Positions 1-64,000 of a stretch of 64,000 nt of DNA are shown piece after piece. Position 1 is the stretch's first letter; every line of letters starts with the position of its first letter. The position numbers were made by a program, and so were the translations under genes. Below the pieces are notes generated by a model. It saw only the letters and a program-made list of their open reading frames with translations, searched no databases and had not been told where the DNA came from. The DNA comes from Marinitoga aeolica (GTDB taxonomy: Bacteria; Thermotogota; Thermotogae; Petrotogales; Petrotogaceae), in contig NZ_CP069362.1 of assembly GCF_029910535.1 (NCBI RefSeq), forward strand, positions 806,001-870,000, read 5' to 3'.

Positions 1-277
1 TTCTCTGGATCTTGTTTGTTGCCTTGAATCCGCAGTATGTACATCCATTTATGCAATAATTTGATATGTATAATGGGGCGTATAAAAATATAACATCACC
101 AAAGAACTTTCTGTTATTTTTCATTACTTTCTTCGCCATTGTTCGAAGATTTGTGTTTTCAAGCAAACCGAATATTTCATTTACAGCAAAAAAATCTTTT
201 TTTAAGTTGATATGGTGTTCTTTTTTTCTTTCTTTTTCTATATATTTGATAATTTTTTCAACATTCTCAGAAAACAT
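1..277 (-). CDS. thiH: 2-iminoacetate synthase ThiH, N-terminal part (cut by window edge)
   Basis: The reading frame runs from an ATG at 277 to the window edge and gives about 92 residues. It contains the radical-SAM cysteine cluster CINGCTYCGF (CxxxCxxC) near residue 80, as expected for ThiH, which cleaves tyrosine to dehydroglycine for the thiazole ring of thiamine. It begins one base after the thiG stop, so it is the third gene of a thiS-thiG-thiH operon. Assignment as ThiH rather than another tyrosine-type radical SAM enzyme (HydG) rests on this context, because the rest of the gene is outside the window. Confidence 0.85.
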   Translation of the reverse strand, partial: MFSENVEKIIKYIEKERKKEHHINLKKDFFAVNEIFGLLENTNLRTMAKKVMKNNRKFFGDVIFLYAPLYISNYCINGCTYCGFKATNKIQR

Positions 278-278
278 G

Positions 279-1046
279 TCAATCTCTTCCTATATAATCG
301 AACAATGGCGAAGATGCTTCTGCCACCTCTTTTTCTTCGGGCATTCCTGATAGATATGCAAGTCTCCCAGCTTCAGCAGCAAGAGAAAAAGCCTTTACCA
401 TCTTGACAGGATCATCTGCTATCGAAACTGCTGTGTTTGCAAGAACAGCATGACATCCTGTTTCCATAGCCTCTGCTACATGTGATGGTTTCCCTATTCC
501 TGCATCTATTATTACCTTCACATCAAATTCGTTTAAAAGAATCTTCACAAGCTCCTTTGTTGCGAATCCCTTATTTGTGCCTATAGGTGATCCCAGTGGC
601 ATTAATACCTCTGCACCATTTTCTATCATTTTTCGTGCATCATATAAATCAGGATACATATAAGGAAATACTTTAAAACCATTTTCAGTTAATAATTTAC
701 ATGCTTTTACAGTTTCCTGATTATCCGGCATTAGATACTTTGAATCGTTTATGATTTCTATTTTTACCCAATCTGTATTCATTAATTCTTTTCCAGCTTT
801 TGCAATTAATAATGCTTCTTCTGCATTTCTTGCTCCAGATGTGTTTACCATTATTTTTTTTACATTAATATAATCCAGGATACTTTCATTCATATTACTA
901 TATGATGCTCTTCTCATTGCAACGGTAACAACTTCAATATTTGCTTCTTCTATAGCTTTTTTCATAATATTATAATCTCGAAATTTTCCAGTACCCATAA
1001 AAAATAGATTATTGATTTCTTCACCGTAAAAATTGATATTAACCAC
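279..1046 (-). CDS. thiG: Thiazole synthase ThiG
   Basis: The protein has 255 residues, normal for ThiG. It makes the thiazole phosphate moiety of thiamine from 1-deoxyxylulose 5-phosphate, dehydroglycine and ThiS thiocarboxylate. The sequence shows the ThiG opening LFFMGTGKF, the central PYMYPDLYDARKM-type stretch, the phosphate-binding LMPLGSPIGTNKG segment and VIIDAGIGKPSHVAEAME. It overlaps thiS by 8 bp and is followed at once by thiH. Expression should fall when thiamine pyrophosphate is abundant, through the upstream riboswitch and terminator. Confidence 0.96.
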   Translation of the reverse strand: MVNINFYGEEINNLFFMGTGKFRDYNIMKKAIEEANIEVVTVAMRRASYSNMNESILDYINVKKIMVNTSGARNAEEALLIAKAGKELMNTDWVKIEIINDSKYLMPDNQETVKACKLLTENGFKVFPYMYPDLYDARKMIENGAEVLMPLGSPIGTNKGFATKELVKILLNEFDVKVIIDAGIGKPSHVAEAMETGCHAVLANTAVSIADDPVKMVKAFSLAAEAGRLAYLSGMPEEKEVAEASSPLFDYIGRD

Positions 1047-1236
1047 CTCCCACTACAGTAATAATCTCAATTTTATCGTTTTTAGATAAATATTGTTCAG
1101 AATAATTTTTTATGGGGATAATTTCTCCGTTTTTTACTACAACAATAGGTTTATCGTTGAAAGAAAATTCTTCAAGTAATTCCTTTAAAGTATTACTTTT
1201 ACACTCTTTTGCTTTACCGTTTATATATACTCTCAA
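1039..1236 (-). CDS. thiS: Sulfur carrier protein ThiS
   Basis: A 65-residue ubiquitin-fold protein ending in Gly-Gly-Gly, the C-terminal tail that is adenylated and thiocarboxylated in ThiS. It opens MRVYINGKAKE and contains the typical LLEEF...PIVVVKNGEII pattern. It donates sulfur to ThiG, whose start codon lies inside the thiS 3' end. It is the first gene after the TPP riboswitch and terminator. No ThiF adenylating enzyme lies in the window, so that partner must be encoded elsewhere. Confidence 0.93.
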   Translation of the reverse strand: MRVYINGKAKECKSNTLKELLEEFSFNDKPIVVVKNGEIIPIKNYSEQYLSKNDKIEIITVVGGG

Positions 1237-1260
1237 GAAATCACCTCCTACTATAAAAAA

Positions 1261-1283
1261 ATCTCCTGCACGAAGCAGGAGAT
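1261..1283 (-). terminator. Intrinsic terminator of the TPP riboswitch
   Basis: A perfect stem (ATCTCCTGC with its complement, CGAA-type loop) followed on the minus strand by a run of T. It sits between the TPP aptamer and thiS and is the likely expression platform: with ligand bound, transcription stops here. Confidence 0.85.
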
Positions 1284-1299
1284 TGATTTTTATTTTTAT

Positions 1300-1405
1300 C
1301 TCTGCTCCGCTCCTTTCGCTGGTATTAACCAGATCAAGTTGTAAGGGTCAGAGGCTTCCACCTCACTCTCAGCTACGGATTAGTAGCTCCCCTGCGGCTC
1401 TTTTT
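1300..1405 (-). promoter_or_regulatory. TPP riboswitch (THI element) upstream of thiSGH
   Basis: On the minus strand the conserved THI-box pieces occur in order: GGGGAGC, the short stem AGCT...AGCT, CTGAGAGTGAGG, GACCCTTACAACTTGATCTGG and TTAATACCAGCG followed by AAAGGAGCGG. These match the thiamine-pyrophosphate aptamer. The terminator 20-40 bases downstream and thiS further on indicate transcriptional attenuation of thiamine synthesis. Confidence 0.95.
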
Positions 1406-1423
1406 TATTCACTTTTCATTCTG

Positions 1424-1452
1424 ATTATATCATTATTTTACTTTTATTTCAA
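1424..1452 (-). promoter_or_regulatory. Promoter of the thiamine operon
   Basis: On the minus strand TTGAAA (1452-1447) and TATAAT (1429-1424) are separated by 17 bp, about 20 bp before the TPP aptamer. Confidence 0.7.
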
Positions 1453-1482
1453 GAGAGTTATTTGTGTTTTTTAATCTTTAAT

Positions 1483-2625
1483 TTATTTTTGATAGATTTC
1501 ATCTAAAATTCCAATTTCCTTTGCTAATTTCAATGTGTTTTGAACATATATTCCTCTAGTTTGTATAAAATTTTCATATATTTGTAGATATTTTATCAAA
1601 TTTTCCACTGTTGACGTTTTAAAATTAAAGTTTACTAATATTTTTTTTATATCATTATACTTTTTTTGATAAAACAGATAATTTTTATACATAATATCTA
1701 TGTTTCCTCTATAATAGAATTCTTCTTTCTTTTCATTAAATTCTGGAGAATTTAAATTATTTATTTTCCCTATATTTCCAAAATTGACATAAATCGAAAG
1801 ATTAAAATAATTACTTTTGAGTGAGTAGTTTAAAGATAAATTTACTCCTGAAAATTTAAATAAATTCAAACGAACACCATAATCATAGGTTTCAAAGTTT
1901 GTGTCTAAATAAAAATCTGCAATATTTGAAAAATTATTAATGTATGAATTTTTATCATTTAATTTATTTCCTAATTTAGATATTTCAAAATTAAGAGGTC
2001 CATCACTTATATTTATTTTTATCCTTTTTAAAATCTCTAAAAAACTTGGACTTTCACATAAATTTAAATATTTTATAGAAGTATCCATTCCTATAATATT
2101 TTTTAAATCTAATTCCATTTCTTCTATTGTAATTTTTTTTAAATATATTCTATTTTCTAATTCATTTATTATTTGAATATATTCCTCAGAATTTTCTTTC
2201 TTTTTTAGAATATCATTAATTTTTAAATATAGTTCAAGTAATTCTTTCTCGTTATAAATCATGGAATACAAATTTAAAATACGGTATATAACCTCATTCT
2301 TTTTTTGTTTTTTACTCAAAGAATTATATTCTTTTTCAAGATTATATCTAAATACTTTTGAATTTGCCATAATAATCGAAGAAATGGAAATAGATGTTGA
2401 TAAATTAATAAAATTATTATTAAGAGTTAAAGATAAGTTAGGTTGAATAATATCTTTCAATAAATTAATTGTATTTAAATTATGCAATTTGCTGTCTATA
2501 ACTTTTATTTCATATGAGCTATTTGTCCCGGATAAAATAAGTTTTTCAAAAGAATATTCTTTTTCATTCCCAAACACAAAAATAGATATAAAAATTATTA
2601 TTAAAAATGACAATTTTTTCAACAT
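1483..2625 (-). CDS. Exported protein, possible TolC-like outer-membrane efflux component
   Basis: 380 residues with an N-terminal hydrophobic segment (residues 4-18) ending near FGNEK, consistent with a signal peptide. It has a helical, Lys/Glu-rich middle (about residues 90-180, and again 300-380) flanking a beta-rich, Asn/Ser-rich segment (about 190-290). Two helical halves with beta strands between them resemble TolC/OEP proteins, but no family motif is decisive. It starts 5 bp after the neighbouring propeller-like gene (2631-3536), so both are probably in one operon. Function is not established; the TolC idea is weak. Confidence 0.6.
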   Translation of the reverse strand: MLKKLSFLIIIFISIFVFGNEKEYSFEKLILSGTNSSYEIKVIDSKLHNLNTINLLKDIIQPNLSLTLNNNFINLSTSISISSIIMANSKVFRYNLEKEYNSLSKKQKKNEVIYRILNLYSMIYNEKELLELYLKINDILKKKENSEEYIQIINELENRIYLKKITIEEMELDLKNIIGMDTSIKYLNLCESPSFLEILKRIKINISDGPLNFEISKLGNKLNDKNSYINNFSNIADFYLDTNFETYDYGVRLNLFKFSGVNLSLNYSLKSNYFNLSIYVNFGNIGKINNLNSPEFNEKKEEFYYRGNIDIMYKNYLFYQKKYNDIKKILVNFNFKTSTVENLIKYLQIYENFIQTRGIYVQNTLKLAKEIGILDEIYQK

Positions 2626-2630
2626 TTTTA

Positions 2631-3536
2631 TTATCCTTTATAACCATAAATATTTATTAAAATACTACCATCATCTAAACCTGTTAAACCAACTATATTA
2701 TCAGGTATTTCATATATAACATCTTTTATTTTCCAGTTTTTAGTATTAAGTATTATTAATTTATTACTGCTATATATAGCAACATCATTGTCATTTATAA
2801 AGGTTACAAAATATGGTTCATCCATTATTATTTCTGGATAAGCATCCATTAATTCTATTTCTTTTATTGTTTTAGTTTCATTATTATAGTATTCAATTTT
2901 TATATTGTTTATAAGAATTACGTCTCCTTTTGTATTTACATCCAATTTGATATCGCCAATAAAATTCTTTTTTACCATAATATCTTCATTATTTGTTATA
3001 TTTAAAAGATGAAGTTCTAATTTATCTTCACTATTTTGTATAACAAAAGATAAAAAATTATTGTTTATTTTTGATGGATTCATATCAAAATACACTGAAT
3101 CTGAATAAGTTTTTATTAACTCCCATTTTTTATCTGATAATGAGTATTGATAAATTTCCAAGTTTTTATTATTATTATAAAAAAATACTACGGAATTATC
3201 ATTTGTTACAAAATGAAAAGTGGAATCATATGAAGGTATTGGGAAATTATCTAATGTAATAACATTCCATTTAACTAAATTCTCTAAATTGGAAATATAT
3301 AAATTATTTTTTCCCATTTCCTTAAACAATACTATATTACCCTTTTTACCAAACGATATTTTATCAGTGTTAATATATTTCTCCATTTCTTTTAAGTATA
3401 AATATTTAATTTTGTAATTTTCAATCTCTACTGTTTTAATAAAATTTTTAGCACCTGGAATTAAGACATTATAATCTCCAAAAATTAAAATAAAAGATAC
3501 ACTTAAAATAAATATCACTAAAGCTATCTTTTTCAT
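2631..3536 (-). CDS. Exported propeller-like protein, recent paralogue of 8078-8980
   Basis: 301 residues. The N-terminus MKKIALVIFILSVSFILIFG is a signal peptide or membrane anchor. The remainder is strand after strand with repeated units such as NNLYISNLENLVKWN and LEIYQYSLSDKKWEL, the pattern of WD40/YVTN-type beta propellers. No catalytic residues are recognised. A second copy lies 5.4 kb away and is almost identical over most of its length, differing at the last residues (INIYGYKG here, INIYE there). A GGGTG ribosome site precedes the chosen ATG. Probably an extracytoplasmic structural or binding protein; function unknown. Confidence 0.75.
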   Translation of the reverse strand: MKKIALVIFILSVSFILIFGDYNVLIPGAKNFIKTVEIENYKIKYLYLKEMEKYINTDKISFGKKGNIVLFKEMGKNNLYISNLENLVKWNVITLDNFPIPSYDSTFHFVTNDNSVVFFYNNNKNLEIYQYSLSDKKWELIKTYSDSVYFDMNPSKINNNFLSFVIQNSEDKLELHLLNITNNEDIMVKKNFIGDIKLDVNTKGDVILINNIKIEYYNNETKTIKEIELMDAYPEIIMDEPYFVTFINDNDVAIYSSNKLIILNTKNWKIKDVIYEIPDNIVGLTGLDDGSILINIYGYKG

Positions 3537-3640
3537 ATTTTCACCCCTCTGTATAATGTTTTCGTATAATTAATAAATCTGATATTAATTTTTAAAAAAA
3601 GAATTCTAAATCTGCATTATTATATAACTAAAGTAATTCT

Positions 3641-3866
3641 ATCCCATCATGTATAAAAGGTGCTTTGAATAGTCTGACTAACTTTGGTATATATGATCCA
3701 CTTCTTATTACAAAAAGAAAAAAGATCAAGGTAAATCTCACAAAGATACTGTTATTTTTACTACTAGAAAATTAGTTAGAAGTATTTATTATATGCTTAA
3801 AATACACCTTATAATCTTATTGAATTATCTCAAACTTCTAAAAAATGGTGTTTTTAAAGGATAATA
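3641..3866 (+). pseudogene. Decayed 3' end of an IS110-family transposase
   Basis: No intact gene spans 3537-4084. Reading the plus strand in two frames gives KGALNSLTNFGIYDPLL and then YKKKKDQGKSHKDTV...TRKLVRSIYYMLK, with a frame change at an A-rich run near 3715. The second piece matches the typical C-terminal region of IS110-family transposases (Y-x-KK-x-x-GK-x-HK...RKLL-x-x-IY-x-MLK). Upstream transposase domains are absent. It is a remnant of an old insertion between the exported-protein genes. Confidence 0.65.
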
Positions 3867-4047
3867 GTAATAATCAATAATAATTAAGTAATAATTATTA
3901 ACTAAATATTTCTATTTTTGCGCCCTTGTACAATACTTGTTTTTACTCTTTTTTCTATCTGTATTATTCTGAATTCTTTTAATCTTACATATTTGTAATT
4001 TTCATTGTTTTTTATTTTCTCCTAGATTTATTCCAGAGACTATTTTA

Positions 4048-4078
4048 ATTCCCCATAACAAATAATGTTATGGGGAAT
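4048..4078 (-). terminator. Stem-loop terminator after the 4085-4579 gene
   Basis: Inverted repeat ATTCCCCATAAC / GTTATGGGGAAT with a 7-base loop, starting a few bases after the stop codon of the minus-strand gene. The T run after it is weak. Confidence 0.6.
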
Positions 4079-4084
4079 ATTTGT

Positions 4085-4579
4085 TTACAGACCTTTTAAT
4101 TCTGTTTTTGTGGTTTCACTAGTTACCGTTTTATAAAATAATTGATCAATACTCCTATCAACAGTTTTCATAGTGCCATCATCATAAATTTCTTTCTCTT
4201 CTACCCAGTATTTATAATAGTATCTAGTATGAGCAGTTTTTTTATATAAGTACCAACCATAATATGGGGGAATTGATACATTATATGTTCTTGTAATTTC
4301 TGTTGAATCCTCCCTTTTTGAACCTAATCCTAATTTACCCAAAATATCTATACTTAGCGACCAACTCCAGGAATTCGTTAACTTAATTGAATAATTAAAA
4401 TTTTCAGATATCGAACTTCTATTTTCCTCACCAGTTACATATTCCCATGCTGTTTCACCTAATTTTGAACTATTTAAATAAGAATAATGATATTCAGTAA
4501 CTGTCTTTAAGATATTTGCTGCATTTAAGCTTGTTACAAATAACACTATTAACACAATAAAAATATACCACTTTTTCAT
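4085..4579 (-). CDS. Small exported protein with amphipathic beta pattern
   Basis: 164 residues from the second of two close ATGs (4579), which is better spaced from GGAGGG than the first (4585). Residues 1-20 form a signal peptide ending near LNA-AN. The mature part alternates Ser/Thr with hydrophobic residues (SISENFNYSIKLTNSW, then TEITRTYNVSIPPYYGWYLY) and is rich in Tyr and Trp. That pattern is seen in small secreted pore-forming or adhesive proteins, but no family is recognised. Its promoter has a 15-T spacer and a long palindrome upstream, and CTGGCGCCAG lies about 31 bp before the start. Confidence 0.7.
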   Translation of the reverse strand: MKKWYIFIVLIVLFVTSLNAANILKTVTEYHYSYLNSSKLGETAWEYVTGEENRSSISENFNYSIKLTNSWSWSLSIDILGKLGLGSKREDSTEITRTYNVSIPPYYGWYLYKKTAHTRYYYKYWVEEKEIYDDGTMKTVDRSIDQLFYKTVTSETTKTELKGL

Positions 4580-4610
4580 TACCATCCCTCCAATATATTT
4601 TTTTAAATAA

Positions 4611-4620
4611 CTGGCGCCAG
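4611..4620. promoter_or_regulatory. CTGGCGCCAG palindrome in the 5' leader
   Basis: A perfect 10-bp GC-rich palindrome 31 bp upstream of the start of the exported protein gene. Similar GGCGCC-centred palindromes occur at 62282-62293 and 63071-63082, the latter also about 28 bp before a small exported protein. A protein binding site or RNA hairpin is possible; the role is unknown. Confidence 0.45.
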
Positions 4621-4646
4621 CAAAAATATTAATTTATTCATCTATT

Positions 4647-4674
4647 ATTTTATCAAAAAAAAAAAAAAAGTAAA
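4647..4674 (-). promoter_or_regulatory. Promoter with a 15-T spacer tract
   Basis: On the minus strand TTTACT is followed by a run of 15 T (complement of A at 4655-4669) and then GATAAAAT. The layout matches the promoters at 33336-33364 and 62182-62211, where TTGACT, a 14-T run and TATAAT appear. It would drive the exported protein gene at 4085-4579. Confidence 0.6.
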
Positions 4675-4731
4675 CAAAAGCGCAGTAAATTTGCTGTTAA
4701 TTTTATATTTCTAAAATTTGATAAATTTACC

Positions 4732-4761
4732 CAATTAATATATCATATGATATATTAATTG
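4732..4761. promoter_or_regulatory. Perfect 30-bp palindrome containing two TGATATATTAATT half-sites
   Basis: The two arms are exact reverse complements centred on CAT|ATG at 4746/4747, each arm containing AATTAATATATCA. The half-site recurs at 13991, 29759, 33277, 58216 and 62124. It lies 57-58 bp upstream of the T-tract promoter and is a strong candidate for a dimeric regulator's binding site. Confidence 0.6.
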
Positions 4762-4793
4762 AGTTAAAATATTATTATATATAAATAACAAAA

Positions 4794-4818
4794 AATCTCC
4801 CGCACGAAGCGGGAGATT
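4794..4818 (-). terminator. Terminator of the damaged TPP riboswitch
   Basis: Stem AATCTCCCGC / GCGGGAGATT followed by T-rich sequence on the minus strand. It is the counterpart of the stem at 1261-1283, with one base pair changed on both sides (T-A to C-G), so pairing is kept. Confidence 0.75.
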
Positions 4819-4828
4819 ATTTTTATTT

Positions 4829-4905
4829 TTATCTCCGCACCTTTCGATGGTATTAACCAGATCAAGTTGTAAGGGTCAGAGGCTTCCACCTCACTCTCAG
4901 TTACA
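4829..4905 (-). promoter_or_regulatory. Second, truncated TPP riboswitch
   Basis: On the minus strand CTGAGAGTGAGGTGGAAGCC, GACCCTTACAACTTGATCTGG and TTAATACCA are identical to the thi riboswitch at 1300-1405. The 5' GGGGAGC segment and the AGCT stem are missing and replaced by CACCTCCTGTAA, so the aptamer is probably inactive. No thiamine gene follows. The next genes downstream are the exported protein at 4085-4579 and the IS110 remnant. The stretch 4586-4956 otherwise holds the palindrome and promoter listed separately. Confidence 0.8.
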
Positions 4906-4956
4906 GGAGGTGAATTTTTATATATCTTAAGTGGATGAAAATTCTGTATCAACAAT

Positions 4957-5961
4957 CTATTTTAGTTTATATATTTTAAAATCATAATTCTCATATGGTT
5001 TCCCATTATAAATAAGATATTCCTCATTATTAATTTTTACCAATCTTTCTGGATAATTTTCTTCATTATATTTATATTTTATATATTCTTCTTTTTTATT
5101 TCTTATATCAAATAACAATAAATTTTCATTTTTTGAGTTTTTTAATTGAACTATAAAATATATTTTTTTATCAATTATTCCTATTGATTTTATACTATGA
5201 AATAAAACTTCATGATCGCTATCATTTGGTTTAAATTTCCCGCTTGTTTTAAATTTATATCCCGGTAATGAGTATAATTTTTTAAGTTCTCTATCTTTTA
5301 AAAGATATATATTGTAAATGTCATTTTCGATATTATGCGTGAAAACATATATTTCATCTTTATCCTTAAATAAATTACGTATTATTTCATGACTTTTTAC
5401 TAATATGTTGTTCTCTAATTTTTCTCCATTATAATTTAATCTGTATATATAATACTCTGGTCTATTATAAACAGGAAAATCCATACTTATAAATTCATTT
5501 TTATTGATTTTTATAAATTTACCATTTGCTGTATTTTTTTTATTAGATTCATACATCATCTTTTCTATTAGTTTTCCATTTTTGTCATACATATATATTC
5601 CATCTGGAGTTTTTAAATATAGATTTTCTTTTTCAACTATCATTTCAAGATCATTGATATCTATTTTCTCTTCAATTTCTGAAAAGGTTTCTAATTTTTT
5701 AGAAAATATATTTGTTTTTAAATAATATGTTTTTTTATAATTTAGCGATGGATCTTGATCTTCAACTATAGCATAAATATTCCCAGATTCATCAACTATA
5801 CTATTTATCAACACCAGCTTTTTATCAAATAAATATTTTTTATTTGCATATTTACTTATGTCAAGATCATTAATGTTGATAGTTTTAAATAAAAATAATC
5901 CCTGGCTATATAATGTAATAGTTAAAAATGCTATTAAAATACCTGTAATATACTTTTTCAT
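4957..5961 (-). CDS. Exported propeller-like protein, paralogue of 10772-11827
   Basis: 334 residues from the ATG at 5961, chosen because GGGAGG lies 8 bp upstream; an upstream in-frame ATG at 6027 lies inside the preceding gene. Residues 1-18 form a signal peptide. The rest is strand-rich and resembles a beta propeller. The segment EIYVFTHN...LYSLPGYKFKTSGKF aligns clearly with DVYVFCHD...IYTIYGNKFKSSGYY in the 10772 gene, so both share an ancestor. No catalytic motif is recognised. The stop codon lies about 50 bp from the truncated TPP riboswitch. Confidence 0.7.
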   Translation of the reverse strand: MKKYITGILIAFLTITLYSQGLFLFKTININDLDISKYANKKYLFDKKLVLINSIVDESGNIYAIVEDQDPSLNYKKTYYLKTNIFSKKLETFSEIEEKIDINDLEMIVEKENLYLKTPDGIYMYDKNGKLIEKMMYESNKKNTANGKFIKINKNEFISMDFPVYNRPEYYIYRLNYNGEKLENNILVKSHEIIRNLFKDKDEIYVFTHNIENDIYNIYLLKDRELKKLYSLPGYKFKTSGKFKPNDSDHEVLFHSIKSIGIIDKKIYFIVQLKNSKNENLLLFDIRNKKEEYIKYKYNEENYPERLVKINNEEYLIYNGKPYENYDFKIYKLK

Positions 5962-5995
5962 ATTCGCATCCTCCCGCTTATAATTTCCCGCTTTG

Positions 5996-7099
5996 CTAAA
6001 ATTCTTTAAAAACTTCCAACTTATCATATGATCTTATAAAAATATATTTATTATTAAATACTTTTTTTACTTTAATATCGTTAAAACGGTAATATGTATT
6101 ATTTTTCTCTTCATTTATTTTAAATAATGTTTTATCATCGTTCATTTTTATTTTTAAACTTTGTAAATATGAATTTGAACCATTTGACGCCATTGTAAGT
6201 ACATAAAGATAATTTTTTAATAGAGCTGCTGTAGGATAAAATTTTCTATTTTTCATTTTTAATTCAAATGACTTTTCATCATTCAAATTAAAAATCTCTA
6301 TTTTATTAAAAATATAATCTTCTTTTAAATTTGGTTCTTTGAAAAGAGCAATAAATATCTCACCATTATCCTTTTCCAACAACAACGGACATTCATTATC
6401 CTTTGCATTTAGACTATATTTATTTGATAATGAGTATATTTTTCCACCAAAAATTTTTTCATTTCTTCCTGAATAAGAATATATTTTAACACCACATATA
6501 TCTCTAATAATTATATTTTCATTATTATCAATAATTATCTGATTCCCGTGATTATATGGAATAAAATACACACCATTTTCATATTCATTTTTTGTTTTTT
6601 CAGTAATTGAATTAGCAACATCTTCAAATATATAAAAATCGATAAATCTAAAATTTTGATTAAATACTATGATACCCCCAAATGTCAAAAAATATATCTT
6701 ATCATTTTTTGCATAGACATCTAAAATATCTATCCATGGAGGAAATGGAGCTGGAATCAAAGTGTTTAATTTTATCATTTTTACTGTATTTTCTAATATA
6801 TCAATTTTATATGCAGTTATTTCTGTATTGTTAAATTTATTCAAATTCTTAAATATATAAATGTTACCTTTCTCATTTATTGTCCATTGAAAATCAAAAT
6901 CATTTCCCAATGAATTTTTTGGTGAGGATAAAACTATATAGTTGTTTTTATATTTATATTCTTTATTGAAGGATATTGTAAAAATATGATCAAAATTAAT
7001 TTGTTTTAATTCACTTGAAAAAACTATAGAGATATAGATAATCAATAAAAAAGAGAGAATAATTATTCTTTTTGCTGATAAATTACTTATAACTTTCAT
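5996..7099 (-). CDS. Exported propeller-like protein
   Basis: 367 residues with an N-terminal hydrophobic stretch (about residues 11-28, IIILSFLLIIYISIVFSS) acting as signal peptide or anchor. The rest is a series of short beta strands with repeated phrases such as GNIYIFKNLNKF, DKIYFLTFGGIIVF and GEIFIALFKEP, typical of propeller repeats. It precedes the 4957-5961 gene by 34 bp and probably shares its transcript. A GGGGGTAAAG ribosome site precedes the ATG. Function unknown; it looks like another member of the exported propeller group in this region. Confidence 0.68.
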   Translation of the reverse strand: MKVISNLSAKRIIILSFLLIIYISIVFSSELKQINFDHIFTISFNKEYKYKNNYIVLSSPKNSLGNDFDFQWTINEKGNIYIFKNLNKFNNTEITAYKIDILENTVKMIKLNTLIPAPFPPWIDILDVYAKNDKIYFLTFGGIIVFNQNFRFIDFYIFEDVANSITEKTKNEYENGVYFIPYNHGNQIIIDNNENIIIRDICGVKIYSYSGRNEKIFGGKIYSLSNKYSLNAKDNECPLLLEKDNGEIFIALFKEPNLKEDYIFNKIEIFNLNDEKSFELKMKNRKFYPTAALLKNYLYVLTMASNGSNSYLQSLKIKMNDDKTLFKINEEKNNTYYRFNDIKVKKVFNNKYIFIRSYDKLEVFKEF

Positions 7100-7234
7100 C
7101 TTTACCCCCTTAATATTTTTTTAACAAACACTTTAGAGTTTGTTAAAAAGCCAAATCAGTCTTGATACAATAGCATATGCTACTATCTTTTTCATTCCCC
7201 TTCTATCATTTTTTGTTTTTTAACAAATAGCTCA

Positions 7235-7861
7235 CTATTTTTGATCAATATCCTGATGTTTATAATTATAAACTGATTTTATCCAATCGATTTTTAATCC
7301 TTTCCATATTCTTACTATATAAAAGGTTATTTCAGCATTTTCTGGATATTTTATTTTTTTCAATCCGTCTGTAACAATTGTTCTTTCTATAATTTTATCA
7401 TTAGAATCCAGAGTAATTCGGGCTATTTCTGGATTTACTATATATACTTCATATCCATATTGGGTTATTTTTATGTTTTTATAGTAATGATCCGAATCTG
7501 AAGAAAGTGCAATTTTAATATAATTCATTACTTCCTCTTTTTCTAAATCAATATAATATTTTTTCATTAAACTTTTAGCTTTTTCTGGATTTAATACTAT
7601 TTTTCCTCTTTCTTCAATCATTTCATTTAAAAGTTCATTTAATCTTTCTTTTTCATAATCAATAGTATATTTAAGATAAGTTTCATATTGTCTTGTTGCT
7701 ACTTCCATCGTATTATAATATTTTTCAATTACATATAAAGGATTAAAGTATAAGTTATATACTAATTTTAATGGGAAATACAAAATTATTATTAAAATTA
7801 CAAATATTATTAATTTAAATCTAAAATCTATATTCTTCCAATAATGCCAATAATTAAACAA
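7235..7861 (-). CDS. Single-pass membrane protein of unknown function
   Basis: 208 residues with one transmembrane segment at about residues 16-34 (LIIFVILIIILYFPLKLVY) and a short cytoplasmic N-terminus. The extracytoplasmic part is helical around residues 55-110 (ERLNELLNEMIEERGK) and then strand-rich. I recognise no family. It sits among exported-protein genes on the same strand, with about 135 bp to the next gene downstream; that gap contains an inverted repeat around AACAAAC/GTTTGTT without a clear T run. Confidence 0.6.
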   Translation of the reverse strand: MFNYWHYWKNIDFRFKLIIFVILIIILYFPLKLVYNLYFNPLYVIEKYYNTMEVATRQYETYLKYTIDYEKERLNELLNEMIEERGKIVLNPEKAKSLMKKYYIDLEKEEVMNYIKIALSSDSDHYYKNIKITQYGYEVYIVNPEIARITLDSNDKIIERTIVTDGLKKIKYPENAEITFYIVRIWKGLKIDWIKSVYNYKHQDIDQK

Positions 7862-8077
7862 TATATTAGACCTCCTAACATATATATATTTATCAAATTG
7901 TGGAGTTTCATACCATATGTTGTATTTTCCGCTATTTAAATATGAAAAATAACTTTATTTGTGTATAATTTTTCATATATACATAATAATTACCACCATT
8001 TATATAATTTAAATAATCATATACTGCTATTAAAATACATTAGAAACATTTTTGTAATTTATAAATTTTTTGCATAC

Positions 8078-8980
8078 TCATTCATAAATATTTATTAAAA
8101 TACTACCATCATCTAAACCTGTTAAACCAACTATATTATCAGGTATTTCATATATAACATCTTTTATTTTCCAGTTTTTAGTATCTAATATTATTAATTT
8201 ATTATTGCTATATATAGCAACATCATTGTCATTTATAAAGGTTACAAAATATGGTTGATTCATTATTATTTCTGGATAAGCATCTTTTAAATCTATTTCT
8301 TTTATTGTTTTAGATTCATTATTATAGTATTCAATTTTTATATTGTTTATAAGAATTAGGTCTCCTTTTGTATTTACATCTAATTTGGGCGAACCAATAA
8401 AATTCTTTTTTACCAGAGTGTCATCGCTATTTGTTATATTTAAAAGATGAAGTTCTAATTTATCTTCACTATTTTGTATAACAAAAGATAAAAAATTATT
8501 GTTTATTTTTGATGGGTCACTATCAAAATATACTGAATCTGAATAAGATTTTATTAACTCCCATTTTTTATCTGATAATGAGTATTGATAAATTTCCAAG
8601 TTTTTATTATTATAATTATTATAAAAAAATACTGCAGAATTATTATTTGTTACAAAATGAAAAGTGGAATCGTATGAAGGTATTGGGAAATTATCTAATG
8701 TAATAACATTCCATTTAACTAAATTTTCTAAATTGGATATATATAAATTATTTCTTCCAATTCCATCAAACAATACGATATTACCATTTTTACCAAACGA
8801 TATTTTATCAGTGTTAATATATTTCTCCATTTCTCTTAAGTATAAAAACTTAATTTTATAATTTTCTACTTCCATGGTTTTAATAAATTTATTAGCAGAA
8901 GGAATTAAAACGTTATAATCTGCAAAAGTTAAGATAAAAGATACAATCATAATAAATACCACTAAAACTATCTTTTTCAT
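8078..8980 (-). CDS. Exported propeller-like protein, recent paralogue of 2631-3536
   Basis: 300 residues from the ATG at 8980, chosen because GGTGG lies 5 bp upstream; an earlier in-frame ATG at 9013 has no good ribosome site. The N-terminus is a signal peptide or anchor (MKKIVLVVFIMIVSFILTFA). The body is nearly identical to the 2631-3536 product, with scattered substitutions and two extra residues in the YNNYNNKN stretch. Homology stops near both gene ends, so only the coding region appears duplicated or converted. Function unknown. Confidence 0.75.
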   Translation of the reverse strand: MKKIVLVVFIMIVSFILTFADYNVLIPSANKFIKTMEVENYKIKFLYLREMEKYINTDKISFGKNGNIVLFDGIGRNNLYISNLENLVKWNVITLDNFPIPSYDSTFHFVTNNNSAVFFYNNYNNKNLEIYQYSLSDKKWELIKSYSDSVYFDSDPSKINNNFLSFVIQNSEDKLELHLLNITNSDDTLVKKNFIGSPKLDVNTKGDLILINNIKIEYYNNESKTIKEIDLKDAYPEIIMNQPYFVTFINDNDVAIYSNNKLIILDTKNWKIKDVIYEIPDNIVGLTGLDDGSILINIYE

Positions 8981-9078
8981 ATTTACCACCATCCCCTTCT
9001 TTAGATTTTTCATTATTTTTCAAACATCAAATAAGATTATATTCTTTTATATTCATAATAATTACCAAAATACTTTCA

Positions 9079-10725
9079 TTATATATCTTTAGAAAAATAT
9101 TCTTTATAATATTCTTTGAATTTAGTTTCATACCATTCATTTGATTCGCCATCAATACCATCACTTATGCCTATTTCACAGTATTTTTTTAAGTTTTCCA
9201 CATCTCCAATGATTTTATATCCTTCCACTAAAAAAAATAAACTGGCATCATAATGGTTAAGGATAGAAAGGACTTTTTCTGGTGAAGTATTTTTATCCAT
9301 TTTTTCTACAATTTGTTTCTGTATATTAAATCGTTTTTTTAATATTAAAATATAATTATATGCTACATCTTTTAAATCTATACTTTTATAAAACTGAATA
9401 ATATTAATTATATCTATATAATCAAATTCTTTGTTTTTTGTAAATGATTCTATATAATGCATAATTTCTTTATTATTCAAATTTCCTTTTTGATATTCAT
9501 TATAAAAGAAATTATTTAAAAGATTAAAATAGTTATATGAATAATCTATATAATCAATATATTTTAATTTTTCATTTTTAAATAGAAAATGAAAATATCT
9601 TCCTAGCGATGCGTATATTCCATCATTTGCAGCAATATATATTTCTTCAGTCATTGGTAAAAAAATCGCACTATGAACAGTATCTGATCTACATATTGAT
9701 TGATTACCAATATCGCCTATATCTAAACTTCTCATAATTTCCACTATATCATTCAAAGAAATATTTTGTTTCCAATCTATATATTTTTCTGCAATTATTT
9801 TTCTTGATATTGAACCAGAATAATCTTCCTCTTTGTTTTTTAATACAGTGTAATGATTTGTTGAAACAATCCTTTCATTATGTTCTATTTTTTCAAGATT
9901 TTTTGAATCAAATTCAAATACAACAGATTTCTTATCATTTTTGCTTGAAACCATAAGGTTATTTCCGATTGTTCTTTTAGTTGTATTCAATATCTTTTCT
10001 ACAGTGGAAATATTTTCTGCTTTTTCCATAATTATTCTATATAATATTCCTGTTGGAACACCATTTGAACTTTGATTATCTGAAACAGATGTCATGGATC
10101 CCAGAGAAATCCCTTTATTATTCATTCCTGTTAATACTCCAATAATTCCTGGCCATGTTAATGAAATAAAGTCATTTCCATTGGCTACATTATATACAAA
10201 TAGGATATTTAGATTCCATAGTTTATTAGAAAGAAAATAATCCAAATTTCTTCCATGGATTATATTACCATCAATACTTTTCTTACCCCAAACAGACAGA
10301 TTAGTGCATCCATACAAATTGAATAATTCATCATAAATATTTAATAAGAAGATGGTATCAAGTGAAGTCCCACTGGCCTTTGCTATAGCAGACATTTCCT
10401 TTTTATATTCTGACGGAATACTTCTAAAATAATTTTTCATAGTATATCTAATAATAATTTTTTCGAGAAATTTTTTATCTTTAAGTTCTTGATCTAAAAG
10501 ATTTTTCATTTTATTGATTTCTTCTTTTAAAGCTAATCCATGTTGATAACCAATCTCAGAATGTGTCCCTGAAAGATATAGCACTTTAATATTTCCAATT
10601 TTTTCAATTTTGAAATTTTTATTATTAATATTATCTATACTATAATGCAAGGGTAAAAATAAGTAAAATATATATAATGCCGGAATTAGCAGAACTATTA
10701 ATAATAAACAAAAAAGTTTCTTCAT
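9079..10725 (-). CDS. Exported C45-type acyltransferase or amidohydrolase (Ntn fold)
   Basis: 548 residues from the ATG at 10725, preceded by TTGGAGG with 8-bp spacing; the in-frame TTG further upstream is part of that ribosome site. Residues 3-22 form a membrane anchor or signal peptide. The sequence shows the C45/acyl-CoA:6-APA acyltransferase-like signature: GTHSEIGYQHG near the start, the nucleophile in GCTNLSVWG, GRNLDY, then WPGIIGVLTGMNNKGI and TIGNNLMVSS. Members autocleave before the Cys and act on amide bonds. The C-terminal ~170 residues are helical and unassigned. Substrate unknown. Confidence 0.82.
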   Translation of the reverse strand: MKKLFCLLLIVLLIPALYIFYLFLPLHYSIDNINNKNFKIEKIGNIKVLYLSGTHSEIGYQHGLALKEEINKMKNLLDQELKDKKFLEKIIIRYTMKNYFRSIPSEYKKEMSAIAKASGTSLDTIFLLNIYDELFNLYGCTNLSVWGKKSIDGNIIHGRNLDYFLSNKLWNLNILFVYNVANGNDFISLTWPGIIGVLTGMNNKGISLGSMTSVSDNQSSNGVPTGILYRIIMEKAENISTVEKILNTTKRTIGNNLMVSSKNDKKSVVFEFDSKNLEKIEHNERIVSTNHYTVLKNKEEDYSGSISRKIIAEKYIDWKQNISLNDIVEIMRSLDIGDIGNQSICRSDTVHSAIFLPMTEEIYIAANDGIYASLGRYFHFLFKNEKLKYIDYIDYSYNYFNLLNNFFYNEYQKGNLNNKEIMHYIESFTKNKEFDYIDIINIIQFYKSIDLKDVAYNYILILKKRFNIQKQIVEKMDKNTSPEKVLSILNHYDASLFFLVEGYKIIGDVENLKKYCEIGISDGIDGESNEWYETKFKEYYKEYFSKDI

Positions 10726-10771
10726 TTTTTTATCCTCCAAATAACCTTTTATATTATAAAATCAGAAATTT

Positions 10772-11827
10772 TTATCTTTTAGTTATAGAAAAAATCTTTA
10801 AATTATTTGGATCATCATTTCTGGACTTTATGAACAAATAATATTTTCCATTGATCTTTTTCATAATATATTGAGTATCTGCTGCATAGTCAAGTTGATA
10901 GTTTGGATATAAATCATAATAATTTTCTTTACCTGTATTTAAATCTATTTCAATTAGGTTATTTTTATCAGAACTTTCTAATTTTCCTTTTAAAAAAGCT
11001 TTATTATCTACAATTGATATAAAATCTATATTATACCAATAATATTTTTTGTCTGGATTTGCATTGGAAGCATAATAACCTGAACTTTTAAATTTATTAC
11101 CGTAAATAGTATATATATTTTCAAGTGCATTATTTTTTATTCTATATAAATTATATTCGCCACTTTCTGCATCATGACAGAAAACATATACATCGTCTTT
11201 ATATTTTGTTATGTTTAATATAACTTCATTCGTTTCGATTGTTTTATCAATAATTAATTTATTATCTTCATTCTTATATTTATACAAATAATACTTGCTT
11301 CCAACTCTATAGATGATTTCACTTATAATCCAGAAACCATCATCTACATGAACAAAATCACCATCAGCATAATCCCAGTTTAATTTTTCTGAAAAAGAAG
11401 TGAATGTTACATTATTATCTTTAATACTCAAAATACCTTTAGCACCTTTATAATATAAAATCCCATTATCTATGGTTAATGCTCCTTTTATAATCCCAAT
11501 ATTATCTTTTTTTTCAAATATTTTTCCATCTAAAAATTCATATTTTATTTTCTTTGATAACACGTTAAATTTTGAAATAAATATTTGATGTTTATTTTTT
11601 GTGATATTATAGATAGGAGAAAGATAGTATAAATTTCCATCATCATCTACTGTAAAATTACCTTTATTCATATAAACAATATTAATATCATCCCCAGGAT
11701 AAGTAAGACTATTATATTCAACTTTTTCATATGATATTACATCATCACCTGTACTAGAAAAAATAGAAAAAACAGTTATAAAAAATATAACTAAAAGAAT
11801 AATTACAACAAATAATCCTTTTTTCAT
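10772..11827 (-). CDS. Exported propeller-like protein, paralogue of 4957-5961
   Basis: 351 residues. The signal peptide or anchor is residues 1-26, followed by STGDD. Strand-rich repeats such as GNLYYLSPIYN and GILYYKGAKGILSI suggest a beta propeller. The C-terminal half aligns with the 4957-5961 product. A GGGGGGATGG ribosome site stands before the ATG. It precedes the C45-type hydrolase gene by 46 bp on the same strand, so the two may be cotranscribed. No activity is predicted. Confidence 0.68.
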   Translation of the reverse strand: MKKGLFVVIILLVIFFITVFSIFSSTGDDVISYEKVEYNSLTYPGDDINIVYMNKGNFTVDDDGNLYYLSPIYNITKNKHQIFISKFNVLSKKIKYEFLDGKIFEKKDNIGIIKGALTIDNGILYYKGAKGILSIKDNNVTFTSFSEKLNWDYADGDFVHVDDGFWIISEIIYRVGSKYYLYKYKNEDNKLIIDKTIETNEVILNITKYKDDVYVFCHDAESGEYNLYRIKNNALENIYTIYGNKFKSSGYYASNANPDKKYYWYNIDFISIVDNKAFLKGKLESSDKNNLIEIDLNTGKENYYDLYPNYQLDYAADTQYIMKKINGKYYLFIKSRNDDPNNLKIFSITKR

Positions 11828-12058
11828 TTTCCATCCCCCCTATTATCATAGGTTTTATGAATTTCTTTAATTTTTTTACATATACTTATAATTAAATTTA
11901 TCACGATATATTATAATAAAATTTGTGCTAATTTTAGTAACTAAAATATTAAAATATAGTAAATATTTAAATTTTAATTTGATAATACTATTTATAACAA
12001 GATTGTTATTAAGTATAATATATGATATAATAACTATATATTTTTACAGGAGGGAAAT

Positions 12059-12715
12059 ATGAAAAAATATGTAGCTTTTTTTGATTTAGATAGAACATTA
12101 CTTGATAAATATAGCCCACAACTTTACTATAAATATGAAATAAAATACGGTAAATTCACGTGGTGGAAATATTACCGAATGGGTTTATTTACATTATTTT
12201 ATAAACTTGGTATTGAAATAAAAGATATGGAAAAAATGATGAGAGATACAGCTATGCAATATGCTGGTCAAAATGCTGAGGAAGCCTTTGGTTTTGCAAA
12301 ACAATGGTTTGAAGAAGATGGCAAATATCATATTAGAGAAAGCATGAAAAAAGAAATAAAATTTCATAAAAATAATGATGCTTACCTTGTTATTATCTCA
12401 GCATCTCCTGATTCTATAGTTATGCCTGTAGCAGAATATTTGAATTTTGATGATTCTATTTGTACTAAAACAGTCATAAAAGACGGAATTATTACAGGAG
12501 AAATGGGAGTTTACATGTATGAAGAAAACAAAGTTAAAGAAGCTGAAAAATTATGTGAATCACATAATTTTGACATAAAAGAAGCTTATTTTTATAGCGA
12601 CTCTATTTCTGATTTACCACTTTTAGAAGAGGTAGGCAATCCGGTTTGTGTAGCACCAGATTTCAGATTAAAAAGAATAGCTAAAAAAAGGAAATGGAGA
12701 ATAATAGAAAAATAA
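12059..12715 (+). CDS. HAD-IB family phosphatase (SerB-like)
   Basis: 218 residues. HAD motif I is FFDLDRTLL (nucleophile Asp9, acid Asp11), motif II is the Ser in VIISASPDS, and motif III/IV is Lys followed by YSDSISDLPLLEEVGNP. The helical cap insertion after motif I is typical of subclass IB, which contains phosphoserine phosphatase and related small-molecule phosphatases. Substrate cannot be told from sequence. AGGAGGG lies 5-6 bp before the ATG. The gene converges on pepT with a shared terminator between them. Confidence 0.88.
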   Translation: MKKYVAFFDLDRTLLDKYSPQLYYKYEIKYGKFTWWKYYRMGLFTLFYKLGIEIKDMEKMMRDTAMQYAGQNAEEAFGFAKQWFEEDGKYHIRESMKKEIKFHKNNDAYLVIISASPDSIVMPVAEYLNFDDSICTKTVIKDGIITGEMGVYMYEENKVKEAEKLCESHNFDIKEAYFYSDSISDLPLLEEVGNPVCVAPDFRLKRIAKKRKWRIIEK

Positions 12716-12738
12716 TGTGGCTAAGCCACATTATTTTT
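12708..12738. terminator. Bidirectional terminator between the HAD gene and pepT
   Basis: Long perfect stem AATAATGTGGC / GCCACATTATT with A and T runs on both sides. It spans the stop codons of both convergent genes and can end transcription in either direction. Confidence 0.9.
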
Positions 12739-13948
12739 CTGATACTAATTTTATTATTTCAATAATAGTTTCAACCGCCTTTCCCATAGATGGAATTGGA
12801 ATATATTCATATCTTCCATGGAAATTATGGCCACCAGTGAAAATGTTTGGACAGGGCAGGCCCATATATGATAATCTTGCCCCGTCAGTACCACCTCTGA
12901 TAGGTTTAATAATAGGTTTAACTCCTACTTTTTCCATGGCTTTTTTAGCAATTTCTATAATTTCTGGATCAATTTTTTCTTTCATATTATAATAACTATC
13001 TTTTAATTCTAATTCAATAGTACCTTCCCCATATTTTCTATTTAATAATTCTGCATTTTTTTCACATAACCATTTCTTATTTTCAAATAATGTTTTATCA
13101 TGATCTCTTACTATCATTACTAATTTTGCACTATCACAATCTCCAGAGATATGAACCACATGGAAAAACCCTTCATATTTTTCTGTATGTTGTGGAGTTT
13201 GAGCTTCTGGAAACATCATTGCTAATTCTGCAGCAATTAATGCCGCATTAATCATCTTATCTTTTGCTGTTCCAGGGTGAATACTCTTACCATGAATGGT
13301 ATAAGTCGCAGTTGCTGCGTTAAAATTTTCTGCTTCCAATTCACCAATTTCACCACCATCTACTGTGTATGCAAAATTAGCATTAAATTTTTCTACATTG
13401 AATTTATCAGCACCTCTACCAATTTCTTCATCTGGTGTAAAGCCCACTTTAATTGTTCCGTGTTTTATTTCTGGATGTTCTATTAAATATTCTATTGCAG
13501 TAATAATTTCTGCTATACCCGCTTTATCATCTGCACCAAGTAATGTATTTCCATCTGTTACTATTATTTCTTGACCAATATAATTATTTAAAGTTGGAAA
13601 CTCTTTAGGACTTAAAACAATATTTTTTTCTTTATTTAATACAATATCTCCACCATCATACTTTACTATTTTTGCTTTAACATCTTTTCCTGTTAGTGCA
13701 GGCGCTGTATCCATATGAGCAATAAATCCTATAGTAGGAACCTCTTTATCAATGTTTGATGGAAGAGTTGCATATACATATCCATTTTCATCTAATTCTA
13801 CATCTTTCATTCCAATATTCGCTAATTCTGCTTTTAAATATTTTGCTAATATTAATTGTTCAGGTGTTGAAGGACACGCTTTTGATTCTTCATTAGATGT
13901 AGTATAAAATTTTGTATACTCAATAAATCTTTCATGAACTTTTTTCAT
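12731..13948 (-). CDS. pepT: Peptidase T (tripeptide aminopeptidase)
   Basis: About 405 residues, the usual length for PepT, an M20 zinc peptidase that removes the N-terminal residue of tripeptides. Metal-site motifs are present: GFIAHMDTAPA, LLGADDKAGI, TPDEEIGRG and YTVDGGEIGE; the C-terminal domain has GGTDGARLSYMGLPCPN and GGHNFHGRYEYIP. Three start codons occur in a row (TTG, ATG, ATG); the last (13948) is best spaced from AGGAG. Upstream is a TTGACA-17-TATATT promoter whose spacer contains the TGATATATTAATT motif, so it may share a regulator with other loci here. Confidence 0.95.
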   Translation of the reverse strand: MKKVHERFIEYTKFYTTSNEESKACPSTPEQLILAKYLKAELANIGMKDVELDENGYVYATLPSNIDKEVPTIGFIAHMDTAPALTGKDVKAKIVKYDGGDIVLNKEKNIVLSPKEFPTLNNYIGQEIIVTDGNTLLGADDKAGIAEIITAIEYLIEHPEIKHGTIKVGFTPDEEIGRGADKFNVEKFNANFAYTVDGGEIGELEAENFNAATATYTIHGKSIHPGTAKDKMINAALIAAELAMMFPEAQTPQHTEKYEGFFHVVHISGDCDSAKLVMIVRDHDKTLFENKKWLCEKNAELLNRKYGEGTIELELKDSYYNMKEKIDPEIIEIAKKAMEKVGVKPIIKPIRGGTDGARLSYMGLPCPNIFTGGHNFHGRYEYIPIPSMGKAVETIIEIIKLVSEK

Positions 13949-13979
13949 CATCAATCTCCTTTCAATATATTATATCTAT

Positions 13980-14008
13980 AATATATCACTTGATATATTA
14001 ATTGTCAA
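13980..14008 (-). promoter_or_regulatory. pepT promoter overlapping a TGATATATTAATT inverted repeat
   Basis: On the minus strand TTGACA (14008-14003) and TATATT (13985-13980) are 17 bp apart. The spacer holds the inverted repeat AATATATCA-CT-TGATATATT (plus strand 13980-13999), whose right arm is the 13-mer at 13991-14003. Here the motif covers the promoter, the position expected for a repressor. The site touches the stop codon of the upstream gene. Confidence 0.6.
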
Positions 14009-14996
14009 ATTTAAAATCTTCTATTTTTAGTAATTTTTTTGGATCAACATCATATTCTTTGAATTTATCATTAGATAATATATAATATCCAAACTTATTG
14101 GCTATATATACTATCATTTCATCAGCTGGCGAATTAAAATATACTCTCCTTTTTTCTGAAAGAGTTTTTAATACTTTTTTATCTTCTTCATTTAAAAAAA
14201 ATTCTATATTATTATCAAAAACAATATGAATAGGAAAAAATGCTATCTTTCCAAAATACATATTATCAAACATTTCAATTAAAAATTGCAAAGAATTTCT
14301 ATTTTCATATCTCACCACATTACTACCATCTATAACTAATCCTTTTACGGAATCTGTATTTAATAATTTATAATGATAATAAGAAAAGTTCTTTAATTGC
14401 ATATTTAATAAATGTTTTTCAAAATCGCTTAAACTCTTGTATATTTCAATAACTTTTTTAAAATATGACTTCTTATCTTCTAATGGATCTATTTTTAATA
14501 TTTCATCCAGTAAGTTCTGAATAAATGGATTTTTTTCATCTAAAGGTATATATGTCATCAAAGCATATAAATCTATGTAATCTTTAAATGGGAGTCTTTT
14601 AAATATCACTTTAGGTGTATATAATTCTATTCCATATTTTTTCAATTTTCCCTCATATCCTCCTGGTGGAAATTTCTTAGGATACATTAGAAATTTTATC
14701 ATTTCAACATCTTCATCGAGCAATCCGTAGTATTTTTTTAAGTCTTTTATTCTATTTTCCTTTGGTTTTTCAACTATATGTATAAGTAAAAATTGTAAGT
14801 CATTTAAATGTTTATTCAAAATTTTTCTTTCTGCATTTTTACTTAAGAATCTGAATACAGACAACATTTTTCTCTTATTTAATTCCCGAGGATTTAATAA
14901 CCATTTATTTACTTTTAACACCTCTTTTTTAATTTTTCTCTTATGTTCTAAAAAATCTTTTTCTTCTATTATTTTTAAAATTTTTCCAAAACTCAT
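13998..14996 (-). CDS. Protein with C-terminal NYN/Zc3h12a-type ribonuclease domain
   Basis: 332 residues. The C-terminal third has the PIN-like signature of Zc3h12a/NYN RNases: VKGLVIDGSNVVRYE (first acidic residue near 217), PIHIVFDNNIEFFL, and SPADEMIVYIANKFGYYILSNDKFKEY with the later acidic residues. The first ~200 residues are helical and basic (KRKIKKEVLKVNKWL, LNKRKMLSVFRFLSKNAE) with no recognised domain and may bind RNA or a partner. Probably an RNase in RNA turnover or stress response; target unknown. Confidence 0.78.
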   Translation of the reverse strand: MSFGKILKIIEEKDFLEHKRKIKKEVLKVNKWLLNPRELNKRKMLSVFRFLSKNAERKILNKHLNDLQFLLIHIVEKPKENRIKDLKKYYGLLDEDVEMIKFLMYPKKFPPGGYEGKLKKYGIELYTPKVIFKRLPFKDYIDLYALMTYIPLDEKNPFIQNLLDEILKIDPLEDKKSYFKKVIEIYKSLSDFEKHLLNMQLKNFSYYHYKLLNTDSVKGLVIDGSNVVRYENRNSLQFLIEMFDNMYFGKIAFFPIHIVFDNNIEFFLNEEDKKVLKTLSEKRRVYFNSPADEMIVYIANKFGYYILSNDKFKEYDVDPKKLLKIEDFKFDN

Positions 14997-15059
14997 ACCT
15001 ATTTGCTCCTTTTATCGTTTTGATGTATAATATAATAAAATAGAAATTTGGTGATATAT

Positions 15060-16025
15060 ATGAATAAAGAAAATTTAAAAAAATACTATGCTTTGGTTGT
15101 TATATCTTTATCCATTTTATGGGGATGGATCGCTTTAATTTATGGGTTTATTATTTGGTTTGGATTATATATCTTAAACTTATTATTAAGAAAACTTCCT
15201 ATAGATGCTGTAGATTTTGATGGACCTTATACATATACCTATAAAAAAATTGAGAATAGAGAATTAAAACTCGATATATATTTTCCAAAATCAAAAAAAC
15301 AAAAACTCCCCGTAGTTTTTTTTGCACATGGTGGGGGTTGGGTTTCTGGTTTCAGAAATCAAAAAAACAATGTATCCTGGTGTAAATTTCTTGCATCAAA
15401 AGGATTTGCTGTTGTTTCTATAGATTATAGACTTGGAGTATCACATACAATGAGTGAAATACTTTCTGATTATACTGATGCACTAAATTATATAAAAGAA
15501 AATTATTATAGATTAAAATTGGATAAAAATAATATTATTTTAATGGGATTATCCGCCGGAGGACATCTTACATTATTATACTATGCTTATAATACTTTTG
15601 TAAAGAATGAAAAACATACTGAAGGAATCAAAGGTGTTGTATCTTACTATACACCGGCTAATCTAAAACATTTATTTGATAAAAATGTAAAATCTGTTTT
15701 TGCTAAGGTTGCTACTGCTACAGCATTAAAAGGATTTCCTACCCCAACAAAAGAAGGGGAATATTTATATTATTCACCAATTTTCTGGATTAATAAAAAT
15801 ATGAAACCTGTATTATTAGTACATGGAAAAAAGGATAAAACAGTTCCCTTTTCATCTTCAGTTGAATTATTTAAAAAATTAAAAGAAAAAGGGGTTCAAA
15901 CAAAAATACTCGTTCATAAGAGTGGTGACCATGCTTTTGAATTTGAAAATAATGATATTCAAACCATTAGAATTTTAAATGAAACTGTTAAATTTATAAG
16001 GAGCCTGGTGAATGATGAAGGTTGA
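15060..16025 (+). CDS. Membrane-anchored alpha/beta hydrolase (esterase/lipase-like)
   Basis: 321 residues from the ATG at 15060; GGTGAT just upstream is its ribosome site, so the in-frame TTG and GTG before it are not used. Residues 8-42 are hydrophobic and anchor the protein. The BD-FAE/esterase fold follows: oxyanion FFAHGGGWVSG, Ser nucleophile in LMGLSAGGHL, Asp in LLVHGKKDKTVP, His in SGDHAFEF. It overlaps the next hydrolase gene by 14 bp, suggesting coupled translation and a common lipid or ester pathway. Confidence 0.85.
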   Translation: MNKENLKKYYALVVISLSILWGWIALIYGFIIWFGLYILNLLLRKLPIDAVDFDGPYTYTYKKIENRELKLDIYFPKSKKQKLPVVFFAHGGGWVSGFRNQKNNVSWCKFLASKGFAVVSIDYRLGVSHTMSEILSDYTDALNYIKENYYRLKLDKNNIILMGLSAGGHLTLLYYAYNTFVKNEKHTEGIKGVVSYYTPANLKHLFDKNVKSVFAKVATATALKGFPTPTKEGEYLYYSPIFWINKNMKPVLLVHGKKDKTVPFSSSVELFKKLKEKGVQTKILVHKSGDHAFEFENNDIQTIRILNETVKFIRSLVNDEG

Positions 16026-17037
16026 TTTTTCATATAAAAAGAAAAAAATTGATTATATTTCTGGTTTCATATTCAAAGGAAAACATTACAGATGTAATTA
16101 TATTCGATTTAAAACTTTATACAGGAATCCTGCAGAAGGAACCGAAACTGTTGAATTGTATAATTTCATGCCAAAAGATAAAACCTATGCTTCAGCTTTA
16201 ATCTTACATGGACTTGGAAGTGCAAATGTTAAATATATGATATGGATGGCCAGAAGGCTTGCAAGTGTTGGAATAAATACAACCATATTAATACTACCTG
16301 GAAACTATACAAGAGTAGATAAAAAATCTGTTAGCGGTAGAAGTTATCTGTGGCCTGATTTAAAAATAATGTATAGATTTTGGGAACACGGTGTAATAGA
16401 TACCCTAACTACTATAGATTTTTTAAAACAAGAAGGGTTATGGCGAAAAGACCATATCTTGTTAGGATACTGTTTAGGAGGAATGGTTGGTACTATTGTT
16501 GAAGCATTAGAACCACAATTAAAACATCTCCTTTTAATGACTACAGGTGGTCATTTACCAGAAATATTATATAATTCTCCCGCTACAACTTTTGTGAAAC
16601 GATTAATAGAAAAAGGATTCAAGGATGAATATGAACTTCATAATCCTGACAAAATATTCGATATATATAATACACAATTTGAAAAGGTCCGAAAAATGTC
16701 TTTAAACGAATTAATAAACTCCGAAAATATTCATCCATTATTTAAAATAGATCCTTTATCTTACGCACATTTAATAAATCCTAAAAAAATAACTTTTGTT
16801 GAAGCATTTTTCGATAAAACTTTATCTAAAAAAAGTAGAAAAATGCTTTTTAGCGAATTCAAAGGAGCTAAACGTTATATTATTCCTACAGGTCATGTTA
16901 CCTGGTTACCATTTGAGTTTTTGCTGGCAAAAAATGTAATAAAAATACTAAATATAGAGGATTTAAAAATAAAATCTAGATTATATGGCTTTGATGAAAT
17001 CGAAGAAGCTCTTGATGATGAAGTCATTAAGAAGTAA
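16012..17037 (+). CDS. Alpha/beta hydrolase with a Cys nucleophile elbow
   Basis: About 341 residues. The fold is indicated by ALILHGLGSAN (oxyanion region) and the nucleophile elbow LLGYCLGGMVG, where the usual Ser is Cys, as in dienelactone hydrolase. The likely His is in PTGHVTWLPF near the C-terminus. There is no signal peptide or membrane segment. Two ATGs are adjacent (16012 and 16015) with AAGGAG and GGTG upstream; either can serve. It is translationally coupled to the preceding membrane esterase. Substrate unknown. Confidence 0.82.
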   Translation: MMKVDFSYKKKKIDYISGFIFKGKHYRCNYIRFKTLYRNPAEGTETVELYNFMPKDKTYASALILHGLGSANVKYMIWMARRLASVGINTTILILPGNYTRVDKKSVSGRSYLWPDLKIMYRFWEHGVIDTLTTIDFLKQEGLWRKDHILLGYCLGGMVGTIVEALEPQLKHLLLMTTGGHLPEILYNSPATTFVKRLIEKGFKDEYELHNPDKIFDIYNTQFEKVRKMSLNELINSENIHPLFKIDPLSYAHLINPKKITFVEAFFDKTLSKKSRKMLFSEFKGAKRYIIPTGHVTWLPFEFLLAKNVIKILNIEDLKIKSRLYGFDEIEEALDDEVIKK

Positions 17038-17062
17038 TTTTTTAATGGGGGGATTTTTAAAA

Positions 17063-18706
17063 ATGCATAACCATAATTACATAAGAAAAATTATTTTTGA
17101 TAGTTTGATTGTTTTTTTGTTATTTATTTATTTCCCATTTCACTTGAATTTTCAAATTTTAAACTTACTAACGGTTCTTCTAATAACCTTTATTTCAGAT
17201 AATATAGATGTAAAATGGAAAAATAATAGTCGTCTTGTATCTAATGTACCAGGATTTTTAGTCGCTTATTTACATGGGCCACAATACATATTTGCAGCAT
17301 CTTTAATAACATTATTTCGATTAAATGAAAGAAATTATTTAAAAAGGATTAGAAAATTTCTTGTTTATTTCTTCATGTATTATGGCTCATATATAATAGT
17401 TAACTTTTTTGATTTAAATATTTATATGAAATTATTTTTATATATATCACTATCAAAAATACTAAATTCTTTATTAGTTGATATTACTAAATTTGATATA
17501 AAATTATTTGCTATTGAATATGTTTTTTTTATAGCTTCATTACCAAGCATATACCTACATTTATTAAGCCAAAATACAATAGTAAAATATTACTTTTTAT
17601 CTCAAAACCTGATATTTCTTGGTATTTATTATTTCATAACTAAATACTTATATGAAAAAGAAGAAGAGAAAATAAAAAATAAAAGATTAAATCGTTTTAA
17701 TGAAATAATGCTTGAATTTTCAAACTTATTATATTCGTATTCAATAAAAGCATCAAAAGAATTTATATTAAATGAGGCTGCAAAATTTCTTAATAAAAAG
17801 TTTGGATATAAATATGTTCTAATATCTGAAATAGATTACGCAAATGACATAATTAAAAGAATTTCATATGCAGGTTTTTCGAAGGAAGAATTTGAAAAAC
17901 TAAAAAATAGAAAAGTATACGCTTCAGAAATTATAAACGAAGTTTTTAAAAATGATTATAGATATGGAGAAGTTTACTTTATACCAAATATGGCTGAAAA
18001 ATTAAATAAAAACGATTATTTTATATTTGAACAAAACATAAATGCAAACAATATAAAAAATAAGGATTATATGTGGAATAAAAATGATCTCCTTGCTATT
18101 GCTTTAAAAAATAAAAATAATGATCTTATTGGTTATATATCATGTGATAGTCCTGAAAATGGATTAAGACCAACAAGGGAAGATATGCAAATATTATCTG
18201 TTTTAGCAAAAATTGTTTCTATGATACTTGTTCATGGAGAGCATTTTAAAGAAATTAAAAAAATGAGCGAAACAGATTATTTAACTGGTCTGTATAATTC
18301 ATCAAAACTAAATAAAGATCTTCAAATGTACGAGAGAGAAAAAAATTTAATCTCCTTAGCATTCATTGATCTAGATAACTTTAAAAAAATAAACGATAAA
18401 TATGGGCATTTAAAAGGAGATTCATTATTAAAAGAATTCTCAAACATATTAAAAAATTCAATTCGATCAAATGATAAAGCATATCGATATGGCGGTGATG
18501 AATTTATAATAATTTTTGAAGGCATCAACAAATTTGAAGCTAGAAACATTATAAAAAGAATAAAAAAGAATCTTACACGTACTGGCCTTAAATTTAGTGT
18601 AGGTATCGAAGATAATAATAAAACAAATATTAATATTTTAATAAAAAATGCAGATAAAAAAGCTTATACTGCAAAGAATAAAGGTAAAAATAAAATAATA
18701 TATTAG
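17063..18706 (+). CDS. Membrane diguanylate cyclase (GGDEF)
   Basis: 547 residues from the ATG at 17063, chosen for GGGGGGA 9 bp upstream. Residues 1-190 hold about six membrane segments (a MASE-like sensor), followed by a helix and a GAF-like region (about 210-400). The C-terminal GGDEF domain has an intact YRYGGDEF active site, so synthesis of cyclic di-GMP is expected. An RSND (RxxD) inhibitory site lies five residues before GGDEF. The next gene is an HD-GYP phosphodiesterase-type protein, so both arms of c-di-GMP turnover sit together. Confidence 0.92.
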   Translation: MHNHNYIRKIIFDSLIVFLLFIYFPFHLNFQILNLLTVLLITFISDNIDVKWKNNSRLVSNVPGFLVAYLHGPQYIFAASLITLFRLNERNYLKRIRKFLVYFFMYYGSYIIVNFFDLNIYMKLFLYISLSKILNSLLVDITKFDIKLFAIEYVFFIASLPSIYLHLLSQNTIVKYYFLSQNLIFLGIYYFITKYLYEKEEEKIKNKRLNRFNEIMLEFSNLLYSYSIKASKEFILNEAAKFLNKKFGYKYVLISEIDYANDIIKRISYAGFSKEEFEKLKNRKVYASEIINEVFKNDYRYGEVYFIPNMAEKLNKNDYFIFEQNINANNIKNKDYMWNKNDLLAIALKNKNNDLIGYISCDSPENGLRPTREDMQILSVLAKIVSMILVHGEHFKEIKKMSETDYLTGLYNSSKLNKDLQMYEREKNLISLAFIDLDNFKKINDKYGHLKGDSLLKEFSNILKNSIRSNDKAYRYGGDEFIIIFEGINKFEARNIIKRIKKNLTRTGLKFSVGIEDNNKTNINILIKNADKKAYTAKNKGKNKIIY

Positions 18707-18741
18707 ATTTCTATTAACATTAAAAACCTAAATTTAATAAA

Positions 18742-18773
18742 AAAGGTTTATCATTAACAGATAATAAACCTTT
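18742..18773. repeat. Stem-loop between the GGDEF and HD-GYP genes
   Basis: Inverted repeat AAAGGTTTAT / ATAAACCTTT, 12-base loop, ending just before the ribosome site of the HD-GYP gene. No clear T run follows on the plus strand, so it may be a weak terminator or a leader structure. Confidence 0.4.
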
Positions 18774-18789
18774 ATGAAGAAGGGATAAA

Positions 18790-21219
18790 ATGAAAAAATT
18801 TATTATTATCTTAATTATTATAATAATTCCTATATTTTCTCTTTCAATAACAATAGGCTTATATAAAGCCCCTCCTATTGTTATTGATGAAAATACTGGT
18901 TTTTTAAATGAAATACTGAATTTTATTGCAAAAAAGAATAATATACCTTTAAATTTTGTTATTGATTCACAAGTAAATTTGATTGAAAAACTAAAAAAAG
19001 GGCAAATTGATGCTGTTGCACCACTTGGTTATACAGATAAAAGAGCACTAAATTTTTATTTTAACAAAGAACCTGTATTTTTCGAGTGGGCTGTTGTTTA
19101 TACAAGATACAATTTACATCTTAATTCATTACTTGATTTAAAAGGTTTAAAAATTGGTGTTATGAAAACAGATATTTTTTACGAAGGAAACAATGGAATA
19201 AAAGATATTTTAAATAGCTTTAAAATTAAAGCGAAGTTTATTGAGTTTAACTCATATAGTAATATTTTTGAAAGCTTAAACCAAAAGAAAATTGATGCCG
19301 GAGTTGTACCAAGATTTTTTGGTCTCGATCAAGAAAAAAATTATAAAGTAAATAAAACCTCTATTATTTTTAAACCCATTGGTGGATTTATTATGTATAG
19401 AAAAGATAGCAACTTAAAAAATATTTTCGATATTTTCGATAAATATATTATAAATTTAAAAGAAAATAATAACTCTTTTTATTATAAAACATTTGATAAA
19501 TATTTTGAACCTGTTATACGTGAAAAAATTCCACTCTGGTTAAAAATTAGTACAATATTTGGAATTATCAGTGCTTCTGGAATCATTATACTATTTTATT
19601 TTTATTCAAAATTATTAAAAAAGAAAGTTTACAAAAGAACAGAAAGCCTTAAAAATGCTCTTTCAGAATTAGAAACAAAAATAACAGAACTAAATAACTC
19701 AAAAAAACTTATAGAAGAAATTGTTAATCTTTCTCCAAATCCTATATATATAAAAAATATAGAACAAAAAATTATTTTCGCTAATAATGCTTTAGCTTCC
19801 CTTCTTGGAATAAAAAAAGATGATTTAATTGGAAAAAATCTATTAGAAATATTCGATAATAGTAATAAAAAATTATTGGAAGATTCTATCATCGAAGATA
19901 TTGAAATAATTTCTGATGAAAAAAAAGGCTATGTTGATAATTTTAAATTGCTTCTCAATGATAAAGTTTTATATTTCAAAGATTATAAAACCTCAATCAC
20001 TCTTAATAACAACGAAAAGGGTTTGTTGGTTCTATGGGTTGATATTACTGAAATTATAAAATATCAAAAAGAACTGGAACAAAAAAATAAGGAGTTACTT
20101 GATGCAAATAAAAAATTAGAAGAAATTATTAATCTTATTTATAACCTGGAAGAAAAAAACATAGATATAGAAATGTATTTTGATTATTTACTTAAAAATG
20201 CATTAAAAATTGTCAAAAAAGCTGACTATGGAAGTATTTCTATCGGGAAAGAAAACAAATGGCAATTTTTGTCAGCCGTCGGACATAATATTAACATCTT
20301 GAAATCTTTGCCATTAGAAAAAAAGTATATGGTTCAAACGCAAGAAAAAATACAAATTTTCAAAAATGATGAATTAAAAAAATTTAATGAAAATAATTTT
20401 GAAAAAAATTTGTTAAAAGAATTCTTTAAAGCTGTTAAAAGCACTAAAGAAACAATGCTTGCAACAGCATATATAAACAAAAATATAATTTTGAATTTTT
20501 CTCTTGATATTGCAGAAAATAGTCCCGAAAGTTTTAATAATGAAGATAAAAAAATATTTCAATCTTTCATTAATCTGGCAAAATCTGTTCTTTCTAAAAA
20601 ATTAAACGTTGATAAGGTTAAAAATGCCTATTTAAATTTCGCAAACAAATTAGCTTTAATAGCTGAAGCACATGATGATATCACTGGACAACATATATAT
20701 AGAGTTGGAGAGTTAGCTTCATTTGTTGCAAAAAAATTAAATATACCTGATGAAAAAATTTTAGAAATCCGCGAATTTGCTCCTTTACATGATATAGGAA
20801 AAATTTTTGTACCTCTAGAAATTCTAAATAAAAAAACACGATTAACAGATGAAGAATTTGAAATAATGAAAAAGCATACTATTTATGCAGAAAAACTCCT
20901 GGGTGACGATCCATATTTTGAAACAGCTTTAAAAATTGCTTTGTATCATCATGAAAAATATAATGGTGGAGGATATCCTTTTAATTTAAAAGGTGATCAA
21001 ATACCTATAGAAGCACAAATAGTTTCACTTGTTGATGTGTATGATGCATTACGTTCAAACAGACCTTACAAAAAAGCTTTTTCTCATGAAAAAACTTTAA
21101 AAATAATCCTAAATGGTGATGATAGAACTTCACCAGAAAACTTTAACCCTAAATTATTAGAAATATTAAAAATGTATTCCACTGATATTAAAGATATTTA
21201 CAATACTTTCTCTGATTAA
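18790..21219 (+). CDS. Periplasmic-binding sensor with PAS and HD-GYP domains
   Basis: 809 residues. In order: signal peptide (1-20); an extracellular solute-binding protein family 3 domain (about 20-235); one transmembrane helix (about 252-272); coiled coil; PAS (about 305-420); a second helical/GAF-like sensor (about 440-610); and HD-GYP (about 625-800). The HD-GYP core shows AHDDITGQHIYRVGELA, PLHDIGKIFVP, YHHEKYNGGGYP and VDVYDALRSNRPYK. This family hydrolyses cyclic di-GMP. The binding domain suggests response to a small polar ligand such as an amino acid. Pairs with the GGDEF gene upstream. Confidence 0.92.
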   Translation: MKKFIIILIIIIIPIFSLSITIGLYKAPPIVIDENTGFLNEILNFIAKKNNIPLNFVIDSQVNLIEKLKKGQIDAVAPLGYTDKRALNFYFNKEPVFFEWAVVYTRYNLHLNSLLDLKGLKIGVMKTDIFYEGNNGIKDILNSFKIKAKFIEFNSYSNIFESLNQKKIDAGVVPRFFGLDQEKNYKVNKTSIIFKPIGGFIMYRKDSNLKNIFDIFDKYIINLKENNNSFYYKTFDKYFEPVIREKIPLWLKISTIFGIISASGIIILFYFYSKLLKKKVYKRTESLKNALSELETKITELNNSKKLIEEIVNLSPNPIYIKNIEQKIIFANNALASLLGIKKDDLIGKNLLEIFDNSNKKLLEDSIIEDIEIISDEKKGYVDNFKLLLNDKVLYFKDYKTSITLNNNEKGLLVLWVDITEIIKYQKELEQKNKELLDANKKLEEIINLIYNLEEKNIDIEMYFDYLLKNALKIVKKADYGSISIGKENKWQFLSAVGHNINILKSLPLEKKYMVQTQEKIQIFKNDELKKFNENNFEKNLLKEFFKAVKSTKETMLATAYINKNIILNFSLDIAENSPESFNNEDKKIFQSFINLAKSVLSKKLNVDKVKNAYLNFANKLALIAEAHDDITGQHIYRVGELASFVAKKLNIPDEKILEIREFAPLHDIGKIFVPLEILNKKTRLTDEEFEIMKKHTIYAEKLLGDDPYFETALKIALYHHEKYNGGGYPFNLKGDQIPIEAQIVSLVDVYDALRSNRPYKKAFSHEKTLKIILNGDDRTSPENFNPKLLEILKMYSTDIKDIYNTFSD

Positions 21220-21242
21220 AAGCCGCATTAGTAGTGGCTTTT
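21218..21242 (+). terminator. Terminator after the HD-GYP gene
   Basis: Stem AAAGCC / GGCTTT with loop GCATTAGTAGT-like, followed by TTAATTTTTAT, starting at the stop codon. Confidence 0.75.
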
Positions 21243-21295
21243 AATTTTTATATTTATTTTTAATATAATAAAAACAAAGTCTTCACTTTTATTAG

Positions 21296-21324
21296 TTGAC
21301 AAATATATACATTTTGTATATAAT
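21296..21324 (+). promoter_or_regulatory. Consensus promoter of the padR-disulfide redox operon
   Basis: TTGACA (21296-21301) and TATAAT (21319-21324) with exactly 17 bp between. An AT-rich TATATAC/GTATATA inverted repeat lies in the spacer and could be the PadR-type regulator's own operator (inference). Confidence 0.8.
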
Positions 21325-21377
21325 ATGAATGTGGATAGAAAACTTGACTTTTTTTGTTGTATTTTGGAGGTCTAAAT

Positions 21378-21737
21378 ATGGAATCAGCTAATAAATGTAA
21401 AGTATTTAATAAAAGTGGAAAGTTAATATGTGACCTTCTCTTAATATTAATTGCAGAAAAACCCAGCTATGGTTATGAATTATCTAATAGATTGTGTGAG
21501 ATGGGTATAACAATTCCTGAAGGAATTGGACAAAAAGGAAGGGTATATAGAGCTTTATCTGAATTGGAAAAAAGATCTGAAATAAAATTCGATTGGGATA
21601 CAACTTCCAGTCCACCACGAAAAATATATAAAATTACAAAAAAAGGTAAAGAAAGAATTAAAAATTTCATCATAGAGATGGAAGAACAAATTATAGTATT
21701 AAAAAATTTTGTTAACAAAGCAAAAGAAAATATATAA
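21378..21737 (+). CDS. PadR-family transcriptional regulator
   Basis: 119 residues from the ATG at 21378, preceded by GGAGG; a start further upstream would lack a ribosome site. It has the PadR winged-helix pattern: LLLILIAEKPSYGYELSNRL, GRVYRALSELEKR and RKIYKITKKGKERIKNF. PadR proteins are dimeric repressors. It is the first gene of an operon with the disulfide oxidoreductase and thioredoxin reductase, so it probably controls thiol redox genes. Two Cys residues (in NKCKVF and LICDLL) might sense redox state, but this is speculation. Confidence 0.82.
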   Translation: MESANKCKVFNKSGKLICDLLLILIAEKPSYGYELSNRLCEMGITIPEGIGQKGRVYRALSELEKRSEIKFDWDTTSSPPRKIYKITKKGKERIKNFIIEMEEQIIVLKNFVNKAKENI

Positions 21738-21755
21738 AAACCGGAGGTGTTTTTT

Positions 21756-22433
21756 GTGGAAAAATTATTAGATGAAAAAACATTAGAACAAGTGAAAGAT
21801 TTATTATCAGAAATGAAAGGAAGAGTAAGAATCATATTATTTGAGAAAGAAAATTGTGAATATTGTGATGTTACAAAACAATTATACACAGAATTAAAAG
21901 ATGGCGTAGAAAATATAGACTTAGATGTACATCATATTGATTCTCCAATTGCTGAAGAATATGATATTGATAAAACATTAGCTCCAGCAACTGTAATCTT
22001 AGCATCTAATGGTTCTGACTTAGGTGTTAGATTTTATGGTATCCCTTCAGGACATGAATTTAGCACATTATTACAAGATTTAATATTATTATCAAAAAAT
22101 GGTGAAGTTGAATTAGCAGAAGATACAGTAAATAAATTAAAAGCTATTGATAAAAAAATGAGACTAAGAGTATTTGTTACTCCAACATGTCCATACTGTC
22201 CAAGAGCTGTATTGTCAGCACATCAAGCTGCTATGATTAATGAAAATATAAATGGTGAAATGGTTGAAGCAAATGAATTTTATGAAATATCAATGAAGCA
22301 CAATGTAAGTTCTGTTCCACATACAGTTATAGAATTATTTGAAAATGGTGAATGGGTTGTAAAAGGTGAATTCATCGGTGCATATCCAGAACCTAACTTC
22401 GTAGAAGAAGTATTAAAAGCTGTGGAGGGATAA
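21756..22433 (+). CDS. Glutaredoxin-like protein disulfide oxidoreductase (two CxxC)
   Basis: 225 residues starting at the GTG at 21756, seven bases after GGAGG; the GTG at 21747 overlaps that site. It is built from two thioredoxin folds with active sites KENCEYCD and TPTCPYCPRA and the cis-Pro in SSVPHTVIE. This is the layout of the PDO family of thermophiles, which forms or isomerises disulfides in cytoplasmic proteins. The thioredoxin reductase gene begins 3 bp downstream and is its likely electron donor. Confidence 0.92.
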   Translation: MEKLLDEKTLEQVKDLLSEMKGRVRIILFEKENCEYCDVTKQLYTELKDGVENIDLDVHHIDSPIAEEYDIDKTLAPATVILASNGSDLGVRFYGIPSGHEFSTLLQDLILLSKNGEVELAEDTVNKLKAIDKKMRLRVFVTPTCPYCPRAVLSAHQAAMINENINGEMVEANEFYEISMKHNVSSVPHTVIELFENGEWVVKGEFIGAYPEPNFVEEVLKAVEG

Positions 22434-22436
22434 TAA

Positions 22437-23390
22437 ATGTTCTTTGACATGGGAACATCTAAGAAAAGCAATATAAAAGAATATTATGATATGGTTATAA
22501 TAGGTGGTGGACCTGCCGGTGTTGCTGCTGGGATATATGCAGTTCAAGGCGGAATTAAACCATTAATAATAGAAAAAGATTTAGACGGTGGCCAAGTAAA
22601 TTTAACAGAATATGTTGAAAATTACCCTGGTTTTACATCTATAACAGGTGAAGAATTAGCAGAAAAATTAGGAGAACATGCAAAAGAATTTGGTGTAGAA
22701 TTCCATTATGGTGAAGTTATAAATGTTGACTTTTCAAAAGAAGAAAAAATTATATCTTTAGATGATGGAAATATAATAAAAACAAAAACGGTAGTTATTG
22801 CAACAGGTGCAACACCAAGAAAATTAGGTGTTCCTGGTGAAAAAGAATTTGCTGGAAAAGGTGTTTCATATTGTGCAACATGTGATGGACATTTCTTTAA
22901 AAACCAAAAAGTTGCAGTAATTGGTGGTGGAAATACCGCTGTAGAAGAAGCTTTATACCTTTCAAAAATAGCAAAAGAAGTATATATTATTCATAGAAGA
23001 GATAAACTCAGAGCAGATAAATTTTATCAAGATAAAGCATTTAATACAGAAAATATCAACTTCATATGGAATTCTGTAGTTAAAGAAATTAAAGGTGATA
23101 AAAAAGTTAATCAACTTGTTTTAGAAAATAGAGAAACAGGGGAAGTAACTAATTTTGATGTCGATGGTGTATTTGTGTTTGTTGGATTATTACCAGTAAC
23201 TCAATTATTCAAAGATAAAATTGCTTTAGATGATTATGGATATATTATTACAGATAAACATATGGAAACAAATGTTAAAGGTGTATTTGCAGCAGGAGAT
23301 GTAGTTCAAAAAGAATTAAGACAAATTATTACAGCTGCTGCAGATGGGGCTATTGCAGCATCCTTTGCAGTAAGAGAATATTTTAATTAA
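22437..23390 (+). CDS. trxB: Thioredoxin reductase
   Basis: 317 residues, normal for TrxB. FAD motif IIGGGPAGVAAGIYA (about 22-36), redox-active CATCDG, NAD(P)-binding VIGGGNTAVEEALYL and the C-terminal FAD motif GVFAAGDVVQKELRQIITAAADG are all present. It reduces the neighbouring two-CxxC oxidoreductase, with NAD(P)H as donor. About 15 extra residues precede the FAD motif, longer than in many TrxB proteins. It ends the operon and is followed by a strong terminator. Confidence 0.95.
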   Translation: MFFDMGTSKKSNIKEYYDMVIIGGGPAGVAAGIYAVQGGIKPLIIEKDLDGGQVNLTEYVENYPGFTSITGEELAEKLGEHAKEFGVEFHYGEVINVDFSKEEKIISLDDGNIIKTKTVVIATGATPRKLGVPGEKEFAGKGVSYCATCDGHFFKNQKVAVIGGGNTAVEEALYLSKIAKEVYIIHRRDKLRADKFYQDKAFNTENINFIWNSVVKEIKGDKKVNQLVLENRETGEVTNFDVDGVFVFVGLLPVTQLFKDKIALDDYGYIITDKHMETNVKGVFAAGDVVQKELRQIITAAADGAIAASFAVREYFN

Positions 23391-23408
23391 AAAATATATA
23401 ATCAAAAA

Positions 23409-23437
23409 TAACCTCGGAGATTTCTCCGAGGTTATTT
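23409..23437 (+). terminator. Terminator after trxB
   Basis: Stem AACCTCGGAGA / TCTCCGAGGTT followed by ATTTTTAT. Confidence 0.92.
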
Positions 23438-23588
23438 TTATATTGTAATAAAAAAATAATTAATTATTAGATTTTATAAATTATTTAATGATAATTTTAA
23501 TTATTTCTTATTAATAAAATATAATTTAGAATAATTATATTATTATTATAGTATAATATTAATATATTTAAAAAGGTGGGATTTAAAG

Positions 23589-23654
23589 ATGATAATTCAA
23601 GGTTTTTATTTTAAGAAGTATTATATTAATAATAGCGTAGATTTTTTTGCATAG
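23589..23654 (+). CDS. 21-codon ORF coupled to a downstream membrane protein
   Basis: A short frame MIIQGFYFKKYYINNSVDFFA begins 8 bp after a strong AAGGTGGG ribosome site. It ends in TAG that overlaps the AGGAGG of the next gene. The peptide is aromatic-rich. The layout fits a leader peptide, a translational-coupling ORF or a small secreted peptide. Whether it is translated cannot be told from one sequence. Confidence 0.45.
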   Translation: MIIQGFYFKKYYINNSVDFFA

Positions 23655-23663
23655 GAGGCTAAT

Positions 23664-24272
23664 ATGAATAAAAAAAATATAATAATATATTTGACTTTTA
23701 TAATAAATATAGTATTTTTAATATTTAAAATTTATTCCAATATTGTAATTTTAAATATGAAATATTCATATATATTTTTGTTATATCAAATAGTAGTTTC
23801 AATAACATCGTTTTTCATGTTTTCAGGAAAAAAGAAATATTTGGTTATAAGCAAAGAAAAACTAAAAAAAGATTTAACAAACGTTTTTACTTTGTTTTTG
23901 ATAATTTTTTCAATAATTATGGAAAAAATATATTTATTTAAATGGATAACAGGAAATATAATTATCCCAAAACCTATCTTAAATTTTGAATTTACCCCAT
24001 ATTTTATTTTTGCTAGTATAAATTTATTTTTTATTTTGATATTTTATTCCATAATAATTCCAAAATTTTTATTAGAGCATATAAAAAAGAAATATCTTGC
24101 TATTATGATTTCTTCTTTTTTCTATACTATATTATTTACTAACATTAATACATCAATAAATATCTTTATTGTACATTTTATATACGTATTTATAAAAAAT
24201 ATTATTTATATTTATCTTATACAAAGAACGAATAATATATATTATACTTTTATCATAATGACATATTTGTAA
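23664..24272 (+). CDS. Polytopic membrane protein, possibly a degenerate CPBP-family member
   Basis: 202 residues, with about six membrane helices, many Ile/Phe/Lys and no signal peptide. The C-terminal layout (ISSFFYTILF, then IKNIIYIYLIQRTNNIYY) resembles CPBP/Abi proteases, but the catalytic EExxxR and His motifs are absent: the position of EE reads IPKFLLEHIKK. If related, it has lost activity. AGGAGG precedes the ATG and overlaps the stop of the 21-codon ORF. A terminator follows 12 bp after the stop. Function unknown. Confidence 0.6.
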   Translation: MNKKNIIIYLTFIINIVFLIFKIYSNIVILNMKYSYIFLLYQIVVSITSFFMFSGKKKYLVISKEKLKKDLTNVFTLFLIIFSIIMEKIYLFKWITGNIIIPKPILNFEFTPYFIFASINLFFILIFYSIIIPKFLLEHIKKKYLAIMISSFFYTILFTNINTSINIFIVHFIYVFIKNIIYIYLIQRTNNIYYTFIIMTYL

Positions 24273-24283
24273 AGAATATTAAT

Positions 24284-24309
24284 AAAACCAGTGAGAAATC
24301 ACTGGTTTT
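24284..24309 (+). terminator. Terminator after the membrane protein gene
   Basis: Stem AAAACCAGTGA / TCACTGGTTTT followed by ATTTTTTAAT. Confidence 0.9.
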
Positions 24310-24410
24310 ATTTTTTAATATTATATTAAATAATAAATTTCTCCATCAAAAAATTAACATTTTCTATAATTATCTTGAATAAATATAAAATCAAAAAATA
24401 TAATAATTTC

Positions 24411-24461
24411 ACAAAGTATTGTGTAAATAAAAAGTTAAGGCACAATATATTGTGGTATAAT
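24411..24461 (+). promoter_or_regulatory. Tandem NrdR boxes and -10 element of nrdJ
   Basis: Two near-palindromes, ACAAAGTATTGTGT (24411-24424) and CACAATATATTGTG (24441-24454), have centres 30 bp apart, three helical turns. They match the known NrdR box pattern, which occurs in pairs at such spacing. TATAAT at 24456-24461 follows directly, so NrdR-ATP binding would cover the promoter and repress ribonucleotide reductase. Confidence 0.85.
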
Positions 24462-24488
24462 GATAAATGATGAAAATTGTAAGGGGGT

Positions 24489-27014
24489 ATGGATGTGGAG
24501 CAATTATCTAATTTAGAAAGTTTATTAGACTTTTTTTCTGATATAAAACCATCAGAAAATGCAGAAAGAATTTTAAGAGATAGGTATTTATTGAAAGATG
24601 GAGAAGGGAAATATCTTGAACATTCTTGGGATGATATAGCGAGGAGAGTTTCTAGATATATAGCAAGTGCAGAAATATTATATAATGATGATATCGAAAA
24701 AATAAGGGATGTTGAAGAAAAATTCTATAAATTATTAAAAAGCAGGGTTTTTTTACCAAATAGTCCAACATTGTTTAATTCTGGAAAAACTTTATCAAGA
24801 GATGTATTTCAAAAGAATAGAGAAGATATGAGTTTAGAAGATTATAAAAAGATTTTTAATTCGAGAAATAGACATAATATGTTATCAGCATGTTTTGTTG
24901 TTCCGTTAGAAGATTCAATGGAAGGTATTTTTGATGCCGTAAAAGATGCTGCATTAATACAAAAATACGGTGGTGGTGTTGGATACGATTTTTCTGTATT
25001 AAGACCAAAAGAAAGTTCAATAGCAGGAACAGGTGGAAAATCATCTGGTCCAATTAGCTTTATGCATGTGTTTAATACTACAGCTTCCACAATAGAGCAG
25101 GGTGGAGCAAGACGTGGAGCACAAATGGCAGTAATGAGATACGATCACCCTGATGTAATAGATTTTATAAATTCCAAAAAAAATAATGACGGTAAATCTG
25201 TGCTTAATTATTTTAATATATCTGTGAATTTTGACAATCCTGAAGAATTTTTAAAGAAATTAGAAAATGATGAAGAAATTGAATTAACTCATCCTAATTC
25301 AAATATAAAAAGAACAATTAAAGCAAAAGAATTATTTGATTTAATTGCAAATAATGCATGGAAATCAGGAGATCCGGGAATGTTATTTCTTGGAAGACAT
25401 AATAAATATTATGCTTTAAGCGATGTGACTCCTGTAAGCGCTACTAATCCCTGTGGAGAAGAACCTTTACCTCCATATGGAAGTTGTAATTTAGGTTCTA
25501 TTGATATAGCTAAAGTAATAGATTTTGTTGAGTTGGGAAATCCCGAAGGAGAGAATAATGATTTATTTAAAGAGTTAATTTATTGGACAGCAAGATTTTT
25601 AGATGATGTTATAGATATAAATGTATATCCTCTTGAAAAAATAGATAGAGTATCGAAGGAACAAAGATTTATAGGCCTTGGAATTATGGGTTTAGCTGAT
25701 GCTATGTATAAGAAAGATTTACCATATAATTCTGAGGAAGGTAGAATGTTTATGGCAGAAACATTAGCTCAATTTGCATATTATTCCCATTTAGCAAGTA
25801 GTGAATTAGCAAAAGAAAGAGGGAACTTCCCATTATTTGAAAAATCAAAATATAAAAATGGATTTATTCCATTTTCTATGTTAAATGATGATTATTCAGA
25901 AAATATTAGACAATGGAATAATTTAATAAAAGAACATTTCTTTGGAGAAGGTAAAAAATATAAAAGAAATGTTCAAGTCAATACAGTAGCTCCTACTGGA
26001 TCTATATCTAATTTGGCTGATACTTCAAGTGGAATAGAACCTAATTTTATGCTTGCATATATTAGATATATGACAGATAAAGAAGGGAATAGAGTTCCTC
26101 TTCCATATATGAATAAAATATTGAGAGATAAATTAGATGGAGATTTAAATAGTGAATTAGAAGCGGAAATTATAGAAAAAGGTTCATTACAAAATATAGA
26201 AGGAATACCAGAAGAAATAAAGAAAGTATTTGTTACTTCAATGGATATTTCTGGAATGGATCACTTACTAGCACAAAATGTTATCCAAAGTTATTTAGAT
26301 GCATCATGTTCAAAAACCATTAATTTACCCAAAGAAGCTACTGTTGATGATATAAAAGAGATATATAAGAAAGCAATGGAATTGAATTTAAAAGGAATAA
26401 CAATATATAGAGATGGATCATTGGAAACACAAGTTTTAACGAAGGCAAAAAAAGAAGATAAAAAGGTTACTTTCTTTGTATTAGATGAAAAACATAAATT
26501 GCGTGCAAGACCAAGAAAAGAAACATTAAAAAGTGTAACCAGGAAATTCAAAACAGAATCTGGAACTGTATATATTACAGTATCTTTTGATGATAACGGT
26601 GAAGCCATAGAAATTTTCTTATCTGATGGAACTGAAACAGCAGAAATTATAGGAAGATTATCTTCTATAGCTTTAAGATCAGGAGTTTCTGTTGACGAAA
26701 TATTAGAACAATTATCAAAGGTTAAAGGCACATATTGTAAAGGGATTTCAAAAGAAATAAAAAGTGCGCTCGATGATTTTGAAGAATTATGGAATGAGGA
26801 AGAAAATGATATAGAGGTATTTCATGTTGGAAAACCTTTGAGTAAAGAAGAAATTGAAAAATTTGTTCATGCTAATAAACTTGAATATACTAAAGGTTAT
26901 TATGTTGATACAGAAGGAAATACATATTGTCCAACATGTTTAAGCAAAAATTCTTTAATAATGGCAGAAGGATGTATTTCGTGTAAAACATGTGGTTGGT
27001 CAAAATGTTCATAA
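24489..27014 (+). CDS. nrdJ: Adenosylcobalamin-dependent ribonucleotide reductase (class II)
   Basis: About 841 residues. It reduces ribonucleotides using a B12-generated thiyl radical. Visible motifs include FLPNSPTLFNSG near the start, YGGGVGYDFSVLRP, NPCGEEPLPPYGSCNLGS (active-site Cys and Glu), GIMGLADAMY, APTGSISNLADTSSGIEP, and a zinc ribbon at the C-terminus (YCPTCLSK...CISCKTCGWSKC). The ATG at 24489 is only one base from AAGGGGG; the GTG at 24495 is better spaced and may be the true start. Paired NrdR boxes lie upstream. Confidence 0.96.
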   Translation: MDVEQLSNLESLLDFFSDIKPSENAERILRDRYLLKDGEGKYLEHSWDDIARRVSRYIASAEILYNDDIEKIRDVEEKFYKLLKSRVFLPNSPTLFNSGKTLSRDVFQKNREDMSLEDYKKIFNSRNRHNMLSACFVVPLEDSMEGIFDAVKDAALIQKYGGGVGYDFSVLRPKESSIAGTGGKSSGPISFMHVFNTTASTIEQGGARRGAQMAVMRYDHPDVIDFINSKKNNDGKSVLNYFNISVNFDNPEEFLKKLENDEEIELTHPNSNIKRTIKAKELFDLIANNAWKSGDPGMLFLGRHNKYYALSDVTPVSATNPCGEEPLPPYGSCNLGSIDIAKVIDFVELGNPEGENNDLFKELIYWTARFLDDVIDINVYPLEKIDRVSKEQRFIGLGIMGLADAMYKKDLPYNSEEGRMFMAETLAQFAYYSHLASSELAKERGNFPLFEKSKYKNGFIPFSMLNDDYSENIRQWNNLIKEHFFGEGKKYKRNVQVNTVAPTGSISNLADTSSGIEPNFMLAYIRYMTDKEGNRVPLPYMNKILRDKLDGDLNSELEAEIIEKGSLQNIEGIPEEIKKVFVTSMDISGMDHLLAQNVIQSYLDASCSKTINLPKEATVDDIKEIYKKAMELNLKGITIYRDGSLETQVLTKAKKEDKKVTFFVLDEKHKLRARPRKETLKSVTRKFKTESGTVYITVSFDDNGEAIEIFLSDGTETAEIIGRLSSIALRSGVSVDEILEQLSKVKGTYCKGISKEIKSALDDFEELWNEEENDIEVFHVGKPLSKEEIEKFVHANKLEYTKGYYVDTEGNTYCPTCLSKNSLIMAEGCISCKTCGWSKCS

Positions 27015-27085
27015 AATTGGATATTAATTTTAAATATTAAAATATATAATAGATTTAATAAATTATTATTTTTGAGGTGATAAAG

Positions 27086-27586
27086 ATGGCAAGTTGTAAA
27101 AATTATCATGAAGCAGCTATTGAAGGAGCAAATGATGGTATATTTCATGGAGATCATATTCATCCAACTGTAATGATTTGGGCTTCTTTAAATGATGAAA
27201 AAATGAATAAATTAGTAGAAAAAGTTGCTGAATATGATGCTGATTATGCTGATGATTTAAAAGAAATGCTTGGTGAATATGATAGTGATGTTGAAGATAT
27301 TCCCATACCTTTTCCTTTTTCATTTGGAAGCGAAAAAGAATTTGAAGATGCTGAAATTTTGTTAAAGGAAGTTGCAGATATAACTGAAGCTAATGCTTAT
27401 TCTTTTATTGTTGAAGCTATGAGTGTCGATGATGAAGAAGATACAGTGCCTTCTTTATTTACAGAATGTAGAGAAGGAAAAATATTCTTGACTCTTTTTG
27501 ATTGGGAATATAATAAAGTTGATGAAGAGGAATATGAAAGTTCAGATGAAGATATTCAAAGTTTTAGATTAAAAATATTTTATTAA
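27086..27586 (+). CDS. Acidic protein of unknown function downstream of nrdJ
   Basis: 166 residues starting at the ATG at 27086, preceded by TTTGAGGTGAT. It is strongly acidic (many Asp/Glu), soluble, and contains CKNYHEAAIEGANDG and HGDHIHPTVMIWASL, whose His/Asp cluster could bind metal. There is no recognised family. It follows nrdJ by 70 bp without a terminator between them, so it may be cotranscribed with it. Confidence 0.7.
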   Translation: MASCKNYHEAAIEGANDGIFHGDHIHPTVMIWASLNDEKMNKLVEKVAEYDADYADDLKEMLGEYDSDVEDIPIPFPFSFGSEKEFEDAEILLKEVADITEANAYSFIVEAMSVDDEEDTVPSLFTECREGKIFLTLFDWEYNKVDEEEYESSDEDIQSFRLKIFY

Positions 27587-27616
27587 AAAAGGAATGGCTC
27601 GGCCATTCCTTTTTTA
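27585..27616. terminator. Bidirectional terminator
   Basis: Perfect stem AAAAAAGGAATGGC / GCCATTCCTTTTTT with a TCG loop. It serves the acidic-protein gene on the plus strand and the NhaC-family gene on the minus strand. Confidence 0.93.
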
Positions 27617-27629
27617 ATTGTTATAGTTA

Positions 27630-29312
27630 TTAAGCTTTTAAATCTTTAGGGTCTGTAGATTTCCCATAGAATCTTAATATAGCCCATATTGCTGTTACAC
27701 CTAAAATTAATGAAACCCATACAGGCAATCCAAGTCCAACTGGTATATAACCAACTACTGCTGCAGTAGTAGCCGCTGTTACAGCATATGGCAATTGTGT
27801 CTTAACGTGATCAATGTGATCAGATGATGACGCCATTGATGACATAATTGTTGTATCTGAAATTGGAGAACAGTGATCTCCAAATGTTGAACCTGTTAAT
27901 ACAGCACCTAATGTAGCATATACTAATGCTGTTAATTCGTTTCCAGTATACGCTGCAGCTAAAGGTACTGCTAAAGGAAGCATAATTGCCATTGTTCCCC
28001 ATGATGTTCCTGTAGCAAAAGATACAATTGCTGATATTATAAATACTAAGAGTGGTATTGACCATCCAGGTAATGATGATGAAACAACTTGAACTAAATA
28101 TTCAGCTGTTCCAAGGTCAGAAGCAATTGAACCAATAGACCAGGCTAAAGTTAAAATTATTGTAGTAATAACTAATGATTTTGCACCTTCAACCCATGCT
28201 TCAATAGCCTTTCTTAATGTCATAATTCCTTGAGAAACAGCCATTACAACAGCTACTATACTAGCTAATACTGAAGCCCATATTAAAGCAGCAGAAGCAT
28301 CTGCATTACCAAAGGCATCCCTAATTCCATCCCATGTGAAAGGATTATCTAAACCTCCACCAGAATACCATAAACCAATGAATGCAAAAATAATCAATGT
28401 TAAAATTGGTACCAAAGCATTTGAAACTCTTAATGGAATATCACTTTTGTCTAAATCTTTTTCAAAATCTGTAGATAACATTGGTTCTGCATCATCTGCT
28501 AAAACTTTACCTGTTAATCTTGCCCTTTTTTCTGCTTTGTACATTGGCCCGAAATCCCTTAACATTGCGCCAACCATAAATACCATTACAAGTGCAAAAA
28601 TTCCATACATCCTATATGGAATAGAACTAAAAAATACTGAATATGGATTTACTTTAACTCCAATTGAGTTAAAAGCGTCACCAATTAATCCTAATTCATA
28701 ACCAATCCAGGTAGAAATCGCTGCCATAGTAGCAACAGGAGCAGCAGTAGAATCTACAATATATGAAAGTTTTTCTCTTGAGACCTTTAATTTATCTGTT
28801 AATGGTCTCATTGTAGGCCCAACTATTAATGTATTTGCATAATCGTCAAAAAATACAACAACTCCCATTAATGCTGTAGCAACTTGAGCACTCCTTGCAG
28901 TTTTGGCTTTTTTTGCAAGTGCATTTGCTATAGCCCTTGTACCACCCATTTTAGCAATAACTCCAACCATACCACCTATTACTAAGGTGAAAACAATAAT
29001 TCCTGCATGCCAGCTGTCAGCTAAAGCGTTTACCGGGTATTGTAATGTTTTTGTATAACTCTCAACTAATTTCATAAAAAATCCCGAACTAGACGTTGCA
29101 AAAACATTAATTAATGCACCTGAAAAAACACCAAGCAATAACGAAACAATAACTTCTTTGGTAACAAACGCTAAAACAATCGCTAATAATGGAGGAATAA
29201 CAGACCAAAAACCATAATTTATCTTTGCTGCATCTCCTCCTTCAGCAAAAGCCAGGGTCGCCACTAAAACAAACGCCGCCATGATAAATAATACCACGAG
29301 TTTTTTCTTCAT
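27630..29312 (-). CDS. NhaC-family Na+/H+ antiporter-type transporter, predicted lysine transporter
   Basis: 560 residues from the ATG at 29312, which follows GAGGAGGGAG; an upstream in-frame GTG belongs to that site. About 12 membrane segments and NhaC/YfdC-type features are seen: FDDYANTLIVGPTMRPLTD, STAAPVATMAAISTWIGYELG, FATGTSWGTMAIMLPLAVPL and STFGDHCSPISDTTIMSS. NhaC relatives exchange Na+ or H+ for organic ions. The lysine riboswitch in its leader points to lysine as substrate, like the LysW-type NhaC proteins found under L-boxes in other bacteria. Substrate is inferred from regulation only. Confidence 0.88.
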   Translation of the reverse strand: MKKKLVVLFIMAAFVLVATLAFAEGGDAAKINYGFWSVIPPLLAIVLAFVTKEVIVSLLLGVFSGALINVFATSSSGFFMKLVESYTKTLQYPVNALADSWHAGIIVFTLVIGGMVGVIAKMGGTRAIANALAKKAKTARSAQVATALMGVVVFFDDYANTLIVGPTMRPLTDKLKVSREKLSYIVDSTAAPVATMAAISTWIGYELGLIGDAFNSIGVKVNPYSVFFSSIPYRMYGIFALVMVFMVGAMLRDFGPMYKAEKRARLTGKVLADDAEPMLSTDFEKDLDKSDIPLRVSNALVPILTLIIFAFIGLWYSGGGLDNPFTWDGIRDAFGNADASAALIWASVLASIVAVVMAVSQGIMTLRKAIEAWVEGAKSLVITTIILTLAWSIGSIASDLGTAEYLVQVVSSSLPGWSIPLLVFIISAIVSFATGTSWGTMAIMLPLAVPLAAAYTGNELTALVYATLGAVLTGSTFGDHCSPISDTTIMSSMASSSDHIDHVKTQLPYAVTAATTAAVVGYIPVGLGLPVWVSLILGVTAIWAILRFYGKSTDPKDLKA

Positions 29313-29360
29313 AAACTCCCTCCTCACATAGTGATTTATATATAACTATTTTTAAAATAA

Positions 29361-29381
29361 AAAAACCTTCCATGTGGAAGG
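29361..29381 (-). terminator. Terminator of the lysine riboswitch
   Basis: Stem CCTTCCA / TGGAAGG followed on the minus strand by a run of seven T, between the aptamer and the transporter start. It is the likely off-switch of the riboswitch. Confidence 0.88.
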
Positions 29382-29404
29382 CCTATTTGAAATAAAATTA
29401 ATTA

Positions 29405-29575
29405 TTCCAAACGGCTCTCCGCATGTAATATGCGACAGTTATACAGGTCTTTCCTGCATAACCAGGCATGTAAGGTGGGTAAGCCTTACATCCTTCGGCA
29501 ACCTCGCCTTTCATCTATCCCGAGCCTACCCTGGCGATAGATAGATTACTCATCTTGGCTGCGCCTCCGTTTGAT
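29405..29575 (-). promoter_or_regulatory. Lysine riboswitch (L-box)
   Basis: The minus strand carries the L-box order: closing stem AAACGG/CCGTTT (29567-29572 with 29408-29413), GGAGGCGCAGCCAAGATGAG, TAA, GGATAGATGAAAGGCGAGG, TTGCCGAAGGATGTAAGG, then CATGCGGAGAGCCG. Several long helices (ATCTATC/GATAGAT, ATGTAAGG/CCTTACAT, GCAGGAA/TTCCTGC) form the known five-way junction. It controls the NhaC-family transporter. The surrounding 635-bp gap holds the promoters of the transporter and of the divergent ars-type operon. Confidence 0.92.
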
Positions 29576-29724
29576 TTAAAAATTATTAAATTTTTCTTGG
29601 AGTTTACCATAATTAAATTTCTTAAATATTTCCATAAAATAAAAAACAAAATAAGACTAATATAAGATTTCAAAATATTTATCCCCCTGAAATATATTTA
29701 ACATAAATATCATTTTTCTAAATT

Positions 29725-29771
29725 ATTATATCATAATCTAGTTACATTTGTCAAAAAAAATTAATATATCA
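29725..29771 (-). promoter_or_regulatory. Transporter promoter with an adjacent TGATATATTAATT motif
   Basis: On the minus strand TTGACA (29754-29749), 18 bp, TATAAT (29730-29725). The 13-mer TGATATATTAATT lies four bases upstream of the -35 (29771-29759). The leader to the transporter is about 400 nt and contains the lysine riboswitch. Confidence 0.65.
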
Positions 29772-29916
29772 ATTTTTATTACACTCCAAACACATATTTA
29801 AAGCATAAAATGTTATGCTATTATTATCAACAAATGAATATTTATCAACTAATATTTGTGTAAAAAATAACATTTTTTACTTTCATGTATTAATTATTTA
29901 ATACAAAGTTGGTATT

Positions 29917-29940
29917 ATATATCCGGATATCCGAATATAT
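29917..29940. promoter_or_regulatory. Operator of the arsR-type operon
   Basis: A 24-bp inverted repeat with a single mismatched pair, centred on GGATATCC and flanked by TATAT arms. It lies 22 bp before the arsR start, where the regulator is expected to bind and autorepress. Confidence 0.75.
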
Positions 29941-29962
29941 AAATTAAAAAAGAGGGAAGAAA

Positions 29963-30298
29963 ATGATAGAAGAATTAATGAAAATATTATCTGATAAAAC
30001 ACGTTTAAGAATTTTAAATTTATTAAGTATTAAACCTCGGTGTGTATGTGAATTAATAGCTATATTACAATTACCTCAATCTACTATTTCCAGACATATT
30101 TCAAAAATGAGATTAATAAATTTACTTATACCTCAAAAAGAAAGATTATTTACCACCTATAGAATTAATAATGAATTCTTGAGTAAATATTCTTTTTTAG
30201 ATCCTCTATTACATGATCTGAATATTGAATTTAAAGATGATATTGAAAAATCGAAAAATATTTACATAGTTGATGGAAAATGTAATATATCAAAATAG
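29963..30298 (+). CDS. ArsR/SmtB-family metal(loid)-responsive repressor
   Basis: 111 residues, a winged helix opening MIEELMKILSDKTRLRILNLL. The segment KPRCVCELIAILQLPQSTISRHI combines a CxC metal-binding site in helix 3 with the recognition helix, as in ArsR proteins that bind As(III)/Sb(III). A further Cys (GKCNISK) lies at the C-terminus. AGAGGGAAG precedes the ATG. The long inverted repeat just upstream is its likely operator. It heads an operon with a permease and a thioredoxin-like protein. Confidence 0.88.
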   Translation: MIEELMKILSDKTRLRILNLLSIKPRCVCELIAILQLPQSTISRHISKMRLINLLIPQKERLFTTYRINNEFLSKYSFLDPLLHDLNIEFKDDIEKSKNIYIVDGKCNISK

Positions 30299-30312
30299 GA
30301 AAGGTGGTAAAC

Positions 30313-31413
30313 ATGACAAAAGAGGTAAAAACATTCTTACTAATTGTTTTTATTTTTCTCATTTTTTATTTTGTCCCATTTTCAAATGAAAATATTCACA
30401 AATCATTAATCGGTGGATTTGAAATGCTTCACGATTATGCAAGAGAACATGTTTTATTATGTCTTGTCCCTGCTTTTTTTATTGCTGGAACAATTGCTGT
30501 TTTTGTGAGTAAAAATGCAATCTTAAAATTATTAGGACCAAAAGCAAAAAAAATAATAGCATATCCGGTAGCTGCAGTTTCAGGAGGAATATTAGCTGTT
30601 TGTTCTTGTACAATTCTTCCTCTATTTGGAGGAATCTATAAAAGAGGTGCTGGAATTGGTCCTGCTATGGCTTTTTTATTTACAGGACCGGCAATTAATG
30701 TAGCAGCAATATTTTTAACTGGCACTGTATTAGGTTGGGAATTATCATTTGTTAGATTATTGGCTACTATAATTTCTGCTGTATTTATTGGATTAATAAT
30801 GCAAACATTATTTAAAGAAACAGGAGAAGGTGGATTTGTATTTGGGCAAGATACTGAAATCCCATGGCAAAAAACATTACTCTTTTTAGCATTTCAAATG
30901 GCTTTTTTAATCACTGGAAGCTTAAAGATTTATATAACTTTAAAAAGTATATTAATGACAATTTTTGCACTTGTTTCTATATTAATAGCACTAACTTTTG
31001 ACAAAGAACATCAAAAAGAATATATTAGCGAAACTTGGGACTTTACTAAAAAAATATTACCATATTTATTTATAGGTGTTTTTATTGCAGGAATAATATC
31101 TGTTTCTTTGCCAAAAAATGTGGTTCAAACACTATTAGGTGGAAATAGATTGTTTTCTAATTTATTTGCATCAGTATTTGGAGCATTAATGTATTTTGCA
31201 ACATTAACAGAAGTTCCAATTATACAATCTTTAATGTCTTTAGGAATGGGTAAAGGACCTGCATTAGCGCTATTTATGGCTGGTTATACATTGAGTCTTC
31301 CAAATATGATTGTATTAACAAAATTATTAGGTAAAAAGAAAGCTTTTACATATTTTGTATTGGTGATTTTTTTCTCAACAACATGGGGATTAATATATGG
31401 AAATTTATTTTAA
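30313..31413 (+). CDS. DUF318/ArsP-type permease
   Basis: 366 residues from the ATG at 30313, with AAAGGTGG upstream; the in-frame GTG at 30304 is inside that site. About eight to ten membrane segments. The signature VCSCTILPLFGGIYKRGAGIG followed by FLFTGPAINVAA is that of the UPF0718/DUF318 permeases, which include ArsP organoarsenical exporters; the CxC may bind metal(loid). A second similar half (FATLTEVPIIQSLMSLGMG, GYTLSLPNMIVL) suggests internal duplication. With ArsR upstream, export of an arsenical or other thiophilic ion is likely. Confidence 0.88.
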   Translation: MTKEVKTFLLIVFIFLIFYFVPFSNENIHKSLIGGFEMLHDYAREHVLLCLVPAFFIAGTIAVFVSKNAILKLLGPKAKKIIAYPVAAVSGGILAVCSCTILPLFGGIYKRGAGIGPAMAFLFTGPAINVAAIFLTGTVLGWELSFVRLLATIISAVFIGLIMQTLFKETGEGGFVFGQDTEIPWQKTLLFLAFQMAFLITGSLKIYITLKSILMTIFALVSILIALTFDKEHQKEYISETWDFTKKILPYLFIGVFIAGIISVSLPKNVVQTLLGGNRLFSNLFASVFGALMYFATLTEVPIIQSLMSLGMGKGPALALFMAGYTLSLPNMIVLTKLLGKKKAFTYFVLVIFFSTTWGLIYGNLF

Positions 31414-31441
31414 TAAATCTTTTTAATGAGGAGGTTTTAAA

Positions 31442-31672
31442 ATGAAAATAGAAGTTTTAGGTTCTGGATGCCCACGATGTAAACAAACATATAAAATTAT
31501 GGAAATGGCTAAAGTTGAAACAGGAATTAATGCAGAATTAGTATATGTAACAGATATTAATGAAATAATATCAAGAGGAGTTATGTCTACACCTGCAGTA
31601 GCTATTAATGGAAAAATAGTAGTTTCTGGTAAAATACCTACATTAGAAGAAGCAAAACAATTATTAGGATAA
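31442..31672 (+). CDS. Small thioredoxin-like redox protein (TM0996/MTH895 type)
   Basis: 76 residues with one thioredoxin fold and active site GSGCPRCKQT (CxxC at about residues 10-13) and the cis-Pro in MSTPAVAINGK. Proteins of this small redox-active disulfide family are commonly encoded next to DUF318 permeases, as here. It may pass electrons to the substrate or hold the metal(loid) for the permease. AGGAGG lies upstream, 28 bp after the permease stop. It ends the operon at a terminator. Confidence 0.9.
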   Translation: MKIEVLGSGCPRCKQTYKIMEMAKVETGINAELVYVTDINEIISRGVMSTPAVAINGKIVVSGKIPTLEEAKQLLG

Positions 31673-31696
31673 AAGATGGCGATTTACGCCATCTTT
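31672..31696. terminator. Terminator between the ars-type operon and nox
   Basis: Stem AAAGATGGCG / CGCCATCTTT with loop ATTTA and T run; it covers the stop codons of both convergent genes. Confidence 0.88.
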
Positions 31697-33027
31697 TTAT
31701 TTATATATTCTAATCCAGCAGTATTTAAGAAATTCCATGGTTTATTAAAATGTGGTTGGAAGAAGAAATCAATAAATGCTAATTCTTCCATTTTCATTTT
31801 ATTTTGTATTACTACTGACATAGTATTTATTGATTGGGTTAAATCAGCTTTTGAACAAATCTGGGCACCTAATATTTTGCCATTTTTTTTCTTATACACA
31901 ACTTTAAAAATTAATTTTTCATATGTTGGCATGAATTCTGGCCTATTATTTTCTGTTATTATTATTGACTCAACGTCTAAACCCTGGGACTTTGCCATAG
32001 TTTCAGTTAATCCTGTGGCAGCAATATTATTTCCATATATTTTAATTCCTGAGGTACCTTGGGTCCCTACATGTTTTAATCTTTTTTCTTTTAAGTTATA
32101 AGCAGCAATTGTTCCCATTCTTACGGCATTTGTAGCTAATGGAATATATTCGTATTTTTTTAATGGATTATAATATACAGCGCATGAATCACCTGCTGCA
32201 AAAACATCTTTTTCGCTTGTTCTCATATATTCATCTACAATAATTGCACCGTTATCTAACATTTTTAGTTTACCTTTAAATAAATCTGTATTTGGTTTGA
32301 ATCCCATTGAAAGAATAACTAAGTCAGCATCATGTTCCCCTTTTGTGGTAATTACCTTTTTAACCTTATTATTTTCTCCTTCAAATTTTATAACTTTTTC
32401 ACCTAAAGTTAAATTTGCTCCATGTTCCTTTAAAGTATTTTCAGCTATATCAGTGAATTCTTTATCTAAATATCTATTTAATATTCTATCTTCTATATCA
32501 ATTAATGTGACATTTTTTCCATGTTCAATAAACGCTTCTACTAATTCAACGCCAATATAACCAGCTCCTACAACAACAACATTTTTTACTTCATCCATTT
32601 TTTTAATAATATCTTGAGCATGATAAAAATTCTTTGACAATAGTATATTTTCCATATCAATACCTTCAATATTTGGAATAACAGGCCATGAGCCAGTTGT
32701 GATAATCAATTTATCGTATGTATCTTCAAAAATCTCTCCCGTTTCCAAATTTTCAACAGTAAGAGTTTTCTTTTTGAAGTCAACATCCTTTACATCATGT
32801 CTCATTTTAGTATTTATCCCTAAAGTATTTAGATGTTCTGGTGAAGAATAAAATAATCCTTTGGGATCCTTTACAACACCTTCTACATGTAATGCGATAC
32901 CACATGATAAGAATGAAATATTATCATTTCTTTCATATACAGTAATTTCAACATCTTTATATAATTTTGATGAATTAATAGCAGCAGCAGTTCCTGCATG
33001 TGTACAACCTATAATTGCAATTTTCAT
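31684..33027 (-). CDS. nox: NADH oxidase / CoA-disulfide-reductase-type flavoprotein
   Basis: 447 residues. It has two nucleotide-binding motifs, IAIIGCTHAGTAAA (FAD) and VVVVGAGYIGVELVEA (NADH), the redox Cys in NISFLSCGIALHVEG, and VFAAGDSCAVYY in the FAD-binding C-terminal part, then the dimerisation domain. Water-forming NADH oxidases and CoA-disulfide reductases share these features; the single Cys oxidised to sulfenic acid is the common point. In an anaerobe it probably removes oxygen. It faces the ars-type operon, with a terminator between. Confidence 0.9.
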   Translation of the reverse strand: MKIAIIGCTHAGTAAAINSSKLYKDVEITVYERNDNISFLSCGIALHVEGVVKDPKGLFYSSPEHLNTLGINTKMRHDVKDVDFKKKTLTVENLETGEIFEDTYDKLIITTGSWPVIPNIEGIDMENILLSKNFYHAQDIIKKMDEVKNVVVVGAGYIGVELVEAFIEHGKNVTLIDIEDRILNRYLDKEFTDIAENTLKEHGANLTLGEKVIKFEGENNKVKKVITTKGEHDADLVILSMGFKPNTDLFKGKLKMLDNGAIIVDEYMRTSEKDVFAAGDSCAVYYNPLKKYEYIPLATNAVRMGTIAAYNLKEKRLKHVGTQGTSGIKIYGNNIAATGLTETMAKSQGLDVESIIITENNRPEFMPTYEKLIFKVVYKKKNGKILGAQICSKADLTQSINTMSVVIQNKMKMEELAFIDFFFQPHFNKPWNFLNTAGLEYINKKMA

Positions 33028-33154
33028 AACAATCCCTCCTTGTGATTTTTTTAACTTAATTATTTCAAATAAGATTTATTTTGTCGGTTTTATTATATCA
33101 TATATTGTAATTGTTTCAATTAAATATTTATTACAAATTAATAACAGAGTAAAA

Positions 33155-33182
33155 ATAAATCCCGGAATTCCGGGATTTATTA
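33155..33182. terminator. Perfect hairpin next to the preA 3' fragment
   Basis: A 28-bp perfect palindrome with core ATCCCGGAATTCCGGGAT flanked by A/T. It directly follows the stop codon of the displaced preA 3' end on the minus strand and looks like the original preA terminator. Confidence 0.8.
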
Positions 33183-33240
33183 TATTACTCCACTAATTGC
33201 TTTTACAGGACATCTGCTTTGACACAAACTACAACTTACT
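33180..33240 (-). pseudogene. Displaced 3' end of preA
   Basis: Read on the minus strand, CSLCQSRCPVKAISGVI followed by TAA is identical to the last residues of the intact PreA protein (35453-36544). The DNA matches 35455-35507 with few differences. There is no upstream coding sequence. It marks one boundary of the inserted cassette; the rest of 33028-33401 holds the terminator and the cassette promoter. Confidence 0.85.
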
Positions 33241-33276
33241 AAATAATTTCTTTTACTTTAAAATTATTTAATCATC

Positions 33277-33364
33277 TGATATATTAATTTAAAATTTAAA
33301 AATTTTAAAATAAACATAAATATTTTTTATATGTGTTGACTTTTCTTTTTTTTTTTTTTATAAT
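33277..33364 (+). promoter_or_regulatory. Cassette A promoter: TGATATATTAATT plus 14-T spacer
   Basis: TGATATATTAATT at 33277-33289 (within an imperfect inverted repeat), then 46 bp, TTGACT (33336-33341), a 17-bp spacer containing 14 T in a row, and TATAAT (33359-33364). The same layout occurs upstream of 62458, and, without a pure T tract, upstream of 58091. Confidence 0.75.
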
Positions 33365-33401
33365 TATACGCGAATGTTATTGTTAATATTGAGGTGATCT
33401 A

Positions 33402-33995
33402 ATGAAACCAAATTTTTATTTCAATAATCTCAAATTAATAAAATTCACATCAGGTGGAACAGAGGAATTTTACATAAAAAAAGATACGAATATTAATTTA
33501 CAAAATAACGATATATATCTTTTGAAATTAAACGATAAATTAATTCCTTTTCCTATAAGAAACCATAAAATAATATTTAATGATGATTATCCTTTCTGTA
33601 TTGTTAATGAAGAATTTGATTTTCCAAAAGTTAAAAAAATTATTATTTCAAATAATGAAAAATTAATTCAAACATCTAATTTTTCATTACCTTACGATAA
33701 TCATATATTTGTTGCAATAACCTTTGATTCAACCCCTATTAATAACTGCCCTTTGCTTATCACTTTAAAAGATAATAATATGAATGTTTATGATTTTAAC
33801 TCGTATATTATAAATATCAATCAAAAAAACAATTTGCTTGTTATTAAGTTTAATTTAAACTCATTAAATCTTCAGCAGAAAAAATATTATGTTGATTTGT
33901 TGATCTCAGGTAGAAAAGTTCTTTCCCGTGAAATTTCTATACTTATCAATAATATTTATAATTTTAAAACTTCTTATATAAAAAATTATAGGTAA
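33402..33995 (+). CDS. Beta-rich cassette protein, paralogue of 57504-58091
   Basis: 197 residues, no signal peptide or membrane segment. Shared with the 57504-58091 product: FPIRNHKIIFN versus LPIINNKIIKI, NHIFVAITFDS versus NTIFINFSFDG, and the C-terminal YYVDLLISGRKVLSREI versus YYIDFYINGVRYFSKDI. The last segment has the look of an immunoglobulin-like beta sandwich. No enzyme motif is seen. GAGGTGAT precedes the ATG. It is the first gene of cassette A, followed by a small Gly-rich protein and a membrane protein, the same order as in cassette B. Function unknown. Confidence 0.7.
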   Translation: MKPNFYFNNLKLIKFTSGGTEEFYIKKDTNINLQNNDIYLLKLNDKLIPFPIRNHKIIFNDDYPFCIVNEEFDFPKVKKIIISNNEKLIQTSNFSLPYDNHIFVAITFDSTPINNCPLLITLKDNNMNVYDFNSYIININQKNNLLVIKFNLNSLNLQQKKYYVDLLISGRKVLSREISILINNIYNFKTSYIKNYR

Positions 33996-34017
33996 AATTT
34001 CACATGGAGGTGATATT

Positions 34018-34377
34018 ATGAGAAGTGGTCCTATAAATGCTCAGGCTATTACTGCAAATGACGGTACAGGAAGATACTAGTATGATGGCAACATTGATAG
34101 AATGAATAAAAAAAGTGAAATTATTGAGCATATCAAACAAAAAAGAAATGAATATATTGAGAGAGATGTTAAAGCCGCAAAATATATTGGAAAAGAAGGA
34201 TTAGTATTTGTAGCTGCATCAAGAAAATTGGGTTGGAGTGGTGGCGTTACTGCTGTAGGAATTGATATTGCAACAGATGTTATAAAACACTACGCTCCCG
34301 ATAAATATGATAAATGGATTGATAAGGGAAAAGATTTAATAGAAGATTTTCTACTTAATAAAACGAACAAAAATTAG
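34018..34377 (+). pseudogene. Small cassette protein interrupted by an in-frame TAG
   Basis: A strong GGAGGTGAT site precedes the ATG at 34018. The frame MRSGPINAQAITANDGTGRY stops at TAG (34078-34080), and the same frame then stays open to 34377 for another 99 codons. The next ATG (34102) has no ribosome site. The downstream part is helical (EIIEHIKQKRNEYIERDVKAA), then Gly-rich hydrophobic (WSGGVTAVGIDIATDVI). The partner in cassette B (57172-57483) has NQGRYVTGAESW where this one has GTGRY-stop. The simplest reading is a nonsense mutation; a 20-residue peptide or readthrough are alternatives. Confidence 0.65.
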
Positions 34378-34385
34378 GTGATAAA

Positions 34386-35063
34386 ATGTTATTTAGTAAT
34401 ATTTATATAATACCTTTCTATTTTATAATATCAATTTTACAATTATTTACATTTAGATATAGTTATATATCGTGGTTTTTAGCATTTTTCTATTTAATAT
34501 ATTTTTTAAAGCTTATAAAATCAAAGGATTTAAATAAAAAAATCAAAAACACAATATATGACTATATATTTTTCTTTTTTGTCTTATTATTCCCACTTTT
34601 TGGTATTTCTAATTATATCATGAAAATAGTTTTTGTAATTCCTACAATATTTTATATTTTTTATACTAAATTAGAAAATTTTGATTTTGTGAATAAAATT
34701 ATATTGTCTTTACTGATTTTGTATGAACTATTTATTGTAAAAGTTCCAAATGTAGTTGTTATAGATAATATAAGTTTTTTTAAAATATTCACACCATATA
34801 TAATATTGGATTTTTCATTTTTAATTTTGTTGAATGATAATATGTTTAAAAAAAATACTTTTTCTGAATTCTTTATGTTATTATTAGTTCCCTTTTTAAG
34901 GATAATACTTCTTTTATGGATGAAAGCTAACTCATTTAGCGGTTCTTTTGAGCATTGGGTTTTAATTTTTATTTATTATTACTCATATAAAATATTGGAT
35001 TCTAAAAAATATTTATACTCTTTTAGCTTTTTATATATTGGATATATACTTTTATTTATATAA
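34386..35063 (+). CDS. Polytopic membrane protein of cassette A
   Basis: 225 residues with about six or seven hydrophobic segments and a very high Phe/Ile/Tyr content. No conserved motif is recognised and it does not look like the shorter membrane protein of cassette B, though both follow the small Gly-rich gene. AGGTGAT overlaps the preceding stop, so translation is coupled. An immunity or transport role for the small product is possible but unsupported by family knowledge. Confidence 0.6.
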   Translation: MLFSNIYIIPFYFIISILQLFTFRYSYISWFLAFFYLIYFLKLIKSKDLNKKIKNTIYDYIFFFFVLLFPLFGISNYIMKIVFVIPTIFYIFYTKLENFDFVNKIILSLLILYELFIVKVPNVVVIDNISFFKIFTPYIILDFSFLILLNDNMFKKNTFSEFFMLLLVPFLRIILLLWMKANSFSGSFEHWVLIFIYYYSYKILDSKKYLYSFSFLYIGYILLFI

Positions 35064-35108
35064 ATACATAAAAATTCCATATGAGTTATTTAAGTGGTAT
35101 TGATTAAT

Positions 35109-35240
35109 ATGACCGAAATATTTTTCAAAAAAGAAAATTTTATTTTTATAGCTATTATTGCACTTAAAATTTTATTCTTTAGAGGTATTATATTTTCTGG
35201 TAATATTCGATTGAAGAATCTTTGGAATAATAAAATCTGA
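35109..35240 (+). pseudogene. Truncated membrane-protein ORF at the IS junction
   Basis: A 43-codon frame with a hydrophobic stretch FIFIAIIALKILFFRGIIFSG after KKEN. From about residue 32 the frame runs into IS3-derived DNA and soon stops. It looks like the 5' end of a membrane-protein gene cut by the insertion. The ribosome site is weak. Confidence 0.35.
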
Positions 35241-35420
35241 AATGTTTTACGATAAAAAGTTTGAATCTTTAGAAGATTTAAAAAAATTGAGGAGTATATT
35301 AGATATTACAATGAAGAGCGATTACAAAAAAATTGGAGTGCATGACTCCTATCGAATACAGAAAACAAGCACTCCAATTTATTTAATTAATTATGTGTCT
35401 ACTTTACAAGGATCAGTTCA
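35190..35420 (+). mobile_element. 3' remnant of an IS3-family (IS150-like) element
   Basis: In one frame FGIIKSEMFYDKKFESLEDL is read; after a one-base shift in the TTAAAAAAATTG run the next frame gives EEYIRYYNEERLQKKLECM and TPIEYRKQALQFI-stop. This is the end of the IS3-family OrfB integrase. The following sequence ends GGATCAGTTCA at 35420, as IS3-family right ends do. The 5' part of the element is missing. The region lies 32 bp from the preA stop. Confidence 0.82.
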
Positions 35421-35452
35421 AATCGTAGAGCATTTTAATTTATTAAATATTG

Positions 35453-36544
35453 TCATATAACCCCACTAATAGCTTTTACAGGACATCTGCTTTGACATAA
35501 ACTGCAACCAAAACATTTATCTTCATCAACTATTACCTGTCTATTTTCTTTATCAACAGTAATAGCCCAATAAGGACATACCATTTCACATAACTTACAG
35601 AAAGTACATTTATTTAAATCTATTTTTGGATATTTTGGTTCAAATACTACTTCTTTCTTCTTTAATCCAGTTTTCTTAACATCTTCTATACTGTTAAACC
35701 CATATTTTTCTAAAGTTTTTGGCAGTTGCTCAACTATAGTTTTGTATAATTGTTTTCCTCTAATTAAAGCTGCAGATAACATCTGAACTGCATCTGCACC
35801 TGCTAATAAATATTCTATAACATCATCAGCAGAAGCAATTCCTCCAACACCTATTACAGGTATTTCAGGTACAGCAGTTTTTATTGTATTTACAAGTGCA
35901 AGTCCTAAATTTTTAATAACAGGGCCAGAAATCCATACTTGCCCTTTATCATTTCCAATTAAGTTTGTTCTGTTTTCAATATCAATAAGCATAGTTGGTC
36001 CAAGAGAATTAATCGCAACAACACCAGTTCCACCATTTGCCAATACCATTTTTGCAAATTCGACAGGATCTGGAATATGAGGGCTCATTTTCATAAATAT
36101 TGGTTTATCAGTATTTGCCCTAATAGTTCTTACAGTTTCTGCTATATTATCTAAGTTCTTTCCAACATAATGTGTAGAAATTTCGAAGGCATCTGCAAAT
36201 TTATCTAATTGAGGTATTAATATTTCCATATCCTCTTTTGTATAACCTGCACTAACAATTAAAGGTAAATCTAATTCGTTTTTTAATCTAGGTAATATTT
36301 CGTTTATCCATTTTTCTGGTGGTAATTCTGACCATAATTCTGCATTAACTATATAATTATTTGTTCCATATATACAAGGTCTTGGAACTTCTGCAGCTTT
36401 TGTAGATATAGTTTTTGTTACCATTCCTCCAACGCCAAGTCTGGCAAGATATAACATTTTTTCATCATCGCCAACTAATGGACCAGAAGCTGGCATTAAA
36501 GGATTTTTAAGTTTTATTCCGGCAAATTCTGTACTTAAATCCAT
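35453..36544 (-). CDS. preA: Dihydropyrimidine dehydrogenase-type protein PreA with ferredoxin domain
   Basis: 363 residues. An FMN-binding dihydroorotate-dehydrogenase-like barrel (LKNPLMPASGPL, SINSLGP-type AINSLGPTML, IPVIGVGGIASADDVIEYL) is followed by two 4Fe-4S clusters (CTFCKLCEMVCPYWA and CFGCSLCQSRCPVKA). PreA with PreT reduces uracil and thymine; no preT is in the window. It is the last gene of the ygeY-ygeW-hydantoinase-ssnA operon. Its last 18 codons also occur as a displaced fragment at 33180-33240, suggesting that its current 3' end came with an inserted element. Confidence 0.9.
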   Translation of the reverse strand: MDLSTEFAGIKLKNPLMPASGPLVGDDEKMLYLARLGVGGMVTKTISTKAAEVPRPCIYGTNNYIVNAELWSELPPEKWINEILPRLKNELDLPLIVSAGYTKEDMEILIPQLDKFADAFEISTHYVGKNLDNIAETVRTIRANTDKPIFMKMSPHIPDPVEFAKMVLANGGTGVVAINSLGPTMLIDIENRTNLIGNDKGQVWISGPVIKNLGLALVNTIKTAVPEIPVIGVGGIASADDVIEYLLAGADAVQMLSAALIRGKQLYKTIVEQLPKTLEKYGFNSIEDVKKTGLKKKEVVFEPKYPKIDLNKCTFCKLCEMVCPYWAITVDKENRQVIVDEDKCFGCSLCQSRCPVKAISGVI

Positions 36545-36559
36545 AATTTTCCCCCCTGA

Positions 36560-37849
36560 TTATAATCTTTTCCATAATTTTTTTGATACTTCTTTTGCTT
36601 CATTATAAATCTTAGTTTCATCATATTTAACTTTTCTATCTTTCATTAAAAATTCTCCATTTACTATTGTATCTACAACATCTAATTTATCCCAAATACC
36701 GAAAAATACATGGCCAAAAATATTATTTTTACTTAAAGGTGTAAATGGTGTATAATCATATGAAATCATATCCGCCTTATACCCTTCTTTAATTCTTCCT
36801 ATTTTAATTCCTAATAATTCACCAGCAAGATTATATACATTATCAATACTGTTTTTTAAATCAATAAAATTAAAGAACGTAGGATCTTCATATCTATATT
36901 TTTGTGTATAATATAGATTTAAATATTCACGTGTTATATTAAATCCAAGACCATCATTACCAATAATAGTTTTAATCCCATGATTTTTTAATAGTTTATA
37001 ATTAGGCAATCCTACAGCATTATTCATATTTGATGTTGGATTTAATGCAACGTATATATCGTATTTTGACATAATTTCTGCTTCTCTTTCATCAATATGA
37101 ACACAATGAGATAAAATAGAATTTTTATTTAATAAATTAAATTCTTTCAGTCTTTCTACAACTTTTTTATTATATTTAGCTATAGAATCCTCCTCATCTT
37201 CTAAGCTTTCTGCTACATGTATATGTATAGGTAGCCCATTTAAGTTTTCTGATACCTTTTTTAATGTTTCATTGGATAAAGATAATGAGGCATGAAGTCC
37301 AAACATTCCAGCATGATTCTCATTTTTATTTTTTGCAAATTCTACGTTTTCTTCTATGCATTCATTTACATTAAATCTATCGCTAGTTTCAAAACAGAAT
37401 ATCCCTCTTAATCCAATTTCATCACATAATCCTTTTTTTAATTCATTTAATGTACCTTTAATTGCTGATCCACTTGCATGATGGTCAATAAATGTAGTAA
37501 TACCATTTTTAATAAATTCTATTCCACTTACTAATCCGCTATAATATGTAGTTTCTAAATCTATTTTTGAATCCATTCTCCACCAAAGTTGTTTTAATAT
37601 ATCAGAAAAACTTTTGGGATTAAATTCAACAGACATTCCTCTTGCAAAAGTAGAGTAAATATGTGTGTGTCCATTTACAAACCCTGGCATTACTAACTTA
37701 CCTTTGAAATCAATTATTTCTTCATTTTCATTTTTTTTAAAATCTTTCATATCTCCAACTTCTAATATTTCTTTATCAAATCTAATATATTGGTTTTCTT
37801 TATAATTATCATAATCAAAGATATTACAATTTATTATGGTTTTTACCAT
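36560..37849 (-). CDS. ssnA: SsnA-type amidohydrolase
   Basis: 429 residues of the metal-dependent amidohydrolase superfamily. Metal ligands are visible in PGFVNGHTHIYSTFARGM, in LPIHIHVAES, in SILSHCVHID and in TIIGNDGLGFN. The length and the STFARGMSVEF/LWWRMD region match SsnA, a putative aminohydrolase usually encoded with ygeW, ygeY, hydantoinase and preA. Its substrate is not settled; a purine- or guanine-like base or related heterocycle is expected from family. The start overlaps the hydantoinase stop by 7 bp. Confidence 0.88.
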   Translation of the reverse strand: MVKTIINCNIFDYDNYKENQYIRFDKEILEVGDMKDFKKNENEEIIDFKGKLVMPGFVNGHTHIYSTFARGMSVEFNPKSFSDILKQLWWRMDSKIDLETTYYSGLVSGIEFIKNGITTFIDHHASGSAIKGTLNELKKGLCDEIGLRGIFCFETSDRFNVNECIEENVEFAKNKNENHAGMFGLHASLSLSNETLKKVSENLNGLPIHIHVAESLEDEEDSIAKYNKKVVERLKEFNLLNKNSILSHCVHIDEREAEIMSKYDIYVALNPTSNMNNAVGLPNYKLLKNHGIKTIIGNDGLGFNITREYLNLYYTQKYRYEDPTFFNFIDLKNSIDNVYNLAGELLGIKIGRIKEGYKADMISYDYTPFTPLSKNNIFGHVFFGIWDKLDVVDTIVNGEFLMKDRKVKYDETKIYNEAKEVSKKLWKRL

Positions 37850-39162
37850 ATTATTTCTCCCCTTTTAATAAATGAACCTTTAATTCTTTTATTTAATTTC
37901 CCTTCTTTTACAACAAATCTTCCTCTTGATATGGTTGATAATACTTTTCCTTTAACTCTAAAATTTTTATATGGAATATAATCTGATTTTGAATGATGTT
38001 CTTTTATTTCCCATTCCTTATAAGGATCAAACACCACAAGATCAGCATCATATGAAGGTAATATTTCACCTTTATTTTTTAATCCATAATATTTTGCGAT
38101 ATTTTTTGTAAATTTATCTATTATTTTTTTCCCAAACATTGAGTACATTAACACAAATGAAAATTCAACTCCACCTATACCCATAGGCATACCATTCACT
38201 ATATCCTTTTTCTTTTCATTAACATTGAAAGGGCAATGATCTGTTCCTATTGTAGTCACATAATTTATGTTTTTTATAAGCAGCTCTTTTTCTTCTTCAC
38301 TCCTCAATGGCGGCGTCATTGTGTATAAGTAACCTTTTTCTGTATTATATATGTCATCAGTAAAATAAAAATAATGAGGACAACTTTCAATAATCACATT
38401 TTTACCCAATATATGTTTAAACTTCTTCTTTAACTCATCTAATGTCTTTCCACTTGTAAGATGAACTATATATAATTGTGCATTGTAATATTCTGCCATT
38501 TCAGCTAATTTTATTACTTCTGATAATTCAGTAATTGTTGGTCTATATTTTGAATGATCTTTTACCTTAATTTCATTTTTTTCATATTTTTTTATAATCT
38601 CATCATTTTCTGCATGAATTGATATTACTACTCCATACTGTTTTGATTTCTCTAATAATTCTGCTATATATCCATCATATGTTCTTCTATTTGAAGAGGA
38701 ATATGTAGTAAACAATTTTATGCTTGATAATCCTAATTGTCTTGCTTTTCTTAATATTTTTTCTGGTTCATCTGTTGGATTTGCTATTGTGGCATGAAAA
38801 GCATAATCTGTTAAACTGTTTTTTGCAAGATTTAATCTATCTTCAAAAGCCTTCTCTAATTCCTCAGCTGTTCTTACAGGATCCAAGAAATCTATATATG
38901 TTGTAATTCCTCCATATGCACCAGAGATGGAGCCAGAATGAAAATCATCAGCAGAAATATATTTCCCTAAATCAAGATGGAAATGCACATGTGGATCTAT
39001 AAAACCGGGAAGTAAATACTTCCCGGAAATATCATAATATTTTTTAGCTTCTAATTGAGATTTACTAATATCGCATATCTTCCCATTTTTTATATATACA
39101 TTTGCTTTTAAGAATTTACCTGTTATATATACTTTTCCATTTAATATACCAAGATCAAACAT
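37843..39162 (-). CDS. Dihydropyrimidinase / D-hydantoinase-type amidohydrolase
   Basis: 439 residues. Cyclic-amidohydrolase motifs: LLPGFIDPHVHFHLDLG (HxH), SIKLFTTYSS where Lys should be carbamylated, VISIHAENDEII, LYIVHLTSGKTLDEL and TIGTDHCPFNVNEKK. It opens the ring of hydantoins or dihydropyrimidines. It is the middle gene of the operon: the PreA-type reductase could supply its substrate and the YgeY/YgeW enzymes could process the ureido product. Exact substrate unknown. Confidence 0.9.
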   Translation of the reverse strand: MFDLGILNGKVYITGKFLKANVYIKNGKICDISKSQLEAKKYYDISGKYLLPGFIDPHVHFHLDLGKYISADDFHSGSISGAYGGITTYIDFLDPVRTAEELEKAFEDRLNLAKNSLTDYAFHATIANPTDEPEKILRKARQLGLSSIKLFTTYSSSNRRTYDGYIAELLEKSKQYGVVISIHAENDEIIKKYEKNEIKVKDHSKYRPTITELSEVIKLAEMAEYYNAQLYIVHLTSGKTLDELKKKFKHILGKNVIIESCPHYFYFTDDIYNTEKGYLYTMTPPLRSEEEKELLIKNINYVTTIGTDHCPFNVNEKKKDIVNGMPMGIGGVEFSFVLMYSMFGKKIIDKFTKNIAKYYGLKNKGEILPSYDADLVVFDPYKEWEIKEHHSKSDYIPYKNFRVKGKVLSTISRGRFVVKEGKLNKRIKGSFIKRGEIIW

Positions 39163-39176
39163 AAAATCACACCTTA

Positions 39177-40172
39177 TTATCTTCCACCCATTAATAATGT
39201 CATTACAGCTTTAGCTGTATGGATTCTGTTTTCAGCTTCATCAAAGATAACAGAATGAGGTCCATCAATAACAGAATCAACAACTTCCTTTCCTCTGTCT
39301 GCTGGTAAAGCATGCATATAAATAGAATCAGGTCTTGTTAATTTCATTTTTTCTTCATCACAAATCCAGTCCTTATGTTTAGCTGTTTCTGCTTTTATTT
39401 CTTCTGGATCATCAGATACAAAGAATCCTCCCCAGTTCTTAGGAATAACAACATGTGCATCAACAAATGCATCTTCCATTTTGTGTGAAATATTCAATTT
39501 ACCACCATATTTTTCTGCATTTTCTTGTGCTTGTTTAACGATATCTGGCATTAAATCAAATTTTTCTGGATATGCTAATGTAACGTCCATGCCTAATCTT
39601 GTGAATAATAATATTTGTGATTGAGGAACTGATAAAGGTTTTAAATGACTTTCTGCATATGCCCAACTAATGCCAACTTTTAATCCTCTTAAATTTTTTC
39701 CAAATCTTTCTTGCATTGTCATAGCATCAGCTAATACCTGGAATGGGTGATAAACATCATCCTGTAAATTCATAACTGGAACTTGGGATACAGAAGCCAT
39801 TCCTCTTAAATATTTATTACCTTTACCAAATTCACAAGCTCTTACAGCTATTCCGTGTCCCATTCTTGCTAAAACTCTAGCTGTATCTTCTGGAGTTTCA
39901 CCATGGGATAATTGCATTGTGCTAGGATTTAAGAAATTAGCATGTCCGCCTAATTGTGCAATACCAGCTTCCATAGAATTTCTTGTTCTTGTTGATTGAT
40001 CAAAGAAAATTAAAAATAATGTTTTATAGAGTAAATATGGCGTTGGAATATTTGAAGCCATTTTAATTTTTAAATCTCTAGCTAAATCTAACATCATTTC
40101 TATTTCTTCATTTGTAAAATCTTGAGTTGTTATAAAATGCCTACTTTTTTCTGTTTTAAAGAATGCTGACAT
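39177..40172 (-). CDS. ygeW: Carbamoyltransferase YgeW family
   Basis: 331 residues, shorter than E. coli YgeW (about 396) but complete. Carbamoyl-phosphate motif FFDQSTRTRNSME, then STMQLSHGETPEDTARVL, DDVYHPFQVLADAMTM (HPxQxLAD) and MHALPADRG are present. YgeW enzymes are ornithine/aspartate-carbamoyltransferase relatives with unknown acceptor. In this setting it may run in the catabolic direction, releasing carbamoyl phosphate (inference); no carbamate kinase is nearby. It follows ygeY by 37 bp. Confidence 0.92.
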   Translation of the reverse strand: MSAFFKTEKSRHFITTQDFTNEEIEMMLDLARDLKIKMASNIPTPYLLYKTLFLIFFDQSTRTRNSMEAGIAQLGGHANFLNPSTMQLSHGETPEDTARVLARMGHGIAVRACEFGKGNKYLRGMASVSQVPVMNLQDDVYHPFQVLADAMTMQERFGKNLRGLKVGISWAYAESHLKPLSVPQSQILLFTRLGMDVTLAYPEKFDLMPDIVKQAQENAEKYGGKLNISHKMEDAFVDAHVVIPKNWGGFFVSDDPEEIKAETAKHKDWICDEEKMKLTRPDSIYMHALPADRGKEVVDSVIDGPHSVIFDEAENRIHTAKAVMTLLMGGR

Positions 40173-40209
40173 ACTTATCTTCCCCCTTACTTTTATGTTT
40201 TAAAATAAA

Positions 40210-41406
40210 TTATTTTTTTAATTTTTCCACTAATGTTTTTGGAAAATTAGCATAAAATGCTGCAGCTTTTACTAAATGTTCTATCTTTACCTTTTCATTT
40301 GGAGCATGTGCATACTTTTCATCACCAGGGCCAAATCCTACTGTTGGAATTCCATATACCCCAGCTGTAGCTATTCCGTTTGTACTAAATGTCCATTTAT
40401 CTATTAATGGTTCGCTACCAAATGTTTTTATATATGCATCTTTTGCAGCTTGAACTACATCAGAATCTTCTTCAAGTACCCATGTTGGGAAATACTTTTC
40501 TACAGGATATTCAATGCCGGTATAAGCAGGTTTTGAGTAAGTTAATTCAACAATTTCTGCATCGATACCAGTTTTTTTGAATATCTCTCTGATTTCTTCG
40601 AATGCACTTTCTTTGGTTTCTCCAGCAGTAAGTCTTCTGTCAATATGTATTACACATTCATCAGGAACTGCATTATGTGAAGGTGATTTAAAGAAAATTT
40701 GAGAAACAACTATAGTGCCTTTCCCCAGGAAAGGATCATAGTGAAGATTATCATTTAATTTTTCTATTTCGTTAATTATCTTTGCCATTTTATATATAGC
40801 ATTATCCCCTCTTTCTGGGGCACTAGCATGTGCAGAAAGACCGACTGTTTTAATTCTAAATTCTATTCTTCCTCTATGACCTCTATACACATTTAAACTA
40901 GTTGGTTCTGTAATAACTACAAAATCAGGTTTTAATTTATCTTCTTCTACAATATATCTCCAACATAATCCATCGCAGTCTTCTTCCATAACTGTACCTG
41001 TTACATATACAGTAAAATCATCAAGGAGATTTAACTCTTTTAAAATTTTCATACCGTATACCATAGAACACATACCAGCTTTTTGATCTGAAGCACCACG
41101 CCCATATACCCATTCATCATCCCAATCGCCACTAAAAGGATCTTTATCCCATAAATCAGGGTTCCCGACTTCAACTGTGTCAATATGAGCATCCATTGCT
41201 ATAACATGTTTTCCGTTTCCTATTCTTCCAAGAATATTACCAAGGCCATCAATCTTTACTTCATCAAATCCTACCTTTTCCATTTCTTCTTTAATTACTT
41301 GAATAACCTCTTTTTCTTCGCCTGAATAACTACGAGCTTTTATCAGTTTACTCATGAATTTTACAATATCTTCTCTATATTTTTCCGCAAGTTCTAATGT
41401 TGTCAA
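40210..41406 (-). CDS. ygeY: YgeY-family M20 metallohydrolase
   Basis: 398 residues. M20 metal-site motifs AMDAHIDTVEVG, GRGASDQKAGM, VMEEDCDGLCW and FVVITEPTSL; the dimerisation domain starts at HRGRIEFRIKTVGLSAHAS; the last ligand is in GPGDEKYAHAPNEKV. The family is annotated as a selenium-metabolism-linked hydrolase and probably cleaves N-carbamoyl or diaminopropionate-type substrates. It is the first gene of the five-gene operon. Confidence 0.92.
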   Translation of the reverse strand: MTTLELAEKYREDIVKFMSKLIKARSYSGEEKEVIQVIKEEMEKVGFDEVKIDGLGNILGRIGNGKHVIAMDAHIDTVEVGNPDLWDKDPFSGDWDDEWVYGRGASDQKAGMCSMVYGMKILKELNLLDDFTVYVTGTVMEEDCDGLCWRYIVEEDKLKPDFVVITEPTSLNVYRGHRGRIEFRIKTVGLSAHASAPERGDNAIYKMAKIINEIEKLNDNLHYDPFLGKGTIVVSQIFFKSPSHNAVPDECVIHIDRRLTAGETKESAFEEIREIFKKTGIDAEIVELTYSKPAYTGIEYPVEKYFPTWVLEEDSDVVQAAKDAYIKTFGSEPLIDKWTFSTNGIATAGVYGIPTVGFGPGDEKYAHAPNEKVKIEHLVKAAAFYANFPKTLVEKLKK

Positions 41407-41561
41407 TCCTATCCCTCCCTAAAAAGTCTTTATAAAATTATATAACTTTTACTTTAAAATTAAAAACCTCTACATTTTCCGTTAACACTCTTTTAGTATT
41501 TAGAATTTCAAATATTGTTAATTATCTTCTTTATTTATAGAAATTCTATATAAAACAAAAA

Positions 41562-41579
41562 GCTCTCAAAAATGAGAGC
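41562..41579 (-). terminator. Terminator downstream of nth
   Basis: Stem GCTCTCA / TGAGAGC followed on the minus strand by TTTTTGTTTTA. It would end transcripts from the long sugar-nth operon before ygeY. Confidence 0.8.
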
Positions 41580-41671
41580 CTACAAATTGTTGACAAAATA
41601 AAATATGAAAAAATAATATGAAAAAAATCCTTAAAAATTCCAAAAAAATATAAATGAAATCAGCTATATTA

Positions 41672-41876
41672 TTGGAACTCAAAAATAAAATGAATGAAGA
41701 CTCGAAGATTGCCTAAGCTTCGCTTCGCGAAAACTTAAACATTATAAGCTAAAATAATTGTTTTATTAATATAAAAACTTTTATCTATTTTTAATGCTAC
41801 GCATTAAAAATATGTTCATGAATAATTTTTTCAGATTAGCAATCGAGCGTTTGAATGAGTTTTATTTTGATTCCAA
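41672..41876. repeat. ~200-bp imperfect inverted-repeat element
   Basis: The left arm from 41672 (TTGGAACTCAAAAATAAAA...) and the right arm to 41876 (...TTTTATTTTGATTCCAA) are complementary over roughly 38 bp with mismatches. Inside are a strong hairpin TTTTTAATGC-TAC-GCATTAAAAA (41788-41810) and a smaller one around GCTTCGCTTCGCG. There is no ORF. It could be a MITE-like element or a structured RNA. The rest of 41407-41916 shows only the terminator listed. Confidence 0.55.
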
Positions 41877-41916
41877 CTTTGAGGATTTAGAATTTTCACC
41901 TGGTGAAAACATTATT

Positions 41917-42567
41917 TTATAATTTACCTGCTTTTTTATAATAATCACAATATTCTTTTATAGGACATTCTTCGCATTTTGGATTTCTTGCTTTACAAAC
42001 ATTTCTTCCGTGGAAAATTAACCAATGATGTGCTTTCCCCCATAATTCTTTAGGAATCACCTTCATTAAATCTTCTTCTGTAGCTCTTACATCTTTACTA
42101 TTAGCAAGACCTATTCTATTTGATACCCTAAAGACATGAGTATCAACAGCAATAGCATCCTCACCAAAAGCTACACTTAAAATGACATTTGCAGTTTTCC
42201 TTCCAACGCCAGGTAATTTTATCAATTCTTCTCTAGTTTTTGGAATTTCACCATTGTATTTATCAACAAGAATCTTAGCAGTTTTTATAATGTTTTTACT
42301 TTTTGTTTTATATAAACCTACTCCTTTTATGTATTTTTCTAATTCTTCTGGTTCTAATTTTGCAAAATCTTCAGGGGTTTTATACTTTTCAAATAAAATA
42401 GGAGTAACTTTATTCACCTGATTATCAGTAGTTTGAGCAGAAAGCATAACAGCTATTAATAGTTCAAAATTATTGCTGTATTTTAAAACTGTTTGAGGAT
42501 TTGTATATGTTTTTGATAATATATCTAAGATTTTTTTAACTTCTTTTTTTGATTTCAATTTTTTCAT
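41917..42567 (-). CDS. nth: Endonuclease III
   Basis: 216 residues, usual length. Helix-hairpin-helix LPGVGRKTANVILS with the catalytic Lys (GRKTAN), catalytic Asp in VDTHVFRVSNR, and the 4Fe-4S loop CKARNPKCEECPIKEYC. It removes oxidised pyrimidines from DNA. The start overlaps the rfbB stop by 4 bp (ATGA), so this repair gene is translationally tied to the end of a sugar-synthesis operon. Confidence 0.95.
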   Translation of the reverse strand: MKKLKSKKEVKKILDILSKTYTNPQTVLKYSNNFELLIAVMLSAQTTDNQVNKVTPILFEKYKTPEDFAKLEPEELEKYIKGVGLYKTKSKNIIKTAKILVDKYNGEIPKTREELIKLPGVGRKTANVILSVAFGEDAIAVDTHVFRVSNRIGLANSKDVRATEEDLMKVIPKELWGKAHHWLIFHGRNVCKARNPKCEECPIKEYCDYYKKAGKL

Positions 42568-43631
42568 TTAGTCCCTCCATAATTCTTCTCATAAAACTCC
42601 AAATACTCACCAGAAATTACTCTTTTCATCCAGTCTTGATTTTCTAAATACCATTCTATCGTTTTTTCTATTCCTTCATCAAACATTATCTCTGGTTCCC
42701 AACCTAATTCTTCTTTTATTTTTGTTGGATCTATTCCGTATCTCCTATCATGTCCTAGTCTGTCTTTTACATGTTTTATTAATTTCTCATTTATTTCTTT
42801 ATCTCCTGTTTTTTCTCTGAGTATTTCTATTATCTTTTTTACTATGTATATGTTTTCTTTTTCGTTATGTCCTCCTATATTATATACTTCTCCTGTTCTT
42901 CCATTTTCAAATACCAAATCTATTGCTCTACAATGATCTGTTACATATAACCAATCTCTTATTTGTTTTCCATCTCCATATACTGGTAATTCTTTGTGGT
43001 TTAATGCATTGTTTATCATTAATGGTATTAATTTTTCTGGAAACTGATATGGTCCATAATTGTTTGAACATCTTGTTATGTTTGTTGGCATTTTATATGT
43101 ATCATGATATGCTTTTACTATTAAGTCTGCTGATGCTTTACTTGCTGAATATGGACTATGTGGATCTAGTGGTGTCTTTTCTGTAAAATATCCAGTTGGT
43201 CCCAATGAACCATATACTTCATCTGTTGATACTTGTAGGAATTTTACTCCATCTTTGTATTTTTGTGTGTCTATTTCCCAATATTTTTTTGCTACATTTA
43301 ATAATGTTTGTGTTCCTATTACATTTGTTTTTAAGAATATTTGTGGATCATGTATTGATCTATCTACATGACTTTCTGCTGCAAAGTTTATTATTCCTTC
43401 TATTTTATATGTTTCAAATATGTATTCTATTAATTCCTGGTTCTTTATATCGCCTTTTATGAACACAAATCTTTCTTTTTGTTCTGGGGTTAATTTTTCT
43501 AAATTTTCTAAGTTTCCAGCATATGTTAGTTTATCCAGTCCTATTATTTTTCTATCTTTGTATTTTTCTAAGTAATAATATACAAAGTTACTTCCTATGA
43601 ATCCTGCTACTCCTGTTACTAATATATTCAT
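42564..43631 (-). CDS. rfbB: dTDP-glucose 4,6-dehydratase
   Basis: 355 residues of the extended SDR family. NAD motif TGVAGFIGSNFVYY at the N-terminus, the catalytic STDEVYG (Thr-Asp-Glu) and YSASKAS (Tyr-x3-Lys), plus NNYGPYQFPEKLIPLMINN typical of RfbB. It converts dTDP-glucose to dTDP-4-keto-6-deoxyglucose. With rfbA, the WecE-like aminotransferase and a GNAT in the same operon, the likely end product is a dTDP-acetamido-dideoxy sugar. A poly-T bias on the minus complement reflects unusually uniform codon choice in this gene. Confidence 0.96.
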   Translation of the reverse strand: MNILVTGVAGFIGSNFVYYYLEKYKDRKIIGLDKLTYAGNLENLEKLTPEQKERFVFIKGDIKNQELIEYIFETYKIEGIINFAAESHVDRSIHDPQIFLKTNVIGTQTLLNVAKKYWEIDTQKYKDGVKFLQVSTDEVYGSLGPTGYFTEKTPLDPHSPYSASKASADLIVKAYHDTYKMPTNITRCSNNYGPYQFPEKLIPLMINNALNHKELPVYGDGKQIRDWLYVTDHCRAIDLVFENGRTGEVYNIGGHNEKENIYIVKKIIEILREKTGDKEINEKLIKHVKDRLGHDRRYGIDPTKIKEELGWEPEIMFDEGIEKTIEWYLENQDWMKRVISGEYLEFYEKNYGGTK

Positions 43632-43646
43632 TTTATATTTCCCCCG

Positions 43647-44168
43647 TTACTCTCTAAATTTTGCTAATAATATTAAATCAAAAAAATTCCCATTTCTGAA
43701 TATTTCTTTTTTCAAAGTACCTTCTATTTTATATCCTAATTTTTTATATAATTTTAATGCTCTAATATTATCTGAAATAACTTCTAATTTAATTTTTTGA
43801 ATATTTAATTCATAGAACACAAATTTTTCAATTAAAATAACAGCTTCCTTTCCATATCCATGTCCCCAATATCTTTCATCAATAAAAAATCCAGCAGTAC
43901 AAATTGAATTCCTAAAATCAACATTTCTAATAACACACCCACCTATTAAATCATTTTCTTCTTTTCTCACTATAGCAAAATCGTATATATTTTTTTTTCT
44001 TCTTTCGGGAATGGATTTAAAAAAATTTTTTTGATCTTCAGTTGAAAAAGGTAATATTACATTAAAAGATAAAAATTCTCTTACTTTATAATTATTCATT
44101 ATATTTTTTAAATTATCCATATCATATTCTTCATAACTTCTTAAATATATTTTTTCTCCTGTATACAT
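43647..44168 (-). CDS. GNAT-family N-acetyltransferase (RimJ/RimL type)
   Basis: 173 residues from the ATG at 44168, which follows GGAGAGTG; longer frames overlap rfbA. Acetyl-CoA motif A is RYWGHGYGKEAVILIEKF, then ELNIQKIKLEVISDNIRALKLYKKLGYKIEG. It starts 4 bp after the rfbA stop. Position between rfbA and rfbB suggests that it acetylates the amino sugar made by the WecE-like enzyme, standing in for WecD, but sequence alone does not exclude a protein substrate. Confidence 0.85.
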   Translation of the reverse strand: MYTGEKIYLRSYEEYDMDNLKNIMNNYKVREFLSFNVILPFSTEDQKNFFKSIPERRKKNIYDFAIVRKEENDLIGGCVIRNVDFRNSICTAGFFIDERYWGHGYGKEAVILIEKFVFYELNIQKIKLEVISDNIRALKLYKKLGYKIEGTLKKEIFRNGNFFDLILLAKFRE

Positions 44169-44172
44169 AAAA

Positions 44173-45045
44173 TCACTCTCCATCAGAAACAAAAGATAAT
44201 AAATATTTCCCATACTCTGTATTTTTTAATTCTTCACCAAATTTTTTTAAATCTTTTCGTGAGACCCATCCGTTTCTGTATGCTATTTCTTCTAAACAGG
44301 CTATGTATAGTCCCTGTCTTTTTTGAATTGCAGCAACAAAGTTTGAAGCTTCCAATAACCCCTCAGGAGTTCCTGTATCTAACCAGGCAAATCCTCTTCC
44401 AAGAATTTGAACTTTCAATTTTTTCATTTTTAAGTATTCTTTGTTAATATCTGTAATTTCCAATTCTCCTCTTGAAGAAGGTGTAATTTTTTTTGCTATC
44501 TTTACAACATTATTATCATAAAAATATAATCCTGGTACAACATAATTAGATTTTGCTTTTTTAGGTTTTTCTTCCAAACTAATGACATTAAAATTTTGAT
44601 CGAATTCAACGACCCCAAAATTAGAAGGATTTTTAACATAATATGCAAATATAAGGGCTCCATCAGAGACATTTTTTGCATTTTTTAAAATATCAGAAAA
44701 TCCTTGTCCATAAAATAAGTTGTCTCCTAGGATTAATGCAACATTATCATTTCCTATAAAATCTTCTCCTATTATAAAAGCTTCAGCTATTCCATTTGGT
44801 TGTTTTTGGATCTTATATTCTAAATTTATTCCAAATTGATGTCCATTTCCTAATAAATTCTCATACAATTTTATAAATTCTTTATTAGAAATTATCAATA
44901 TATCTTTTATTCCTGCAAGCATTAGTGTAGATAATGGATAGTATATTAAAGGTTTATCATATATAGGTATTAATTGTTTGCTAATAGCTCTAGTAATTGG
45001 ATATAAACGTAACCCGGAACCGCCCGCTAAAATAATTCCCCTCAT
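44173..45045 (-). CDS. rfbA: Glucose-1-phosphate thymidylyltransferase
   Basis: 290 residues. Nucleotidyltransferase signature [50 protein letters not shown] and [14 protein letters not shown]. It makes dTDP-glucose from dTTP and glucose 1-phosphate, the first step of the nucleotide-sugar pathway continued by rfbB. It lies about 75 bp after the aminotransferase gene. Confidence 0.96.
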
Positions 45046-45119
45046 ATTATTCCCTTCCCTTGCATAAATTTAGTAAAATATTCCATAGAAAAGTAATTTT
45101 TAGATTTCTATTTAGATTT

Positions 45120-46244
45120 CTATATAGATTCATGTATAGTTTGTATAATATAATTTATCTCTTTCTCGTTAAGGTTCAAATGTAAAGGCAATCTTAAAAT
45201 ATTTCTACTAATTTTTTCAGTAATAGGGAAGTCACCTTTTTTATATCCTAATTTTCGACCCATAGGAGATTCATGTAGCGGTATATAATGAAAGATTGCT
45301 TGTATTCCTTTTTGTTTTAATGAATCCATTAATTTATTTCTTTGCCTGTTAGAATTTAATAAAATATAAAATATATGATAATTCGAAAATGAATAATCTG
45401 GTATTTTGGGTAGTTTTAATACTCCCCTTCTTTCTAATTCGGATAATCCTTCATAATACATATAATAAATTTTTTTCCTCTTTTCTAAAATTTCGTCCAT
45501 TTTTTCTAGTTGGGCAAGCAAAAATGCTGATAAAATATCAGAAATAACAAAACTTGATCCTATATCAATCCACGTATATTTATCTATTTCTCCTCTAAAA
45601 AATTTACTTCTATTAGTCCCTTTTTCCCGAACAATTTCAGCTCTTTCAATTAATGTTTCATCATTTAAGACAATTGCTCCACCTTCACCACATGTATAAT
45701 TTTTGGTTTCATGGAAGCTATAGCATCCTATATCTCCTATGGTCCCTAAATATTTATCTTTATATTTTGCATTAACCGCTTGAGCAGCATCTTCAATAAT
45801 TTTTAATGAGTATTTTTTTGCAATATAGGATAATTTGTCCATATCACAAGAATGCCCTGCATAATGCACTGGCATTACAGCTTTTGTTTTAAAATTAATT
45901 TTTTCTTCTATTTTATCAACATCTATGTTTAAAGTATCTGGATCTATATCTACAAATATAGGTTTTGCACCTCTTAACAAAACTGCATTAGCAGATGACA
46001 CAAATGTAAAAGATGGCATTATGACCTCATCACCATCTTTTAAATCTAACAATATAGCAGCCATATCTAATGCCGTACTTGCTGAAGTTGTTAGTAAAAT
46101 CTTTTTTGCATTAAACTTCTTTTCCATTAATTTTTGAGCTCTTTTTGTAAAAGAGCCATCGCCACTTATTTTAGAACTGATTATAGCTTGATTCATATAT
46201 TCAAGCTCTTTTGAAGTATAATATATTTTATTAAAATAAATCAT
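45120..46244 (-). CDS. DegT/DnrJ/EryC1 sugar aminotransferase, WecE/RffA-like
   Basis: 374 residues from the ATG at 46244; AGGAG lies upstream and the in-frame GTG is too near it. PLP-binding Lys is in SFHETKNYTCGEGGAIV, a segment very close to WecE/RffA (dTDP-4-keto-6-deoxyglucose 4-aminotransferase). Other motifs: LTTSASTALDMAAILL, VMPSFTFVSSANAV and IIEDAAQAVNAKY. It should make a dTDP-4-amino-4,6-dideoxyhexose from the RfbB product. The 4-amino assignment is inferred from that similarity. Confidence 0.88.
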   Translation of the reverse strand: MIYFNKIYYTSKELEYMNQAIISSKISGDGSFTKRAQKLMEKKFNAKKILLTTSASTALDMAAILLDLKDGDEVIMPSFTFVSSANAVLLRGAKPIFVDIDPDTLNIDVDKIEEKINFKTKAVMPVHYAGHSCDMDKLSYIAKKYSLKIIEDAAQAVNAKYKDKYLGTIGDIGCYSFHETKNYTCGEGGAIVLNDETLIERAEIVREKGTNRSKFFRGEIDKYTWIDIGSSFVISDILSAFLLAQLEKMDEILEKRKKIYYMYYEGLSELERRGVLKLPKIPDYSFSNYHIFYILLNSNRQRNKLMDSLKQKGIQAIFHYIPLHESPMGRKLGYKKGDFPITEKISRNILRLPLHLNLNEKEINYIIQTIHESI

Positions 46245-46255
46245 AATATACACTC

Positions 46256-48136
46256 CTATTTAAAATATAAATCCCACCATATTTTAAATGATACAATATT
46301 CCATATTTTTGCTGCTAATTTAAAATCATTTTCTTTATTATTATAATAACTATCCAATAAAAATTTAACATATTCATAATTGAATACACTATTTTTAAGT
46401 TCGTGTTCATTTAAATTTTCAAATATAAATGATTTTAATTCATTTTTTAACCACCAGAAAACAGGTAAAACGAATCCTTCTTTTTTTCTATTAATGATTT
46501 TATCAGGCAATATTCCTTTTAATGATTTTTTTAATATATCTTTTATGTTCCCATTCTTTATTTTTAAATTGCCTGGCAATGAAGCTACATATTCAACTAA
46601 TCTGTAGTCTAAAAATGGAGATCTTACTTCTACAGAATGAACCATAGAAAGAAAATCAACAAAAGCCAATACGTGATCAGGTAATAATGTTTTCCATTCT
46701 AATTCTAAAGCCCTATTTAAAGGATCTAAAGCTTTTAAATTTTCTACATCTTTTTTTAATAAATCAAAAGAATTGAATTTATCATATTCAAATACCCCGT
46801 TATTTAATAATCTTTTTTTCTCTTCGTCTTTAAATAATAATATTTCATATTTCCATTTTTCAAAATTTCCATTTGATTTTAAATATAAATTTTCTAAAAA
46901 TTTTATATTATTTTCAAAAGGTTTTAATTTTATTTTATCTTCGTTAGATAATTGATATCCTGATTTTATTTTTTTATAAATTTTCTCAAAATAATATAAT
47001 GGTTGAGATAATCTTGGTGCCAAATAACTTCCAAATAGCTCATCTGCACCATCACCAGATAGAGCAACTTTAACATGTTTTGAAATCAATTTTGTTAGAA
47101 AAAACGTTGAAATTGCACCTGAAAAAGGGGCATCAAAACTTCTTAAAACATTTGGTAAATCATCTATTAGTTCTTGTGGAGACATAAAATATTCATAATG
47201 ATCAGTATCCAAAATATTTGATATTTTTCGAGCAGCTATAATGTCTTGGTTTTTATGTTCCAAAAAAGTAGTATATCCTAAGGAAAATGTTTTAATTTTA
47301 GAGTTAGAATACTTAGACATAATAGAAACTACAGAACTAGAATCTAATCCCCCACTTAAATATGCTCCTATTGGGACATCACTAATCATTCTTTTCTTTA
47401 CTGAGTCTTCTAAAAGATTTCTAATATTATATGTGATTTCTTCTATATTATCATTATTCGTTTTTAAAAAATCTATTTCCCAGTATTTAAATTGTTTTTT
47501 CTTTTTCTTTTCTACATCAAATATCAAAACTTCTCCAGGAAAAAGAGAATATATATTTTTAAAAGGTGTGAAAGGTGCAGGTATATTTTTAAATGTAAAA
47601 TAATGATTAAGAGCTTCAAAATTTGGTTCTTTTTTATAATATGGATATTTTAAAATACCTTTTATTTCAGAAGAAAATATTATTTCATTATTCACGAAAG
47701 AATAAAACAACGGTTTCTGTCCCATTCTATCTCTTATTAAAATTAATTCTTTATTTTTTGAATCCCAAAGAGCAATAGCAAACATTCCATTGATTTTATT
47801 TATGAAATCGATACCATATTCCTCATACAAATGTACAATTGTTTCAGAATCAGAATGATCAGTATAAAATTTATGTCCCTTTTTCAATAACTCATTTCTT
47901 AACTCTTTAAAATTATATATTTCTCCATTCCATACCAACCATATGCTTTTTGTTTCATTATGAATAGGCTGTTTCCCACTTAAAACATCTATTATACTTA
48001 ATCTACGGGAAGCTAAATTTACGTATTTATCCTGATAAAACCCTTCTTCATCTGGACCTCTATGGAATATTTCATCATTCATTCTTTTTAAAATTTCTTT
48101 ACTTTCTTTACCACTAAAACCTACTATTCCACACAT
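46256..48136 (-). CDS. asnB: Asparagine synthase (glutamine-hydrolysing)
   Basis: 626 residues. MCGIVGFSG gives the N-terminal nucleophile Cys of the glutaminase domain; RRLSIID and NGEIYNF follow. The synthetase domain has the ATP loop YLSGGLDSSSVVSIM and ALSGDGADELFGSY. AsnB homologues in polysaccharide operons often amidate sugar acids or peptides rather than aspartate, so in this glycan cluster its substrate is uncertain. Spacing to neighbours is 1-11 bp. Confidence 0.92.
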   Translation of the reverse strand: MCGIVGFSGKESKEILKRMNDEIFHRGPDEEGFYQDKYVNLASRRLSIIDVLSGKQPIHNETKSIWLVWNGEIYNFKELRNELLKKGHKFYTDHSDSETIVHLYEEYGIDFINKINGMFAIALWDSKNKELILIRDRMGQKPLFYSFVNNEIIFSSEIKGILKYPYYKKEPNFEALNHYFTFKNIPAPFTPFKNIYSLFPGEVLIFDVEKKKKKQFKYWEIDFLKTNNDNIEEITYNIRNLLEDSVKKRMISDVPIGAYLSGGLDSSSVVSIMSKYSNSKIKTFSLGYTTFLEHKNQDIIAARKISNILDTDHYEYFMSPQELIDDLPNVLRSFDAPFSGAISTFFLTKLISKHVKVALSGDGADELFGSYLAPRLSQPLYYFEKIYKKIKSGYQLSNEDKIKLKPFENNIKFLENLYLKSNGNFEKWKYEILLFKDEEKKRLLNNGVFEYDKFNSFDLLKKDVENLKALDPLNRALELEWKTLLPDHVLAFVDFLSMVHSVEVRSPFLDYRLVEYVASLPGNLKIKNGNIKDILKKSLKGILPDKIINRKKEGFVLPVFWWLKNELKSFIFENLNEHELKNSVFNYEYVKFLLDSYYNNKENDFKLAAKIWNIVSFKIWWDLYFK

Positions 48137-48137
48137 A

Positions 48138-49136
48138 TTATCCCTCTTTATTTAGCTTTTTCTTTCGATTCTCCTCTGCTATTTCAACTAATTTATAATA
48201 ATTATAATTCCAAGTTCTATATTTTCTATCTGTGCAATTTTTACATAATGGTATTTCATCCATTCTACCTTCTAAATGTAATTTCCTTATTCTTTCAAAT
48301 TCTCCACCTTTCCATATTTCTTTTATGCTTTTTTCATTTACATTTCCAAAATTAGTTTCAAATGCAATATCATATCCGCACATAGCAACATTCCCTAAAG
48401 TATCTATATTTAATCTTTCAAATGGCCAAGGACAAGGAGCTGTAGATGGCAAATATGGGGTGGGATCTGCTGATTTTGAAGGGTCTCCCATTCCCCATGT
48501 CAAAAATTTCCTTAACTGAACATGATCAGCTTTTTCTTTCCAAAAGTCTAAAATTTCATCTGGATTTATTCCCTGTTGAACAATAGCGCTCACAATAATT
48601 TTCGTTTTGCTTTTTAGTTTATTTCTTAATTCTACCATTCTTTCAACATTTTTCACTAAATTTTCCCAACTCAAACCAACTCTAATCTTTTCATAATCTT
48701 CCTTTTTTGCAGCATCAACGCTAAATTCAATCATATCTATATTTGCTTCTATTAACCTTTTTGAATTTTCTTCATTAAATAACGAACCATTTGTTATAAG
48801 TCCTATTTTCGCTCCTGCTTTTTTGGCATATTCAATTAATTCCACCATTTTAGGATGGAGCATTGGTTCTCCGCCTCCGGTCAATCGTATATATGCTCCA
48901 TATTTTCCACATTCATCTGCAATCTTCTTGAATAATTCTTCTTTTATATATAATCCTTCTCTATAATTATCTCTTATTGTAGAAATAGTATATGGACAAG
49001 AAGGACATTTCGCATTACATACATAAGTTACACTTAAAACAACCATTAAAGGAAAATCTTTAGCTTCTTCTCGCATTTTATATTCTTTTGGAACATGCGT
49101 TAAGAAATCTGTATAAATTTTATAGGTTTTTTTCAT
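48138..49136 (-). CDS. Radical SAM/SPASM protein (first of two)
   Basis: 332 residues. Radical-SAM cluster VTYVCNAKCPSCPY (CxxxCxxC at about 37-44), the GGEP motif in RLTGGGEPMLHPK, and a C-terminal SPASM-like set of Cys (TAPCPWPFERLN, VAMCGYD, CKNCTDRKY). Such enzymes modify peptides or small molecules; in glycan operons their role is poorly known. It is paralogous to the next gene, 1 bp away. A function in maturation of the surface sugar or an amide-linked group is inference. Confidence 0.87.
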   Translation of the reverse strand: MKKTYKIYTDFLTHVPKEYKMREEAKDFPLMVVLSVTYVCNAKCPSCPYTISTIRDNYREGLYIKEELFKKIADECGKYGAYIRLTGGGEPMLHPKMVELIEYAKKAGAKIGLITNGSLFNEENSKRLIEANIDMIEFSVDAAKKEDYEKIRVGLSWENLVKNVERMVELRNKLKSKTKIIVSAIVQQGINPDEILDFWKEKADHVQLRKFLTWGMGDPSKSADPTPYLPSTAPCPWPFERLNIDTLGNVAMCGYDIAFETNFGNVNEKSIKEIWKGGEFERIRKLHLEGRMDEIPLCKNCTDRKYRTWNYNYYKLVEIAEENRKKKLNKEG

Positions 49137-49137
49137 A

Positions 49138-50091
49138 TTATTTCACCTCCGGCTCTATATAAGAAGCATAGCTTGACTGCCAATCTTTACAATTTTTGCA
49201 CAAATCTGGTAATTCTGACCATCTTCTTTTTAAATGTTTTAATCTGAAATCTTTTAAAGTTGTATTCCAAACTTCTTTTATACTCTCTTTATTAATATCC
49301 CCAAATGTTACCTCACAATTCAAATCTACTGCACACATACATACTTTACCTTGATCAGAAATGTTTATTGTATTCATAGCCCAATTGCATGGCAATCTAA
49401 ACTCATAATCTTTCAAATTTTCCGCCTCAACTTTTCCTGCCCAACTCACTTTAGGCCTCACTTTTACTGGAATATTATAACTGTTCCAAAATTTTATAAA
49501 ATTTTCCAATTCTTTTTCATTCTCGGGCATTTCGACAAATTGTACAAATATTTTTTGATTTTCGGTTCCTATTTTGTCTAATAATTCTTTATATTTCAAA
49601 ACTCCTTTTACAACATTGTCTAATTTCCCTTTTACTCTAATTTTTTCATATGTATCTTCTTCAAACGCATCTATCCCAACATACATTACATCTAAACCAG
49701 CTTTAATTAATCGTTCTGACCATTTTTCGTTCAATAAATTTCCATTCGAATTCAAAACTACATCTTTTAATCCTCTTCTTTTTGCATAACCTATTCTTTC
49801 ATCCAAATCTTTTAACATTAAACCTTCACCAAAAAAAGTCATCCATACCCTCGCTTTTGGATTTTCTATAGCTATTTCGTCTATGATTTTTTTATATAAA
49901 TCCCAGGACATTATCCCTGGTTTTCTAGACATATTTTTATGTGGACACATAAAGCATTTAAGATTGCAATATGATATAGTATCTATTAATATTACAGATG
50001 GAAAAATATTATTTTCTTCATCTTTTATTCTTTGGAGTAATATTTTTTTTAAGTTTTCTTCATCATAATAAACATCAAAATTTTTTTGCAT
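49138..50091 (-). CDS. Radical SAM/SPASM protein (second of two)
   Basis: 317 residues from the ATG at 50091, preceded by TGGAGGGG; the longer frame runs into the WbqC gene. Cluster IDTISYCNLKCFMCPHKN, then MTFFGEGLMLKDL in place of the usual GGEP, VVLNSNGNLL, and the SPASM Cys in LPCNWAMNT, KVCMCAVD and CKNCKDW. Same domain layout as its neighbour at 48138-49136, so probably a duplication with divergence. Confidence 0.87.
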   Translation of the reverse strand: MQKNFDVYYDEENLKKILLQRIKDEENNIFPSVILIDTISYCNLKCFMCPHKNMSRKPGIMSWDLYKKIIDEIAIENPKARVWMTFFGEGLMLKDLDERIGYAKRRGLKDVVLNSNGNLLNEKWSERLIKAGLDVMYVGIDAFEEDTYEKIRVKGKLDNVVKGVLKYKELLDKIGTENQKIFVQFVEMPENEKELENFIKFWNSYNIPVKVRPKVSWAGKVEAENLKDYEFRLPCNWAMNTINISDQGKVCMCAVDLNCEVTFGDINKESIKEVWNTTLKDFRLKHLKRRWSELPDLCKNCKDWQSSYASYIEPEVK

Positions 50092-50104
50092 TTTTCCCCT
50101 CCAT

Positions 50105-50797
50105 TCAAATATTATTTTGGAAAATATATTTTGAAGCATTTTCCCCACAATTAAATATAACATCTAAAACAGTCACATTATGAACAAAATTACCGTGTAA
50201 CTGATGGTATTCAGGATAATTATAGTTCATAAAATATATTTCTATGTTGTTTTGTTTAAATTTTTTCATATCTATATAATTTTTTGCAGCAGGTCCAGAG
50301 ATATAAATTTTTCCATTAAAATATTTAATAATATCTATCAGTCTTTGATTTTTATCTTGAGTTGCTATATTTAATTCAGAGGATCGAATAAATTTTGTAT
50401 TTATTTTTAAAATTTCTGATATTCGTTTTGTTGTATATATATTCAATTCATTTAAATTTTTCCATTGATTTTTTATATAAAAATCTTCAATCAAAAATTC
50501 AAATTCTTTAAAATATTTTGCTTTTGCATAATTAGCTAAAAACGAATAATGATGTTTCTTTTGCCAATTGATTTTATCAGAAACCTCAACTTCAAAAATT
50601 TTTTGCTTAATACTATTAGATTTTACAGGAACAGTTATCCATTGAGTACCTTTCGGTGTTTTTATTTTATTTCTATTACGCCAATCATTTTTCGTATATT
50701 GAACATCATCCAAAAAAACAAAAACATCTACAAGATTAATCATATCAAAAACGCCTTTCCACGGCAAATAATTCGGTTGTAATATAGCTACCTTCAT
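50105..50797 (-). CDS. WbqC-family protein
   Basis: 230 residues. The start VAILQPNYLPWKGVFDMINLVDVFVFLDDVQ-type N-terminus (MKVAILQPNYLPWKG visible) and NDWRNRNKIKTPKGTQWITVPV are the WbqC signature. WbqC proteins occur in O-antigen and surface-glycan clusters, with unproven activity, possibly amidation or aminoacylation of sugars. The start codon overlaps the glycosyltransferase stop by 4 bp. Confidence 0.92.
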   Translation of the reverse strand: MKVAILQPNYLPWKGVFDMINLVDVFVFLDDVQYTKNDWRNRNKIKTPKGTQWITVPVKSNSIKQKIFEVEVSDKINWQKKHHYSFLANYAKAKYFKEFEFLIEDFYIKNQWKNLNELNIYTTKRISEILKINTKFIRSSELNIATQDKNQRLIDIIKYFNGKIYISGPAAKNYIDMKKFKQNNIEIYFMNYNYPEYHQLHGNFVHNVTVLDVIFNCGENASKYIFQNNI

Positions 50798-53607
50798 TTT
50801 TTATTTCCCGCTTTCTTCAGTAATTTTATAATGTATTCTTCAAAATTTTTAACGAATGTTTCATATTCTAAATCTTTGTTATCTATTTTCCTCTTAGATT
50901 GAATAAAGTTTTTAAAATGTTCATCAAGAATAATTTTTTTTGCAAATTTATATAGTCCATCATAATTTCCTAATTTTGGGAAAATATTTAAAGCATCTTT
51001 ATAAAACATAATTGGTAAAGAATTTACTCTATTTTCTATATTTTTTTTGGTATAATCATAATTATTAACAAAAGTTATTATAGGTAGATTGGCATAATAT
51101 GCTTCATTAAATGAAATTCCTCCACCATTTGGAGCAGAATTTATATAATAATCACAACTTTTAAGATATGCACGTGCATTTAAATTTGGACCTAATAAAA
51201 TAATTTTTTTATTTACTATATATTTTTTGGGGATATGATCTTTGAAAAATCCTTCATACGTAGGTCCGAAAAATACAAAAGTAATATTTTCAATCTCATC
51301 AGTCAATTTTTTAATAACTTCCCAATAATTTTTATTATAGTATTTTACATCTCTCCCTACAGAGATAATAACTTTATTTTTTTGAGGTATATCATAATCT
51401 TCTTTTATATTCATATTTTTATTAATTAATTCTGAATTTACAGGAGGCAATTTAAGAAATACGTTTTTTGTAATAATTTTATCTTCTAATCCTGTGTAAA
51501 CAAAATCTAACTTGTTATCAAAATACGGTTCTATATCTTGAGCTATATGTCTTCCTATCAATTTTGAAGTCTTTCTTAATAACGGATATATTAATATACC
51601 ATATGGAGCCAAATAAAAAGAATGGTAAAAAGATATATCAGGATTAACTTTTGAAATATATCTATAATATTGAATTATTCTATCTTCCATATTATTAGAA
51701 GGTTTGGGAATAAAAAAATCTATATTATGTTTTTTTAATATGTTTTTTGCATATTCTGCGTTTCTAAAACTATTTTCATCTAATAAACTTAAAATATGAT
51801 ATTCAATATTTTCATTTTGGCTATTAATTATATTCTCAAAAACAAATCTAAACAATATTTGAAAATAATCTAATCCATTTAAAACATATAAAAAATGTAT
51901 TTTCCCATCCTTTTTCTTATTTTGAATAAAATATTTATTATAATATTTACTTAAATATTTTTCTCCTTCTTTTTCTAAAAATATAAATGGTTCATCTGAT
52001 AAATACTCAAATCTATCATACTTATCAAATTTATAATATAAATTTCTTATAAAATAATCGATTTTTTGTTTTAATTCAAGCTTTCCGTTTATTAATAAAT
52101 ATTCTATAAATTCTATAAATTTTTTTGTTTCTTTTTTATCTAAATAATAATTTAAAATATACTCATTATTTTTAAAATCATCTGGATTTTTATATGCTAA
52201 TTCTAACATACTCTTTATATCATTTTTTTTATCAATTAAAGAAGCTATTACCTTTTTTACTTTATTAATCATTGTTTGAAAAGAATAATTATTTTCAATA
52301 AATTTTCTATATTTTTCTGATTCAAACCTATCCTCTAAAATTAAACATACAGCTTCATTTATAGTATTGAAAATTAATTCATTAGGCCATTGATTTTTAC
52401 TTCCATAATAATTATGTATAATTGGTTTTAAACCTCTTGCCATTCCTTCCATAATATTATAAGGATGTCCTTCATGAATACTTGTAGAAAGAAGATAATT
52501 TTTATCTTTCCACCATTCATCCATATTATCTATCCAACCATAAAAAATAACATTATTTTCTAAATTCATTTCTTTAACCATATATTTTAAATATATTTGA
52601 TATCTTAATTCTTGAAAATCTCCTGCAATATGAAGTTTATATCTATTGTCTTTTTCAACAAGTTTTTTTATTATTTGAAGCATCATTGGAGGGTTCTTTT
52701 TATGAGAAATATTAGCAACCCAGGCAACGTTATATCCTTTTTCTCTTTTAGTAAATGGAATGTTATCAATTTTTACTCCATTAGGAATTATTTCAATATC
52801 TACTAAATTTTCTATATTAGGAATATATGATTTTATAATATCTTTAATATGATTAGCAACTAATATTAATTTATCTATATTATTCCAATTTATTTTTGTA
52901 GGATAATAAGCTAAAGACTCATAACTATGTAATCTTATAATTGCAGGTTTTTCTGACAATCCTTGATAATTACTTCCTACAATTGCAACTTCATTTGCCC
53001 ATTCTAACCAAATAATATCAGCCCAATCTATTGCATTATAAATCTCTTCATTTTTTGTTACTACAAACTTTCTTACCCAATATTCATTAGATAATCCCTC
53101 GATTATATCATTTATAAAATTATCAAGTCCTTTGGCACAAATAAGAGATAATTTTGGAAGTTTTTTAGCTTTTTCAAATTTGTTTTTAAAATTATTTATT
53201 TTATTTTTAAAGTAAGATTCTGAACCTTGAGGTGCATTATTAAAGGCTTTTTCTAAAAAGGATATTGCTTTATCAAAATGTCCTTCGAATAACCATAAAT
53301 CTGCCAACATATCATTTATAGCCCAATCATTTGGATCTTTATCATAATATTTAATAGCGGTATCTTTTAATTTATTCCAATTTTTTTCATTATAATATAT
53401 AGTGGACAGATTAAAAAGAGCATCCAAATTATTTGGATTTAATTTTAATACATCTTTTAAAATTGATATAGCCTTATTAGTTTTTTTAAAATTATAATAA
53501 GCTAAAGCAGTTATTATATAATCATTTTCCTCTTTAACTTTTTTATTGTTAAATTCTTTAATTACTTTTTCAAAATTACCCTTATCGAATATTTTTTTTA
53601 AATCCAT
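50794..53607 (-). CDS. Large TPR protein with two glycosyltransferase domains
   Basis: 937 residues from the ATG at 53607, chosen for GCGGAGG upstream. TPR-like repeats occupy about 1-150 (NPNNLDALFNLSTIYYNEKN). A GT4 domain follows (about 150-460) with YNVAWVANISHKKNP, LHIAGDFQELRYQ and SIHEGHPYNIMEGMARGLKPI. A linker precedes a second GT-B-like domain (about 580-930) with VIISVGRDVKYYNKN and SAPNGGGISFNEAYYANLPI. It probably adds two sugars to a glycan or to surface proteins, and heads the operon. Confidence 0.88.
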   Translation of the reverse strand: MDLKKIFDKGNFEKVIKEFNNKKVKEENDYIITALAYYNFKKTNKAISILKDVLKLNPNNLDALFNLSTIYYNEKNWNKLKDTAIKYYDKDPNDWAINDMLADLWLFEGHFDKAISFLEKAFNNAPQGSESYFKNKINNFKNKFEKAKKLPKLSLICAKGLDNFINDIIEGLSNEYWVRKFVVTKNEEIYNAIDWADIIWLEWANEVAIVGSNYQGLSEKPAIIRLHSYESLAYYPTKINWNNIDKLILVANHIKDIIKSYIPNIENLVDIEIIPNGVKIDNIPFTKREKGYNVAWVANISHKKNPPMMLQIIKKLVEKDNRYKLHIAGDFQELRYQIYLKYMVKEMNLENNVIFYGWIDNMDEWWKDKNYLLSTSIHEGHPYNIMEGMARGLKPIIHNYYGSKNQWPNELIFNTINEAVCLILEDRFESEKYRKFIENNYSFQTMINKVKKVIASLIDKKNDIKSMLELAYKNPDDFKNNEYILNYYLDKKETKKFIEFIEYLLINGKLELKQKIDYFIRNLYYKFDKYDRFEYLSDEPFIFLEKEGEKYLSKYYNKYFIQNKKKDGKIHFLYVLNGLDYFQILFRFVFENIINSQNENIEYHILSLLDENSFRNAEYAKNILKKHNIDFFIPKPSNNMEDRIIQYYRYISKVNPDISFYHSFYLAPYGILIYPLLRKTSKLIGRHIAQDIEPYFDNKLDFVYTGLEDKIITKNVFLKLPPVNSELINKNMNIKEDYDIPQKNKVIISVGRDVKYYNKNYWEVIKKLTDEIENITFVFFGPTYEGFFKDHIPKKYIVNKKIILLGPNLNARAYLKSCDYYINSAPNGGGISFNEAYYANLPIITFVNNYDYTKKNIENRVNSLPIMFYKDALNIFPKLGNYDGLYKFAKKIILDEHFKNFIQSKRKIDNKDLEYETFVKNFEEYIIKLLKKAGNKK

Positions 53608-53740
53608 ATAATTACCTCCGCATATAATCTTCATTTAATATTTCGTCTCAAACAATTAAATTCCTTAATTTATTAATTAGCTTTACGAATTAATGAAAAT
53701 GTGTTATAATTTAAGAGAAAACAATAATGGGGGTGAAATA

Positions 53741-55129
53741 GTGTTAAGTAAAGAGTTAGTACATGAGATTATATCCACTGTTTTAAAATATGGTGGAGAC
53801 TTTGCAGAAGTATTTGTAGAAAAAAGATATACAAACTCATTTGAAATGAAAAATGGGGATTTAGAAAATGCGAGTTCAGGAAACTCATTTGGTGTTGGTA
53901 TAAGGGGATTTTTAAATACTCAAGCTGTATATGCCTATACTAATGATTTAAGCAGGGAAAGTCTTTTAAATACTGCTAAAAGAGTTGGTGAAGCTCTTGG
54001 TGAAATTAAAATAAAAGATTTAACTTTAAATTTAACTCCAAAAGAAATTGAAAATAAACATATTGTATTATTATATCCTGAAGATATAACAAAAAAGAAA
54101 AAAGTTGATGTGATGAAAAGAGCATATTCATCAGCAAAAAATTATTCTGATTTAATTAAACAGGTAGTTGTTAGATATTGGGAATATAATCAAAATATAT
54201 TAGTAGCAAATTCTGATGGTGTTTTTGCGGAAGATAATAGAGTTAGAACAAGATTAATGATTTCAGCTGTTGCGGAACATAATGGGGTTATGGAAACAGG
54301 TTTTTATGGTCCAGGTGCAGGAATGGGTTTTGAATTTTTTGATAGAATTGATGTAGAAGAAGCAGGAAAGGTTGCTGCAAGAACTGCAGTTAAAATGGTA
54401 AAAGCAGACCCTGCACCTGCTGGGAAATTACCTGTTGTAATAGCAAATGAATTTGGTGGAGTTATATTCCACGAAGCAGTTGGACATGCATTAGAAGCAA
54501 CATCTGTAGCAAAAGGAGCTTCTGTTTTTGCAGGGAAATTAGGTCAAAAAGTTGCTGCAGAATGTGTGTCTGCTGTAGATGATGGAACAATACCAAATGC
54601 ATGGGGTTCTACAAACATTGACGATGAAGGTACTCCAACAAGAAGAAATCTATTAATAGAAAAAGGTATTCTTAAAGGATATATGATAGATAAACTTGGC
54701 GGAAGAAGAATGAATATGGAACCTACAGGTAGTGCAAGAAGGCAAGATTATACATTTGCTCCAACATCAAGAATGACAAATACATTTATTTTACCTGGAG
54801 ACAATTATCCTGAAGAAATAATTGCAAATACAGAATATGGATTATATGCAAAAAGAATGGGTGGAGGATCAGTAAATCCCGCAACAGGCGAATTTAATTT
54901 TGCTGTAAATGAAGGATATTTAATAGAAAATGGAAAAATAACAAAACCAGTTAGAGGAGCAACATTAATAGGAAAAGGATATGAAATTATACAAAAAATA
55001 GATATGGTCGGTAATGATGTAGCAAGAGGTCAAGGAATGTGTGGATCTATTTCAGGAAGCATTCCAGCAGATGTAGGGCAACCAACAATAAGGGTATCTG
55101 AAATAATCGTTGGGGGGCGAAATAAATGA
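53741..55129 (+). CDS. tldD: Metalloprotease TldD
   Basis: 462 residues from the GTG at 53741, 6 bp after GGGGGTG; an upstream ATG would lack a ribosome site. The zinc motif HEAVGHALEA is present in GGVIFHEAVGHALE, along with GTPTRRNLLIEKGILKG and RMTNTFILPG. TldD with TldE forms a heterodimeric protease that digests unfolded peptides and trims leader peptides of some ribosomally made peptides. Its 3' end overlaps tldE by 4 bp. Confidence 0.95.
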   Translation: MLSKELVHEIISTVLKYGGDFAEVFVEKRYTNSFEMKNGDLENASSGNSFGVGIRGFLNTQAVYAYTNDLSRESLLNTAKRVGEALGEIKIKDLTLNLTPKEIENKHIVLLYPEDITKKKKVDVMKRAYSSAKNYSDLIKQVVVRYWEYNQNILVANSDGVFAEDNRVRTRLMISAVAEHNGVMETGFYGPGAGMGFEFFDRIDVEEAGKVAARTAVKMVKADPAPAGKLPVVIANEFGGVIFHEAVGHALEATSVAKGASVFAGKLGQKVAAECVSAVDDGTIPNAWGSTNIDDEGTPTRRNLLIEKGILKGYMIDKLGGRRMNMEPTGSARRQDYTFAPTSRMTNTFILPGDNYPEEIIANTEYGLYAKRMGGGSVNPATGEFNFAVNEGYLIENGKITKPVRGATLIGKGYEIIQKIDMVGNDVARGQGMCGSISGSIPADVGQPTIRVSEIIVGGRNK

Positions 55130-56442
55130 CATATAATGAATTTAAAGATAAAATATTTAAATTAGCTAAAGAAAAAGGTTTTGAAGCTCAAATCTATTAT
55201 TCAAAAAACTATGAATTTTCTATTAGATTAGCAAATGGTCAAATGGACGAATATAAAGATGCAAATAGTAGTTCAATATCCTTAAAAGTTTTAAAAGATG
55301 GAAAAATAGGATCAGCTTCAACTACTATGTTTGATAGTCCAGAAAGATTATTAGAAGAGGCAATAACTAATTATGAAATAATAGATTCAAAAGAAGAAAA
55401 TCTTTTTTATGATGGTTCAGGTGAATATCTTGATATAAAATCATATTATGGAGAATTTGAAAAACTTAGCGTAAAAGAAAAAATGGAAAAATTAAATAAA
55501 ATGTTTGAAATAGCTTCAAAAGACGAAAATATAATGATGGTTCCGATGACTGTATATGCTCATCAAACAACAGAAGTTGCAATGGCTAATACATTAGGAT
55601 TAGATAAAACTTATAAAGGTGATGGGGGGTATGCTTATCTTTCAGTAGTTGCAAAAGATAAATCTCCAAGATCAGGATTTTGGTATGGTCTTGCACCAAA
55701 ACCAGAAAATCTAAAAGTGGAAGATATTAGCGAAAAAGCTGTAGAAGAAGCAAAAGCAAAAATAGGAGCAAAATCTGTAAAAAGCGGAAAATATAGAGTT
55801 ATTTTTAGAAAAGATGAATTTGCATCATTGCTTTCTGCTATGTTAATACCCATGATTTCTGCTGAAAACGCACAGAAAAATATGTCACCATTAAAAAATA
55901 AACTTGGAGAAAAAATAGCAAGCGATATTTTAAAAATAAAAGATGTTCCATTTTATGAAGGTTCATTATCTAATGCTTCTTTTGATAGTGAAGGGGTTCC
56001 TACAAAAGAAAAAAATATTATAGAAAATGGTGAGTTTAAAACATTTTTATATAATTTAAAAACTGCAAAAAAAGAAGGAAAAGAATCTACAGGTAATGCT
56101 GCAGGAAGGGGTATCGCTCCTATCAATTTATTAGTAGAACCAGGAGAAAAATCATTTGATGAATTATTAAAAGAATTAAATAATGGTATAATTATAACTT
56201 CTTTAGAAGGTTTACATTCTGGTGCGAACCCTATATCTGGAGAATTTTCATTAGGAGCACAAGGATTAAAAGTAGAAAATGGAAAAATTGTTAGTGGAGT
56301 AGAACAAATTACCGTTTCAGGAAACTTCCTTGATATATTAAAGAAAATAGAAGTTGTAGGAAATGATATGTGGATTTCTTTTGGTGGAACTATTTCACCT
56401 TCTGTTTTGATTTCTGAAATAGATATTGCTGGTAATGAGTAG
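55126..56442 (+). CDS. tldE: TldD partner protein TldE (PmbA)
   Basis: 438 residues. It lacks the HExxxH zinc site of TldD but shares the fold: EGSLSNASFDSEGVPTKEK, NIIENGEFKTFLYNLKTAK, STGNAAGRGIAPINLLVEPG and GLHSGANPISGEFSLGAQG. TldE completes the active site of the TldD-TldE heterodimer. ATGA overlap with tldD indicates coupled translation. Cassette B, which encodes a small Gly-rich protein, lies about 0.7 kb downstream on the other strand. Confidence 0.95.
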   Translation: MTYNEFKDKIFKLAKEKGFEAQIYYSKNYEFSIRLANGQMDEYKDANSSSISLKVLKDGKIGSASTTMFDSPERLLEEAITNYEIIDSKEENLFYDGSGEYLDIKSYYGEFEKLSVKEKMEKLNKMFEIASKDENIMMVPMTVYAHQTTEVAMANTLGLDKTYKGDGGYAYLSVVAKDKSPRSGFWYGLAPKPENLKVEDISEKAVEEAKAKIGAKSVKSGKYRVIFRKDEFASLLSAMLIPMISAENAQKNMSPLKNKLGEKIASDILKIKDVPFYEGSLSNASFDSEGVPTKEKNIIENGEFKTFLYNLKTAKKEGKESTGNAAGRGIAPINLLVEPGEKSFDELLKELNNGIIITSLEGLHSGANPISGEFSLGAQGLKVENGKIVSGVEQITVSGNFLDILKKIEVVGNDMWISFGGTISPSVLISEIDIAGNE

Positions 56443-56486
56443 GTGAAAAGATGCTAAAATATTATTAGAAAGGCTAAAAGAGAGAA

Positions 56487-56783
56487 ATGATTGATATTAA
56501 ATCTGAGCATTTTGAAATTGTCTTAAATATTCTAAAAAAATACTTAAAAGATTGTCAAATAATCGTATTTGGTTCAAGAGTTACTGGTAACTCTAATAAT
56601 TTTTCCGATTTAGATATAGCTATAGATTGTAATGGAAAAATTAAAATGTCCGTTTTATTTAAATTAGAAGAGGAATTTCAGGAGTCAGATTTGCCTTTCA
56701 GAGTTGATATTATAGATTGGAATAGAACTTCTGAAAGCTTTAAAAATGTCATAAATAAAAAGTGTATAAAAATAAAGCTATAG
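56487..56783 (+). CDS. Minimal nucleotidyltransferase (MNT), orphan
   Basis: 98 residues. The nucleotidyltransferase site is IVFGSRVTGNSNNFSDLDIAI (GSR...SDLD shown in part) with a third acidic residue in FRVDIIDW. MNT proteins usually pair with a HEPN toxin encoded just upstream. Here only a short frame KDAKILLERLKERND ends across the MNT start, which might be a residue of a lost HEPN gene. The stop overlaps a terminator. Activity, if any, would be AMPylation or antitoxin function. Confidence 0.8.
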   Translation: MIDIKSEHFEIVLNILKKYLKDCQIIVFGSRVTGNSNNFSDLDIAIDCNGKIKMSVLFKLEEEFQESDLPFRVDIIDWNRTSESFKNVINKKCIKIKL

Positions 56784-56802
56784 CAGCTTTAGGCTGCTAT
56801 AG
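56778..56802. terminator. Bidirectional terminator after the MNT gene and cassette B
   Basis: Stem CTATAGCAGC / GCTGCTATAG, loop TTTAG, then TTTTATTT. Confidence 0.85.
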
Positions 56803-56872
56803 TTTTATTTCTTCGATTATAATAGTTAAAAGGACTATTTCAAAAAACATTTATTATTTAAAAAGTAGTTTC

Positions 56873-57187
56873 TCAATACTTATAAGTTTTTTTTGTTAAT
56901 AACCTTATTAATTCAGCAATGAAAATAAGCACTACTATAAAATGTTGCCAAATAAGAATATACGTAATACTGAAAAAACCAACACAATAAGAAATATCTA
57001 CTATTTTATTTTGTTGTTTGCTTTTTAATATTGAATATAAAATATAAGAAAAAATCAATAATATAGAAGATATCAAATAATTTTGCATATTTTGTCTTGT
57101 AATAAAGTTATTTGATATGTTTGATAATAGTAAAAATATATAAGGGAAAAATCCCATTGCTAATGTAATAATTATTTTTTTAACCAT
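56873..57187 (-). CDS. Small membrane protein of cassette B
   Basis: 104 residues with three hydrophobic segments (about 5-22, 38-53, 65-92). It overlaps the 3' end of the Gly-rich gene by 16 bp, so the two are translationally coupled. It has no recognised family and is shorter than the membrane protein in the same position of cassette A. The position suggests an immunity or partner function for the small protein, which is a hypothesis. Confidence 0.55.
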   Translation of the reverse strand: MVKKIIITLAMGFFPYIFLLLSNISNNFITRQNMQNYLISSILLIFSYILYSILKSKQQNKIVDISYCVGFFSITYILIWQHFIVVLIFIAELIRLLTKKTYKY

Positions 57188-57483
57188 TCTACAACATCAA
57201 CTCCAATCGCACCTTGTATTCCTCCCACAACAATACCCGGTATTACACCAGGACCTCCACTAGTAGCTGCTCCCCATAAACCACCAACTATCGCACCAGA
57301 TACCGTACCATATACCGTTTCTTTCCATCCCTCAATGCCTTTTTGGTTAAATTCTTCAATTTTTTGTGCATTTCTTTGTTGAAGTTTTTCCCACGATTCT
57401 GCTCCCGTAACATATCTTCCTTGATTAACTTGCCCATAACCACTAACATTTCCTTCATAAATAGCATCCATTCTAATACCCAT
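57172..57483 (-). CDS. Small Gly-rich protein of cassette B
   Basis: 103 residues; AAGGAGGTGG lies 4-7 bp before the ATG, one of the strongest ribosome sites in the window. The N-terminal part is polar and contains NQGRYVTGAESW. Residues about 57-98 are a Gly/Ala/Val stretch with GAIVGGLWGAATSGGPG and GIVVGGIQGAIG, a glycine-zipper pattern able to insert in membranes, ending DVVEWLKK. There is no signal peptide. Similar composition occurs in bacteriocins and small holin-like toxins, but no family match is claimed. Counterpart of the interrupted gene at 34018-34377. Confidence 0.65.
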   Translation of the reverse strand: MGIRMDAIYEGNVSGYGQVNQGRYVTGAESWEKLQQRNAQKIEEFNQKGIEGWKETVYGTVSGAIVGGLWGAATSGGPGVIPGIVVGGIQGAIGVDVVEWLKK

Positions 57484-57503
57484 AAAGCCACCTCCTTGTA
57501 AAA

Positions 57504-58091
57504 TTACTTTATGTTATACAGTAATTTTTTAAATTCTATATCCTTTGAAAAATATCTGACTCCATTTATATAAAAATCAATATAATAAATTCCTGGAGTA
57601 AGATGAAGAGAATTAAATCTAAAATAAATATAACCATCCAAAACATTTTTAGTAAATTTATAGATATTAAAATAAGATAAAAGAATTATATTTTGTTCAT
57701 TTTTGAATATAGAGAATACATTATAATATGTATTAAAATCATATATTCCATCAAAAGAAAAATTAATAAATATTGTGTTATTTGTACCCAAGTAAAATAT
57801 ATTTTCTTCTTTTCCCTTGAGAGAACTTGATATGTAAAAATATTTTAATCGTGGGATTTCTTTTATTAATTTATTTGTACATACTAGTTTATCTTTTATT
57901 TTGATAATTTTGTTGTTTATTATTGGTAATGGAATCTCAAAATCATTAAATGTCTTTATTTTATAATAACGAGAATTTTTTAAATCTTCCTTTGAAATAT
58001 TTGAAATTGGGATTTCTTTTAATGTATTAAAATTTTTATCTTTTTGAACAAATATAAATTTAGAAATATATGGAATATCAATCAAATACAT
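57504..58091 (-). CDS. Beta-rich cassette protein, paralogue of 33402-33995
   Basis: 195 residues from the ATG at 58091, seven bases after AAGGTG; the longer frame upstream starts inside the promoter. Similar in length and in several segments to the 33402-33995 product, ending GIYYIDFYINGVRYFSKDI. Soluble, beta-rich, no catalytic motif. It is the first gene of cassette B and is followed 20 bp later by the small Gly-rich gene. It might bind or escort the small protein; this is inference from the repeated gene order. Confidence 0.68.
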   Translation of the reverse strand: MYLIDIPYISKFIFVQKDKNFNTLKEIPISNISKEDLKNSRYYKIKTFNDFEIPLPIINNKIIKIKDKLVCTNKLIKEIPRLKYFYISSSLKGKEENIFYLGTNNTIFINFSFDGIYDFNTYYNVFSIFKNEQNIILLSYFNIYKFTKNVLDGYIYFRFNSLHLTPGIYYIDFYINGVRYFSKDIEFKKLLYNIK

Positions 58092-58140
58092 AAAAATACA
58101 CCTTCTAATACTCAAATAAAATTTTCTGATATTCAATATA

Positions 58141-58228
58141 ATTATAATAATAATTATAATAAAAATCAATACGAATTAAATATTTTACTTATTTTTTTTC
58201 AATAATTAAATATTGAATTAATATATCA
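58141..58228 (-). promoter_or_regulatory. Cassette B promoter with TGATATATTAATT at the conserved distance
   Basis: On the minus strand TGATATATTAATT (58228-58216), 46 bp, TTGATT (58169-58164), 17 bp, TATAAT (58146-58141). The 13-mer and the spacing match cassette A (46 bp) and the CPBP locus (45 bp). The preceding TTACTTTAAA is also shared with cassette A. The rest of the 58092-58399 gap shows nothing else I can name. Confidence 0.7.
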
Positions 58229-58393
58229 AATAATAATTATTTAAAGTAACAAGATAAAAAAATAAAAATTTTTATATAATATGAAAAATATCTAATTTTT
58301 CAATCTGGATATCTCAAAGAGAGTTTATTGTTTTAAGGATTTTACTATTATTGTAAAATTCAACACCAGAGTGTTAAAAAAGAAAAATAAAAA

Positions 58394-58411
58394 GCACTCT
58401 TATCCGAGTGC
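58394..58411 (-). terminator. Terminator of the MalY-type gene
   Basis: Stem GCACTC / GAGTGC spanning the stop codon, followed on the minus strand by TTTTTATTTTT. Confidence 0.8.
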
Positions 58412-59557
58412 ATTTTTAATTCTCTTACAAGCTTCTTCTATATTTTCCATTGAAGTTGCAATGTTCATTCTCATAAAACCTTTGCCGCCTGGTCCAAAGT
58501 TACCACCGGAATTTAAACCAACCTTAGCCTTTTTTTCTAATAATTCTCTTAACTCATTTTGACTTAAATTTAATTGTCTGAAATCAAGCCATACTAAAAA
58601 AGTTCCTTCAGATTTTATTACTTTTACTTCTGGTATGTTTTTTTCAAAAAAATCTTTTACATAGTTATAATTATCTTCTATATAGTTCATAACTTCTTCT
58701 AACCATTCTTTTCCGTATTTATAAGCTGCATTAGCAGCAATTAATCCAGTAAAGTTATGCATATATAAACCACTGCTATTTATCCCTTTTTTAAATGTTT
58801 TTCTTAGATTGGGATTTGATATGATTGCAAATCCATAATGAAATCCAGCTATGTTAAATGTTTTACTAGGAGCCATTAAGGTAATTGTGTTTTGGGATAT
58901 ATCTTCGGAAATAGAAGCAATAGGAATATGTTTTACATTTTTAAATGCTAAATCCGCATGTATTTCATCGGAAACAATTAAAACATTATGTTTTAAACAT
59001 ATTTCTCCCATTTTTTTTAATTCTTCTTTACTCCAAACTCTTCCAATGGGATTATGCGGACTACATAAAATAAACATTTTTGCCTCTTTTGCTTTTTTTT
59101 CAAAATCATCAAAATCTATTTCATATATATTGTTTTTTAAATTTAATTCATTAATTAGCAATTCTCTATTTTTCTTTTCAACTGAACTCATAAATGGTGG
59201 ATAAACTGGTGTTTGAATTAATATTTTATCTCCTGGATTTGTGAATAATTGTATTGAAAAATTTAATGGTGGAATAACACCATGCATATGTAAAATATCT
59301 TCTTTTTTTATTTTCCAATTATGTTTGTATTCTAACCAGTTAATAATATTATCTTTTAAATCTGTAGGCTCATATGTATAACCATATGCTCCATGATCTA
59401 TTCTTTCTTTAAGTATTTTTTTAACTTCTTCTGGTGCTTCAAAATCCATATCTGCTACCCACATTGGTAAAACATCTTTATCTAAAAATAGATTTTTATT
59501 CCATTCATACCAATCCCACTTTATAGAATTAGTTCCTTTTCTATCTATATATTTCAT
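58400..59557 (-). CDS. MalY/PatB-type PLP aminotransferase (cystathionine beta-lyase)
   Basis: 385 residues. Fold type I PLP enzyme of the MalY/PatB group: DVLPMWVADMDFEAPEEV near the N-terminus, ILCSPHNPIGRVWSKEEL, VSDEIHADLAF, and the PLP Lys in LMAPSKTFNIAG; FLVWLDFRQL and GNFGPGGKGFMRMN follow. These enzymes cleave C-S bonds of cystathionine or cysteine conjugates. It stands alone with its own terminator, between cassette B and the divergent oleate hydratase gene. Confidence 0.92.
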   Translation of the reverse strand: MKYIDRKGTNSIKWDWYEWNKNLFLDKDVLPMWVADMDFEAPEEVKKILKERIDHGAYGYTYEPTDLKDNIINWLEYKHNWKIKKEDILHMHGVIPPLNFSIQLFTNPGDKILIQTPVYPPFMSSVEKKNRELLINELNLKNNIYEIDFDDFEKKAKEAKMFILCSPHNPIGRVWSKEELKKMGEICLKHNVLIVSDEIHADLAFKNVKHIPIASISEDISQNTITLMAPSKTFNIAGFHYGFAIISNPNLRKTFKKGINSSGLYMHNFTGLIAANAAYKYGKEWLEEVMNYIEDNYNYVKDFFEKNIPEVKVIKSEGTFLVWLDFRQLNLSQNELRELLEKKAKVGLNSGGNFGPGGKGFMRMNIATSMENIEEACKRIKNALG

Positions 59558-59738
59558 TTTATCCCTCCCTGCTTCATATAAAAATTCTATCCACCTATTA
59601 ATTATATAATATCATATTTATACACAAATCATCAAATGTGTTGCAAATTTGCACAAACAAAGCATTTTGATAATTTACAATATGAAAATTTTGAAGTATA
59701 CTAAAATTACCAAAAAATTTTAAAAGAGGAGTGATAAC

Positions 59739-61442
59739 ATGGGCAGCTATCAATTAAAATATCATGCAAAAAAACCTGAAGGAATAGAAAATAAAAAAGA
59801 ATATCTTGTTGGTTCAGGAATTGCTACACTTGCAGCAGCATTTTTCTTAATAAGAGATGGACACATGGATGGAAAAAATATTACTATATTTGAAAGAAAA
59901 AATGTTAATGGTGGAGCTTTAGACGGCGCTGGAAATCTTGAAGATGGATATATCATTCGTGGTGGTAGAGAAATGGAAGAACATTATGAATGCACATGGG
60001 ATTTGTTTGGTGATATTCCAACATTAGAAAATCCAGAAAGAACCGTTTTAGATGATATGAAAGAAATTAATGATTGGGATCCAAATGTTTCTGCAAATAG
60101 AGTAATTCAAAATAGAGGTGAAAGAGTAGATGCTTCAACATTAGGGCTAAAAGATCATCACATTAAACAATTAACAAAATTATTTTTAGCCAAAGAAGAA
60201 GATTTAGGCGATTTAACTGTAGAACAGTTCTTTACACCAGATTATCTTGAAACAAATATGTGGTTATTATGGCGTTCAATGTTTGCATTTCAACCATGGC
60301 ACAGCGTTGTTGAAATGAAAAGATATATGGAAAGGTTTATTCATTTATTGCCAGGTATGACAGAATTAAGGAATATTTTATTCTCCAGATATAACCAATA
60401 TGATTCATTTGTTTTACCATTGGTAAAATGGTTAGAAGAACATGGAGTGAAAATTCAAAATAATACTTTAGTTACAGATCTTGATATAGAAATTAATGGT
60501 AAGGAAAAAGTTGTAACTGGAATACATTTAGTTATAGACGGAAAAGAAGAATATATAAAAACTACAAAAGATGATTTAGTATTTGTAATTAATGGTTCTA
60601 TGACAGAAAATTCTACATTGGGAAGCAACGATAAAGCACCAGAATTAAATACAGAACTTGGTCCTGTATGGAGATTATGGAAAAATATTGCAGAAAAAGA
60701 TCCTGCATTTGGAAGACCAGAAGTTTTCTATAAAAACATTGATAAAACAAAATGGGAATCATTTACAGTAACATTTAAAGATTCAAAAATTGCGGATATT
60801 ATTAGAAAACTAACAAATAGAGATCCATACTCAGGAAGAGTTGTAACTGGTGGAATTATAACAATCAAAGATTCAAACTGGGGTATGAGTTTCACACTCA
60901 GTAGACAACCACACTTTGCAAATCAACCAGATGATGTATTAGTACTATGGGCATATGGTTTATTTGCAGATAATGAAGGTGACTATATCAAGAAAAAGAT
61001 GAGCGAATGTACAGGTGAAGAATTATTAAGAGAATTATTATATCATATGGGTGTAGATGGTGACTTAATGGAAGAAATCGTTAATGATGCAATTGTTATT
61101 CCAGCAATGATGCCACATATTACCAGCCAATTTATGCCAAGAGTTAAAGGTGACAGACCAGAAGTTGTACCAGAAGGAAGTGTAAATTTGGCATTCTTGG
61201 GTCAATTTGTTGAAATTGAAGGCGATTGTGTATTTACTGTAGAATATTCAGTAAGATCTGCAATGATTGCTGTATACAAATTATTAAATCTCGATAAACA
61301 GGTTCCAGAAATTTATCCAAGTAAATATGATATTAGACACGTTGTTAATGCAACAAAAACTTTATATGGCAACAAACCATTACCAGGAGAATTCTTTGTA
61401 AAAAAATTACTTAAAGATACTTCATTAGATGGATTACTATAA
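59739..61442 (+). CDS. ohyA: Oleate hydratase
   Basis: 567 residues, in the family range. FAD-binding VGSGIATLAAAFFLIRDG, the second flavin segment NGGALDGAGNLEDGYIIRGG, REMEEHYECTWDLFGDIPTL (catalytic Glu region), LPGMTELRNILFSRYNQYDS and FVEIEGDCVFTVEYSVRSAM. The enzyme hydrates cis-9 double bonds of unsaturated fatty acids, used for detoxification. GAGGAG lies upstream of the ATG. A TetR-type gene converges on it but appears broken. Confidence 0.95.
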   Translation: MGSYQLKYHAKKPEGIENKKEYLVGSGIATLAAAFFLIRDGHMDGKNITIFERKNVNGGALDGAGNLEDGYIIRGGREMEEHYECTWDLFGDIPTLENPERTVLDDMKEINDWDPNVSANRVIQNRGERVDASTLGLKDHHIKQLTKLFLAKEEDLGDLTVEQFFTPDYLETNMWLLWRSMFAFQPWHSVVEMKRYMERFIHLLPGMTELRNILFSRYNQYDSFVLPLVKWLEEHGVKIQNNTLVTDLDIEINGKEKVVTGIHLVIDGKEEYIKTTKDDLVFVINGSMTENSTLGSNDKAPELNTELGPVWRLWKNIAEKDPAFGRPEVFYKNIDKTKWESFTVTFKDSKIADIIRKLTNRDPYSGRVVTGGIITIKDSNWGMSFTLSRQPHFANQPDDVLVLWAYGLFADNEGDYIKKKMSECTGEELLRELLYHMGVDGDLMEEIVNDAIVIPAMMPHITSQFMPRVKGDRPEVVPEGSVNLAFLGQFVEIEGDCVFTVEYSVRSAMIAVYKLLNLDKQVPEIYPSKYDIRHVVNATKTLYGNKPLPGEFFVKKLLKDTSLDGLL

Positions 61443-61444
61443 TT

Positions 61445-61473
61445 AAAGGGCTCATTCATGAGCCCTTTTTTTT
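61445..61473 (+). terminator. Terminator after ohyA
   Basis: Stem AAAGGGCTCAT / ATGAGCCCTTT followed by a run of T. Confidence 0.9.
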
Positions 61474-62013
61474 CAAATTTTTTTAGCGATCTATATATAT
61501 CTCCTTCTATAATCCTGCTCAGTTTATCTGTTAAAGTTTTTGGATTTTCTATCATTTTATTTTTTATCCAATCTATAATAACTCCAGTAAGCGCTATTTC
61601 ATAAAACTTCACAATATCATTTTTTGTTTTATCCGGAACTTCTATATTTTTTGAAAGTTCTTCAACCACGTTATATATAAGCTTTGACACATAATCATAA
61701 AGATGGTCTTCAAGTCGATTCCTATCTATTGAATTATATGCATTTAATACTACTTTTTGATTTTATTTAATAATAGAAAATAATAACCTTTTTGCCATGT
61801 TTTATATGTTTTATTCTCGCCAATTACCTCTTTTATTTCTGTAATAAATGTCCATTCAAGTAATTCATATATATCGTGAAAATAATAATATAATGTTCTT
61901 CTGTTTACACCACAATCATTAACCACATCATTTACTGTAATTTTTGATAATGGTTTTTCTTTCATCAATTTTTTCAATGAATTTGAAAGTGCTTTTTTTG
62001 TTATTTCAGACAT
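61465..62013 (-). pseudogene. TetR-family regulator with a frameshift
   Basis: The first 87 codons (62013-61750) encode a TetR helix-turn-helix: LSKITVNDVVNDCGVNRRTL, then YYYFHDIYELLEW. The frame ends at TAG just after an A5 run. Shifting one base at that run continues with KVVLNAYNSIDRNRLEDHLY and DYVSKLIYNVVEELSKN, then an intact C-terminal ligand domain to about SLKKFEKKG. The second frame has no stop there and runs through the ohyA terminator into its 3' end (to 61313). Either a true inactivation or a sequencing error. It would be the natural regulator of ohyA. Confidence 0.78.
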
Positions 62014-62123
62014 AATGGAAACCTCTCTTTTATTTCAGCAATTTTGTTTTCAGTTATATAATACACTGTATTCCTTATCAATTATACCATAACTCACTTT
62101 TTTTATATTATTATTTGATCACT

Positions 62124-62211
62124 TGATATATTAATTATAAATTTAAATATTGGAAATATAAGGTAAATTTTTTTATTTGTGTTGACTTCTTTTTTTTTTT
62201 TTTGATATAAT
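62124..62211 (+). promoter_or_regulatory. CPBP-locus promoter: TGATATATTAATT plus 14-T spacer
   Basis: TGATATATTAATT (62124-62136), 45 bp, TTGACT (62182-62187), an 18-bp spacer with 14 T in a row, TATAAT (62206-62211). Nearly the same as the cassette A promoter, down to TGTGTTGACTT. The 62014-62457 gap also holds the GGCGCC palindrome and two copies of CTATAATARCATTTTTT-like sequence (62231 and 62341). Confidence 0.72.
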
Positions 62212-62281
62212 CGAAAAGAATATAAAAATACTATAATAACATTTTTTTAATAATCTTTTTGTTACTCTTTATAAAAATATC

Positions 62282-62293
62282 TATGGCGCCATA
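62282..62293. promoter_or_regulatory. TATGGCGCCATA palindrome
   Basis: Perfect 12-bp palindrome with the GGCGCC core, in the predicted leader 71 bp after the -10 element. Related to 4611-4620 and 63071-63082. Confidence 0.4.
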
Positions 62294-62457
62294 AATAAAA
62301 ATAGTGTCTTCAAAGATTATGATGAAAAAATAAAAAAATTCTATAATAGCATTTTTTAATTTTTTTTATTTCTTTTTACAAAATATTATTGAATTATTTA
62401 TAAATAAAATATAAAAAATAATATTAAATAAAAGATTGTCAAAAAGGGTGAAAGTTT

Positions 62458-63030
62458 ATGGTAAATGATATAGAAAGTTACTCATTTAAAACAAAAATAA
62501 TAATATTTTTTCATATTATTGCAATAACCTATGTAGAAATTACTTCCAGTATTTCATATTTTTGGGCTATAATGTTTCTTTTATATCTTATAGCAGTTTA
62601 TATTGAAATAAAAGGCGATAAATCATTAAAATTCTATTTTAAATTTAATAATTTCACTATTATATTTAAAAATAAATTGCTTTTATTTATATTGATTTTT
62701 TATCTTTTTGGAATATATATAAAGATTAAAAATTTTGATTTTAATGCTTTTTCTTCAATAGATTTAATGGCTATAACCTGGGCACCTATATACGAAGAAA
62801 TATTATATAGATTAATAGTGATAGGTTTTTTGGAAATTATATTTAAAAGTAATAAGATAGTTTGTTTTATTTCAGCATTTATTTTTGCTATTGTTCATCA
62901 ACAATATACATTGTTAGATGGAAAATTATTTATCTTTATATTTGCAATAATTAATTATTATTCATTTAAAAAATCTAAAACAATATATTCACCTATGCTT
63001 TATCATTTTCTCAATAATTCATTTTTTTAA
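62458..63030 (+). CDS. CPBP-family intramembrane metalloprotease
   Basis: 190 residues with about six membrane helices. The catalytic motifs are present: EEILYR (EExxxR) in WAPIYEEILYRLIVIG, FAIVHQQ (His), and the final HFLNNSF (HxxxN). CPBP/Abi proteins cleave within membranes; in Gram-positive bacteria they often give self-immunity to bacteriocins or process peptides. AGGGTGAAAG precedes the ATG. It shares its promoter layout with cassette A. The small exported protein at 63111 follows by 80 bp. Confidence 0.85.
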   Translation: MVNDIESYSFKTKIIIFFHIIAITYVEITSSISYFWAIMFLLYLIAVYIEIKGDKSLKFYFKFNNFTIIFKNKLLLFILIFYLFGIYIKIKNFDFNAFSSIDLMAITWAPIYEEILYRLIVIGFLEIIFKSNKIVCFISAFIFAIVHQQYTLLDGKLFIFIFAIINYYSFKKSKTIYSPMLYHFLNNSFF

Positions 63031-63070
63031 TAATTTTGTAAAAGATCTTTATAATTAATAATAATTAATT

Positions 63071-63082
63071 TCTGGCGCCAGA
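63071..63082. promoter_or_regulatory. TCTGGCGCCAGA palindrome
   Basis: Perfect 12-bp palindrome 28 bp upstream of the start of the small exported protein; same position relative to the gene as at 4611-4620. Confidence 0.45.
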
Positions 63083-63110
63083 TAAAAATCTAAAAATCAG
63101 GAGGGATTGT

Positions 63111-63530
63111 ATGAATAAACGTATTTTTATAGTATTTTTGGTAATTTTTGTAAGTTTAACAATTTTTTCAAATGGTGTAAAGTATTATGAAAATCAAAAA
63201 ACGATACTCCCAGAAGAACAATTAGTTATAAAATCAAATATTAATTCATATGGAAAAGTTATATATACATTAGTAAGAGAATTTGCTTATGTAGTTATAG
63301 AGGATCAAATGGAAAAAGCTTATCATGAAATCATTAGAATTGTTAAAAAAGATTATGAAGCTTATCTTGCCAAGAAAGCTGCTGAAGAAGAATATAACAG
63401 AAGAATTAGAGCCATTTTATCTCTTTTACAATATCCAGTAAAAAATACTCGTTCTACAACTATTTATGAAAATTATACCAGACTTACAGAGTATGACTCA
63501 ATTATCAGAAATAATGCAACTGTACAATAA
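63111..63530 (+). CDS. Small exported protein of unknown function
   Basis: 139 residues. Signal peptide at residues 1-21 (MNKRIFIVFLVIFVSLTIFSNG), then a polar helical region with DQMEKAYHEIIRIVKKDYEAY and KKAAEEEYNRRIRAIL, likely a coiled coil. No family recognised. AGGAGGG lies 4-5 bp before the ATG. A GGCGCC palindrome precedes it as in the 4085-4579 gene. It may be cotranscribed with the CPBP protease gene upstream. Confidence 0.65.
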   Translation: MNKRIFIVFLVIFVSLTIFSNGVKYYENQKTILPEEQLVIKSNINSYGKVIYTLVREFAYVVIEDQMEKAYHEIIRIVKKDYEAYLAKKAAEEEYNRRIRAILSLLQYPVKNTRSTTIYENYTRLTEYDSIIRNNATVQ

Positions 63531-63577
63531 AATTCTCGGAGTTTTTTCAGATATTACTGCAAAAACAAGCACAAAAC

Positions 63578-63606
63578 AACCCCTCTACGCTGGGCATAGA
63601 GGGGTT
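63578..63606. terminator. Bidirectional terminator
   Basis: Stem AACCCCTCTA / TAGAGGGGTT with flanking A and T runs, between the convergent exported-protein gene and the aminomutase gene. Confidence 0.9.
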
Positions 63607-63611
63607 TTATA

Positions 63612-64000
63612 TTATCCTTCCATCTTTTCTTTTAATTTTTTAGCAATAAATGTTGCAACGTGTGCTCCTTTTGTTCCTCTTCCAAATCCTGCGTCCATTC
63701 CGTTTTCTTTTGCTAAATCATCATTTAATTGAGTACCACCAACGATTAACAATATTTTATCCCTTACACCTTTTTCTATTGCTAATTGATGTAATTTTTT
63801 CATATTTTCCACATGGACATCGTTATGGGTAACAATCATTGAAGCAAGTATCGCCTGAGCACCAAATTCAATTGCAGCATCTATCATTTTTTCTGGTGGA
63901 ACACTGGTGCCAAGGTATTCATATTTAATTCCATATTTTTCTATACCGCCGTGTTTAATATCTAATATTTCCCTTATACCTACATTATGTTCATCATTAC
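63612..64000 (-). CDS. C-terminal part of an OraE/KamE-type B12-dependent aminomutase (cut by window edge)
   Basis: The frame is open from the window edge to the stop at 63612 and gives 128 residues: DEHNVGIREILDIKHGGIEK, GIKYEYLGTSVPPEKMIDAA, then ILASMIVTHNDVHVENMKKL and GGTQLNDDLAKENGMDAGFG, ending GTKGAHVATFIAKK. This is the cobalamin-binding Rossmann domain of the large D-ornithine 4,5-aminomutase subunit (OraE) or lysine 5,6-aminomutase beta subunit (KamE); wording around HGGIEKYG and GTSVP is closer to OraE as I remember it. It acts with PLP in amino-acid fermentation. Start and partner subunit lie beyond the window. Confidence 0.82.
   Translation of the reverse strand, partial: NDEHNVGIREILDIKHGGIEKYGIKYEYLGTSVPPEKMIDAAIEFGAQAILASMIVTHNDVHVENMKKLHQLAIEKGVRDKILLIVGGTQLNDDLAKENGMDAGFGRGTKGAHVATFIAKKLKEKMEG

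Follow-up and report, generated by a model that had tools for sequence, protein, structure and literature searches.

The 64,000 nucleotides of the genome of the heat-loving bacterium Marinitoga aeolica analyzed here (the window from here on) contain two sequences related to the TPP riboswitch, and only one of them stands before thiamine genes. What, then, is the other one? The first is the intact riboswitch of the thi operon (1294-1403, minus strand; Rfam RF00059, 75.9 bits), with its terminator, recognized by pattern and folding, at 1260-1284 on the same strand, followed by the first genes of the operon (279-1236, minus strand), thiS (1039-1236) and thiG (279-1046), assigned by the Pfam families ThiS and ThiG. 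The second, at 4790-4904 on the minus strand, was delimited by blastn and Rfam and comprises a remnant of the P3 3' strand, J3-2, P3a, P4/P5, the P1 3' strand, a linker and a terminator. The two are homologous, with 91% identity in blastn between the second copy and the leader at 1294-1403 (E value 3e-43). They share orientation, a similar linker and terminator, and a core of 53 nucleotides running from CTGAGAG to TTAATACCA that matches exactly (minus strand, 4848-4900 in the second copy, 1320-1372 in the intact one), just as the original prediction for this locus had described. The second copy differs in lacking the thi promoter and the 5' strands of P1, P2 and P3, in having no thiamine gene downstream, and in its score against RF00059, 28.8 bits over 4820-4915 when the gathering score is 54.3. 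The covariance model does not, therefore, score it as an intact aptamer, and we refer to it as the relic.

The original prediction also held that the 5' part of the aptamer was gone. This is correct for the 5' strands of P2 and P3, which are deleted, but the P3 3' strand survives, changed from GTAGC to GTAAC. Helix P2 (GGGG...ACCC) has its positions flagged as unpaired in the Rfam alignment and most of the P3 hairpin is missing. The conserved UGAGA of J3-2 is preserved within a CTGAGAG that is the same as in the intact copy, and the pyrophosphate-sensor helices P4/P5 are present with their junction, one P5 pair having been lost by the change of CCAGCG to CCATCG. According to excerpts of PMC3764141, solved TPP riboswitches hold the pyrimidine ring of the ligand in the J3-2 T-loop, and this binding is stabilised by the P2 pair G18-C48 and by G19. 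J3-2 is intact in the relic, yet G18 and G19 would fall on the P2 5' strand, which has been deleted. Folding provided no substitute for P2 or P3, the fused 5' sequence pairing elsewhere and differently in M. aeolica and in its sister species (G000 and G006 of the seven Marinitoga genomes that we compared). Set against those excerpts, the deletion of the P2 residues together with the lack of a substitute fold leads us to expect that the relic would be unable to bind TPP in the manner of the family.

It could be argued that the relic is a working switch of a non-canonical kind, in which a new aptamer or a new regulatory hairpin forms by pairing of the core with the fused 5' sequence UUCACCUCC. 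The minimum-energy fold in M. aeolica does pair UUCACCUC with the P3a strand, and the sister species folds a 5' hairpin too. However, the same 5' strand finds different partners in the two species, so the hairpin is not conserved. Besides, P2 and P3 are missing, the score is far under the cut-off and a pattern scan of the region found promoter-like matches on the relic only at chance level (6 against 5.2 expected). We consider such a switch extremely improbable. Other Rfam families at this position (RefA9, Flavi_ISFV_CRE, STnc230, Phe_leader) gave sub-threshold matches only and were discarded. Coding was discarded as well, the 63-aa ORF that crosses the relic (4955-4764) being in a frame that stops early in the sister species.

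The truncation junction (4901-4920, minus strand) is the same in the sister genome. What lies 5' of it is not the thi promoter but the end of a gene, c8 (ORF at 6027-4957, minus strand, no Pfam match over the scanned 4957-5961), so that a co-directional gene ends about 50 bases ahead of the relic, and transcripts of this gene would reach the relic's terminator. The orthologous copy in the sister species aligns over 155 of the 156 nucleotides of the query with 91% identity (E value 2e-58), which rules out chance, and scores 35.7 bits against RF00059; M. aeolica has a linker from aptamer to terminator that is shorter by a few bases. On the other side, the relic is followed by an AT-rich element (4586-4793, minus strand) that we call elem, identified by sequence comparison and pattern, which comes after TPP-derived sequence at several loci. 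Then comes a gene for a protein of 166 aa with a signal-peptide-like start (4085-4585, minus strand) and no Pfam match. As predicted, no thiamine gene follows.

Did one stand here once? This was one of the two histories contemplated in the original prediction, and a search in the relatives does not bear it out. The same 166-aa gene is found in Marinitoga lauensis LG1 (G003), in G005 and in the sister species, and in none of the three is there a thiamine gene between the site and it. A leader copy precedes it in two of them, the same truncated relic in the sister species and, in M. lauensis, a near-intact leader with its promoter (70.0 bits, one G short in P2); in G005 (contig C23) no leader was seen before it. 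The near-intact leader at the orthologous place of M. lauensis is what a leader of a former thiamine gene might have left, but the gene after it codes for the same secreted protein as in the window. In addition, the relic has CCCTTACAAC, as do the thi leaders of its own clade; M. lauensis and G005 have CCCTTATAAC or CCCTCATAAC. This sharing fits a relic copied from the neighbouring thi leader and argues against a leader inherited with a gene of its own, a disfavoured reading to which we give a low probability.

The part of the relic that is in good condition is the terminator (4794-4818, minus strand, recognized by pattern and folding), with a stem of 10 bp, six of them GC, a loop of 5 nt and a U tract. 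The pattern scan at the relic gave two terminator-like sites, one per strand on the same stem, when 0.1 were expected. With a co-directional gene ahead of it (ORF 6027-4957, minus), it has the build of an intrinsic (Rho-independent) terminator; anatomically it is no different from others, and is unusual only in descending from the expression platform of a riboswitch. The predicted energy is -17.3 kcal/mol, compared with -15.8 for the thi copy. One pair of the stem changes from U-A in the thi copy to C-G in the relic, as had been noticed, and is U-G in the orthologous relic; letters that do not pair at this position would lower the predicted stability to between -10.7 and -13.0 kcal/mol. The suggestion that the C-G copy came from another functional locus is weakened by this intermediate: since the sister species has the same junction with U-G, the C-G most simply arose after a truncation common to both species, and the change could have gone by way of a wobble. 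A covariation involving three strands, the antiterminator and both terminator arms, seemed probable from the window by itself, but we rejected it, as the sister genome shows that a small deletion and not substitutions produced GCGGAGAT.

Is the stem still under selection? Across 15 copies of the terminator (7 distinct sequences) all 63 of 63 cells were paired, although two of the rows (G005 C18 and G004 C43) are without recognised leader sequence alongside and may not derive from TPP leaders. Left out of this count were G001 C10, which has lost the 3' arm, the copy at 82.6 kb of G006 C53, where the terminator is absent, and three pattern matches in G005 C12 with other loops. The pairing makes selection plausible, as originally proposed, but leaves it unproven, the lone double-changed pair being equalled in 223 of 500 shuffles, so that the covariation is not significant.

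Substitutions between M. aeolica and its sister species numbered 2 in 58 positions of the relic core, 2 in 23 of the terminator (one in the loop, one in the stem), 22 in 203 of elem, 3 in 501 of the 166-aa gene and 13 in 443 at the end of c8, the difference between core and elem not being significant (p = 0.12). The 32 bases between core and terminator align poorly, with 9 mismatches and 6 gap columns. The decay of the sensor is clearest in the structure, namely in the truncation, in two broken P3a pairs in the sister species and in one broken P5 pair in M. aeolica. The terminator does not appear specially protected relative to the core, a point in favour of plain junk, that is, a truncated duplicate with no selection on either aptamer or terminator, whose terminator is still sound simply because it has had little time to decay. 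The covariation result is compatible with this too, as are G001 and the copy at 82.6 kb of G006 C53, where the terminator has been lost or broken. Against it, the truncation is older than the split of the two species, all the stem changes in the counted relics keep the pairing (U-G or C-G), and terminators remain where the aptamers are wholly gone (G000 at 796.6 kb and G006 C40). On balance we find plain junk unlikely.

We are fairly confident instead that the relic arose as a duplicate of the TPP leader of the thi operon, has lost its 5' part and is dead as a sensor, and that its platform now acts as a ligand-independent terminator between the upstream gene and the one at 4585-4085, which has a separate promoter. 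Duplication of a module with the leader at its edge would have spread the leader copies. The truncated duplicate occupies the 3' region of the gene ahead of it (6027-4957, minus strand) and has no convincing promoter itself; its terminator would stop transcription in the cell and be selected for doing so. A permanent terminator was the other half of the original prediction and is the better supported one. Retention of the terminator by selection is likely, albeit not proven. Three leader copies have had theirs lost, broken or replaced. At 82.6 kb of G006 C53 it is lost and the upstream gene is divergent; in G001 C10 it is broken although the upstream gene is co-directional, which counts against the need for a terminator; in G005 C44 another hairpin takes its place. 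The copy at 52.6 kb in the sister species keeps its terminator behind a divergent gene. Nine copies of elem have thi-leader sequence in front, too few to test any dependence on the upstream gene: five sound, one broken and one replaced terminator when it is co-directional, one sound and one lost when it is divergent.

We searched the seven Marinitoga genomes for other copies. RF00059 at E <= 1 gave 19 matches, 14 above the cut-off and five below. Seven of the 14 were thi-type leaders with a terminator of the relic type; the remaining seven, one per genome, were taken for a second leader type, with a different terminator in the four of the seven that were read. Four of the five below the cut-off were decayed thi leaders, two in M. 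aeolica (810.8 kb, the relic itself, and 801.7 kb) and two in the sister species (C54 57.2 kb and C53 82.6 kb). The fifth (G001:C3:6782, 18.2 bits) resembles repetitive coding sequence and was put down to chance. The terminator pattern, with one mismatch at most, occurs four times in M. aeolica, never outside a 14.3-kb stretch around the thi operon, while the reversed pattern used as control gave none in each of the seven genomes. Ordered by decay, the copies go from intact or near-intact (two in M. lauensis) through 5'-truncated (the relics of M. aeolica and its sister species) and P4/P5 plus terminator (M. aeolica at 801.7 kb) to a terminator with little else (G006 at 52.6 kb, G000 at 796.6 kb, G006 C40) and finally to one with the terminator broken as well (G001). 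The riboswitch thus decays stepwise across related species, the sensor being lost and the terminator mostly kept. Among the papers listed in literature searches, none dealt, by its title or abstract, with TPP riboswitches in decay or with the thi leaders of Marinitoga.

Around the thi operon, copies in every stage of decay mark the boundaries between gene modules, and this arrangement, with the loss of thi between two copies, is a more interesting result than the relic itself. On the minus strand of the M. aeolica genome the order is c8, relic, elem, 166-aa gene, c1, c9, intact leader and thi operon. In the operon thiC, like thiS and thiG, was assigned by Pfam, and two further genes are presumably thiH and thiD. 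After it come one gene, a second relic, elem, the broken start of a C39-peptidase gene, Lnt-like pieces, c13, c2, c18 and a terminator-only relic. M. lauensis has leader, elem, 166-aa gene, c1, c9 (split), an intact leader (80.0 bits) and elem, and then the C39 peptidase, a Lnt-like CN hydrolase, c13, c2 (split) and an outer membrane efflux protein (c18), the array ending in a scar that holds only the promoter side of a leader. Ahead of its second leader, 1500 bases match those before the thi leader of M. aeolica by 88.6%, and the sequence behind it matches that behind the second M. aeolica relic by 72.9% (310 alignment columns) and the 52.6-kb copy of the sister species by 89.6% (over 366). 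The stretch absent between these matched flanks, about 5.6 kb, holds the thi operon. The operon is thus missing exactly between two leader copies, and an intact orphan riboswitch is left before the C39-peptidase gene.

ThiC is present in four of the seven genomes (G000, G002, G005, G006) and was not found in G001, in M. lauensis (87% complete) or in G004. In a genome of another genus of the same family (G007) the thi operon has the same gene order and is preceded by a leader, which makes loss in M. lauensis the simpler reading. Recombination between the two leader copies would have removed the operon and would explain the joint. In G001 C10 and G005 C44 scars of the leader separate elem from the end of a c18-like gene, and the sister species has two thi operons (L026 and L028), each adjoining similar modules. 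We tentatively propose, as an idea with somewhat less than even chances, that the thi TPP leader of Marinitoga is the repeated border of a modular array, in which blocks for secretion and secreted proteins and the thi operon are each bounded by a leader. Recombination between copies would add or remove blocks, and in M. lauensis it would have placed an intact riboswitch before the C39-peptidase, Lnt-like and outer-membrane efflux genes, possibly now under TPP control. This suggests that a regulatory leader may serve as a homology arm, with a vitamin pathway being lost and the genes behind the switch rewired. The two orphan leaders of M. lauensis (G003 C11:127937 and 130977) share with the relic the leader family and elem, and the first one also the 166-aa gene. 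Unlike the relic, they have full aptamers (70.0 and 80.0 bits, the first with one G less in P2) and a promoter, and they may still bind TPP. If they do, this would be an example from nature of unrelated genes having captured a riboswitch.

The module at L027 13300-18464 of M. lauensis looks like a peptide-secretion island, with the C39 peptidase, the Lnt-like CN hydrolase, the outer membrane efflux protein and a protein containing LTDDEMKNIIG, which we take to resemble a leader of the double-glycine type. The 166-aa protein was found only within the genus among the 31 genomes searched, the gene being full-length in four of them (M. aeolica, M. lauensis, G005 and the sister species) with partial matches in G004 (two) and G005 (one more). 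Ahead of it, elem has a promoter-like site, TTTACT-polyT-GATAAAAT (TTTACT-polyT-TAAAAT), at 4674-4647 on the minus strand, with a tract of 15 T (the A run at 4655-4669). The tract measures 8, 10, 12, 13, 13, 14, 15, 15, 16 and 17 in ten copies of elem from Marinitoga genomes, and slippage of this spacer could toggle the genes for secreted proteins by phase variation. Also in elem is a 28-bp palindrome, AATTAATATATCATATGATATATTAATT (4733-4760), possibly an operator, and short matches to its centre recur on both strands at several loci of the genus. Before the second relic (L025 13700-13850) there is a promoter-like TTGACA...TATAAT with the palindrome ATTCACTCAGTGAAT, and the same combination appears behind the terminator-only copies at 796.6 kb in M. 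aeolica and in C40 of the sister species. Elsewhere in the window, a lysine riboswitch scores above its cut-off (29404-29577, minus strand, 105 bits).
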